Source of the DNA: Bacteroidales bacterium
GTDB taxonomy: Bacteria; Bacteroidota; Bacteroidia; Bacteroidales; JAAYUG01
Direction of reading: 5' to 3'
Length of the DNA: 37,172 nt
Assembly (NCBI GenBank): GCA_012517825.1
Contig: JAAYUG010000068.1
Span: 1-37,172, forward strand
Of the stretch, positions 1 through 37,172 are shown in pieces (the stretch's first letter is position 1; each line of letters starts with the position of its first letter). The position numbers were made by a program, and so were the translations under genes. Under the pieces are notes generated by a model that worked only from the letters and a program-made list of their open reading frames with translations, was not told where the DNA came from and searched no databases.

Positions 1-604
1 ATTGGCTACCAGAACATTTGGTGTTGACGCCCGCTATGACCAGAAGTGGTATACTTTTGGTCCGTTCAATCCGACCGAAGGAGAATTCGTTGAACAGTTC
101 AAAGGCTACATCATAAAAGTTATAGCTGAAGGCGTTAGCGGCGACGACGGAAATCTTTACCGTTATTTTTTGTCCACATCGCCTGATGAAAATAAACCTG
201 TCGAAGGCGGAAATGCCTTTACCTTTGAATATTGTTTCCGTCTGTGGGATGATCCCAAACAGATTTCCGTTATCTATCCCTATATTGATGACAGAACAAT
301 CAATGTAAGGGAGTCTAATTTTGACTGGGATGATGATGGTTATATTCTGATAACTTCTGTGATGAGAAAAAGTCAGCCACTTCCTGTTTCAAACGAAGAT
401 AACTGGGTGGAAAGCGATTTTAAGATTTTTGATAAGGAGCATAATACATCATTGGCAATCAGTATGATCAAAAAGAATTCGCCAGTTGTTCGGAATAACA
501 ATGTCGTTATGCATATACGAAACCAGTACAATGAGGCATTGAAATTTTATTCCTCCCCGATAGGTGGAATTCCAAAGCCTATTTATGGTATTGGTGTCAG
601 GTAG
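1..604 (+). CDS. C-terminal part of an unrecognised protein
   Basis: The reading frame is open to the left edge of the window and ends at a TAG at 602-604. The real start therefore probably lies outside; the TTG at position 2 is not a convincing start. About 200 residues are visible. They are rich in acidic and aromatic residues, including a DWDDDGY stretch near residue 108. There is no signal peptide, membrane segment or family motif I recognise in this part. It ends 15 bases before the next gene on the same strand, so the two may be co-transcribed. No function is assigned. Confidence 0.6.
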   Translation, partial: LATRTFGVDARYDQKWYTFGPFNPTEGEFVEQFKGYIIKVIAEGVSGDDGNLYRYFLSTSPDENKPVEGGNAFTFEYCFRLWDDPKQISVIYPYIDDRTINVRESNFDWDDDGYILITSVMRKSQPLPVSNEDNWVESDFKIFDKEHNTSLAISMIKKNSPVVRNNNVVMHIRNQYNEALKFYSSPIGGIPKPIYGIGVR

Positions 605-619
605 ATAAATGAATAATAC

Positions 620-3600
620 ATGAGGCTATTTTTTCGTTTGCGGCTTATTCTGATATTTTCAGGATTTATTTCTGCCAGTCTTTTTTCGCAGCAGATCCGG
701 TTCAAGGTTTATTCCCGGGACCAGGGAATCATGAATCCCTTTGTTTATTCAGTATCCCAAGACAAAAATGGCTTTTTGTATCTGGCAACAGGGGAAGAGG
801 TTTACCGCTTTGATGGTTTTACCTTTGTTCCGGTACGTTTTCAGAAAGAAGAACTCAAAGCTTATGCCACAAGGGTTTTTAGCGATGATAAGGGAAATCT
901 CTGGTTTGGAATGAGCAATGGCCAGGTTTTCATTTGGGACGGAAAAAGCAGCCGGCGGATCAATATTCCCTCAGGAGTTACCTCCCAGATAACGGAAATT
1001 CAAGCCGACAAAACAGGGATCAAATGGATAGTAACCCAGCAAAACGGTATATTCGGGATTACTGAGAATGAGCAGGTTATACGATGTGATTCCGTTTTGC
1101 CGGGTAAAACTTTAACCTCTGCACTTTTTACGGGTGATAACAATCTATTTATTGCTGCCGATGACGGGATATATATATTCACGCTTTCCGGAAATTCCCG
1201 TTGTCCGGTATGGAAAGGGAAAATAGAAAACTTTCCAGAAACCAGGGTGAATAAATTAATTCAATTGCAGTCGTCTGAAGGCATTCTTGCAGCAACGGAT
1301 GATTACGGCCTATTGAAAATTGATATTGAAGCCCCTGGCGGAAGTTCTTTTAGGGTGAGTGATTTCGGAAAAGGCTTTGGCATCGATCAACAGAACATTA
1401 CATCAGTTTTTGAAGATACTGACCATAATATCTGGGTTTCTGTTTCCGGCGGGGGAGTTATTGAAATTCTCTGGGACCAGCAAGCTGGCAAGCATTCGGG
1501 TGTAAGGCGTTTCAATACATCCAACGGATTACCGGTCAACTACATCCGGTCGTTTTTTCAGGACAGGGAAGGCCAGATCTGGATGGCTACTTACGGGAAC
1601 GGGGTTGTTTCTTTCACGGATGAAGCACTTCAGTTTTATGATTTTTCCGGGTTTACAGGGAAAAATATTACTGCTGTTACCGTTCGGGGAACCGATCTCA
1701 TTCTGGCAGGTCAAAAAGGAGTTCTTGTACTGAATAAAAACACCCTGATGAACAGGTTTTTTGTGCCGGCAGGAACAAAAGGACTTCCCTCCGACAGGAT
1801 CACTGCGATGTTTACTGACAGGAGAGGCCTTGTGTGGTTGGGCACTTCTGAAAGTGGTTGTTATCTGTTTGATGTGAATGCTGTTTCTTTCCGACGTATA
1901 TGGTTTTCGGGAAATGCTGTCGAAAATGTCATCAATCATATTAACGGAAAAGGTGACAGTATATTTATTGCAACCAACGGTGGCCTGGTAATAATGGATC
2001 TGGTGCGCAATACCTCCGTTTTATTAACTATGGCAGATGGGTTGCCATATAATATCATTCAGTCGGTGTATGTCGACAGGAAGGGAAAAGTATGGCTTGC
2101 CTGTGCCAGCAAAGGTATTTTCAACCTGAGTGACCATACTTACCGTTCGGAAGGTATATCCGCTTTAATTGAATTTTCAGCCATTGCTCAGGATACCAGC
2201 GGCAACTATTGGGCAGGGACCCTGGGTCAGGGAGTTCTGTGTTTTCTCCCTGATACCCTTTTTCAGGTTAATTCCGCCTCCGGTTTGGGATCAAATTATG
2301 TTTACGGGGCTGTTTCAGACCGTGATGGTGAAATCTGGCTCGGGCACAGGATGAGCATCAGCCGGATTGATCCCGTAAAAAAATCAGTAAAAGTATTTGA
2401 CAAAGCCTATGGGTTTACTGCCGATTGCAATCCAAATGCGCTTGTTTCAGATCCCGGCGGGGTATTATGGATTGGGACTACTGAAGGCCTTGTCGGTTAT
2501 AATTTGAACAAGGAAAAGAAAACGAATATTCCCCCGGTTATAAACATCGTTTCATTACGCATAGATGATAAAGAATACGATCCGGCTGGAAGGATCGTTT
2601 TACCCTATGGTTCCCACCGTGTTCGCATTGAGTTTATTGGGTTGAATTTCCGTTCACCGGAACGGGTCTTTTACCGGTATCGAATGAAAGGATTTGATCC
2701 TGAATGGACGGATGCCGGAGGGAATCGTTTTGTCAATTACAACAATCTGAGGGAAGGCAAATATGCTTTCGGGCTAATGGCCTGTAACGACCAGGGAGAC
2801 TGCAGTGAAAAAGAATCGTTCTTTACCATAGAGGTTCGGCTTCCGCTCTGGAAGCAATGGTGGTTCCTTTTGACAGTGCTGGCGTCAACTGCACTTGCTG
2901 TTTATGGCATTATGTACTATCGTCAGAAGCAGACTGAAGAGTACAATAAAAGGCTGGAAGCTGAGCTTGTCGAGCGTACACGCGAAGTGGTGCAGAAAAA
3001 AGAGGAGATTGAACTGAAAAACAAGGAAATTATACAGAGCATTGAATATGCCCAGCGCATTCAGCAAAGCATGCTTCCTTCAGCCACTCAGCTGGAGCAA
3101 TATTTTACCGGATACTTTCTGTTTTACCGTCCCCGTGATATTGTCAGCGGAGACTTTTACTGGTTTGATAAACTCAAAGACAACCGGTTCCTGCTGATTT
3201 GTGCCGACAGTACAGGACATGGTGTTCCCGGAGGGTTCATGTCGGTGATGGGCACTACCCTCATAAAAGATATATGTTATCGCAGCGACCTTGAATCTCC
3301 TTCTGAAATGCTGGCTCTGCTGGATCATGAAATTCATCGCCGCCTCAATCAGAATATAGAAGCTGAAAGGTCGAATGATGGAATGGACCTGATTTTGTGT
3401 GATATCAATCTGGACACCTATGTCGTCCGGATCGCTTCGGCCATGCGTCCCGTGATTCTTTACATCAACGGAGAACAGATGTATATACCCGGCAGTAGAA
3501 ATTCTGTGGGTGGCACGATTATTAGTAGTGATGACAAAGTTTTTGAAGACAGAGTTTATGCAATGTCGAAAGGCGATCTCATTTACATGTTTTCTGATGG

Positions 3601-3787
3601 ATATACCGATCAGTTTGGGGGTCCTTTGGGTAAGAAATTCAAAATTGCCCGTCTGAGAAATCTTTTGAAAGATATTCATCAGAAACCCATGACAGAGCAA
3701 TACCAGCATATTAAAAGCAACTTTGATTTATGGAAAGGAGATCAGCCACAGATCGATGATGTTCTTTTCCTCGGTTTTCAGCTGTAA
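620..3787 (+). CDS. Reg_prop/Y_Y_Y periplasmic sensor with SpoIIE-type PP2C phosphatase output
   Basis: A 1055-residue signalling protein. Residues 1-24 form a Sec signal peptide. Residues about 30-650 carry repeated blades with the Reg_prop pattern (for example GNLWFGMSNG and GQIWMATYGNG). Residues about 665-742 are a Y_Y_Y domain, 747-768 one membrane helix, 775-815 a charged coiled coil, and about 835-1055 a cytoplasmic SpoIIE/PP2C phosphatase. The phosphatase keeps its metal-binding acidic motifs: SGDFYWFD, ADSTGHGVPGGFMS, FSDGYTDQ and IDDVLFLG. In the family, such proteins couple a periplasmic propeller to serine/threonine dephosphorylation of an anti-sigma-antagonist-type partner. No partner gene is adjacent. 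The ligand cannot be read from sequence. The ATG start is chosen because it gives a clean signal peptide 15 bases after the preceding stop. Confidence 0.92.
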   Translation: MRLFFRLRLILIFSGFISASLFSQQIRFKVYSRDQGIMNPFVYSVSQDKNGFLYLATGEEVYRFDGFTFVPVRFQKEELKAYATRVFSDDKGNLWFGMSNGQVFIWDGKSSRRINIPSGVTSQITEIQADKTGIKWIVTQQNGIFGITENEQVIRCDSVLPGKTLTSALFTGDNNLFIAADDGIYIFTLSGNSRCPVWKGKIENFPETRVNKLIQLQSSEGILAATDDYGLLKIDIEAPGGSSFRVSDFGKGFGIDQQNITSVFEDTDHNIWVSVSGGGVIEILWDQQAGKHSGVRRFNTSNGLPVNYIRSFFQDREGQIWMATYGNGVVSFTDEALQFYDFSGFTGKNITAVTVRGTDLILAGQKGVLVLNKNTLMNRFFVPAGTKGLPSDRITAMFTDRRGLVWLGTSESGCYLFDVNAVSFRRIWFSGNAVENVINHINGKGDSIFIATNGGLVIMDLVRNTSVLLTMADGLPYNIIQSVYVDRKGKVWLACASKGIFNLSDHTYRSEGISALIEFSAIAQDTSGNYWAGTLGQGVLCFLPDTLFQVNSASGLGSNYVYGAVSDRDGEIWLGHRMSISRIDPVKKSVKVFDKAYGFTADCNPNALVSDPGGVLWIGTTEGLVGYNLNKEKKTNIPPVINIVSLRIDDKEYDPAGRIVLPYGSHRVRIEFIGLNFRSPERVFYRYRMKGFDPEWTDAGGNRFVNYNNLREGKYAFGLMACNDQGDCSEKESFFTIEVRLPLWKQWWFLLTVLASTALAVYGIMYYRQKQTEEYNKRLEAELVERTREVVQKKEEIELKNKEIIQSIEYAQRIQQSMLPSATQLEQYFTGYFLFYRPRDIVSGDFYWFDKLKDNRFLLICADSTGHGVPGGFMSVMGTTLIKDICYRSDLESPSEMLALLDHEIHRRLNQNIEAERSNDGMDLILCDINLDTYVVRIASAMRPVILYINGEQMYIPGSRNSVGGTIISSDDKVFEDRVYAMSKGDLIYMFSDGYTDQFGGPLGKKFKIARLRNLLKDIHQKPMTEQYQHIKSNFDLWKGDQPQIDDVLFLGFQL

Positions 3788-3848
3788 GAAAGGATTCTCC
3801 TGAAAGGCTATGGATTGAACTTCCATGGCACATCTTATAAGCAATGTA

Positions 3849-3922
3849 CCCCGAAGGGGTGGCATTATAAACAGCCCATAATGCAGCCCCTTCGGGGCTT
3901 TTGATGCCTTTTTTACCATTCG
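3849..3922. repeat. Palindromic dispersed repeat, copy 1
   Basis: Two 20-base arms (3849-3868 and 3878-3897) are inverted copies with two mismatches. Each arm contains its own small CCCC/GGGG hairpin. The unit plus its tail (ending TTTTTACCATTCG) recurs at 36437-36510. The tail here runs directly into the IstB remnant. Confidence 0.9.
3885..3902 (+). terminator. Possible rho-independent terminator within the repeat
   Basis: AGCCCC, a TTC-centred loop and GGGGCT are followed by TTTT. The RNA would form a C(UUCG)G-capped hairpin with a short U tract, about 100 bases after the stop of the SpoIIE sensor gene. Confidence 0.55.
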
Positions 3923-3927
3923 ATTTT

Positions 3928-4071
3928 ACTTCCCAGCTACCGGTTATGAAATGGTATGATTATATCGCTGAACCCACCCCGGCCGACGCAATTATGGACA
4001 GATTGGCAGGAAATGCTCACAGAATAGGATTGAAAGGAGAATCATTACGCAAGAAAAAATCAGAAAACTAA
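3928..4071 (+). pseudogene. istB: Tail of an IS21-family helper ATPase (IstB), truncated
   Basis: The frame from 3928 to the TAA at 4069-4071 encodes about 47 residues that read as the IstB C-terminus: [13 protein letters not shown], then [17 protein letters not shown] and LKGESLRK. These are the conserved last segments of IS21-type transposition helper proteins. Everything upstream (Walker A/B region and IstA) is missing, replaced by the palindromic repeat ending at 3922. The remnant is therefore a dead insertion sequence. Intact IstB is normally around 240-260 residues. Confidence 0.85.
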
Positions 4072-4085
4072 ATTCATCGTCAATA

Positions 4086-4112
4086 TGGGTGGCTCAATTT
4101 GTCCGGAATAAT
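4086..4112. mobile_element. Likely terminal sequence of the decayed IS21-type element
   Basis: Fifteen bases after the IstB stop, the string GGTGGCTCAATTTGTCCGG resembles the repeated terminal motif I associate with IS21-family ends in Bacteroidota. This is from memory, not an alignment. No left end was found, and the exact boundary is uncertain. Confidence 0.45.
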
Positions 4113-4147
4113 CAATGGGAGTATTATAAAGAAAGGTTTTCTGATTT

Positions 4148-4520
4148 TTACTTCACCACAATTTTTTCCTGATGCAAGATATTGCCGCTCTTGTCCTGGT
4201 ACCTTATAATGTAAATGTCTTTTGACAATTTCGACAAATCGAGCTTGGTACAATCAGTAAAAATGCATACTTTTTCACCGTCCAGCGTGTAAATCTCTGC
4301 CCGTTCAGCTTTATTCCTCATGACGTAAGTTTGATTTAAGGTTTACCTGATGTACGTGCCGCTGTCTTTTCTGGTTCCAATTTTTTAATCAACGGAGGTA
4401 AAGAAGGGATAAACGTGTATTTTTTGATGATGAGCTGAATCATTACCTTACCAGATTTGACTGCAACTTTTCGGCCTGAAGGTGAATAAAAATTCACTTC
4501 AGAACCGGGAGCAGGTTGAC
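4148..4520 (-). pseudogene. Remnant of a T9SS-secreted protein C-terminus
   Basis: On the minus strand, 4342-4148 reads through AEIYTLDGEKV, KLDLSKLSKDIYIIRYQDK and a final KIVVK before a stop. That is the pattern of a type A T9SS sorting domain (a short beta-sandwich ending in basic residues). An upstream piece in another frame (about 4520-4336) contains VNFYSPSGRKVAVKSGK, which looks like a second sorting-domain-like stretch. The two pieces are separated by a stop and a frame change, and there is no N-terminal part. I read this as the decayed end of an exported protein gene. Confidence 0.6.
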
Positions 4521-4639
4521 GGAAGGCTTAGCTTTGCTCAGGCTTTTTCAGGGCGGCTGAAGGAAACGAATTGACGGAGCTTGCCGGAAAAAGAAGCGGA
4601 ACATCAACCGGAAATCTTTGTTTGTTTCCAAAGGCATTT

Positions 4640-4647
4640 TACCTTTG
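4640..4647 (+). promoter_or_regulatory. TAnnTTTG -7 element for the purM-like gene
   Basis: TACCTTTG matches the Bacteroidota -7 consensus. A TTTG lies 19 bases upstream (4617-4620), a usual -33 spacing. The ATG is 19 bases downstream, which supports the chosen start. Confidence 0.75.
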
Positions 4648-4666
4648 GCAGATAAAAGAAGTCCAT

Positions 4667-5839
4667 ATGATTTCCGATTCACGGTACAAACGTCGTGGAG
4701 TATCTGCATCCAAGGAAGATGTACATAAGGCAATTAAGGGTCTGGAAAAAGGAATTTTCCCGGGAGCATTCTGCAAAATATTGCCTGATTATCTCACGGG
4801 AGATCCGGAATATTGTCTGGTCATGCATGCCGATGGTGCCGGAACGAAGTCGTCTCTTGCCTATGTATACTGGAAGGAAACCGGCGATATGTCGGTCTGG
4901 AAAGGAATTGCACAGGATGCCGTTGTTATGAATACCGATGATTTGTTGTGTGTGGGCGCTACCGGGCCGGTGATCCTTTCTTCTACCATAGGACGGAACA
5001 AAAATCTGGTTCCCGGCGAGGTGATTTCTGCTATTATCAGCGGAACGGAAGAGGTTCTGGAAGAGATGCGGAGTCTTGGATTTCCCATTTATAGTGCCGG
5101 TGGTGAGACGGCTGATGTAGGCGATCTGGTACGTACCATTATTGTTGATTCCACCGTTGTCTGCCGGATGCGGCGTTCAGATGTTATCAGCAATGATACC
5201 ATTCAGGACGGGGATGTTGTGGTGGGGCTTGCATCCTTCGGGCAAACAAGCTATGAAAAAGAATACAACGGAGGGATGGGAAGCAATGGTCTTACCTCAG
5301 CGCGGCATGATGTTTTTGCCCATTATCTTGCTGAAAAATATCCTGAAAGTTATGATACTGCCATGCCTGCGGATCTGGTATATTCCGGAGGGTACCGCCT
5401 TACCGACAGGATTGCTGAGCTTGGCCTCGATGCCGGCAAACTTGTTTTGTCGCCTACCAGAACCTATGTTCCTGTGATAATGAAGATTCTGGCACGCCAC
5501 AGGGAAAAGATTCATGGAATGGTTCATTGCTCAGGGGGCGGACAAACCAAGGTGCTTCATTTTCTGAAGGGGGTTCATGTAATTAAGGATAACCTGTTTC
5601 CTGTACCGCCCTTGTTCCGGATGATTCAGGAACAGTCGGGAACCAGCTGGCGTGAAATGTACCAGGTTTACAATATGGGACACCGATTTGAACTTTATGT
5701 GCCTGCTGAAATAGCCACCGATATTATTGAAATTGCCGCTTCCTTTCATCTCGATGCCCGTATCGTGGGTCGGTGCCAGGCTTCTGCCACAAATAAAATC
5801 ACTATTGCAGGCGAAACCGGAGTATTTGAATATGACTGA
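4667..5839 (+). CDS. purM: Phosphoribosylformylglycinamidine cyclo-ligase (AIR synthase), Bacteroidota type
   Basis: A 390-residue AIR synthase/PurM family protein, which closes the imidazole ring of AIR in de novo purine synthesis using ATP. Visible family features are HADGAGTKS (about residues 54-62), the QDAVVMNTDDLLCVGA segment (about 83-98), GGETADVGDLVRT, and the Gly-rich NGGMGSNGL loop. A GHRFELYVPAE block lies near the C-terminus. The length and the ERGVSA-like start (KRRGVSASKEDVHKAI) match the longer Bacteroidota version rather than the roughly 345-residue enterobacterial one. An in-frame ATG at 4571 would add 32 non-conserved residues and lies upstream of the promoter, so 4667 is preferred. 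No other pur genes are nearby. Confidence 0.9.
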   Translation: MISDSRYKRRGVSASKEDVHKAIKGLEKGIFPGAFCKILPDYLTGDPEYCLVMHADGAGTKSSLAYVYWKETGDMSVWKGIAQDAVVMNTDDLLCVGATGPVILSSTIGRNKNLVPGEVISAIISGTEEVLEEMRSLGFPIYSAGGETADVGDLVRTIIVDSTVVCRMRRSDVISNDTIQDGDVVVGLASFGQTSYEKEYNGGMGSNGLTSARHDVFAHYLAEKYPESYDTAMPADLVYSGGYRLTDRIAELGLDAGKLVLSPTRTYVPVIMKILARHREKIHGMVHCSGGGQTKVLHFLKGVHVIKDNLFPVPPLFRMIQEQSGTSWREMYQVYNMGHRFELYVPAEIATDIIEIAASFHLDARIVGRCQASATNKITIAGETGVFEYD

Positions 5840-5921
5840 CGGGATGTTCTACATCATATGGTCATTCTTTTTATCATCCTTTCAAAATGGTACTTTCGTT
5901 AAATTTTAAAATCCTTTTCCA

Positions 5922-8024
5922 ATGAGCAAATTCATCCGTATTCTTTTCCTGGGCATATTTCTGACAGCATTTTGTCAGGGAACGCATTTGTCGGCCCAGA
6001 CTGATTTTCTGACCGATACCGTCACCGCCGGTATATACGATATGGGTAAAATGTGGACGTTTGATTATCCACCTAAAGATTACTTTACCTCCACCTATAA
6101 TTTTGCTGCTGATGATGAGTGGTTTCGTGGCGTCAGAATGGCTGCCCTTCGTTTTGGACGCGGATGTTCGGCATCATTTGTTTCAGAAGACGGCCTGGTA
6201 ATGACCAATCATCATTGTGCCCGTGGAACGGAACTTTCTGTTCAGAAGCCAGGAGAAAATCTTACGGCCAACGGGTTTTATGCTTCCAAAATTACCGATG
6301 AACGAAAAGTGGATGGGCTGTTTGTTGATCAGCTGGTAAAGATCGAAGATATTACCAGTCAGATTCAGGCAGCGGTGAAGGCTGATACCACGGGAGCGGG
6401 TCCTGCCGCTATTGCCCTGAAGGAATTTGAAAAAATCAGGGCTGATTATGGAAACCGCGACGAATGGAAAGGTCTGGAACTGCAGTTGATCACTTTTTAT
6501 AACGGGGGAAAGTATTCTCTTTACGGCTTCAAACGGTACCGGGATGTACGCCTTGTCTTCATTCCTGAATTACCGCTTGGATTTTTCGGAGGTGATTTTG
6601 ATAATTTCACCTATCCCCGGTATTGTCTTGACGTTAGTTTCTTCAGGGTATATGATGATGCAGGAAAACCATTGAAAACCAAAGACTATTATAAGTTCAA
6701 CCTTCAGGGAGTTCAGGAGGGCGAACCTGTGTTTGTGGTTGGTAATCCGGGATCAACACTCCGGTTATCCACTATGGCTGACCTGAAATTCCGCAGGGAT
6801 GTGTATTTACCCTTCCAGGTATCTTTTCTGAAGGGGGTCTCTCTTATTCTTCAGGAATACAATGCCAAAGTGAAGAAGGACAGTATTCAGAATATTATTT
6901 TCGGTTTGGAAAACAGCTACAAGGCATTACGGGGCGAGCTCGACGGTCTGAAAGATCCGTATCTGATGGCCAGAAAAGCTGCATTTGAAAAGAAATTCAG
7001 GGAAGATGTTGCTTCACGTCCTGACCTTGCATCCCAGCTAGGGGTTTGGGATGCCATAGCTACTGACAATGAGAAGCTTTCCTCCCTGTTTATGTCTTTG
7101 AATATGATGAATCCAGGGCCTTTTCTTGCCGGGCAGTATCTTTCCTATGCCAACAGCGTTGCGCAAATGAAATATTACCAGAAAAACGGCGACAGAAGGG
7201 CCGGAATGATGAAACAAAGGCTGGCATCTTTTTCCAATCCTTCTTCTCAGGAAGTAGAAGAAAGACTTCTTGCCTTTTATCTTACCTCGTTGAAAGCTAC
7301 CCTGGGCGCTGATGACCCCCTGGTTCAGCAAGCCCTTCAGAACCGCACTCCGGCAGAAGCAGCAAAATACCTGCTGGCAAATACATCCCTGGGTAATGCT
7401 GTTTATCGTTCGCAACTCATCAATGACAGTGTTCCCGCAACGGCAGTGGCCGATCCTTTGTACGAAATTGCCCGGATGCAGGCTGAACGGTATTTTGGTA
7501 TTATTGCTGATTATCAGGCCATTCAGGATCGCCTGGCATCGAACCGCAGCAAACTGGGACGGATGCTGTTTGATTTATATGGTACCCGTATTCCGCCCGA
7601 TGCAACCTTCAGCCTGCGCATCAATGACGGCGTGGTAAAAGGTTATGAGTATAACGGAACCATTGCGCCATATAAGACAACGTTTTACGGGCTTTATGAC
7701 CGGTATTATTCATTTAATGGCAAGGAACCGTGGAATTTGCCTGAGCGCTGGAAAAATCCCCCTCCGGAGCTTCTGCGCACAGGTCTGGATTTCGTAACCA
7801 CCAATGATATTATTGGAGGAAATTCAGGAAGCCCGATGATCAATCGCAACAGGGAAGTTGTAGGTCTTGTTTTCGACGGGAATATGGAGAGCCTGCCGGG
7901 AAGATTCATTTACGTTGACGAAAAGAACCGGGCGGTAGGAGTGAATTCTCTGGCCATTTATAACGCTCTGAAATACATATATAAGGCGAAGCGGCTGACA
8001 AGTGAACTCTCGCAGGGGAAATAG
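5922..8024 (+). CDS. S46-family dipeptidyl-peptidase (DPP7/DPP11-like)
   Basis: A 700-residue exported serine peptidase. Residues 1-25 are a signal peptide ending LSAQ. The chymotrypsin-like S46 triad is visible: His98 in TNHHC, Asp227 in GGDFDN and Ser635 in GGNSGSPM. Family members release dipeptides from the N-terminus of peptides in the periplasm and serve peptide-fermenting or asaccharolytic Bacteroidota. DPP7 and DPP11 differ at one substrate-binding residue near the C-terminus; I could not align that position with confidence, so substrate preference is left open. The gene stands alone between purM and prfA. A weak -7-like TACTTTCG lies at 5891-5898. Confidence 0.93.
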   Translation: MSKFIRILFLGIFLTAFCQGTHLSAQTDFLTDTVTAGIYDMGKMWTFDYPPKDYFTSTYNFAADDEWFRGVRMAALRFGRGCSASFVSEDGLVMTNHHCARGTELSVQKPGENLTANGFYASKITDERKVDGLFVDQLVKIEDITSQIQAAVKADTTGAGPAAIALKEFEKIRADYGNRDEWKGLELQLITFYNGGKYSLYGFKRYRDVRLVFIPELPLGFFGGDFDNFTYPRYCLDVSFFRVYDDAGKPLKTKDYYKFNLQGVQEGEPVFVVGNPGSTLRLSTMADLKFRRDVYLPFQVSFLKGVSLILQEYNAKVKKDSIQNIIFGLENSYKALRGELDGLKDPYLMARKAAFEKKFREDVASRPDLASQLGVWDAIATDNEKLSSLFMSLNMMNPGPFLAGQYLSYANSVAQMKYYQKNGDRRAGMMKQRLASFSNPSSQEVEERLLAFYLTSLKATLGADDPLVQQALQNRTPAEAAKYLLANTSLGNAVYRSQLINDSVPATAVADPLYEIARMQAERYFGIIADYQAIQDRLASNRSKLGRMLFDLYGTRIPPDATFSLRINDGVVKGYEYNGTIAPYKTTFYGLYDRYYSFNGKEPWNLPERWKNPPPELLRTGLDFVTTNDIIGGNSGSPMINRNREVVGLVFDGNMESLPGRFIYVDEKNRAVGVNSLAIYNALKYIYKAKRLTSELSQGK

Positions 8025-8246
8025 CCCTTGCGGGAATCAGTGTGCCGGGAGTTGTTCATGCCCTCAACGGCACCAGCTATGCTCACTTTCCGGCAAATAA
8101 CAAACAGCAAACAGCGAAATGCCATTAAGCTTTCGTGTTCCTGTGTATTCCCTTTATTCTGTTTTTCGGTAATGTGAACTCGTTAGCTCTGCAACAGGCG
8201 AACAGCAGGTTATGGAAACCCGGGACGAAACACAAAACAATTGTAT

Positions 8247-8254
8247 TACCTTTG
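8247..8254 (+). promoter_or_regulatory. TAnnTTTG -7 element for prfA
   Basis: TACCTTTG, 22 bases before the prfA ATG at 8277. It lies inside the longer open frame that begins at 8241, so it argues against the upstream start. No clear -33 TTTG was seen. Confidence 0.7.
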
Positions 8255-8276
8255 CATTTCAAATTTATTTCATACC

Positions 8277-9362
8277 ATGTCCGATAATTTTATACTGGAA
8301 AAACTCGAAGGCGTCAGGTTGCGGTTTGAGGAGATAGGACAGATGCTGACCGATCCTGAGGTTATTTCCGACATGAAGCGTTTTGTGAAGCTGAATAAGG
8401 AATACAGGGAGCTCGAACCGCTGATGGATGCCTACAAGGAGTATAAATCGGTGCTGGCAGGTATTGCGTCGGCCAAAGAAATACTGGAAAAGGAAAGTGA
8501 CGAGGAACTGCGGGAAATGGCGCGGGAGGAACTCAGCAACCTCACATCAAAAACAGGTCCTCTGGAAGAAAAGATTCGTATTTTGCTTCTGCCGGCCGAT
8601 CCGGAAGATTCCAGGAATGCCATTCTTGAAATACGTGCCGGCACAGGCGGGGATGAAGCCAGCCTGTTTGCAGGAGATCTGTTCAGGATGTACGCAAAGT
8701 TTATTGAAAAGAAAGGCTGGAAGCTTGAAGTAACAAGCTTTTCAGAAGGAACTGTCGGCGGATATAAGGAAATTGTTGCCAAAGTCACCGGTGACGGGGT
8801 ATATGGAATCCTTAAGTATGAATCGGGTGTGCACCGGGTACAAAGGGTTCCTCAGACTGAGACCCAGGGGAGAATCCACACCTCGGCTGCAACAGTAGCT
8901 GTGTTGCCCGAAGCTGAAGAATTTGATATTGTAGTAAAACCGGAAGAAATCAGAAAAGACACATATTGCTCGTCAGGTCCCGGCGGACAGAGCGTGAATA
9001 CAACCTATTCAGCTGTTCGTCTCACGCACCTTCCTACGGGCATTGTGGTTACCTGCCAGGATGAGAAAAGCCAGATTAAGAATTACGAAAAAGCATTGAA
9101 CGAACTGAGAACGCGTCTTTACAACATGGAGTACCAGAAGCGGATGGAGGAAATTGCATCCCGGCGCCGCACCATGGTTTCCACAGGCGACCGTTCGGCC
9201 AAAATCAGAACATATAACTATCCCCAGGGCCGGGTGACTGACCATCGTATTAACCTGACCCTCTACAATCTTCAGGCAATCCTGAACGGAGATCTCGACG
9301 AAATTATTTCACAGTTGCAGATGGCCGAAAACAGCGAACGGCTCAAAATGGCCTCCGTCTGA
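8277..9362 (+). CDS. prfA: Peptide chain release factor 1
   Basis: A 361-residue class I release factor that recognises UAA and UAG stop codons on the ribosome and triggers peptide hydrolysis. The RF1-type tripeptide reads PQT at 192-194 (PAT in E. coli) within [14 protein letters not shown]. The catalytic GGQ is at 236-238 in [10 protein letters not shown]. The N-terminal domain and the C-terminal basic segment ([20 protein letters not shown]) are complete. The RF1 tripeptide, rather than an SPF-type one, separates it from RF2. The start at 8277 is preferred to TTG 8241 because of the promoter and the usual RF1 length. Confidence 0.96.
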
Positions 9363-9370
9363 AATTTTTT

Positions 9371-9378
9371 TACCTTTG
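9371..9378 (+). promoter_or_regulatory. TAnnTTTG -7 element immediately before pyrF
   Basis: TACCTTTG starts 9 bases after the prfA stop and ends 4 bases before the pyrF ATG (9383). If transcription starts about 5-8 bases downstream of the element, the pyrF mRNA would begin at or next to the start codon. Confidence 0.6.
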
Positions 9379-9382
9379 AGGT

Positions 9383-10216
9383 ATGACACATCAGGACATA
9401 ACCCGGCAGATCGTCAGTAAGAAAAGTTATCTCTGTGTGGGACTCGATACGGATATTAACAAAATACCCCGTTTCCTGCTGGAAAAGGAATATCCTGTTT
9501 TCGAATTCAACCGGGCCATAATTGATGCCACGGTACCGTATACAGTGGCTTATAAGCTGAATACAGCTTTTTATGAAAGCCTTGGCGCGGCGGGATGGAT
9601 CTGCATGGAAATGACCGTTGATTACCTGAAAAAAAATTATCCTGATGTATTTGTAATAGCCGATGCCAAGCGGGGGGATGTGGGGAATACTTCGAGAATG
9701 TATGCCCTGGCCTTCCTGAAAAATATGCTGTTTGATGCGATAACCGTTGCCCCCTATATGGGGGAGGATTCCGTTTCCCCTTTTCTCTCGGTGGAAGGGA
9801 AATGGATTATCCTGCTGGCGGTTACCTCCAACAAGGGGGCAGAAGACTTCCAGATGAGCGTTCAGCAGGAAGGTTCTGAAAAACTCTGGGAACGGGTAGT
9901 GAGAACATCGTTGAAATGGGGATCCGTCAATAATATGATGTTTGTGGTAGGAGGAACCCGGCCCGAAGTTTTTGGCAGGATGCGGAAGCTGGCCCCCGAA
10001 CATTTTCTTCTGGTGCCGGGCATCGGAGCGCAGGGAGGCGATCTGAAAGCGGTTTCTTCCGCGGGTCTTACACGAAAAGGCGGCTTGCTGGTCAATTCTT
10101 CGCGTGCTATTATATATGCCGACGGAACCGACCGTTTTGCGCAGGTTGCCGGTAATATGGCCCGGGATATACAGAAGGAGATGGAAGAATATCTCAGCCA
10201 GGCACGGGTGATATAA
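9383..10216 (+). CDS. pyrF: Orotidine 5'-phosphate decarboxylase
   Basis: A 277-residue OMP decarboxylase that converts OMP to UMP in pyrimidine synthesis. It belongs to the longer subfamily (about 270-280 residues). Visible motifs are CVGLDTD (18-24), the catalytic DAKRGDVGNT (94-103, with Lys96 and the Asp pair), APYMGEDSV, and VPGIGAQGGD in the phosphate-gripper region. The N-terminus ITRQIVSKKSYLCVGLDTD matches the family start, so ATG 9383 is probably correct even though it lies almost on the -7 element. The DUF2851 gene follows 8 bases later and is likely co-transcribed. Confidence 0.94.
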   Translation: MTHQDITRQIVSKKSYLCVGLDTDINKIPRFLLEKEYPVFEFNRAIIDATVPYTVAYKLNTAFYESLGAAGWICMEMTVDYLKKNYPDVFVIADAKRGDVGNTSRMYALAFLKNMLFDAITVAPYMGEDSVSPFLSVEGKWIILLAVTSNKGAEDFQMSVQQEGSEKLWERVVRTSLKWGSVNNMMFVVGGTRPEVFGRMRKLAPEHFLLVPGIGAQGGDLKAVSSAGLTRKGGLLVNSSRAIIYADGTDRFAQVAGNMARDIQKEMEEYLSQARVI

Positions 10217-10224
10217 TATAAAAT

Positions 10225-11511
10225 ATGGGAATGAACGAAGAATTCCTGCATTTTATATGGAGGTACAAACTGTTTGATTTACCCCTTTCAGATAAGGAAA
10301 CCCAGACGGAGGTAGAAGTTCTCTCAACAGGAATACCCAATCCGGATGCGGGTCCGGATTTTACTGATGTGAGAATACGAGCAGCCAATACCATATGGGC
10401 AGGCAATGCTGAAATTCATCGCAGGGCATCTGACTGGAACCGGCATGGGCATCAGACCGATCCGCATTACAATAACGTGATTCTTCACCTGGTGGAAATT
10501 AAAGATACGGAGGTAAAAAACGCCCTCGGGCAGGAAATACTGACCCTGGAGCTTACCTGGAACAAGGCATTGACCCGGCGGTATCTTTCACTGCTGAACA
10601 ACCACAGCAGAATCGGTTGCCGCGATTATCTGAATACAGTTGACCCTATTGTGTTTACGCACTGGATGAACCGGATGATTGTGGAGCGACTGGAGCAAAG
10701 AACGGAGGCCGTTTTTCAGTTGCTGAGCGAGACAGCAGGCGACTGGCAGGAAGTATATTACAGAAGGCTTCTGATGGCGCTTGGCATGAATGTAAATGCC
10801 CAGCCTTTTGAAATGCTGTCCCGGTCACTTCCTTATGCCGTTTTGCGGAAGCATACCGGCAATCTTATGCAAACCGAAGCGCTTTTATTGGGCCAGGCAG
10901 GTTTTCTGGAGGAGCGATTGTTTCCTGAGGAGTATTTTCTTGCTTTGCAAAAGGAATATGCTTTTCTGAAGGCAAAGTATGGCCTGAAGTCCTTAGACAG
11001 ATCGCTGTGGAAGTTTATGAGGATGAGGCCGGGGAGTTTTCCGACCCTGCGGCTGGCACAATTTGCCAGACTTCTGCAGGACAGGATGACGGAATTTGAC
11101 GTGTTGCGGCAGGCGGTCCGTCCGGACGATTTTCTGGCGTGGTTTCATACCGAAGCATCCGGATTCTGGGATACCCACTACCATTTCGACAGGCTTTCAG
11201 AGCCGTTTCAGAAAACACTGGGCAAAACGGCGGCATCCCTGCTGGTAATAAATGCTGTGGTACCCGTGTTGTTTGCCTGGGGAAAAAGGAACGGGAACCA
11301 GGACCTCATGCAAAAGGCCATTTCTTTCCTTGAAGCCATGCCTCCTGAAGAAAACCAGATTACAAGAGCATGGGAAAAGGCAGGAGTTAAAGTTTCCAAT
11401 GCCGCGGATGCCCAGTCCCTTATTCAGTTGTACCGGCAATACTGCGAGAAAAAATACTGCCTTCGTTGTGCCATAGGCAATAAGCTGATGATGCAGTCGG
11501 TTGTTTGTTAG
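10225..11511 (+). CDS. DUF2851 family protein
   Basis: A 428-residue cytoplasmic protein that I recognise as DUF2851 from its N-terminal block: NEEFLHFIWRYKLFD, then PNPDAGPDFTDVRI, WAGNAEIH and SDWNRHGH, then YNNVILHLV. A C-terminal segment YCLRCAIGN contains two cysteines. The family is widespread in Bacteroidota and has no established function to my knowledge. The conserved acidic and histidine residues (DAGPDF, EIH, DWNRHGH) could form a metal or nuclease-like site, but that is inference. The first ATG (10225) and a second at 10231 are both plausible; MNEEFLHF fits the family start. It probably forms an operon with pyrF. Confidence 0.85.
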   Translation: MGMNEEFLHFIWRYKLFDLPLSDKETQTEVEVLSTGIPNPDAGPDFTDVRIRAANTIWAGNAEIHRRASDWNRHGHQTDPHYNNVILHLVEIKDTEVKNALGQEILTLELTWNKALTRRYLSLLNNHSRIGCRDYLNTVDPIVFTHWMNRMIVERLEQRTEAVFQLLSETAGDWQEVYYRRLLMALGMNVNAQPFEMLSRSLPYAVLRKHTGNLMQTEALLLGQAGFLEERLFPEEYFLALQKEYAFLKAKYGLKSLDRSLWKFMRMRPGSFPTLRLAQFARLLQDRMTEFDVLRQAVRPDDFLAWFHTEASGFWDTHYHFDRLSEPFQKTLGKTAASLLVINAVVPVLFAWGKRNGNQDLMQKAISFLEAMPPEENQITRAWEKAGVKVSNAADAQSLIQLYRQYCEKKYCLRCAIGNKLMMQSVVC

Positions 11512-11556
11512 AGAGAAGTTTATGATAAAAGTTGCAAATATTGAAAGAAATACCAA

Positions 11557-12474
11557 ATGAAAACAATCCTCATAACAGGTAGTAACGGCCTGCTGGGCCA
11601 GAAACTTGTCCGTCGTTTCCGGGAAGCCGGAAATTATGCTATTGTAGCAACCTCTTTCAGTCCTGACCGGATGGAAGAGAAAGGGTATGTATTTGAACTG
11701 ATGGATATTACCAATCCGGTTGAAGTGGATTATGTTCTTTCAAAACACCGTCCATCTGTCATAATTCATACGGCGGCCATGACACAGGCAGATACCTGTG
11801 AGACCCATAAAAAGGAATGCTGGGATACCAATGTGCAGGCTGTTGAAACCCTCTTAAAAGCTGCCGCCAGAAGCCATGCCTATTTTATCCATCTTTCTTC
11901 CGATTTTGTTTTTGATGGCAAGGCGGGGCCATATTCTGAGTCGGATCAGACCGGGCCTGTGAACTATTATGGTATATCCAAGCTGGAAAGCGAAAAGGCC
12001 GTAATGCGGTATGCGGGAAAATGGGCAGTTGTTCGCACAAGTCTTGTTTTCGGGCTTAATCCAAGCCTGGCCAGGCCCAATTTCATTCTCTGGTTGCGCT
12101 ATGCCTTGAAGGAAGGTCAGAAAGTGCGGGTAAACAATGATCAGTTTCGCACCCCCACCCTTGTGGAAGATCTGGCAGAAGGATTGCTGTCTCTGGCTGA
12201 AAGGGAAAAGACAGGAATTTTTCATCTGGCTGGAGGGGAGTATATGAGCATTCTTGAACTGGCTGAAAAAGTAGCGAAGCATTTTGGGCTGGATCAACGT
12301 CTTATTGAAGCGGTTTCAACCAGAGACCTTAATGAAACGGGAGTGCGGCCGATGAAAGCAGGTTTGCGCATTGAAAAAGCTTTCCATGAGTTAGGGTACC
12401 GGCCGCATACTTTTACGGAAGCTCTTGAAATTCTTGACCAGCAGATTCAGCAGCAGGATCTGAATGAATTTTAA
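11557..12474 (+). CDS. RmlD-like NAD(P)-dependent sugar-nucleotide reductase (SDR family)
   Basis: A 305-residue extended short-chain dehydrogenase. The Rossmann glycine motif is TGSNGLLG (7-14). The HTAAMTQAD segment (71-79) and the catalytic YxxxK in YYGISK (Tyr138, Lys142) are present. A C-terminal substrate domain follows. The pattern is closest to dTDP-4-dehydrorhamnose reductase (RfbD/RmlD). No other rml or polysaccharide genes are adjacent, so the actual substrate is uncertain and the gene may be an RmlD-like paralogue. It lies between the DUF2851 gene and rpsO, with 45 bases upstream. Confidence 0.85.
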   Translation: MKTILITGSNGLLGQKLVRRFREAGNYAIVATSFSPDRMEEKGYVFELMDITNPVEVDYVLSKHRPSVIIHTAAMTQADTCETHKKECWDTNVQAVETLLKAAARSHAYFIHLSSDFVFDGKAGPYSESDQTGPVNYYGISKLESEKAVMRYAGKWAVVRTSLVFGLNPSLARPNFILWLRYALKEGQKVRVNNDQFRTPTLVEDLAEGLLSLAEREKTGIFHLAGGEYMSILELAEKVAKHFGLDQRLIEAVSTRDLNETGVRPMKAGLRIEKAFHELGYRPHTFTEALEILDQQIQQQDLNEF

Positions 12475-12505
12475 TGCAATCTGATTGTTTTTTGGAAAAA
12501 ATACA

Positions 12506-12513
12506 TAATTTTG
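12506..12513 (+). promoter_or_regulatory. TAnnTTTG -7 element for rpsO
   Basis: TAATTTTG lies about 48 bases before the rpsO ATG and 32 bases after the preceding stop, implying a leader of roughly 40 bases. Confidence 0.55.
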
Positions 12514-12561
12514 CAGGTCTTAAATAAATGAGTATAAATAACAAACAATTGCCGATTACAC

Positions 12562-12831
12562 ATGCATTTGACAAGCGAACAGAAACAGGAAATTTTCAGG
12601 AAATTTGGGAAATCGGAAACGGATACCGGTTCGCCTGAAGCGCAGATTGCATTGTTCAGTGAACGGATAGGTCATCTCACCGAGCATCTGAAACTTCACA
12701 AGAAGGATTTCAGTACGCAACGGGCTTTGCTGAAGCTTGTTGGTAAGCGCCGCAGGTTGCTTGATTATCTTTACGATACGGATATTGAAAGGTACCGTAA
12801 GGTAGTTAAAGCGCTGAATTTGCGTAAGTAA
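12562..12831 (+). CDS. rpsO: 30S ribosomal protein S15
   Basis: The 89-residue length is exactly that of a typical S15. The sequence carries the family blocks [16 protein letters not shown] (residues 20-35), [18 protein letters not shown] and [12 protein letters not shown]15 binds the central domain of 16S rRNA and is a primary assembly protein of the small subunit. It is followed by pnp, the rpsO-pnp order known from many bacteria. Confidence 0.97.
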
Positions 12832-12882
12832 AGTAATTTCCTGTTCATACAGGAATTGTATTTTGATTTATATCCGGAGGAG

Positions 12883-12913
12883 CAACGCGTTTGCGCACCG
12901 CGCAAGCGCGTTG
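12883..12913. other. Strong GC hairpin in the rpsO-pnp spacer
   Basis: Fourteen-base arms 12883-12896 and 12900-12913 are inverted copies with one G-U pair and a three-base loop (ACC). No T tract follows, so it is not a standard terminator. It lies in the leader of pnp. Confidence 0.8.
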
Positions 12914-12935
12914 ATTTTCAAAAACGCTGTACAAA

Positions 12936-12950
12936 AAAGGCAACGCCTTT
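12936..12950. other. Second small hairpin before pnp
   Basis: AAAGGC, a three-base loop and GCCTTT are followed on the plus strand by GT and an A run reaching almost to the pnp ATG. The T run is on the minus strand, where no gene ends. I treat it as leader structure, not as a terminator. Confidence 0.6.
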
Positions 12951-12969
12951 GTAAAAAAAAGTAATATCC

Positions 12970-15099
12970 ATGGAAAATATTTTTCAGAAAATAATTGATT
13001 TGCCCGATGGCCGACAGATAACCATTGAAACGGGTAAGCTTGCCAAGCAGGCTGACGGAGCTGTGGTGGTAAAAATGGGCAAAACCATGCTCCTGGCTAC
13101 CGTTGTTTCAGCTAAAGAAGCTGGAGAAGAAGTTGATTTTGTGCCCCTCTCGGTGGAATACAAAGAGAAATTTGCCGCTATGGGTCGTTTTCCCGGCGGA
13201 TTCATGAAACGCGAAACAAAGCCGTCCGACTATGAAATTCTGGTTGCCCGTCTGGTTGACCGTGCACTTCGTCCGCTTTTCCCCGAAGATTATCATGCAG
13301 AAACCTTTGTTACCATCAATCTGATTTCGGCAGAAAAGGACATTATACCGGATGCATTGGCTGGCCTTGCTGCATCAGCGGCACTGACAATCTCCGACGT
13401 TCCTTTTAACGGACCCATTTCGGAGGTAAGAGTCGGCAGAATTGACGGAAGGTTTATCCTGAATCCGTCCTACAAGGAACTGGAGCAGAGTGACATTGAT
13501 ATAATGGTTGGTGCCTCGGCCGATAATATCCTTATGGTGGAAGGCGAGATGAAGGAGGTTTCGGAAAATGATCTGCTGGAAGCCATTAAATTTGCTCATG
13601 AAGCCATCAAGCCCATGTGCCAGGCCCAGAAGGAACTGGCAGCCCTGGCCGGCAAGGGTCTGAAGCGGGCCTATAGCCATGAAATGAACGATGAGGAAAT
13701 CAGAAAACAAATCTGGGAAACAACCTACGACAGGGTGTATGCCATCGGAAAAGCCGGAATGAGCAAGCAGGAGCGTAACAGGGCCTTCGAGGAAATTCTC
13801 GAGGAACTGCTTGAAAAGTATATCAGTGAAGAAGACGAACCTGCCAAAAGCGTTATGATAAAGCGCTATTACCATGACGTACAGAAAAAGGCACTCCGGA
13901 ACCTGATACTGAACGAAAATTTGCGTGTTGACGGAAGGAATCCGGATCAGATACGGCCTATTTCCTGCGAAGTTGATTATCTGCCGGCGGCTCATGGTTC
14001 TGCTTTGTTTACCCGGGGAGAAACCCAGTCGCTGACAACGGTAACCCTCGGCAACAAGCTTGACATGAAGATTATTGACGAGGTAATGATTCAGGGAACA
14101 GAACAGTTTGTTCTGCATTACAATTTTCCGCCCTTTTCTACCGGTGATGCACGCCCGTCGCGCGGACTCAGCCGCCGCGAAATCGGCCACGGCAACCTGG
14201 CTCACAGGGCACTGAAACCCGTTATGCCTCTGGCCGATAATCCTTATGCCATCAGGGTAGTTAGCGACATACTCGAGTCGAACGGTTCATCATCCATGGC
14301 AACTGTTTGTGCCGGAACCCTGGCCCTTATGGATGCAGGTATCAAAATCAAACGGCCGGTTTCGGGGATCGCTATGGGGCTTATTTCCGATCCCGAAACC
14401 AAACGCTTTGCCGTTCTCAGCGATATTCTCGGAGATGAAGACCACCTTGGCGATATGGACTTTAAAGTAGCCGGGACAGCAGAAGGTATTACGGCAACAC
14501 AGATGGATATTAAGGTTGACGGACTGCCCTATGAGGTTCTGGCCAAGGCCCTTGAGCAGGCCAGGGCGGGTCGTCTTTATATTCTTTCGAAAATGACGGA
14601 AGTTATTTCCGAGCCAAGGCCGGAAATGAAACCCCATACTCCGAGAATAGTTCAGATTATTATTCCGAAGGAAATGATCGGTGCCCTGATTGGTCCCGGC
14701 GGAAAAATTGTTCAGGAAATTCAGAAAGAAACCGATACCACCATTGTTATTGAAGAAATTGACAGCAAAGGAGTTGTCGATGTATTTGCCGACAACAAGG
14801 AATCAATTGATGCGGCTCTTAAACGCATTAATGCCATTGTTGCCGTTCCTGAAGTAGATAAGGTTTACACTGGTACCGTGAAATCTGTAACTCCCTTTGG
14901 AGCCTTTGTGGAAATACTTCCCGGTAAGGAAGGATTGCTGCACATTTCGGAAATCGAATGGCGGAGGCTTCAAAGTGTGGAGGAAGTGCTCAAGGAAGGA
15001 GACCAGGTGGAAGTGAAGCTGATTGATTATGATCAGAAGTCGGGCAAGCTGAAACTTTCAAGGAAGGCCCTTTTGCCCCGGCCTTCGAAAAAATCGTAA
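12970..15099 (+). CDS. pnp: Polyribonucleotide nucleotidyltransferase (PNPase)
   Basis: A 709-residue phosphorolytic 3'-5' exoribonuclease. Two RNase PH-type domains are visible (about 1-225 and 315-540); the second includes [20 protein letters not shown] and RREIGHG. A helical linker separates them. A KH domain follows at about 555-620 ([20 protein letters not shown]), then an S1 RNA-binding domain at about 632-702 ([18 protein letters not shown]). All standard domains are complete. In the cell it degrades RNA in the degradosome or as a trimer. The 138-base leader from rpsO carries two hairpins, a setting where PNPase expression is often controlled post-transcriptionally. Confidence 0.97.
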
Positions 15100-15124
15100 C
15101 CAGGATCTTGTAAACAATATATAA

Positions 15125-15160
15125 AAGCCGGTTGGCATTGATTGCTGACCGGCTTTTTTA
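15125..15160 (+). terminator. Rho-independent terminator of pnp
   Basis: An eight-base perfect stem (15125-15132 with 15148-15155), extended inwards by G-U and G-C pairs, is followed by TTTTTTA-type sequence 26 bases after the pnp stop. Confidence 0.9.
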
Positions 15161-15300
15161 TTTGCCCGGATTGCGCATCAGGAGTGAAGCGAACTGATGC
15201 GCAGTGGGTTGTCCTTGTGCACAGGCATCCGGGCAAATCCCGCCGAAACGCAGTGAAAGCGGCCCTTGCAGCACTTTGCGCAGTTTTTCTTGTGCAATCG
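15161..15300. repeat. Structured dispersed repeat, copy A
   Basis: An outer inverted pair (15161-15170 and 15228-15237) encloses a perfect 10-base hairpin (15172-15181 with 15194-15203). The following 75 bases (15226-15300) recur with about 80 percent identity at 31225-31299. The open frames across this stretch look like products of the repeat, not genes. Confidence 0.8.
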
Positions 15301-15339
15301 TTATTTATGAGCCGCATTTGCAGTTATGAGGCCAATTGT

Positions 15340-15347
15340 TAACTTTG
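15340..15347 (+). promoter_or_regulatory. TAnnTTTG -7 element for the S9A peptidase gene
   Basis: TAACTTTG with a TTTG 19 bases upstream (15317-15320). The transcript would carry a leader of about 110 bases if translation starts at 15466. Confidence 0.6.
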
Positions 15348-15465
15348 AAGCCCTTATCATTAACCTCCTGCCATGAAACATCCATGTATTGCAAACACAA
15401 ACACCTATGAACAAAATTCAAATCATGGGTGTTCCCTCTTAACTTTAAAAATCAATTTTATTCGG

Positions 15466-17583
15466 ATGAAAAAAATACTCTTTGGTTTATTTGGATTCAT
15501 TATGATGCAGTCATGCAGTAAAAACCAGCTGAAATATCCTGAAACGCGAAAGGATGATGTTACTGATACCTATTTTGGTGTTACAATATCTGATCCTTAC
15601 CGCTGGCTTGAAAATGATACTTCGCCCGAAGTGAAAAAATGGGTGGAAGAACAAAATAAACTCACCTTTGCATATCTGAAATCGATCCCTTACAGGGATG
15701 CCCTGAAGAAACGACTCACGGAATTGTGGAACTATGAGCGCGTTTCGGCTCCTTTTAAGGAAGGAGGAAAGTATTTTCTTTTCCGCAATGACGGATTGCA
15801 AAACCAGAGTGTGTTATGTATGATGGACCATCCCGACGCTGAACCGAAGGTTGTGCTGGATCCAAATGCTTTATCTCCCGACGGTACCGTTGCCCTGAAT
15901 ACGTTTGCGGTATCACACGACGGCCGGTATCTGGCATACGCAATTTCGCGGGCCGGTTCCGACTGGGTAGAGGTGTTTGTCAGGGATCTGAAAACGGGAC
16001 AGGACCTGAAAGACCATCTGCTCTGGGTGAAGTTCTCGGGCCTTGCATGGACAGGAGACGGTTTTTATTACAGCCGGTATGATGCTCCGGGAAAAGGAAC
16101 CGAGCTCTCTTCTCAGAACACGTTTCAAAAGGTGTATTTTCATAAACTCGGAACGGATCAGGAGAATGACCGGCTGGTTTACCGGCATCCCTCCGAAGGT
16201 GACCGTATGTACGGAGCCTGGGTAAGCCGCGATGAACATTGGTTTGTTTTGTTCGAAAGCAAATGGGGTGCGCGGGGAAATGCTCTCTGGATAAAAGACC
16301 TTACAAAGGCCAATGATGAACTCCATTGTGTGGCAGAAGGATTTGACCATGAAAACGGACTGGTCGATATTCAGGACGGAATTCTGTATATGATAACCAA
16401 TCAGGAGGCCCCCCGTTACCGTCTTATGAAAGTTGACCTGCGGGCTTTGCCAGAAGTAAAGAAAGCAGAGCTTATCCCGCAGAAAAATGATGTTCTGGAA
16501 GCCGCATACCTGGCCGGAGGGAAGCTTTTTCTGCAGTATCTGAGCGACGTGAAGAACGTGCTGGAAGTATATCAGACGGATGGTTCGTATGTGCATCCGG
16601 TTCAGCTGCCGGCCATCGGAACTGTACTGTCTTTTTCAGGAGAACCTGACGAAGAGAATGCCTATTATACGTTCACTTCATTTAATTATCCTACAACGGT
16701 TTTCCGTTACAATACTAAAACCGGCAGTTCGGAAGTATGGTTTGCACCCAGGCTTGATTTCCGTCCGGAGGATTACATTGTGGAGCAGGTCTTTTATAAC
16801 AGCAAGGATGGTACCCGGGTTCCTATGTTTATTACCTATAAAAAAGGTATGCAGCGAAACGGGAAAAATCCTGCCCTGTTATACGGATACGGAGGTTTCA
16901 ACATTACCATGAAGCCCTCTTTTTCGACGGCAGTGCTTTTGTGGCTTGAAAATGGTGGTGTTTATGCACTGGCCAATATACGGGGAGGAGGGGAATACGG
17001 TGAGGAATGGCACGAAGCCGGGATGAAACTCAACAAGCAGAATGTATTTGATGATTTTATTGCTGCGGCTGAATATCTCATCAGGGAGAAATACACTTCC
17101 AGGAAGAAACTTGCTATTATGGGTGGGTCTAACGGGGGACTTCTTATAGGTGCTGTGGTAAATCAGCGTCCCGATCTGTTCAGAGTGGCCATACCCCAGG
17201 TGGGTGTTATGGATATGTTGCGTTTTCATAAGTTTACCATTGGTGGTTCATGGGTAACTGATTACGGTTCAAGCGAAGATTCTGTTCAGTTTCATTACCT
17301 GCTCAAATACAGCCCGCTCCATAACATCCGCTCCGGAGTTAAGTATCCGGCAATTCTGGTAACTACAGCCGACCATGACGACCGGGTGGTGCCTGCCCAC
17401 TCATTTAAATACATTGCTACCCTTCAGGAAAAATATAAAGGACCCAACCCGGTTCTGATACGCATTCAGACCAGCGCAGGGCATGGAGGAGGAAAACCTA
17501 CCTCTGTCATCATTGATGAAACCGCTGATATTTATGCTTTTATTTACAGAAATATGGGTATTGAACCACCGGCAGCCCGTTAA
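15466..17583 (+). CDS. Prolyl oligopeptidase family (S9A) serine peptidase, lipoprotein
   Basis: A 705-residue peptidase from the chosen ATG. Residues 1-17 are a lipoprotein signal peptide with the lipobox-like MMQSC. A family opening (YPETRKDDVTDTYFG, DPYRWLEND) precedes the beta-propeller. The C-terminal alpha/beta-hydrolase domain holds Ser555 in GGSNGG, an Asp in TADHDDRV (636-640) and His673 in AGHGGGK. These line up with Ser554/Asp641/His680 of pig prolyl oligopeptidase. It cleaves short proline-containing peptides. An earlier in-frame ATG at 15373 adds 31 residues and spoils the signal peptide, so 15466 is preferred. The lipid anchor predicts a periplasmic or outer-membrane location. 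Confidence 0.93.
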   Translation: MKKILFGLFGFIMMQSCSKNQLKYPETRKDDVTDTYFGVTISDPYRWLENDTSPEVKKWVEEQNKLTFAYLKSIPYRDALKKRLTELWNYERVSAPFKEGGKYFLFRNDGLQNQSVLCMMDHPDAEPKVVLDPNALSPDGTVALNTFAVSHDGRYLAYAISRAGSDWVEVFVRDLKTGQDLKDHLLWVKFSGLAWTGDGFYYSRYDAPGKGTELSSQNTFQKVYFHKLGTDQENDRLVYRHPSEGDRMYGAWVSRDEHWFVLFESKWGARGNALWIKDLTKANDELHCVAEGFDHENGLVDIQDGILYMITNQEAPRYRLMKVDLRALPEVKKAELIPQKNDVLEAAYLAGGKLFLQYLSDVKNVLEVYQTDGSYVHPVQLPAIGTVLSFSGEPDEENAYYTFTSFNYPTTVFRYNTKTGSSEVWFAPRLDFRPEDYIVEQVFYNSKDGTRVPMFITYKKGMQRNGKNPALLYGYGGFNITMKPSFSTAVLLWLENGGVYALANIRGGGEYGEEWHEAGMKLNKQNVFDDFIAAAEYLIREKYTSRKKLAIMGGSNGGLLIGAVVNQRPDLFRVAIPQVGVMDMLRFHKFTIGGSWVTDYGSSEDSVQFHYLLKYSPLHNIRSGVKYPAILVTTADHDDRVVPAHSFKYIATLQEKYKGPNPVLIRIQTSAGHGGGKPTSVIIDETADIYAFIYRNMGIEPPAAR

Positions 17584-17640
17584 AAGGCACATCAATAAAG
17601 AAATATGTGGTTTGCTCTTTTTTTTTGAAAAAACTTTCAT

Positions 17641-17648
17641 TAGATTTG
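17641..17648 (+). promoter_or_regulatory. TAnnTTTG -7 element for the TPR/OmpA lipoprotein gene
   Basis: TAGATTTG lies 64 bases before the chosen ATG and 58 bases after the peptidase stop. The -33 element is not clear; several TTTG strings lie upstream at non-ideal spacing. Confidence 0.5.
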
Positions 17649-17712
17649 TTCTTTGAATTTCAATACAATGGAATTAAATTAATGCGAATGATAAACTAAA
17701 TTTTTGATGACT

Positions 17713-19455
17713 ATGAAAAAATTCACTATCAGCTATTTTGTAATATTCCTTGCTGGAATATTTGCTCTTAGCAGTTGCGGTGGTCTTGACAAAATGAAAA
17801 AGGCTGCCGATCAGGTCAAGTATGAAGCTACCCCTAAAGTTCTTGAATTGAAAGGAAATACGGTTGAGGTCAGCTTCAAAGCTACCTTCCCGGCCAAATT
17901 TTTTAACAAGAAGGCTATTCTGGAAATGACGCCCGTGCTTGTTTATAACAATCAGGAACTTCCTCTTGAAAAAGGTATTGTGCAGGGAGAAAAAGTGGAA
18001 GGGAACAACAAGTCAATTAAATATGTTGAAGGTGGTTCTTACTCATGGCCGTCAAAAGCCGCATCTTTTGAATATAAAGATGATATGCGTGTTTCCCAGG
18101 TTGTTATCAGGCCCAGTGTTTACATTGCCGGTAAAGAAGCTGCCAAGCTGGCTCTGCCTCCGGTTAAGGTGGCCGACGGAATCATCGCTACCCAGAAGCT
18201 GGTGAAGATTGATGCCAAACCCATCACAATGGAAGACAAATTTGTGCGCACCACCAGCGACAAATACGAATCGCAGATTTTGTATGTAATTAACCGCAGT
18301 GATGTTCGTCCTACCGAAGTAAAAAAACCGGAAGTGATTGGTCTAGGCAAGTACATTCAGGGTACTAAAAATGATCCAAACAAACAGTTGAAAGGGATTG
18401 AAATTCTTGCCTATGCTTCGCCCGATGGCCCGATGGATCTGAATGACAGACTTTCCAAGGCCCGTCAGAAATCGGCCAGCGAATATCTGCAGAAGGAACT
18501 GAAGAAAGCCAAGATTTCTGAAGCTGACAAAAAGGAACTCTGGTCGCTGATGGCTACCCCCGAAGACTGGGAAGGCTTCAAGGCTCTGATGGAAAAGTCC
18601 GATATTAAAGATAAGGAACTGGTTTTGAGAGTTCTTTCGATGTACAGTGATCCGAATGTACGGGAAAAGGAAATTAAAAACATGGCCAAGACCTTCGAAG
18701 AAATTGCTCAAAAGATCCTGCCCCAGCTTCGCCGTTCGCGGATGATTGCCAAAGTTGATGTAGTTGGCCGTTCGGATGAAGAAATTATGAGTACTTTCCA
18801 ATCCAATCCCTCTGCCCTTTCACTGGAAGAACTGCTCTATGCCGGCGGTAAACTTACCAATGATCTTGCCACCAAACAGGCCATTTTTGAAAAAGCAGTG
18901 GAAATGTTCCCCAATTGCTTCCGCGCCCATAACAATCTGGGATGTGTCTATCTGTGGCAGAACAAGCTCGACCTGGCTCAGAAAGAATTCGAAGCTGCCC
19001 AGGCACTCAAGGAATCGGATCAGGTCAAATCCAATCTGGGGTACGTTGCCCTGCTGAAAGGCGATTATGCAACTGCTGAAAACCTGTTTACTTCGGTTGC
19101 CAGAAATGTTGAAGTTGCCAATTACGGACTGGGAATTATCAACATTACCAAAGGCGATTATGAAACAGCTGTTAAATTCCTTGGCAATACGCCCGAATTC
19201 AACACCGCTCTTGCAAAAGCCCTCAACAAAGATAACGAAGGAGCAATGGCTGTTCTGAACAACGTTAAAGGAGATGAAGCCCTGGTTGCTTATCTGAAGG
19301 CCGTTCTCGGAGCCCGTATGGATAACAGTGAAGTTGTGTTCAATAACCTGCGCGTTGCTGTTGCCAAAGATCCTTCAATGAAGAAGATGGCTGCCACCGA
19401 TATGGAATTTGGCAAGTTCCTTACGAATGATGTTTTCAAATCAATCGTTCAGTAA
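17713..19455 (+). CDS. Lipoprotein with OmpA-like segment and TPR repeats
   Basis: A 580-residue envelope protein. The lipobox LSSC puts the lipidated cysteine at residue 22. A beta-rich region follows (about 30-200). Near residues 224-262 is an OmpA-like stretch: LKGIEILAYASPDG, then LNDRLSKARQKSASEYL, the pattern that binds peptidoglycan in OmpA-family domains. Tetratricopeptide-like helices cover about 375-500 (for example FRAHNNLGCVYLWQNKLDLA). An ATG at 17707 would add two residues; 17713 gives the typical MKK start. I do not know a characterised homologue. An envelope structural or assembly role is inference. It converges on the SpoU methyltransferase gene. Confidence 0.8.
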   Translation: MKKFTISYFVIFLAGIFALSSCGGLDKMKKAADQVKYEATPKVLELKGNTVEVSFKATFPAKFFNKKAILEMTPVLVYNNQELPLEKGIVQGEKVEGNNKSIKYVEGGSYSWPSKAASFEYKDDMRVSQVVIRPSVYIAGKEAAKLALPPVKVADGIIATQKLVKIDAKPITMEDKFVRTTSDKYESQILYVINRSDVRPTEVKKPEVIGLGKYIQGTKNDPNKQLKGIEILAYASPDGPMDLNDRLSKARQKSASEYLQKELKKAKISEADKKELWSLMATPEDWEGFKALMEKSDIKDKELVLRVLSMYSDPNVREKEIKNMAKTFEEIAQKILPQLRRSRMIAKVDVVGRSDEEIMSTFQSNPSALSLEELLYAGGKLTNDLATKQAIFEKAVEMFPNCFRAHNNLGCVYLWQNKLDLAQKEFEAAQALKESDQVKSNLGYVALLKGDYATAENLFTSVARNVEVANYGLGIINITKGDYETAVKFLGNTPEFNTALAKALNKDNEGAMAVLNNVKGDEALVAYLKAVLGARMDNSEVVFNNLRVAVAKDPSMKKMAATDMEFGKFLTNDVFKSIVQ

Positions 19456-19476
19456 TCGACATTCTCTTTTTTAATA

Positions 19477-19513
19477 CATCAGCCGGTTGGTGCGCAGCGC
19501 CGACCGGCTGATG
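19477..19513. other. Long hairpin between convergent genes
   Basis: Eleven-base perfect arms (19477-19487 and 19503-19513), extended inwards by further pairs, lie between the stops of two convergent genes. No T run follows on either strand. It may stop or protect both transcripts. Confidence 0.65.
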
Positions 19514-19541
19514 CATTATTAGTCAAAAGCAAAACCCTGGC

Positions 19542-20081
19542 TTATTTTCCGTTAGTAAACGCAGTAAAGAATTCCCAAACGACAATTCCTGCGCATACGG
19601 CCACATTCAGCGAATGCTTTGTCCCATACTGAGGGACGGCAATTACTGCATCGCTCAGATCAACCACATCCTGCCTCACTCCGTGAATCTCATGCCCGAA
19701 CACGAGGGCGTATTTCCGGTTGGTGTCGACCTTGAACTGATTCAGGGGTATGTTGTTTTCGGCCTGTTCAACGGAAATTATGGTGTACCCTTCTTTGCGC
19801 AGTTCCTGAATAGCTGAGGCCGTATCTTCCCTGTATTCCCAGGTAACCGATTCTGTTGCCCCAAGGGCTGTTTTATGAATTTCAGGGTGCGGGGGTACGG
19901 CTGTAATGCCGCATAAAATGATTTTTTCTGCAAGAAAAGCGTCGGCGGTACGGAAAACCGAACCGGTATTGTTCTGGCTTCTGATGTTGTCAAGAACAAG
20001 CACCAGAGGAATTTTAGGGGCCTTTTTAAACTCCTCTACCGTTTTTCTTCCCAGTTCTTCGTTTTTCAGCTTACGGGGCAT
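19542..20081 (-). CDS. SpoU/TrmH-family RNA 2'-O-methyltransferase
   Basis: A 179-residue SPOUT methyltransferase without an N-terminal substrate domain. Motif 1 is visible in DNIRSQNNTGSVFRTADAF, motif 2 in ALVFGHEIHGV and motif 3 in VPQYGTKHSLNVAVCAGIV; together they form the SAM-binding trefoil knot. Family members methylate ribose in tRNA or rRNA; the target cannot be told from sequence. It is the last gene on this minus-strand stretch, 119 bases after the TolC-like gene. Confidence 0.9.
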   Translation of the reverse strand: MPRKLKNEELGRKTVEEFKKAPKIPLVLVLDNIRSQNNTGSVFRTADAFLAEKIILCGITAVPPHPEIHKTALGATESVTWEYREDTASAIQELRKEGYTIISVEQAENNIPLNQFKVDTNRKYALVFGHEIHGVRQDVVDLSDAVIAVPQYGTKHSLNVAVCAGIVVWEFFTAFTNGK

Positions 20082-20200
20082 GGGTAATTGTTTACAGGTG
20101 CGAAGTGCAAAAATAATGATACCTATTGAAAAACTATCTGCTTCCCGATACCGTCAGGCTCGCAGGTAAATGGAATAGTATTTCCGGTACGGCATGTTTT

Positions 20201-21694
20201 CTAAAGGGCTTCTTCCAGATTGACGGAAAGAGCTTTGTTTTCGATAAAGTCATACAGTGTAAGGCGACGGATGTTGTACAGGTAGATCCAGAAATTGCGC
20301 ATGCTTTCGATATAGGCCCGCCTTGCCTGGTCTTTTTCCGCAAGAGCAACATTCAGGTCAAGTACGCTGATTTTTCCTATGAGAAACCGCTGTTTGGTTA
20401 CTTCATAACGGCTGGCTGCGATAGTGTCTGCTTTGGCGGCAATCATAAACTGATCATCCTGCAGGTTAAACTGCATAACCTGAAGAAAGATGTTTTGCTG
20501 AAAATCTGTCTGATCCTGCTGAACCTGGGTACGGATAACTTCCTGACTGCTCATGGCCATCCTCACTTTTCCCTTGCCCTGTCCCCAGTCGAGCAGGGGA
20601 ATCTGTATGCCTACACGCACCCTCTGCTGGCTTTGAGGATCCTGATACACCGCCGCCAGTTCATCGGCCTTCTGGGTATAACCCAGCGAAGCAAACAGGG
20701 TTGCGTTGAACCCTCTTTCCCCTTTTGCCTGGGCTACGTCTCTTTCTGCCTCCATCAACTGCCTTTCCATGCGCAGGATGTCAGGGTTATTTTGCAGGGC
20801 TTCCTGCAGGGTTTTGTTATACTCAAGTTCCAGGGCAGGAATTTCTGAAGGGATTACCAGAGTCAGATCAACATTTTCGTTAAAGCCGAGGAAGGAACGC
20901 AGGCGTGATTTTTTAAATTCCAGGTCAATCAGGGCCTTGTTCAGTTCGGTTCCGGCATTCAGATGGCTCAGTTCCATCTGGAGAAGCTCATTTTCGGCAA
21001 TGGTGCCGATATTGTAGCGTCCCAGGGCAATTTTATAAAGGGTATCGGTATTGTTAAAATTGGTACGGGCAATATCGAGGTTAATCTGGGCTGCAGCAAG
21101 GTCAAAAAAAAGATCTACCGCCTGGGAAGAAACCTGTTCCAGGCTGCTCACGAAGGTTCGTTTGGCTTCTTCGTACTTCAACGGTTCGATTTTTCTCGAC
21201 CAGCGCAGGGCATTATAAGAGAAGATAGGCTGGCGGAATCCGATGCTGACAGGAGTGGAAAGATAGGAGTGGCCGGCAGAGGCTCCGAGCTGGTCGATTC
21301 GCTGCAGATCGCTGTTGATGAAGATATTGCCGCCCGTGTAAAAAATATTCTGGCTGAGGGAAAGGCTTCCCAGGGTGTTCACCAGTTTTCGTTCCACAAA
21401 CTGGTCAGTTCCGTCGGGTAAGGTTATTTTTTCAATGCTGCGGTTCAGGTCGGGCATGGTGCCTGTCAGAGTTATGGATGGCAGCAGGCTGGCCAGATGG
21501 GTGCGGTATTGCCAGTAACTTGCTCTGAACCGGTGGCGCGCAAGCAATGCCTGGGGCGACTGATCCCGCGCCAGGGTAATTACTTCCTGCAGGGTTAATC
21601 TTTTCTCTGTCTTTTGGGCATTTAGCCGGCAGGGTACAAACTGAACCAAAAGAATACCCTGCCACATCAGGAATGTGAAGAACCTTTTATTCAT
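20201..21694 (-). CDS. TolC-family outer membrane efflux protein
   Basis: A 497-residue outer-membrane factor. Residues 1-31 form a signal peptide ending LNAQ. The body has the two-fold helical-hairpin pattern of TolC proteins: LTLQEVITLARDQSP, SLSLSQNIF and NLDIARTNFNNTDTLY in the first half, LQEALQNNPDI and GIQIPLLDWGQGKGKV in the second. It would form the trimeric exit channel for the adjacent adaptor and permease. The start is set at 21694 because the upstream in-frame ATG at 21781 lies deep in the permease gene and adds 29 non-family residues. It overlaps the permease stop by 8 bases, suggesting translational coupling. Confidence 0.93.
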   Translation of the reverse strand: MNKRFFTFLMWQGILLVQFVPCRLNAQKTEKRLTLQEVITLARDQSPQALLARHRFRASYWQYRTHLASLLPSITLTGTMPDLNRSIEKITLPDGTDQFVERKLVNTLGSLSLSQNIFYTGGNIFINSDLQRIDQLGASAGHSYLSTPVSIGFRQPIFSYNALRWSRKIEPLKYEEAKRTFVSSLEQVSSQAVDLFFDLAAAQINLDIARTNFNNTDTLYKIALGRYNIGTIAENELLQMELSHLNAGTELNKALIDLEFKKSRLRSFLGFNENVDLTLVIPSEIPALELEYNKTLQEALQNNPDILRMERQLMEAERDVAQAKGERGFNATLFASLGYTQKADELAAVYQDPQSQQRVRVGIQIPLLDWGQGKGKVRMAMSSQEVIRTQVQQDQTDFQQNIFLQVMQFNLQDDQFMIAAKADTIAASRYEVTKQRFLIGKISVLDLNVALAEKDQARRAYIESMRNFWIYLYNIRRLTLYDFIENKALSVNLEEAL

Positions 21695-23048
21695 AATGCA
21701 ACGATTCAATGGGATCCTTTTCCGAGGCTCTTTTGGCGGGTGAATAGCCGAAAATAATTCCAATGGATGCGGAAACGGCAAAAGCCAGCAATACGGAAAA
21801 AGGTGAAACCACCGTCAGGATGCCGGAGAAATGGGTGATTAGCTTGCTCAGGATGATGCCGAGCAAAACCCCCAGAATACCGCCTGAAACGCTTATCAGA
21901 ACAGCTTCAGATAAAAACTGCACCACGATGTCTTTCCGGGTGGCTCCGATAGCCATCCGGATGCCGATTTCGCGTATCCGTTCCAATACGTTGGCAAACA
22001 TAATGTTCATAATTCCGATTCCTCCCACAAGAAGGGATATGCTGGCAATAGCCCCCAGAACAATATTGAAGATGTCTTTGGTACGTTGCTGTTGTTTAAG
22101 AAGGAGTTCAGGGACCATTATTTCATAGTCCTTAACTTCCATGTGCCTGCGAAGCAGCATGCGCGACAGAACTTCCACCGTGGGGTTAAGCTGGCTTGTT
22201 TCGTTCACCTGCACAATAATTCTGTCGAGCTGATGGTAGTTGTTCTTTTTTCCGGAGGAAGCCGAAGAAGAACTTCTGATAAAGACTCCCCCGCGACCTA
22301 TAACTATATTGGTTAGTTTTCTTGATGTTACAAGGGCGCGGTTTTCGAACCGCATCAGCATGGTCTTGACCGGTACAAATATGTTGTCGTTCTGCACGGT
22401 AACTCCTGCTGATTCAAGTCCTGAGACCTGAATCATGTTTCGCTGAAGAACTCCAATTACCTTCAGCCAGACGTTTCCGCATTTAATATATTGATTCAGG
22501 GCACTTGTATTGGGAAAGAGTCTGGCATCAATGTTGGCACCGATAATACAAACCGGAATGCCCTCTTCTTCCTGGTATTTGTCAAAAAGAACCCCTTTTT
22601 CGAGCGGAAGATTGTACAGATCGAAGTAGGAACGGGCAACTCCGATGATTTTGGTATCAATCCGTTTCCCGTTCTGGATGACAAAAGAATTCAGAGTAAT
22701 CTCCGGGCAAACGGTTTTTATTCCGGGAACAACCTGGCGGATGGCTTCCACATCGAGTAAAGTGAGTCCGGGAGAGAATTTTTTCTTTTCTCCGGAAGAG
22801 TTGTTTCCTGAACTGCTTTCTTCACCTGATGCGGGTTCTTCCGGAATTAAGGGGCTGATGACAATATTGTTTACGCCCACCATTTTAATCTGTTCGAGAA
22901 TCTCCTGTTTGGCACCGGCCCCTATTGCCAGCATACTGATAACCGCCGCCACTCCGAAAATTATACCCAGAGCCGTAAGCATTGACCTCAGGCGGTTATT
23001 CAGGAGTGACTCAAATGCGATGACGATATCGTGCACGTACCTTTGCAT
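21687..23048 (-). CDS. MacB/FtsX-type ABC transporter permease without ATPase domain
   Basis: A 453-residue membrane protein. An N-terminal membrane helix (about 20-45) is followed by a large periplasmic domain. Three C-terminal helices (about 325-450) carry the FtsX-type block (GAIASISLLVGGIGIMNIM, RIREIGIRMAIGA). This is the membrane half of a type VII (MacB-like) ABC exporter, a mechanotransmission complex that works with an adaptor and TolC. Unlike E. coli MacB, there is no N-terminal nucleotide-binding domain. No separate ATPase gene lies in this cluster. The spacing to the adaptor gene is 3 bases. Confidence 0.93.
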   Translation of the reverse strand: MQRYVHDIVIAFESLLNNRLRSMLTALGIIFGVAAVISMLAIGAGAKQEILEQIKMVGVNNIVISPLIPEEPASGEESSSGNNSSGEKKKFSPGLTLLDVEAIRQVVPGIKTVCPEITLNSFVIQNGKRIDTKIIGVARSYFDLYNLPLEKGVLFDKYQEEEGIPVCIIGANIDARLFPNTSALNQYIKCGNVWLKVIGVLQRNMIQVSGLESAGVTVQNDNIFVPVKTMLMRFENRALVTSRKLTNIVIGRGGVFIRSSSSASSGKKNNYHQLDRIIVQVNETSQLNPTVEVLSRMLLRRHMEVKDYEIMVPELLLKQQQRTKDIFNIVLGAIASISLLVGGIGIMNIMFANVLERIREIGIRMAIGATRKDIVVQFLSEAVLISVSGGILGVLLGIILSKLITHFSGILTVVSPFSVLLAFAVSASIGIIFGYSPAKRASEKDPIESLHYE

Positions 23049-23051
23049 CGG

Positions 23052-24455
23052 CTATGGTTTTACCCTTACTCTTTGCATCCTTCCTCTCACTGTTCCCGAG
23101 GGTTTGCGGGTGGTATCCGGCATTTGCCGGTAGGCATTTTCCATTTCGCTTCTGCGCATTGCTTCTTCTCTTTCTTTCTTCTCCCTTGCCTTTTGCAGGA
23201 TGACAGGTATCAGCTCCGATCCTTCAGTTTTCATCTTTGCGGCATTTTCCGGCTTTGACAACAGGATTCTGTCACCTGCCTTTAACCCCTGTTCCACAAC
23301 AACTTCATTTTCATTTGTTTCGCCCAGAACGACTATCTGTTTTGTGCCGTTCTTTCTGAAGACATAAGGTATGCTGTCGTCAGAAAAGATTGCTTCCAGG
23401 GGTACAGAAAGGACATTGTCCAGTCTGGCAATCAGAATGGCATTGCCGGTTGTCATGGAAGGACGAAGAATAGGGTCATATTCATTTACTTTAATGATGA
23501 CCTCAAAAACTTTGGCATCGGTATTGGGCAGTTGTTCTCCAATATTCGCCACTTCGGTTACCACGCCGGAATATTTTTTCTCAGGGAAGGCATCCACGGT
23601 AATCCTCACCGGCTGGCCGGGTTTCACTTTGCTTATGTCAATTTCGTTAACGTAGGTTTTGGATATCATGGAGGTGAGGTCGGGGAGTGTTGCCACGGTC
23701 AGATCCCATGGGCTGATGGTGGAACCTACCTTGCGTTTTTCGCCGCTCCATTCGCGTGCATAGATAACCATGCCATCAGCCGGGGCCCGGATAATAAATT
23801 TCTCGAGAACGCTTTGCATTTCCGTCATTCGTCTGCGTGCCCTGGCAAGCTCGACGGCTGCCAGGCTCATATCTTCTCTGGCCTGCTGTTCCTTTAGAAA
23901 ATAGTTCTTACGTGCCTGTTCATAATTTCTTTCGGCTTTTTCCAGGTCAATTTGTGCCTGCCGTATGGTGGCAGGAGGTTCATATTTGCTTTGTTCCAGT
24001 TTGATGCGGGCTTCTTCCATGCTGAACCGGAGGTTGATCAGTTCGTCTCTCAGGTTGCGCAGAAGAATGGTGGTATCCAGACGGGTTTTATTAAAGTTCG
24101 ATTCGGCTTTTTCTACCTCATCCATGATGTCTTTCAGCTGATTATCTGCTTCCGATCGGTCGAGTGTGGCCACGTAATCCCCTTCTTTTACCACAGTTCC
24201 TTCGGGAATAAGATCCTGGATGCGGATGTTGTTCAGTCTCAGGTTGCGGCTGCGAAGCTCGACAGGGCCTGTGATATTCTGGGAACGCGCAGCCTGGAGT
24301 TCTCCTGTTACGGTTACCAGGATCTCAAAAGGCCCCTGCCGCACCTGCGTTTCGAGTATTACCTTCTTTTCCTTCCGGGAGGCACCAAATATGAAATAAA
24401 CCGCCAGAAGTGCGGCCATTATACCAGAGGTTATCCAGAGGGTTCGTTTTTTCAT
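23052..24455 (-). CDS. HlyD/MacA-type periplasmic adaptor subunit
   Basis: A 467-residue membrane fusion protein. One N-terminal membrane helix (about 7-25) is followed by a lipoyl-like half (VTVTGELQAAR, VKEGDYVATLD) and a long coiled-coil hairpin (about 105-220). The second lipoyl half (FIIRAPADGMVIYA) and a beta-barrel domain (KPGQPVRITVDAFPEKKYSG) come next. The last 60 residues are highly charged and repetitive in Arg, Glu and Lys (KAREKKEREEAMRR), an extension beyond the family core. It should bridge the downstream permease and the TolC channel. It is 36 bases downstream of the glmM-like gene. Confidence 0.93.
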   Translation of the reverse strand: MKKRTLWITSGIMAALLAVYFIFGASRKEKKVILETQVRQGPFEILVTVTGELQAARSQNITGPVELRSRNLRLNNIRIQDLIPEGTVVKEGDYVATLDRSEADNQLKDIMDEVEKAESNFNKTRLDTTILLRNLRDELINLRFSMEEARIKLEQSKYEPPATIRQAQIDLEKAERNYEQARKNYFLKEQQAREDMSLAAVELARARRRMTEMQSVLEKFIIRAPADGMVIYAREWSGEKRKVGSTISPWDLTVATLPDLTSMISKTYVNEIDISKVKPGQPVRITVDAFPEKKYSGVVTEVANIGEQLPNTDAKVFEVIIKVNEYDPILRPSMTTGNAILIARLDNVLSVPLEAIFSDDSIPYVFRKNGTKQIVVLGETNENEVVVEQGLKAGDRILLSKPENAAKMKTEGSELIPVILQKAREKKEREEAMRRSEMENAYRQMPDTTRKPSGTVRGRMQRVRVKP

Positions 24456-24491
24456 TCCTGTTTGAATTGGTATATTGGATAGAACATGGTA

Positions 24492-25880
24492 TTATGAACC
24501 GGCAGTTTGCAGAACTTTTTCCACCATGGAGACCAGGCGCTCAGCTTCTTCTGTGCTGGTTCCTTCGCTGTATATCCGTACAATGGGTTCCGTATTCGAT
24601 TTGCGCACATGGACCCAGCCTTCCGGAAAATCAATCCGTATTCCATCGGCGTCGTTGATTTTCTGGTCTTTAAAGTATTCTCTCAACTGCGCAAGCAGGT
24701 GATCGACATTTGTGCCGGCACTGATTTCGACTTTCTTTTTCGACATCACATAATGAGGATATCCTGCCCGCAATTCGGATGTTTTTTTCCCTGATTTTGC
24801 CAGGTGGCTGAGGAAAAGGGCAGTGCCTGCAAGGGCGTCTCTTCCGTAATGGAGGTCGGGGAGGATAACTCCGCCGTTTCCTTCACCACCAATTACTGCG
24901 TTGACCTTTTTCATCATGGCCACTACATTCACTTCACCAACGGCCGATGCAAAGTGCCGGCCGCCGTGTTTTTCAGTAATATCCCTGAGGGCACGGGATG
25001 AAGAAAGGTTGGAAACAGTGTTCCCTTTCTTCATGGAAAGTACATAGTCTGCGACGGCCACCAGCGTATATTCTTCCCCGAACATGCTTCCGTCTTCACA
25101 CACAATGGCAAGTCGGTCAACGTCAGGGTCAACAACCAGGCCCAGATGCGCCTTTTTTCGGGGAACTACCACAGAAATTTCCGTTAAATGTTCAGGCAGT
25201 GGTTCGGGATTATGGGCAAAAAGCCCGTCAGGGGTGCAGTTTAGCGGGATGACTTCCTGAACGCCCAGTGCTTTAAGTAATGCGGGTATTGCCGTGCCTC
25301 CCACGGAGTTGACAGCATCCACTGCGACCCGGAATTTTGCCCTGCGGATGGCATCGGTATCAACATACGGAAGTTCGAGTATTTTCTGAATGTGGTATTC
25401 AAGATATCCTTCCCGCCTGATGATAACCCCGAGCTGGTCAACCGGAGCATAGCTGAAATCGTTTGTTTGTGCCAGACGGATTATTTCTTCTCCTTCTTCG
25501 GCTGAAAGGAATTCGCCATTATGCCCCAGCAATTTGAGTGCATTCCACTGGATCGGATTATGGCTGGCCGTGATAATAATTCCTCCCTGTGTTTTTTCAG
25601 CTATAACGGCCATTTCGACGGTGGGTGTTGTTGCATGCCCGAGCTGTATTACATTGATTCCGCAGGCTGACAGGGTGGCTGTGACAAGCGATTCCACCAT
25701 GGGGCCTGAAATACGGGCATCACGGCCAACAATTACCGTGGGTTTCATTCCGGGGAACCTGAGCCTGATAAATTCTGCATAGGCGGTCGAGAAACGAACA
25801 ATATCCAACGGGGTCAACGCTTCTCCGGACTTTCCTCCTATGGTGCCCCGTATTCCTGAAATTGAAGTTATGAGTGCCAT
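24492..25880 (-). CDS. glmM: Phosphoglucosamine mutase (alpha-D-phosphohexomutase family)
   Basis: A 462-residue phosphohexomutase, probably interconverting glucosamine-6-P and glucosamine-1-P for cell-wall precursor synthesis. The phosphoserine loop is TASHNP with Ser106. The metal loop is DPDVDRLA, the sugar loop GGEGNGG, and the phosphate-binding loop RKSNTEP near the C-terminus. The GEGNGG sugar loop is the form I associate with Bacteroidota and archaeal GlmM-like enzymes; classic bacterial GlmM has a different triplet there, so glucose or mannose mutase activity is not excluded. The start follows directly from the conserved SGIRGTIG block. It is the first gene of the minus-strand run that continues into the efflux genes. 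Confidence 0.88.
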   Translation of the reverse strand: MALITSISGIRGTIGGKSGEALTPLDIVRFSTAYAEFIRLRFPGMKPTVIVGRDARISGPMVESLVTATLSACGINVIQLGHATTPTVEMAVIAEKTQGGIIITASHNPIQWNALKLLGHNGEFLSAEEGEEIIRLAQTNDFSYAPVDQLGVIIRREGYLEYHIQKILELPYVDTDAIRRAKFRVAVDAVNSVGGTAIPALLKALGVQEVIPLNCTPDGLFAHNPEPLPEHLTEISVVVPRKKAHLGLVVDPDVDRLAIVCEDGSMFGEEYTLVAVADYVLSMKKGNTVSNLSSSRALRDITEKHGGRHFASAVGEVNVVAMMKKVNAVIGGEGNGGVILPDLHYGRDALAGTALFLSHLAKSGKKTSELRAGYPHYVMSKKKVEISAGTNVDHLLAQLREYFKDQKINDADGIRIDFPEGWVHVRKSNTEPIVRIYSEGTSTEEAERLVSMVEKVLQTAGS

Positions 25881-25927
25881 TGCTGTTTTTTTGACCTTAA
25901 AAGTACAAATAACTTCCTTTTTTGGGC

Positions 25928-25935
25928 TAATTTTG
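25928..25935 (+). promoter_or_regulatory. TAnnTTTG -7 element for the CHAD gene
   Basis: TAATTTTG ends only 7 bases before the ATG at 25943, predicting a leader of zero to two bases. Confidence 0.55.
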
Positions 25936-25942
25936 TGCTACT

Positions 25943-26911
25943 ATGGCTGTAACCAGAAAAAAAATCCGTCAGGCGCCCGCAAAATGGACTCCGGGCAATG
26001 AGCCGGCTCTCAGGCAGGGAGAACTTCCCGGCGAGGGGTTGCGGCGAATTCTTTCAGAAGAATTGCAATATGCACTTAAGCAGGCGGCCCGTCCCAGGGA
26101 AGAGATGCACCAGGCAGTCCACGAATTGCGCAAAACACTGAAACGCATCAGGGCTGTCTTTCGACTCATCGAACCGGATATTGGCTACTATATATGCCGT
26201 AAGGAAATATACCGCTACAGAGATATAGCCCGAAACGTTTCCTCCCTCAGGAGCCTGTATGTGTGTCTTGAAATGATCAAAAAAATCCGTCCTGTTCTTT
26301 CCAAAAAACTTGCCGGAGAACCGCTGGACAAAACCGAAGCCATCCTGCGCGGACAGTATGAAAATCTTCTGAAGAAAAAAACGGAAGAGAAAGATGTGCT
26401 TGAACTGGTTCGCCAGGAACTCATCGAAGCAAACCATCAGATAAATGCTCTGCCCCCTCTTCATAATGATATTACCCTTCATGAAAAATCGGTGAGGAAT
26501 TGTTTTCGCAAAGGAAGGAAATGCTGGCGCAAAGTGGCAAGGAAAGCAAATTCATCCAATATTCATGAACTGAGAAAACAGATCAAACTATTGCAGTTTC
26601 AGCTCCAGGTGCTCTATCCTCTTTTGCCTGAAAAGCTTCAGAAACCTCTTGTCCAGTTGCAGAAACTCGCCCGTCTGAGCGGAGATGAACATGATCTTTA
26701 TGAACTTTCACTGATGATAAAGAAATATCTGAAGGATGAACCGTATAAAAAGGAACTCTTATTCGGTATTTCCCGCCTTATGCTGAAGTACCGGAAACAA
26801 CTCCTGCCGGCAGCCAGAAAATTTTATAGCATCAAAAGCAAAAAGTTTGTGGCTGAACTGGGTTTAAGAAATATTCCCATTTCTCCAGTGGTTGATCTGA
26901 AAAGCGCATAA
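25943..26911 (+). CDS. CHAD domain protein
   Basis: A 322-residue all-helical protein. The CHAD signature is present: HQAVHELRKTLKRIRAVFRL (about residues 54-73), with conserved His and Arg/Lys, then a second histidine/basic helix NIHELRKQIKLLQFQL. DEHDLYEL follows later. CHAD domains bind polyphosphate and occur near polyphosphate metabolism genes or localise to polyphosphate granules; no CYTH or ppk gene is adjacent here. The N-terminal 35 residues are basic and probably disordered. The next gene starts one base after the stop, so the two form an operon. Confidence 0.9.
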   Translation: MAVTRKKIRQAPAKWTPGNEPALRQGELPGEGLRRILSEELQYALKQAARPREEMHQAVHELRKTLKRIRAVFRLIEPDIGYYICRKEIYRYRDIARNVSSLRSLYVCLEMIKKIRPVLSKKLAGEPLDKTEAILRGQYENLLKKKTEEKDVLELVRQELIEANHQINALPPLHNDITLHEKSVRNCFRKGRKCWRKVARKANSSNIHELRKQIKLLQFQLQVLYPLLPEKLQKPLVQLQKLARLSGDEHDLYELSLMIKKYLKDEPYKKELLFGISRLMLKYRKQLLPAARKFYSIKSKKFVAELGLRNIPISPVVDLKSA

Positions 26912-26912
26912 T

Positions 26913-27644
26913 ATGAAATTTTTCGCTTCCGGAAACGGGTTCAGTAAGCAACAGAAAGAATCCCTGAAAGTCTATGCCCTCATTTTCCTGGTTTGTTTTA
27001 TAACCTGGCTGTGTGGTATTTTTTTTCTCCGGAACAAACCGGAGTACCGGATTTTTGGCTTGTCCGGGATTCTGCTTGTTCTTTCAGGATTTGTTCTGGT
27101 TCCGTTACAGAAAGCAGCGGGATTTCCTGATTTACTCGACAGGGAAGTTACGGGCAGGAAACGTTTTGTTGAACCGTTTGTCATCGGTATTATCTTTGCC
27201 ATTGCTGACGTAATTGTATTCAAACTGATTCTTCACCCGGAGCCTTATACATCTCTTCCGCCCTTTCTTCAGCCATTCCCGTATTCCCTCTTGCTCTATT
27301 TTTCGGGGGCTGTTTATTGTGAGGTTCTTTATCGGCTTCTGCCCCTTACATTGATTCTTACCTTGATAAGTTTGTTCACCCGCGGGAAAGGCGCCGGCAG
27401 GTATTTCTGGATTCTTGCTGTTCTAACTTCTCTCTGGGAGCCTCTGGAACAAACAGGGAATGCTTTACCATGGGTGATGGGATACACGTTTCTCAGCGGG
27501 CTTTTTTTTAATTTCCTGCAAGCGGTCTACTACCGGAAGGCAGGTTTTCTTTCCTCACTTTCAGTAAGGCTGGGACATTATTTTCTGTGGCATATTCTGC
27601 TGGGAATATACGTTCAGCAAAGCCTGATGGCCGGGAATACCTGA
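26913..27644 (+). CDS. Multi-pass membrane protein, possibly divergent CPBP/CAAX-protease-like
   Basis: A 243-residue protein with about six hydrophobic segments (roughly 20-38, 48-66, 90-108, 124-142, 143-158, 178-200). The segment YCEVLYRLLPL and a late RLGHYFLWHILLG resemble the E..R and H motifs of CPBP intramembrane proteases, but the usual EExxxR pair is incomplete. I therefore make only a weak family suggestion. It is coupled to the CHAD gene with a one-base gap, so the two may work together; the role is unknown. Confidence 0.7.
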   Translation: MKFFASGNGFSKQQKESLKVYALIFLVCFITWLCGIFFLRNKPEYRIFGLSGILLVLSGFVLVPLQKAAGFPDLLDREVTGRKRFVEPFVIGIIFAIADVIVFKLILHPEPYTSLPPFLQPFPYSLLLYFSGAVYCEVLYRLLPLTLILTLISLFTRGKGAGRYFWILAVLTSLWEPLEQTGNALPWVMGYTFLSGLFFNFLQAVYYRKAGFLSSLSVRLGHYFLWHILLGIYVQQSLMAGNT

Positions 27645-27705
27645 TTATGCTATGATGTAAGGCAGTGAAAATCTTAGAGTAAGCAGAACGGCAGATTTAC
27701 CCACT

Positions 27706-27853
27706 ATTCGTCAATTGAAAAACTCAATTGACGAATCGACTAACAAAATCTAATCATTCCGAAGTTTCAGAATGATAGATTTTCTAAGTCGGGATTACCT
27801 CGATAAGTCAATAGAAACAAGTTGTTTAAATGTTTTTTGTGTTTCTATTGACT
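27706..27853. repeat. Cluster of three consecutive hairpins
   Basis: Hairpin 1 has perfect 13-base arms (27706-27718 with 27724-27736). Hairpin 2 has two 7-base arm segments with one bulged A (27745-27759 with 27770-27783). Hairpin 3 has perfect 14-base arms (27806-27819 with 27840-27853). Together they fill the gap between two convergent genes. The rest of 27645-27862 shows nothing else. Confidence 0.85.
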
Positions 27854-27862
27854 AATCTCGGT

Positions 27863-28291
27863 TTAAAGTACTTTCTGCATATGCCAGTCGCCTGAAAGCA
27901 CCAGTTCCATAGTACGGCCGAAAGGGCCTTCTTCCACAGCGGCCACTATTTCCCACTGTCCGGCAAATGCTTCCTGTCCTTCGAGACGTTCTCCATGATA
28001 CATCACTTCGTGCGATTCCCGCTCTTTGTCAGTAATCACAGATCCATCCTCTCCGATGGCAAAGAAATAGGGAAAGCGTTTCACAAAGCTGATCATGCCG
28101 TCTTCAGCAAAGCCTTCAATGGTTGCCGGTTGTCCGAATATTTTCATGGTTTCCTCATCGGTACAGGTTCCGCTCAGATCGCCGTCGGTATCTTTTATTT
28201 CGATTAAAAACGGCACTTTTTTCGCCCGGAATGATTCCGGAAATGCTTCACCAAAGGTGTATTCACCTTCCCATTTTCCGCTCAGATTCAT
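27863..28291 (-). CDS. Hypothetical small acidic protein
   Basis: A 142-residue cytoplasmic protein, strongly acidic, with no signal peptide. It opens with MNLSGKWEGEYTFGEAFP and contains an internal IKDTDGDLSGTCTDEE stretch. The alternating beta-like pattern and the N-terminal GxW suggest a small beta-barrel (lipocalin- or calycin-like), but I do not recognise the family. It lies 12 bases downstream of the stop of the AT-rich pair, on the same strand. It could be co-transcribed although its GC content looks like that of the chromosome. Confidence 0.7.
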   Translation of the reverse strand: MNLSGKWEGEYTFGEAFPESFRAKKVPFLIEIKDTDGDLSGTCTDEETMKIFGQPATIEGFAEDGMISFVKRFPYFFAIGEDGSVITDKERESHEVMYHGERLEGQEAFAGQWEIVAAVEEGPFGRTMELVLSGDWHMQKVL

Positions 28292-28303
28292 ATTTTTATC
28301 ATG

Positions 28304-28933
28304 CTATTGTTTCGAAAACCAATTTTTGAGAATATTTAAAAACTTTTGAAAAGATTCATCCGTACAATTATTGTAAGAAACGGAGTCAGCAATCTTACTG
28401 AAGATTGAAGAAGACCTTGGAACATTGATCCTTTTAAGTACCTCTTCATAATATTCTTTGGGTCTGGAAGGTTTTGTTTTTCCAGGTGAAAGCCATCCAT
28501 TAATTTCGAGCCACCTATGTAAAGGAAACCCTTGCTCTTTTTCTTTCCATCCGATAGCATGAGCAACGGAATATTTTTTTGCCCACAACCATATTTCAAT
28601 TTCAGGCTCAATAACAATTACAGCACTTTTGTTTTTCCATCCATTTCTAACAAGACGTTTTTCAAGATTGATTTCAGCATCAGTTCTGTTATTGAATTTT
28701 GCTTCTGCTCCGGATCCTTCAAAATCAAAAAGTACAATGGCAAACCTGAAATTCCGAATATAATGTCTTAAAAAATCAGGACTATCATTAAAATTACCAG
28801 AATCTCTCATTGGGTTTTTGATTACCTCAAAAGTAATAGTACTGATAACATTTGTGCGAATGAGACGGTTAATAAAAGTCTCTATAAGAGCCTTCTGGTC
28901 ACTATCCGCAACGAGTACAACAAGATCTTTCAT
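28304..28933 (-). CDS. Small acidic-motif protein coupled to AAA ATPase; possible Toprim-like effector
   Basis: A 209-residue protein. It begins MKDLVVLVADSD, has LFDFEGSGAE at 68-77 (Asp70, Glu72) and IEPEIEIWLW at 108-117 (Glu109, Glu111, Glu113). Beta strands ending in clustered acidic residues resemble a Toprim-like metal site, but this is inference from pattern alone. The arrangement (RecF/SMC-like ATPase followed by a roughly 200-residue partner) resembles RloA/RloB, PARIS AriA/AriB and similar phage-defence pairs. Its ATG overlaps the ATPase stop by four bases (ATGA), so translation is coupled. Base composition is low in GC: sampled 60-base lines gave 20 and 40 percent, against 47 percent in a line of glmM. 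Confidence 0.75.
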   Translation of the reverse strand: MKDLVVLVADSDQKALIETFINRLIRTNVISTITFEVIKNPMRDSGNFNDSPDFLRHYIRNFRFAIVLFDFEGSGAEAKFNNRTDAEINLEKRLVRNGWKNKSAVIVIEPEIEIWLWAKKYSVAHAIGWKEKEQGFPLHRWLEINGWLSPGKTKPSRPKEYYEEVLKRINVPRSSSIFSKIADSVSYNNCTDESFQKFLNILKNWFSKQ

Positions 28934-30186
28934 GATAAAATACCTGCCGCAAATAAAACGGAAAGATTAGGATCACCCTGCCAGTCCTTAAGTTTTGGAT
29001 GTTCAGAACCGTTAATTATGTCAGTAATTCCATTGACTGTTTTAGAAAAACAAAGCAGTTCTGCAGGTTTAACTAGTGAAAGAATTACGGGTGAATGAGA
29101 TGCAAGAAAGACCTGTGCGTTGTATACCGAAGACAGAGACTGGTAAACACACTCAATTGCCAGAGGATGAATCCCGTTTTCAGGTTCTTCAATAAGAAAA
29201 ACACCCTGTATGTCTTTAAGATAGGCAATTATAGTCAGGGCAAGAACTCTGAGAGTGCCATCGGATAATAGCCAGCCGGGAACAGCAATGCCATTTTTGT
29301 ACCTGATTTTAAGATATTTGTGTTTGTCTTCCTCGCGTTCAATAATCAGAATATCATCAATATCAGGTAAAAGGATTTTTAAATGCTCAACCCATTGATT
29401 GTATTTTTCTTTGCTTTTTTTAAGGTTTTCAATAACCCACGGAAGATTGGAACCGTCAGTTCTGAAGAAAGTGCCCAAACCTGGAGGGCTTGGTTTGCGC
29501 ATCAGCTGGCTATTCAGAATTATCATACGGATGCCGTTTTGAAGAAATCCTTTGAGCCAGGTGGCAGCAGGAAACTTGGTTACATCTTCAGGTAAATTTG
29601 CAAGAGCTGATTTTTTATTACCTAACTTAAAGGAAGGCAGCCATCCGCTTTTGCCTGATTCTTCAATATAAAAATTGTCATTCCCTTCAGGATTCTTAGT
29701 TACAACTCTCCGGTAAATCCCTTTGGCATATTTTTTTATAAGTAAGGTTGACGGTGGAGCCGGTTCATAAGGAAACAACGAAGAGTCATTTTTATCATCA
29801 TGATTAATCTGATAACCCTTTTTCAGTAATATTACCCTTTCTTCTTTTATGCAATTTTCTTCTGTTTCTTTATGTTTTCCTATTCTAAGTTCATACCGGA
29901 TTTTGTTAAAATCTGGATTTGAGTTAATGTTTTCAGGAATTTTCGCTTCAATGGCAAATTCAATGTCGTTCCCGTTTCCGGCAAACGTGAGTTCGTCAAA
30001 ACTGGTTCCCCTGGATTTTACAGCTTCATCAATTCCATTGTTAATTATGTTCGATAGAAATTGTATTGCATCGAGAAAAGTACTTTTCCCGGATGCATTT
30101 GCACCAATAAGAACATGAAACCGCTTTAAAGGCAGATTAACATACCTAAGACAGCGGTAGTTCAATATTTGGATAAGCTCAATCAT
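28930..30186 (-). CDS. SMC/RecF-like AAA family ATPase (AAA_21 type)
   Basis: A 418-residue ATPase. Walker A is GANASGKST (28-36), right after the RecF-like opening IQILNYRCLRYVNLPL. An ABC-type signature-like SDGTLRVLAL lies near 307-316, Walker B is VFLIEEPENGIHP (about 325-337), and a switch histidine follows in LASHSPVI. There is a large, non-conserved insert between Walker A and the signature, as in OLD-, RloA- and AriA-type ATPases. No nuclease domain is fused at the C-terminus, so the coupled small protein probably supplies the second activity. A sampled line gave 35 percent GC, suggesting acquisition. A defence role is inference from architecture. Confidence 0.88.
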   Translation of the reverse strand: MIELIQILNYRCLRYVNLPLKRFHVLIGANASGKSTFLDAIQFLSNIINNGIDEAVKSRGTSFDELTFAGNGNDIEFAIEAKIPENINSNPDFNKIRYELRIGKHKETEENCIKEERVILLKKGYQINHDDKNDSSLFPYEPAPPSTLLIKKYAKGIYRRVVTKNPEGNDNFYIEESGKSGWLPSFKLGNKKSALANLPEDVTKFPAATWLKGFLQNGIRMIILNSQLMRKPSPPGLGTFFRTDGSNLPWVIENLKKSKEKYNQWVEHLKILLPDIDDILIIEREEDKHKYLKIRYKNGIAVPGWLLSDGTLRVLALTIIAYLKDIQGVFLIEEPENGIHPLAIECVYQSLSSVYNAQVFLASHSPVILSLVKPAELLCFSKTVNGITDIINGSEHPKLKDWQGDPNLSVLFAAGILS

Positions 30187-30191
30187 TCATG

Positions 30192-30199
30192 CAAAAATA
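30192..30199 (-). promoter_or_regulatory. TAnnTTTG -7 element for the ATPase pair
   Basis: On the minus strand TATTTTTG runs from 30199 to 30192 and ends 5 bases before the ATPase ATG at 30186, again predicting an almost leaderless mRNA. Confidence 0.5.
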
Positions 30200-30207
30200 A
30201 TTTAAAT

Positions 30208-31140
30208 TCATTCTTTTGCGAAGGGTTCAGTTGAAGGAATGAATGCGATATTGACTTCGGGGAACAGGGATTTAAGCCATCGGGCACATTCTTTCATTCC
30301 CTCTTCTTCTGAAGGGATATGCCCGATAACAATGAGTGCTTTCTTTTTGCCCTGCAGGGAAGCGTCCCGCACATATTCTATGGTTTCCCATTCGCGCGAT
30401 TCTCCTATCAGCAGCACTTCTACAGCACTGCGCCGCAGGAAATCCATCTGAAGATCACTACCTACAGCTCCCGGAAGAAATCCTACCCGGGTAATTTTCA
30501 TGGAGGGGTCGCCGACTATCCTGATGCAGGACGCATTCAGCTTTTCAGCGAGCAGTTCCTTAAGTTCCTGTAAGGTGGAAGGAGGGATGACAAAAATTCC
30601 CTCTGCACCTTTTTTCCTGTAGCTTTCCCAGCCCAGGGCACGGGTCATGCCTTCCAGAATTCCGTCTGGTTTTCGCATATGCCAGTGATCATGAAACCGC
30701 CAGATGATCAGATTATGGTCATTGATATACCGGATTTTATCCAGATAAACCGGATCATTGTTTTTTTCAAATTCCGAAGTTTCATCCAGGTGGTTATAAA
30801 AAACAGGTTCATGAACAATAATAAAGTTCCTGCCGGATGCTACTGCTTTTTGCAAAACAGTCATGGTGGGAAACATGGTTATTACAACACCGGTAACCAC
30901 ATTGTCGGGGTTGCCTGTTTTAAATACGTCAACAGTAGGTTCCTGCCACGGAACGCCGATTTTTTGTTTGATTGTTTCAACCATTTGCCGGGCTGTTATT
31001 CCGGATGACTGGGCAAAGAGCGGAAAGGTAACAGCAAGAAACAAGAGGGTGGAATAAGTTATTCTTGCTCCTGATCCGAATGTTTCTCTGAGCAAATGAT
31101 TCCCCTGCAGGATTTGCAAAAGCGGCAATCCGGTTTTCAT
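30208..31140 (-). CDS. Nif3-like dinuclear metal-centre protein with signal peptide
   Basis: A 310-residue Nif3/DUF34 family protein. Family features are HEPVFYNH (about 105-112), HDHWHM, and VIGHIPSEEEGM near the C-terminus; these His and Glu residues are the usual dinuclear metal ligands. Unusually, residues 28-44 form a hydrophobic segment ending FPLFAQSSG, which looks like a signal peptide with a long n-region. The ORF extends further upstream to 31305 through repeat DNA; ATG 31140 is preferred because it follows a -7-like CATCTTTG (31169-31162) by 21 bases. The biochemical role of Nif3 proteins is unsettled. It lies downstream of the thioredoxin genes but is separated from them by the repeat. 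Confidence 0.82.
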   Translation of the reverse strand: MKTGLPLLQILQGNHLLRETFGSGARITYSTLLFLAVTFPLFAQSSGITARQMVETIKQKIGVPWQEPTVDVFKTGNPDNVVTGVVITMFPTMTVLQKAVASGRNFIIVHEPVFYNHLDETSEFEKNNDPVYLDKIRYINDHNLIIWRFHDHWHMRKPDGILEGMTRALGWESYRKKGAEGIFVIPPSTLQELKELLAEKLNASCIRIVGDPSMKITRVGFLPGAVGSDLQMDFLRRSAVEVLLIGESREWETIEYVRDASLQGKKKALIVIGHIPSEEEGMKECARWLKSLFPEVNIAFIPSTEPFAKE

Positions 31141-31224
31141 ACAGACATTTCTTTTGAAGAACAAAGATGGTGATTTTCTGCAAAAGCACGAATGCCTGCC
31201 ATGGCAAAACAATGAAAGGGAAAA

Positions 31225-31299
31225 CATCCGGGCAAACCCCGCTGGAACGAAGTGGAAGCGGCCCTTGCGACACATTGCGCAGTTTTTATGCGCAATGTG
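31225..31299. repeat. Structured dispersed repeat, copy B
   Basis: This repeat matches 15226-15300 in the same orientation with roughly 80 percent identity. Its end forms a hairpin with ATTGCGCA and TGCGCAAT arms around a T-rich loop; copy A keeps the pairing with a G-U. It lies between the Nif3-like and thioredoxin genes. Confidence 0.8.
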
Positions 31300-31342
31300 A
31301 ATCAAAAAGAGAAAAGAACACGAGTCCCGTTCCCTGAATTAT

Positions 31343-31759
31343 CTATGCTTCCCGGATCTTCTTCAGCAGAAAATCCCTGGATTTCACCCCGACAAACCGT
31401 TCAACCTCCTTGCCGTTTTTGAAAAGAATCATGGTAGGAATGCCACGGATTTTATAAGCAGAAGCAGCTTCGCGGTTTTTATCTACGTCGAGTTTGCCTA
31501 TAATGGCAGTACCGTCGAGTTCATCAGCCAGTTCGTTCAGTACCGGCGCCATCGCCCGGCAGGGAGCACACCATGCAGCCCAGAAGTCGACAAGTACCTT
31601 GCCGTTTTTGATCTGATGCTTGAAATTCCGGTCATCAAGGATTCGGATTTTTTCATTTGAAGGCACCAGCGGCATATTTTTCATCCTCCGGAGGGATAAG
31701 AGGATGTAGAAAACCAGCAAAACAAAAAATACAATAAGAAAAATCAGCGTTTTACTCAT
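31343..31759 (-). CDS. Membrane-anchored thioredoxin
   Basis: A 138-residue protein. One N-terminal membrane helix (residues 5-22) is followed by a short linker and a complete thioredoxin domain with the active site WCAPC (Trp63, Cys64, Cys67) and the cis-proline GIPT. WCAPC differs from the classic WCGPC by one residue. The basic residues after the helix (RRMK) predict that the thioredoxin domain faces the cytoplasm, so it could take electrons from the TrxB encoded just upstream (20-base gap). It is the last gene of the redox operon. Confidence 0.92.
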   Translation of the reverse strand: MSKTLIFLIVFFVLLVFYILLSLRRMKNMPLVPSNEKIRILDDRNFKHQIKNGKVLVDFWAAWCAPCRAMAPVLNELADELDGTAIIGKLDVDKNREAASAYKIRGIPTMILFKNGKEVERFVGVKSRDFLLKKIREA

Positions 31760-31779
31760 GGTTAAAATTTTCAGTTTTT

Positions 31780-32733
31780 TTATGCTTCAGCAAGTTCCAG
31801 CTGACGGAGGTTGTGCACATATTGTGCCGCTGCAAGGGCTGCTACCGTACCGTCGCCTACGGCAGTGGTAACCTGACGGAACCGCTTGACCACAGCATCT
31901 CCTGCTGCAAAAACACCCTTGATACCGGTTTCCATATCAGCATTTACGATAATCTCTCCGCGCTCATTCAAAATCTGCTGGTTGCGCAGGAACTCTGTAT
32001 TCGGAACATATCCGATAAAAATGAATACTCCGTCGATCGGCATGTTATAGAGTTCCCCGGTTTTGAGGTTTTTTATATCGACCGATTGCAGGTTTTCGTT
32101 TCCATGAAATGCTGCGATGGTAGAACTGAGGATGAAGCGGATGGACGGATTGCTTCTGGCTTCTTCTATAGCATATTCAAAAGCCTGAAAGTGATCAAAC
32201 TGATGAACAACTGTTACCCTGGAAGCATATTTTGTTAGCGATACAGCTTCTTCGAGGGCAGAATTTCCTCCGCCGACTACAATGATTTCTTTCCCGGTAA
32301 AGAAATCCCCGTCACAGGTGGCACAATATGAAATGCCTTTCCCTCTGAAAGTTTCTTCACCCGGTACACCAAGCTGGCGGGGACGGCCTCCCGGTGCAAG
32401 TATAACAGCTGATGCTTTGTACTCACGGCCGTCAGAAAGCCGTACAGATTTTACCGCGCCTTCCAGCTGCAAATCGCTCACGGAAGAATTGCCGATAATT
32501 TCGCAACCAAAGGATCGGGCTTGTTTCTTCATTATTCCCGACAGCTGATATCCGCTGGTTTTCTCCACTCCCGGATAATTGGCGATCTCATGGGTCAGCA
32601 CCATCTGGCCGCCGACGGTTCCCTCATTTATAATCAATGTCCTGATGCGGGCACGGGAGAGATAAATGCCTGCCGTTAATCCGGCAGGCCCTGCTCCCAG
32701 AACGATCACATCATAGTTTGTATCAGCTTTCAT
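31780..32733 (-). CDS. trxB: Thioredoxin-disulfide reductase-like flavoprotein without the NADPH arginine motif
   Basis: A 317-residue low-molecular-weight thioredoxin reductase. The FAD motif is GAGPAGLTAGIYL (13-25), the redox-active CATC is at 137-140, the NAD(P) glycine motif is VVGGGNSALEEA (152-163), and the C-terminal FAD motif is AAGDAVVKRFRQ. In E. coli TrxB the NADPH 2'-phosphate is held by HRRxxxR; the aligned segment here is HQFDHFQ (177-183), with all three arginines replaced. That points to NADH or another electron donor. The gene sits between a thioredoxin and a thioredoxin-like gene with 16-20 base gaps, so operon membership is clear. Confidence 0.92.
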   Translation of the reverse strand: MKADTNYDVIVLGAGPAGLTAGIYLSRARIRTLIINEGTVGGQMVLTHEIANYPGVEKTSGYQLSGIMKKQARSFGCEIIGNSSVSDLQLEGAVKSVRLSDGREYKASAVILAPGGRPRQLGVPGEETFRGKGISYCATCDGDFFTGKEIIVVGGGNSALEEAVSLTKYASRVTVVHQFDHFQAFEYAIEEARSNPSIRFILSSTIAAFHGNENLQSVDIKNLKTGELYNMPIDGVFIFIGYVPNTEFLRNQQILNERGEIIVNADMETGIKGVFAAGDAVVKRFRQVTTAVGDGTVAALAAAQYVHNLRQLELAEA

Positions 32734-32749
32734 CGTACGTTAACCTTTT

Positions 32750-33106
32750 TTATGCATTTACCGGTACTCCGAATTCCTGGTTCAGAATGGCCTTTACCTG
32801 GTCCATGGTCTGAATGCTCGATGTAGCCTTTACGATTTTTCCGTTTTTGTAGTAAACCGTGAAAGGTAAACCCATAAATCCGCGGCATTCGGGAGCATTT
32901 CGTATTACGTATGCATCGGGATTGTCAAATTCCATATCAAAGAACTTGACATGCGGATATTGGGGTTCCAGTTCTTCCATGATTTCGTAAACGGGAATGC
33001 ACATGGGGCCCATCCGCCCGCAGCAGATCATTACGTTTTCATTTTCGCTGATTACTTTCTGATGCTCAGCAGCACTTTCGATGTGATTTAAATTGGTGTA
33101 CAACAT
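32750..33106 (-). CDS. Atypical thioredoxin-like protein (CGRMGPMC motif)
   Basis: A 118-residue thioredoxin-fold protein. In place of WCxPC it has CCGRMGPMC (Cys28, Cys29, Cys36). A third cysteine, in ECRGFMGLP, lies next to the cis-proline loop. The final strand pattern (TVYYKNGKIVKA) is typical of thioredoxins. The normal first active-site cysteine is displaced, so the redox chemistry must differ (C-x6-C or Cys36 with the ECRG cysteine). I believe similar proteins sit beside trxB in other Bacteroidales, from memory. A function as substrate or modified partner of the neighbouring reductase is inferred from context. Confidence 0.85.
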   Translation of the reverse strand: MLYTNLNHIESAAEHQKVISENENVMICCGRMGPMCIPVYEIMEELEPQYPHVKFFDMEFDNPDAYVIRNAPECRGFMGLPFTVYYKNGKIVKATSSIQTMDQVKAILNQEFGVPVNA

Positions 33107-33123
33107 ATTGATAAAAATTTAAG

Positions 33124-33540
33124 TTATTCGGTAACCTGTATTTCATAGGTAAGTTCCATGGCCTTCCGGTAGGCGGCTGAAACTCCGCAGTACCTGTCCT
33201 GCGACAGGTCGACAGCTTTCTTCAGTTTCTCCATGTCGAGGTTCTTCCCATGGAATTTATAGATAATGTGCATTTTGGTGTAATGTTTCGGGTGCTCTTC
33301 TGTACTCTCGGCAACTACTTCAATGGAAAACTTTTCGGGTTCCGAGCGCATTTTTTTCAGTATGGAAACTACATCCATTCCGGTACAACCTGCCAATGAA
33401 GTGAGCATAAGCTCCTTGGGCCGAGGACCGGAATCTTCCCCACCTACATCCTCAGAAGCATCCATAATCACATGGTGCCCGCTTACAAGGGCATCGAATT
33501 TCATATTTCCCAGCCAGGAAGTTTCTTGTTTTACTTGCAT
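33124..33540 (-). CDS. OsmC/Ohr-family peroxide-related protein
   Basis: A 138-residue OsmC-like protein. The two family cysteines are present: Cys in SLAGCTGMDVVSIL and Cys in DRYCGVSAAY. The former helix opens with the usual glycine-rich PRPKELMLTSLAGC block. Family members reduce organic hydroperoxides or persulfides with a thiol donor. Being first in an operon with two thioredoxin-fold proteins and a TrxB fits reduction by that system. It lacks the fused C-terminal extension seen in some OsmC proteins. Confidence 0.9.
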   Translation of the reverse strand: MQVKQETSWLGNMKFDALVSGHHVIMDASEDVGGEDSGPRPKELMLTSLAGCTGMDVVSILKKMRSEPEKFSIEVVAESTEEHPKHYTKMHIIYKFHGKNLDMEKLKKAVDLSQDRYCGVSAAYRKAMELTYEIQVTE

Positions 33541-33561
33541 ATTCGTATAAATTTAAGGTTA

Positions 33562-33569
33562 CAAAAGTA
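33562..33569 (-). promoter_or_regulatory. TAnnTTTG -7 element for the OsmC/thioredoxin operon
   Basis: On the minus strand TACTTTTG runs from 33569 to 33562, 21 bases before the OsmC ATG. Confidence 0.7.
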
Positions 33570-33580
33570 GGCCGTTTCAG

Positions 33581-33616
33581 CGGTTTATCCGCGAATTATT
33601 GGTTTGCGGAATACCG
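33581..33616. promoter_or_regulatory. Imperfect inverted repeat between divergent promoters (possible operator)
   Basis: CGGTTTATCCGC (33581-33592) and GCGGAATACCG (33606-33616) are inverted copies apart from a shifted T/A. The first arm covers about -26 to -37 of the OsmC promoter. Confidence 0.5.
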
Positions 33617-33624
33617 TCTTTCAA

Positions 33625-33638
33625 TTGATATTAAACAA
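33625..33638. promoter_or_regulatory. FNR/CRP-like half-palindrome upstream of the regulator gene
   Basis: TTGATATTAAACAA differs by one base from the TTGAT-N4-ATCAA FNR consensus. Its centre lies about 41 bases before the transcription start predicted from the -7 element at 33659, the class II activator position. Confidence 0.45.
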
Positions 33639-33658
33639 TTATTTTATTGATTTAGTTC

Positions 33659-33666
33659 TACCTTTG
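33659..33666 (+). promoter_or_regulatory. TAnnTTTG -7 element for the Crp/Fnr regulator gene
   Basis: TACCTTTG, 18 bases before the ATG at 33685. No good -33 TTTG is present, which would fit an activator-dependent promoter. Confidence 0.7.
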
Positions 33667-33684
33667 TCCTGAAAAAGATTCCTG

Positions 33685-34380
33685 ATGAAAGCGATAACTG
33701 AAACCGACAAGGAATACATCTGCGAGATACAGGCTCCCTGTTTTCAGGATCTCAGTCAGGAGGAAGTGGCGCTGATCAGGGCAGGTAAAACCCAGATCCT
33801 TTTTCATCGTGGCGAAAATCTGACCAAGCAGGGGTTTTTTGCCTCATCTGTCTTATTTATCATCAGTGGTTACGCCAGGTTATTTATCGAAGGGAACAAC
33901 GGCAGAAACCTTAACCTTGCTGTTTTGGTTCCGGGTGACTTTGCCGGGATTTCTGCCCTGTTTGGTCAGAACAAGTTTCCTTACTCCATCACTGCTCTTT
34001 GCGATACGCAGGTTCTGCTGATTGAGTCGGGCATTCTGGAAAAAGTGCTCCGGCAGAATTCTTCCTTTGCATGGCATATTGGTGCCAGGAATCATTCTTT
34101 TGACAATTTGCTGAGGGCAGCCCTCTACTCTGTTGCTTTTCTTCAGATGAACGGCAGGGTCGCTTCGGTTTTGCTGTATCTTGACAGTCTTGTCAGGGAA
34201 GGCCATGATGTATTTCCTCTTCTTTCAAGAAAGGACATTGCTGAATTTGCCGGACTTTCAACCGAAAGCACAGTAAAGATTCTCAAATCGTTTGAGAAAG
34301 ACGGACTGATTCAGTTGCGTGAAAAATCGTTAACCATTCTGAAACCCGAAAACCTGAAAGAAATCAGCAGGTTGGGGTAA
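33685..34380 (+). CDS. Crp/Fnr-family transcriptional regulator
   Basis: A 231-residue regulator. Residues about 20-130 form the cyclic-nucleotide-binding-type beta-roll (VLFIISGYARLF, VLVPGDFAGISALFG). A dimer helix follows, then a winged helix-turn-helix near 180-215 (LSRKDIAEFAGLSTESTVKILKSFEKDGLI), whose recognition helix keeps Glu but has Lys where CRP and FNR have Arg. Cysteines occur at 13, 19 and 106, partly echoing the FNR cluster layout but with one fewer. The gene is divergent from the OsmC/thioredoxin operon across 144 bases, so regulation of that operon and itself is likely. Signal (redox, oxygen or other) is inference. Confidence 0.9.
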   Translation: MKAITETDKEYICEIQAPCFQDLSQEEVALIRAGKTQILFHRGENLTKQGFFASSVLFIISGYARLFIEGNNGRNLNLAVLVPGDFAGISALFGQNKFPYSITALCDTQVLLIESGILEKVLRQNSSFAWHIGARNHSFDNLLRAALYSVAFLQMNGRVASVLLYLDSLVREGHDVFPLLSRKDIAEFAGLSTESTVKILKSFEKDGLIQLREKSLTILKPENLKEISRLG

Positions 34381-34428
34381 GTAGGCAGGGAAAATCAGAA
34401 GGCAGGGGTACTTTTTCTCCGGAATTTA

Positions 34429-35985
34429 TCATTTTCTTTCTTCCATCATATTCGCTGCCAGGTTATGTTGTAATCCTTTACCCTGCAAAAGAAATACAGG
34501 TTTTAAGCCCGGGTTGGCAGGGGATGGGTTTGCCTGAATGTTTTTCAGTACCAAATCGTGATAGTGTTCTATCTGCAAAGCCCGGGTAAACCATGACTGG
34601 GTAATATTCTGCCAGATGATGGTAACGTCAGATAGTTGAAGATTCTTTACATAACGTGCGTAGAAGGCAGGCACATCGCTTGAAAAAAGCTGTTTTTCTC
34701 CCAGACATCCTCTCAGATCAATGTTTCCTCCTGCAGTGGCAGTCAGAGGCCCTTCTGAAAGGACAAAATACAGGTTTTCGAAACGGATATTTTCCGGAAT
34801 GCTTTCCTCAGAACCGTAAACAAGGATTCCGGATTCGCCCCGGCAGAAAATATCCCTGAAAACAACGTTACGGATGGTGCCCAGCTTCCCATTATCTTTT
34901 CCTCTGACGGCTGAAATGTGCACAGGTTCCCCGTTTCCCCACCAGTCGCCGGTATGCAGTCTTGTTTCAATATGTACCTGGGAAATGATAATGTTTTCCA
35001 ACGATCCTTCGTCACGCAGGAAGATTCCGATACCACGGTTCGACCCGGTTATGTTCACATTGCTGATATTGATATTCCGAATAGTATTCTGATCGAGAAA
35101 CCCTATGCGGATGCCGCTTGACCTCGACTGAAGATGACAGTTTGTAATATTGATGTTTTCTGAAATATGGAGCAGATTTGCATAACCTGGAAGTTCAAAA
35201 TGGCGGGCATACCCTGTAATGGCTATGGCATCGTCGCCTGCCCTGATGTCGCAGTCAGAAATATTCACGTTGGAGCATGAAGTAACATCAATTCCGTCGC
35301 TATTTGGAGTTTCCAGACTGTTCCAGATTTTCAGTCCGTTTACTATGACTCCGTCACAATCGGCAAAATGCAGTGTCCAGAAAGGAGATCCTCTCAGGGT
35401 AATATCACGTACCAGAACATTTTTGCATTCTGAAAAGATGATCATCTGGCGTGGCCGGTCTTTTGGCATAACCGGTCCGTCACCTATGCCTGACACGACC
35501 TTCCGGAAAAGTTCTTTTTGCCGGGTATGCTGAACTCCACCCCATTCAATTTTCTTCGGGGTATCCCATACAAAAAATGCCTCTTCATTCCCGTCAATGA
35601 TCCCATATCCTGTAATTGACACATTTTCAGCTTTCCGGGTGTAAATGATTCCGTAATGGTAAGTCTGTCCGTCATTTTCCGCCATGTAGGAACGGTATTC
35701 ATTCAGATTGCTGCTGCCTTTGAGTACAGCTCCGGCCTCGAGGTATAGGTTGATGTTGCTGCGGAGCTCGAACGTACCCGTTATGTAAATGCCCGCAGGT
35801 ACTATCACGGAGCCTCCTCCGGTTTTACTGCAACTGTCAATGGCCGCCTGAATTGCCGCTGTATTAATATATCCGGGGCCGGGTCTGGCTCCGAAGTCCA
35901 CGATCGAGAATGTACTTCCCTTCACCTGTAGAATTGAAACAGAGGCAAACATCAAAACCTGCAGAAAATTCTTCATAAAACGCAT
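34429..35985 (-). CDS. Secreted GH28 family glycosidase (polygalacturonase-like)
   Basis: A 518-residue parallel beta-helix enzyme. The signal peptide covers about residues 1-23; a second ATG at residue 4 (35976) is equally likely. The start of the mature protein (VDFGARPG, then NTAAIQAAIDSC) is the pectate-lyase-like superfamily opening. The GH28 catalytic acid motifs are NSDGID (228-233) and AGDDAIA (249-255). The usual GHG/RIK region reads SSGIRIG (289-295). GH28 enzymes hydrolyse galacturonan or rhamnogalacturonan. No SusC/SusD pair or other pectin genes are in the window, so it is an isolated gene rather than part of a visible utilisation locus. Confidence 0.9.
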   Translation of the reverse strand: MRFMKNFLQVLMFASVSILQVKGSTFSIVDFGARPGPGYINTAAIQAAIDSCSKTGGGSVIVPAGIYITGTFELRSNINLYLEAGAVLKGSSNLNEYRSYMAENDGQTYHYGIIYTRKAENVSITGYGIIDGNEEAFFVWDTPKKIEWGGVQHTRQKELFRKVVSGIGDGPVMPKDRPRQMIIFSECKNVLVRDITLRGSPFWTLHFADCDGVIVNGLKIWNSLETPNSDGIDVTSCSNVNISDCDIRAGDDAIAITGYARHFELPGYANLLHISENINITNCHLQSRSSGIRIGFLDQNTIRNINISNVNITGSNRGIGIFLRDEGSLENIIISQVHIETRLHTGDWWGNGEPVHISAVRGKDNGKLGTIRNVVFRDIFCRGESGILVYGSEESIPENIRFENLYFVLSEGPLTATAGGNIDLRGCLGEKQLFSSDVPAFYARYVKNLQLSDVTIIWQNITQSWFTRALQIEHYHDLVLKNIQANPSPANPGLKPVFLLQGKGLQHNLAANMMEERK

Positions 35986-36008
35986 TATTTTTGATCCAAC
36001 GGGTGTTT

Positions 36009-36016
36009 CAAAATTA
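36009..36016 (-). promoter_or_regulatory. TAnnTTTG -7 element for the GH28 gene
   Basis: On the minus strand TAATTTTG runs from 36016 to 36009, 23 bases before the first ATG of the GH28 gene. Confidence 0.6.
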
Positions 36017-36223
36017 ATGAATCCTGTGGATTATGGTTTAATAATCCAGAAAGAGGAATGGGAACAGGCATATTTTGTAAGGAAATTCAGCAGCTTCAAC
36101 TTCCGGGGTTGTAAGGTGGAAATTACCCCAGATGCCGTTCTTCCAAATTATTCCTCCATGCAGGAGTGCGTTTCACTTCCGCTGGATGGCCTGGTTTTAA
36201 GGATGGCAGAAAAGAGAATCTAA
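36017..36223 (+). CDS. Short unrecognised ORF, possibly a gene fragment
   Basis: A 68-residue frame with ordinary protein-like composition (WEQAYFVRKFSSFNFRG, CKVEITPDAVLP). It begins at an ATG abutting the GH28 promoter and ends at a TAA. It has no promoter of its own that I can see and no family I recognise. Its position, next to repeats and a recombinase remnant, suggests the surviving end of a larger gene. Confidence 0.35.
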   Translation: MNPVDYGLIIQKEEWEQAYFVRKFSSFNFRGCKVEITPDAVLPNYSSMQECVSLPLDGLVLRMAEKRI

Positions 36224-36782
36224 TATAGAAAGGTAAAGGCTGTTTCCTCTTTTACCTCAGTTACATTCTTGCCTTGATATACCTGTTTCATGCATTGGCT
36301 CTTTTGCATTCCTGATGAATTGTTCGAGTTTTTATTACCAGGTTTTATCTGAAATTGGAGAATGAAATGAAATACTTATCCAATCCCGAAGGAATGGCAT
36401 TATTGTAGAAAATTCCATCAGGAGAATTAATTAGAACCCCGAAGGGGTGGTATTATAATACAGCCAATAATGCCGCCCCTTCGGGGTTTTTGATGCCTTT
36501 TTACCATTCGGTTCTACAATAATGCCGCCCCTTCGGGGTTTTTATTACCTTCTAACCCTTCTATCATATTCATGTTTTGAACAAACTCAACGAAACCGGA
36601 GGTTTCGAATTCCAATGTCCATGGTTACATCCATGGCAGAGGAAACAAGAACCTTTGCAACACCGGAGGTATTGAAGAAAATTGCCTGTATTCTGCCTTC
36701 CGGTGGTGAAAATTCAAAAATCTGGTTTCGGCGGGATTAAGCCGTTAGCCTGCGCTAAGGCATTGCTTCGTTTGCTCTCCTG
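36224..36782. other. Non-coding stretch dominated by palindromic repeats
   Basis: Apart from the repeats at 36385-36538 and a small perfect hairpin at 36591-36607 (CGAAACC and GGTTTCG arms), I see no convincing gene here. The open frames that cross it follow the repeat sequence and lack starts or protein-like features. Confidence 0.6.
36385..36538. repeat. Nested palindromic repeats, copies 2 and 3
   Basis: The inner unit (36437-36486) has 20-base inverted arms and, with its tail to 36510, matches 3849-3922. It sits inside a second inverted pair with 26-base arms (36385-36410 and 36512-36537) that carry the same CCCGAAGG and GGCATTAT core. This gives one palindrome inserted within another of the same family. 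Confidence 0.88.
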
Positions 36783-37070
36783 ATGCGAAAGCAAGGTGTA
36801 ATAGCCAAAGGGCAGAAAGCAGATGAACAACATTCGGAATATAGTATTCAGAATGTTTTGCGAAATGCACCAGAGACTGCTAAAATAAAGAAGCCCGAGA
36901 CTCTGCAATGGTTGCGACACTCGTATGCAACGCATTAGTTTGAATCGGGCACTGACCTCAGGTATATTCAGGAATTACCGGGTCAAAAAAGAAGCAAAAC
37001 CACTGAGATATACACCCATGTAACTGAAAAATCTCTGCAAAAAATAAAATCACCCTTTGATGATTTATAA
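36783..37070 (+). pseudogene. Decayed tyrosine recombinase (XerC/D-like integrase), C-terminal part
   Basis: One frame reads YSIQNVLRNAPETAKIKKPE, then LRHSYATH, an in-frame TAG at 36936-36938, FESGTDLRYIQELPGQ, KTTEIYTHV and a final stop at 37068. This is the catalytic end of a tyrosine recombinase: HxxR-like RHS, GTDLRYIQELLGH and the EIYTHV tyrosine box. The stop replaces a Leu codon and the usual LGH reads PGQ, so it is inactive. The N-terminal half is not recognisable upstream. Confidence 0.85.
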
Positions 37071-37094
37071 CTTTTTTGTAAAATTTGTACTATG

Positions 37095-37164
37095 AATATA
37101 TGCAATTACACTGCAGAAAAAAGTGCACAATATATTCCATTTTGGGTGTATATATGCACTTTTT
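37095..37164. repeat. Imperfect inverted repeat after the recombinase remnant
   Basis: AAAAAGTGCA at 37118-37127 plus TATAT (37131-37135) pairs with ATATATGCACTTTTT around 37150-37164, leaving a three-base bulge. The ATATATGCA core occurs in direct orientation at 37095-37103 and near 37150-37158. The structure may continue past the window. Confidence 0.6.
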
Positions 37165-37172
37165 GGGGCGAG

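Follow-up and report, generated by a model that had tools for sequence, protein, structure and literature searches.

A predicted shared control region of tandem FNR-type boxes between a Crp/Fnr-family regulator gene and a divergent thiol-redox operon in Bacteroidota

The persulfide-sensing regulators CstR, SqrR, BigR, and FisR control rhodanese, CoA-disulfide reductase, or related sulfur genes by means of cysteines, and FLP of Lactobacillus casei is a Crp/Fnr protein without a cluster that operates through a dithiol-disulfide switch. In Bacteroidota, thioredoxin control has been described, in PMC12596196 among other places, in terms of OxyR, PerR, or ECF sigma factors. For the Crp/Fnr regulators HcpR and HcpR2, the published motif is TTGACnnnnGTCAA or GTAACnnnnGTTAC, with hcp as the target (PMC1274295), and excerpts of two further papers link PgRsp and CrpPg of Porphyromonas gingivalis, also Crp/Fnr regulators, to redox homeostasis (PMC6955866, PMC12040651). 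For the promoters themselves, a TAnnTTTG −7 element at −12 to −5 has been mapped in Flavobacterium (excerpts of PMC9723704), and all box centers given below rest on this borrowed convention.

The locus considered here lies in a 37,172-nucleotide stretch of DNA, referred to as the window, from a 3.3-Mb Bacteroidota genome, with the regulator and redox genes at the right end of the contig. The regulator gene (33685..34380, plus strand) encodes a 231-residue Crp/Fnr-family protein with cNMP_binding and HTH_Crp_2 domains. A 144-bp spacer separates it from a divergent operon on the minus strand, which begins with an OsmC-family gene (33124..33540) and continues with a 118-residue thioredoxin-like protein carrying the motif CGRMGPMC, which we named TlpX118 (32750..33106), a thioredoxin reductase (31780..32733; TIGR01292 above cut-off), and a thioredoxin (31343..31759; TIGR01068 above cut-off). 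A search of our literature set, restricted to open-licence papers, found no published description of this regulator or operator.

A Pfam search of TlpX118 gave no match. Its unusual CGRMGPMC takes the place of CxxC, and the same or a near variant is present in 48 of 58 relatives. Among relatives, TlpX118 is the most frequent first gene of the divergent operon, the commonest orders being TlpX118-Trx-CoA-disulfide reductase/rhodanese and TlpX118-TrxR-Trx. Further neighbors found in operons of the clade are a sulfide:quinone reductase-like protein, a glutaredoxin, a sulfur transporter, and an octaheme tetrathionate reductase-family cytochrome. At four loci (L062, L064, L078, and L091), a second Crp/Fnr gene and such a cytochrome follow the regulator locus, accompanied in three of the four by sulfur-transport genes, a gene content that suggests a link to sulfur respiration.

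We then placed the individual elements within the spacer. The −7 element of the OsmC/thioredoxin-side promoter, TACTTTTG, occupies 33562..33569 on the minus strand (predicted start about 33557), and that of the regulator promoter, TACCTTTG, occupies 33659..33666 on the plus strand (predicted start about 33671), so that the two opposed TAnnTTTG elements reported in a sequence-only reading of this DNA are where it had put them. Direct reading of the sequence revealed no TTTG 19–21 bases upstream of the regulator's −7 element, which agrees with the same reading's statement that this promoter lacks a −33 TTTG. Box 1, TTGATATTAAACAA, of the form TTGA-N6-WCAA and one mismatch from TTGATnnnnATCAA, lies at 33625..33638. 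Its center is at −39.5 relative to the regulator start, so the earlier placement of an FNR-like box near −41 was about right, and at −74.5 relative to the OsmC start; box 1 begins 63 bp from the start of the OsmC-side −7 element (33562 to 33625). An 8-bp T-rich spacer, TTATTTTA (33639..33646; cTTTTTTa in relatives), leads to box 2, TTGATTTAGTTCTA (33647..33660), centered at −17.5 for the regulator and −96.5 for OsmC. The right half of box 2 is degenerate in the window and merges with the regulator's −7 element.

Counted in the whole window, TAnnTTTG occurs 33 times against 28.5 expected, no excess over chance, and the FNR-like box, with one mismatch allowed, 3 times against 2.87 expected, again at chance level. 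Because single-window motif counts are at chance, the case rests on comparison. The combined element CAAAnnTA-N55-TTGA-N6-WCAA-N8-TTGA, a pattern derived from relatives, has a single occurrence in the window and none in 100 shuffles with up to two mismatches.

Orthologues were gathered from relatives, genome contigs (80 loci), and 393 genomes of the order. A divergent OsmC or TlpX118 gene lies within 700 bp of the regulator in 56 of the 80 orthologue loci. The spacers have diverged strongly apart from one footprint, composed of TTGA-N6-[A/T]CAA, cTTTTTTa, and TTGA, the second TTGA usually continuing as aTTaGATTAACTTTG. The footprint thus consists of two tandem FNR-type boxes 22 bp apart, and in relatives the second box frequently runs into the regulator's −7 element, as it does in the window. 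The exact tandem, TTGA-N6-WCAA-N8-TTGA, is present in 44 of 77 non-redundant upstream regions, against a mean of 0.01 in 100 dinucleotide shuffles; it marks 43 of the 55 syntenic regions and 1 of the 22 non-syntenic ones. A perfect TTGA-N6-TCAA is found in 9 of the 77. Of the 33 regions that lack the exact tandem, 12 are syntenic; by eye, the tandem is off by one letter at L065, L088, L108, and L094, and no clear box pair could be seen at L046 and L101. The count used 77 of the 80 loci, leaving out L042 and L100, which have less than 100 bp upstream, and one near-identical locus; duplicates remain between the genome sets (L039 = L003, L094 = L005, L101 = L006, and L071 = L004).

Phylogenetic footprinting of the spacer in related genomes, the check that the sequence-only reading had proposed, gave a divided answer, in which the FNR-like box was kept as part of the tandem and the second candidate operator, an 11–12-base imperfect inverted repeat, was not conserved. 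In the window itself we found no ungapped repeat of this kind; a gapped match near 33580–33615, seen by eye, has no counterpart in the sequence of a same-genus relative whose regulator is 82% identical. Of the two operators put forward, then, the FNR-like box stands, as one half of a tandem pair, and the inverted repeat is dropped.

Two further features of the spacers were noted. In relatives, a conserved C(A/G)(A/G) at offsets −11 to −9 precedes box 1, weakly represented in the window; its distance to the CAA of box 1 is again 22 bp, which gives the look of an array lengthened by a third half-site. Separately, contig LBTE01000019.1 (L099), filed as candidate division TM6, matches the Bacteroidetes contig L088 in gene order, and the two spacers are very similar; judged by these features, the contig looks misbinned.

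The distances within these loci differ sharply in how well they are kept. Of the 47 tandem loci, 44 have box 1 at 63 bp from the divergent −7 element and 2 have it at 62 bp; the last locus is cut by a contig end. When box 2 was not required, 44 pairs were found at 63, 4 at 85, 2 at 62, and 2 elsewhere; the distance of 85 is one 22-bp box repeat further than 63. Box 1 lies at 29 different distances from the regulator start, ranging from 60 to 292, the divergent gene start lies 18–60 from CAAAnnTA, and the regulator-side −7 element falls at +33 or +34 after box 1 in only 26 of 46 loci. The constancy of the 63 bp, set beside the drift of the other distances, ties the array to the thiol-gene promoter: the tandem keeps its register with the OsmC/thioredoxin-side promoter and not with that of the regulator. 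A candidate site is thus found upstream of a promoter at one fixed helical phase, with other spacings rare, as looked for in a class-I-type arrangement.

This geometry bears on whether the protein might act as a repressor, its occupancy of the array silencing both the regulator promoter, through box 2 over the −7 element, and the divergent operon until oxidation releases it. The overlap of box 2 with the regulator's −7 element in the window would fit such a role, as would the 26 of 46 loci just mentioned. For the thiol operon, however, the boxes at −74.5 and −96.5 lie far upstream of the RNA polymerase footprint, a single fixed helical phase is the usual mark of an activator, and copies of the element unlinked to the regulator keep the identical distance. 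We consider repression unlikely, and activation of the thiol operon remains our preferred reading.

The whole element, CAAAnnTA-N55-TTGA-N6-WCAA-N8-TTGA, was found at 42 sites in 36 of the 393 genomes of the order, and a reversed-pattern control in the same 393 genomes gave 0 matches. Pooling 25 other spacings, all on the short side, gave by eye from the tables 38 matches (7 from one genome), or about 1.5 per spacing against 42 at 63. Box 1 without the second TTGA matched in 144 of 393 genomes, near background, and its reversed control matched too; several of these matches lie in repeatedly similar coding-like sequence. Specificity therefore depends on the tandem. The window's own genome has the full element once, at the window site. 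A second site there, with two mismatches, was rejected because it lies inside mutL, and at three mismatches the reversed control was about equal (5 against 6 matches).

With these results, the notion that the motifs arose by chance in an AT-rich spacer, for which the chance-level counts of the FNR-like box and TAnnTTTG in the window would speak, is already refuted by conservation, fixed spacing, and genome-wide specificity, and we give it virtually no weight. As far as sequence comparison can establish, the region is genuine and has the look of a functional one.

The regulator or a close relative is present in 33 of the 36 genomes with the element and in 49 of the 357 others (82 of 393 overall; Fisher p = 3.5e-22, a value that overstates independence because the site genomes share ancestry). 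Left and right gene tallies around the sites, made by eye, showed that 22 of the 42 adjoin a regulator ORF at least 38% identical, 2 adjoin more distant ones (32–33%), and 18 adjoin none. Thirteen of these 18 precede thiol/sulfur genes: OsmC at three, one of which has the regulator one ORF away; TlpX118 at three; thioredoxin at one; CoA-disulfide reductase at five, four of which are fused to two to four rhodanese domains; and rhodanese at one, about 380 bp from its element site. The other five precede radical-SAM-like, universal-stress-like, and FeMo-cofactor-domain-like proteins and two without a Pfam family; the first two assignments were judged from the printed sequence. The earlier suggestion of a redox-gene control region tied to the regulator is upheld by synteny (56 of 80), fixed geometry, and this co-occurrence (33 of 36).

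At L150 and L169, the element precedes genes that look glutamate-dehydrogenase-like from their sequence and adjoins long ORFs matching the regulator at 32–33%; the two sites lie in two of the three element-bearing genomes without the regulator.

At some loci the same element adjoins relatives that have all four FNR cysteines, so that the operator alone does not identify the sensor chemistry. Three 63-bp elements with perfect TTGA-N6-TCAA boxes (L157, L176, and L177; G331:C91) are found within 25 kb on a single contig, not far from an FNR-type relative with four cysteines, and this cluster may represent an ancestral form of the system. The four-cysteine neighbors, together with seven further Crp/Fnr-like matches in the window genome, would also suit the idea that the conserved sequence serves another DNA-binding protein, such as a different Crp/Fnr paralogue, and that the encoded regulator is a mere neighbor. 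Against this stand the presence of the regulator or a close relative in nearly all element genomes, the synteny across the orthologue loci, and the distance of the seven other matches, all of which are at most 29% identical to the regulator. We regard this idea as quite improbable, and the encoded regulator is taken below as the predicted binding protein.

Membership of the regulator in the Crp/Fnr superfamily is apparent from matches to PF00027 and PF13545 above cut-off and from fold matches; the structure predicted for the protein, with a mean pLDDT of 87.8, resembles solved Crp/Fnr structures, holo-FNR and P. gingivalis 2GAU among them. The recognition helix is E194-S-T-V-K198. Cysteines were counted in 81 sequences, the window protein and its 80 orthologues; two other comparisons used 80 sequences, leaving out L100, which lacks its first codon. 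Cys-13 is present in 80 of 81 and Cys-19 in all 81, Cys-137 in 64, Cys-108 in 68, and Cys-106 in 2, about a tenth of the sequences having no cysteine at 106 or 108. Cys-13, Cys-19, and Cys-106 are indeed found in the window protein, as previously listed; with Cys-106 so rare and most others having Cys-108, the three find no support as an Fe-S set. Residue 10, at the place of FNR's first cysteine, is Asp or Glu in 78 of 81, and the place of the fourth (window position 111) is never cysteine in the family rows examined, being hydrophobic or aromatic instead. Of the four FNR cysteine ligands, then, two are kept, Cys-13 and Cys-19. One orthologue, L092, has lost Cys-13 and kept the boxes.

A 40%-identical paralogue aligns with Aliivibrio fischeri FNR with its cysteines at matching places, and in a tree of 53 chosen rows with a midpoint root, the regulator family forms a clade (100/99 support) nested among four-cysteine proteins. 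These relationships indicate that the regulator family is derived from four-cysteine FNR-type relatives and has retained two of the cluster cysteines.

A classical four-cysteine cluster was rejected on the cysteine pattern, and we saw no support for haem or NO sensing as in HcpR. A modified cluster deserves more consideration, in which an FNR-type Fe-S sensor with the altered ligands Asp/Glu-10, Cys-13, Cys-19, and Cys-108 (or Cys-106) would report O2, NO, or iron status, with the operon as a side target. The near-constant acidic residue 10, the 68 sequences with Cys-108 and 2 more with Cys-106, the close relatives with the full four-cysteine set, and the match of the modeled fold to holo-FNR entries would all be compatible with it. 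The absence of cysteine from position 111 throughout the family rows and the tenth of sequences with none at 106 or 108 argue the other way, and the genes concerned serve thiol/sulfur repair, not respiration or Fe-S assembly. Such a cluster, toward which the Fe-S spectroscopy proposed in the sequence-only reading pointed, is in our judgment a serious alternative, though the less likely one.

We favor a thiol or persulfide signal because of the conserved cysteine pair and the gene content; the two features that would be sought in a thiol or persulfide sensor, a conserved cysteine pair and thiol/sulfur target genes, are both present here, the genes as predicted targets. As only two cluster cysteines are kept, the regulator probably senses the thiol or sulfane-sulfur redox state via Cys-13 and Cys-19, perhaps assisted by Cys-108 (Cys-106 in the window protein).

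In the mechanism that we propose, a regulator dimer would bind box 1 and also box 2, which lies two helical turns away. Bound at box 1, near −74.5, the regulator would most likely serve the OsmC/TlpX/TrxR/Trx promoter as a class-I-type activator, contacting RNA polymerase there from upstream. At the regulator's own promoter, box 1 near −39.5 might replace the −33 element and allow class-II-like activation, and box 2, which covers the −7 element, could provide negative feedback at high occupancy. The tandem is seldom found upstream of a regulator that is not adjacent to the operon (1 of 22), so self-regulation looks like a by-product of the shared spacer; autoregulation, proposed earlier as part of a redox switch, is thus more readily seen as a shared-spacer effect than as a core function. 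On the whole, we think it reasonably likely that the spacer is a shared control region at which the regulator would bind, activate the thiol operon, control itself, and respond to the thiol/sulfane-sulfur redox state.

A wider scenario can be offered tentatively, and we hold it somewhat below an even chance. Within Bacteroidota, one Crp/Fnr clade may have retained the ancestral operator but given up FNR-type Fe-S sensing, detecting disulfide or persulfide stress through a cysteine pair instead. Thioredoxin, OsmC, and CoA-disulfide reductase-rhodanese genes would then be driven by tandem FNR boxes locked at 63 bp from the promoter, and the same array would tune the regulator where the spacer is shared. 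If true, thiol/sulfane-sulfur homeostasis in a large, mostly uncultured Bacteroidota group would gain a named regulator with its operator and targets, and the system would provide a test case of an FNR-type Fe-S sensor that loses cluster ligands with operator and promoter geometry unchanged, and establish a strict promoter-spacing rule for activators working with Bacteroidota RNA polymerase.

Among described systems, FNR of E. coli and A. fischeri shares with this regulator the Crp/Fnr fold, a TTGA-N6-TCAA-type box, and two N-terminal cluster cysteines at matching places, and a candidate FNR-type box near a promoter is found here as TTGA-N6-WCAA conserved at fixed spacing. The present system differs from FNR in having two of the four cluster cysteines, a 22-bp tandem common to divergent promoters, and thiol/sulfur-repair targets. 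CstR, SqrR, BigR, and FisR belong to other protein families with other operators, the likeness here lying in the sulfur genes and the cysteines, and FLP differs in its cysteine positions and is distant in lineage. Among solved structures, CrpPg (2GAU) is the best match by sequence, and it is 18% identical in the structural alignment; in the excerpts of their descriptions consulted (PMC6955866, PMC12040651), no such operator or thiol operon was found for PgRsp or CrpPg, PgRsp being set apart by description only. The −7 elements are like those of Bacteroidota TAnnTTTG promoters (excerpts of PMC9723704), with box 1 occupying the −33 place in the regulator promoter. HcpR and HcpR2 of Desulfovibrio, Bacteroides, and Porphyromonas are likewise Crp/Fnr-family proteins, present in Bacteroidota and often encoded beside a target gene, and the tandems of TTGA-N6-ACAA and the thioredoxin/sulfur targets seen here depart from their motif and regulon as far as the accessible text describes them (PMC1274295). 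Judged by sequence and gene content, the array appears to resemble an FNR-family activator system, yet its regulator falls short of the four-cysteine set, and its motif and predicted targets differ from those of HcpR.
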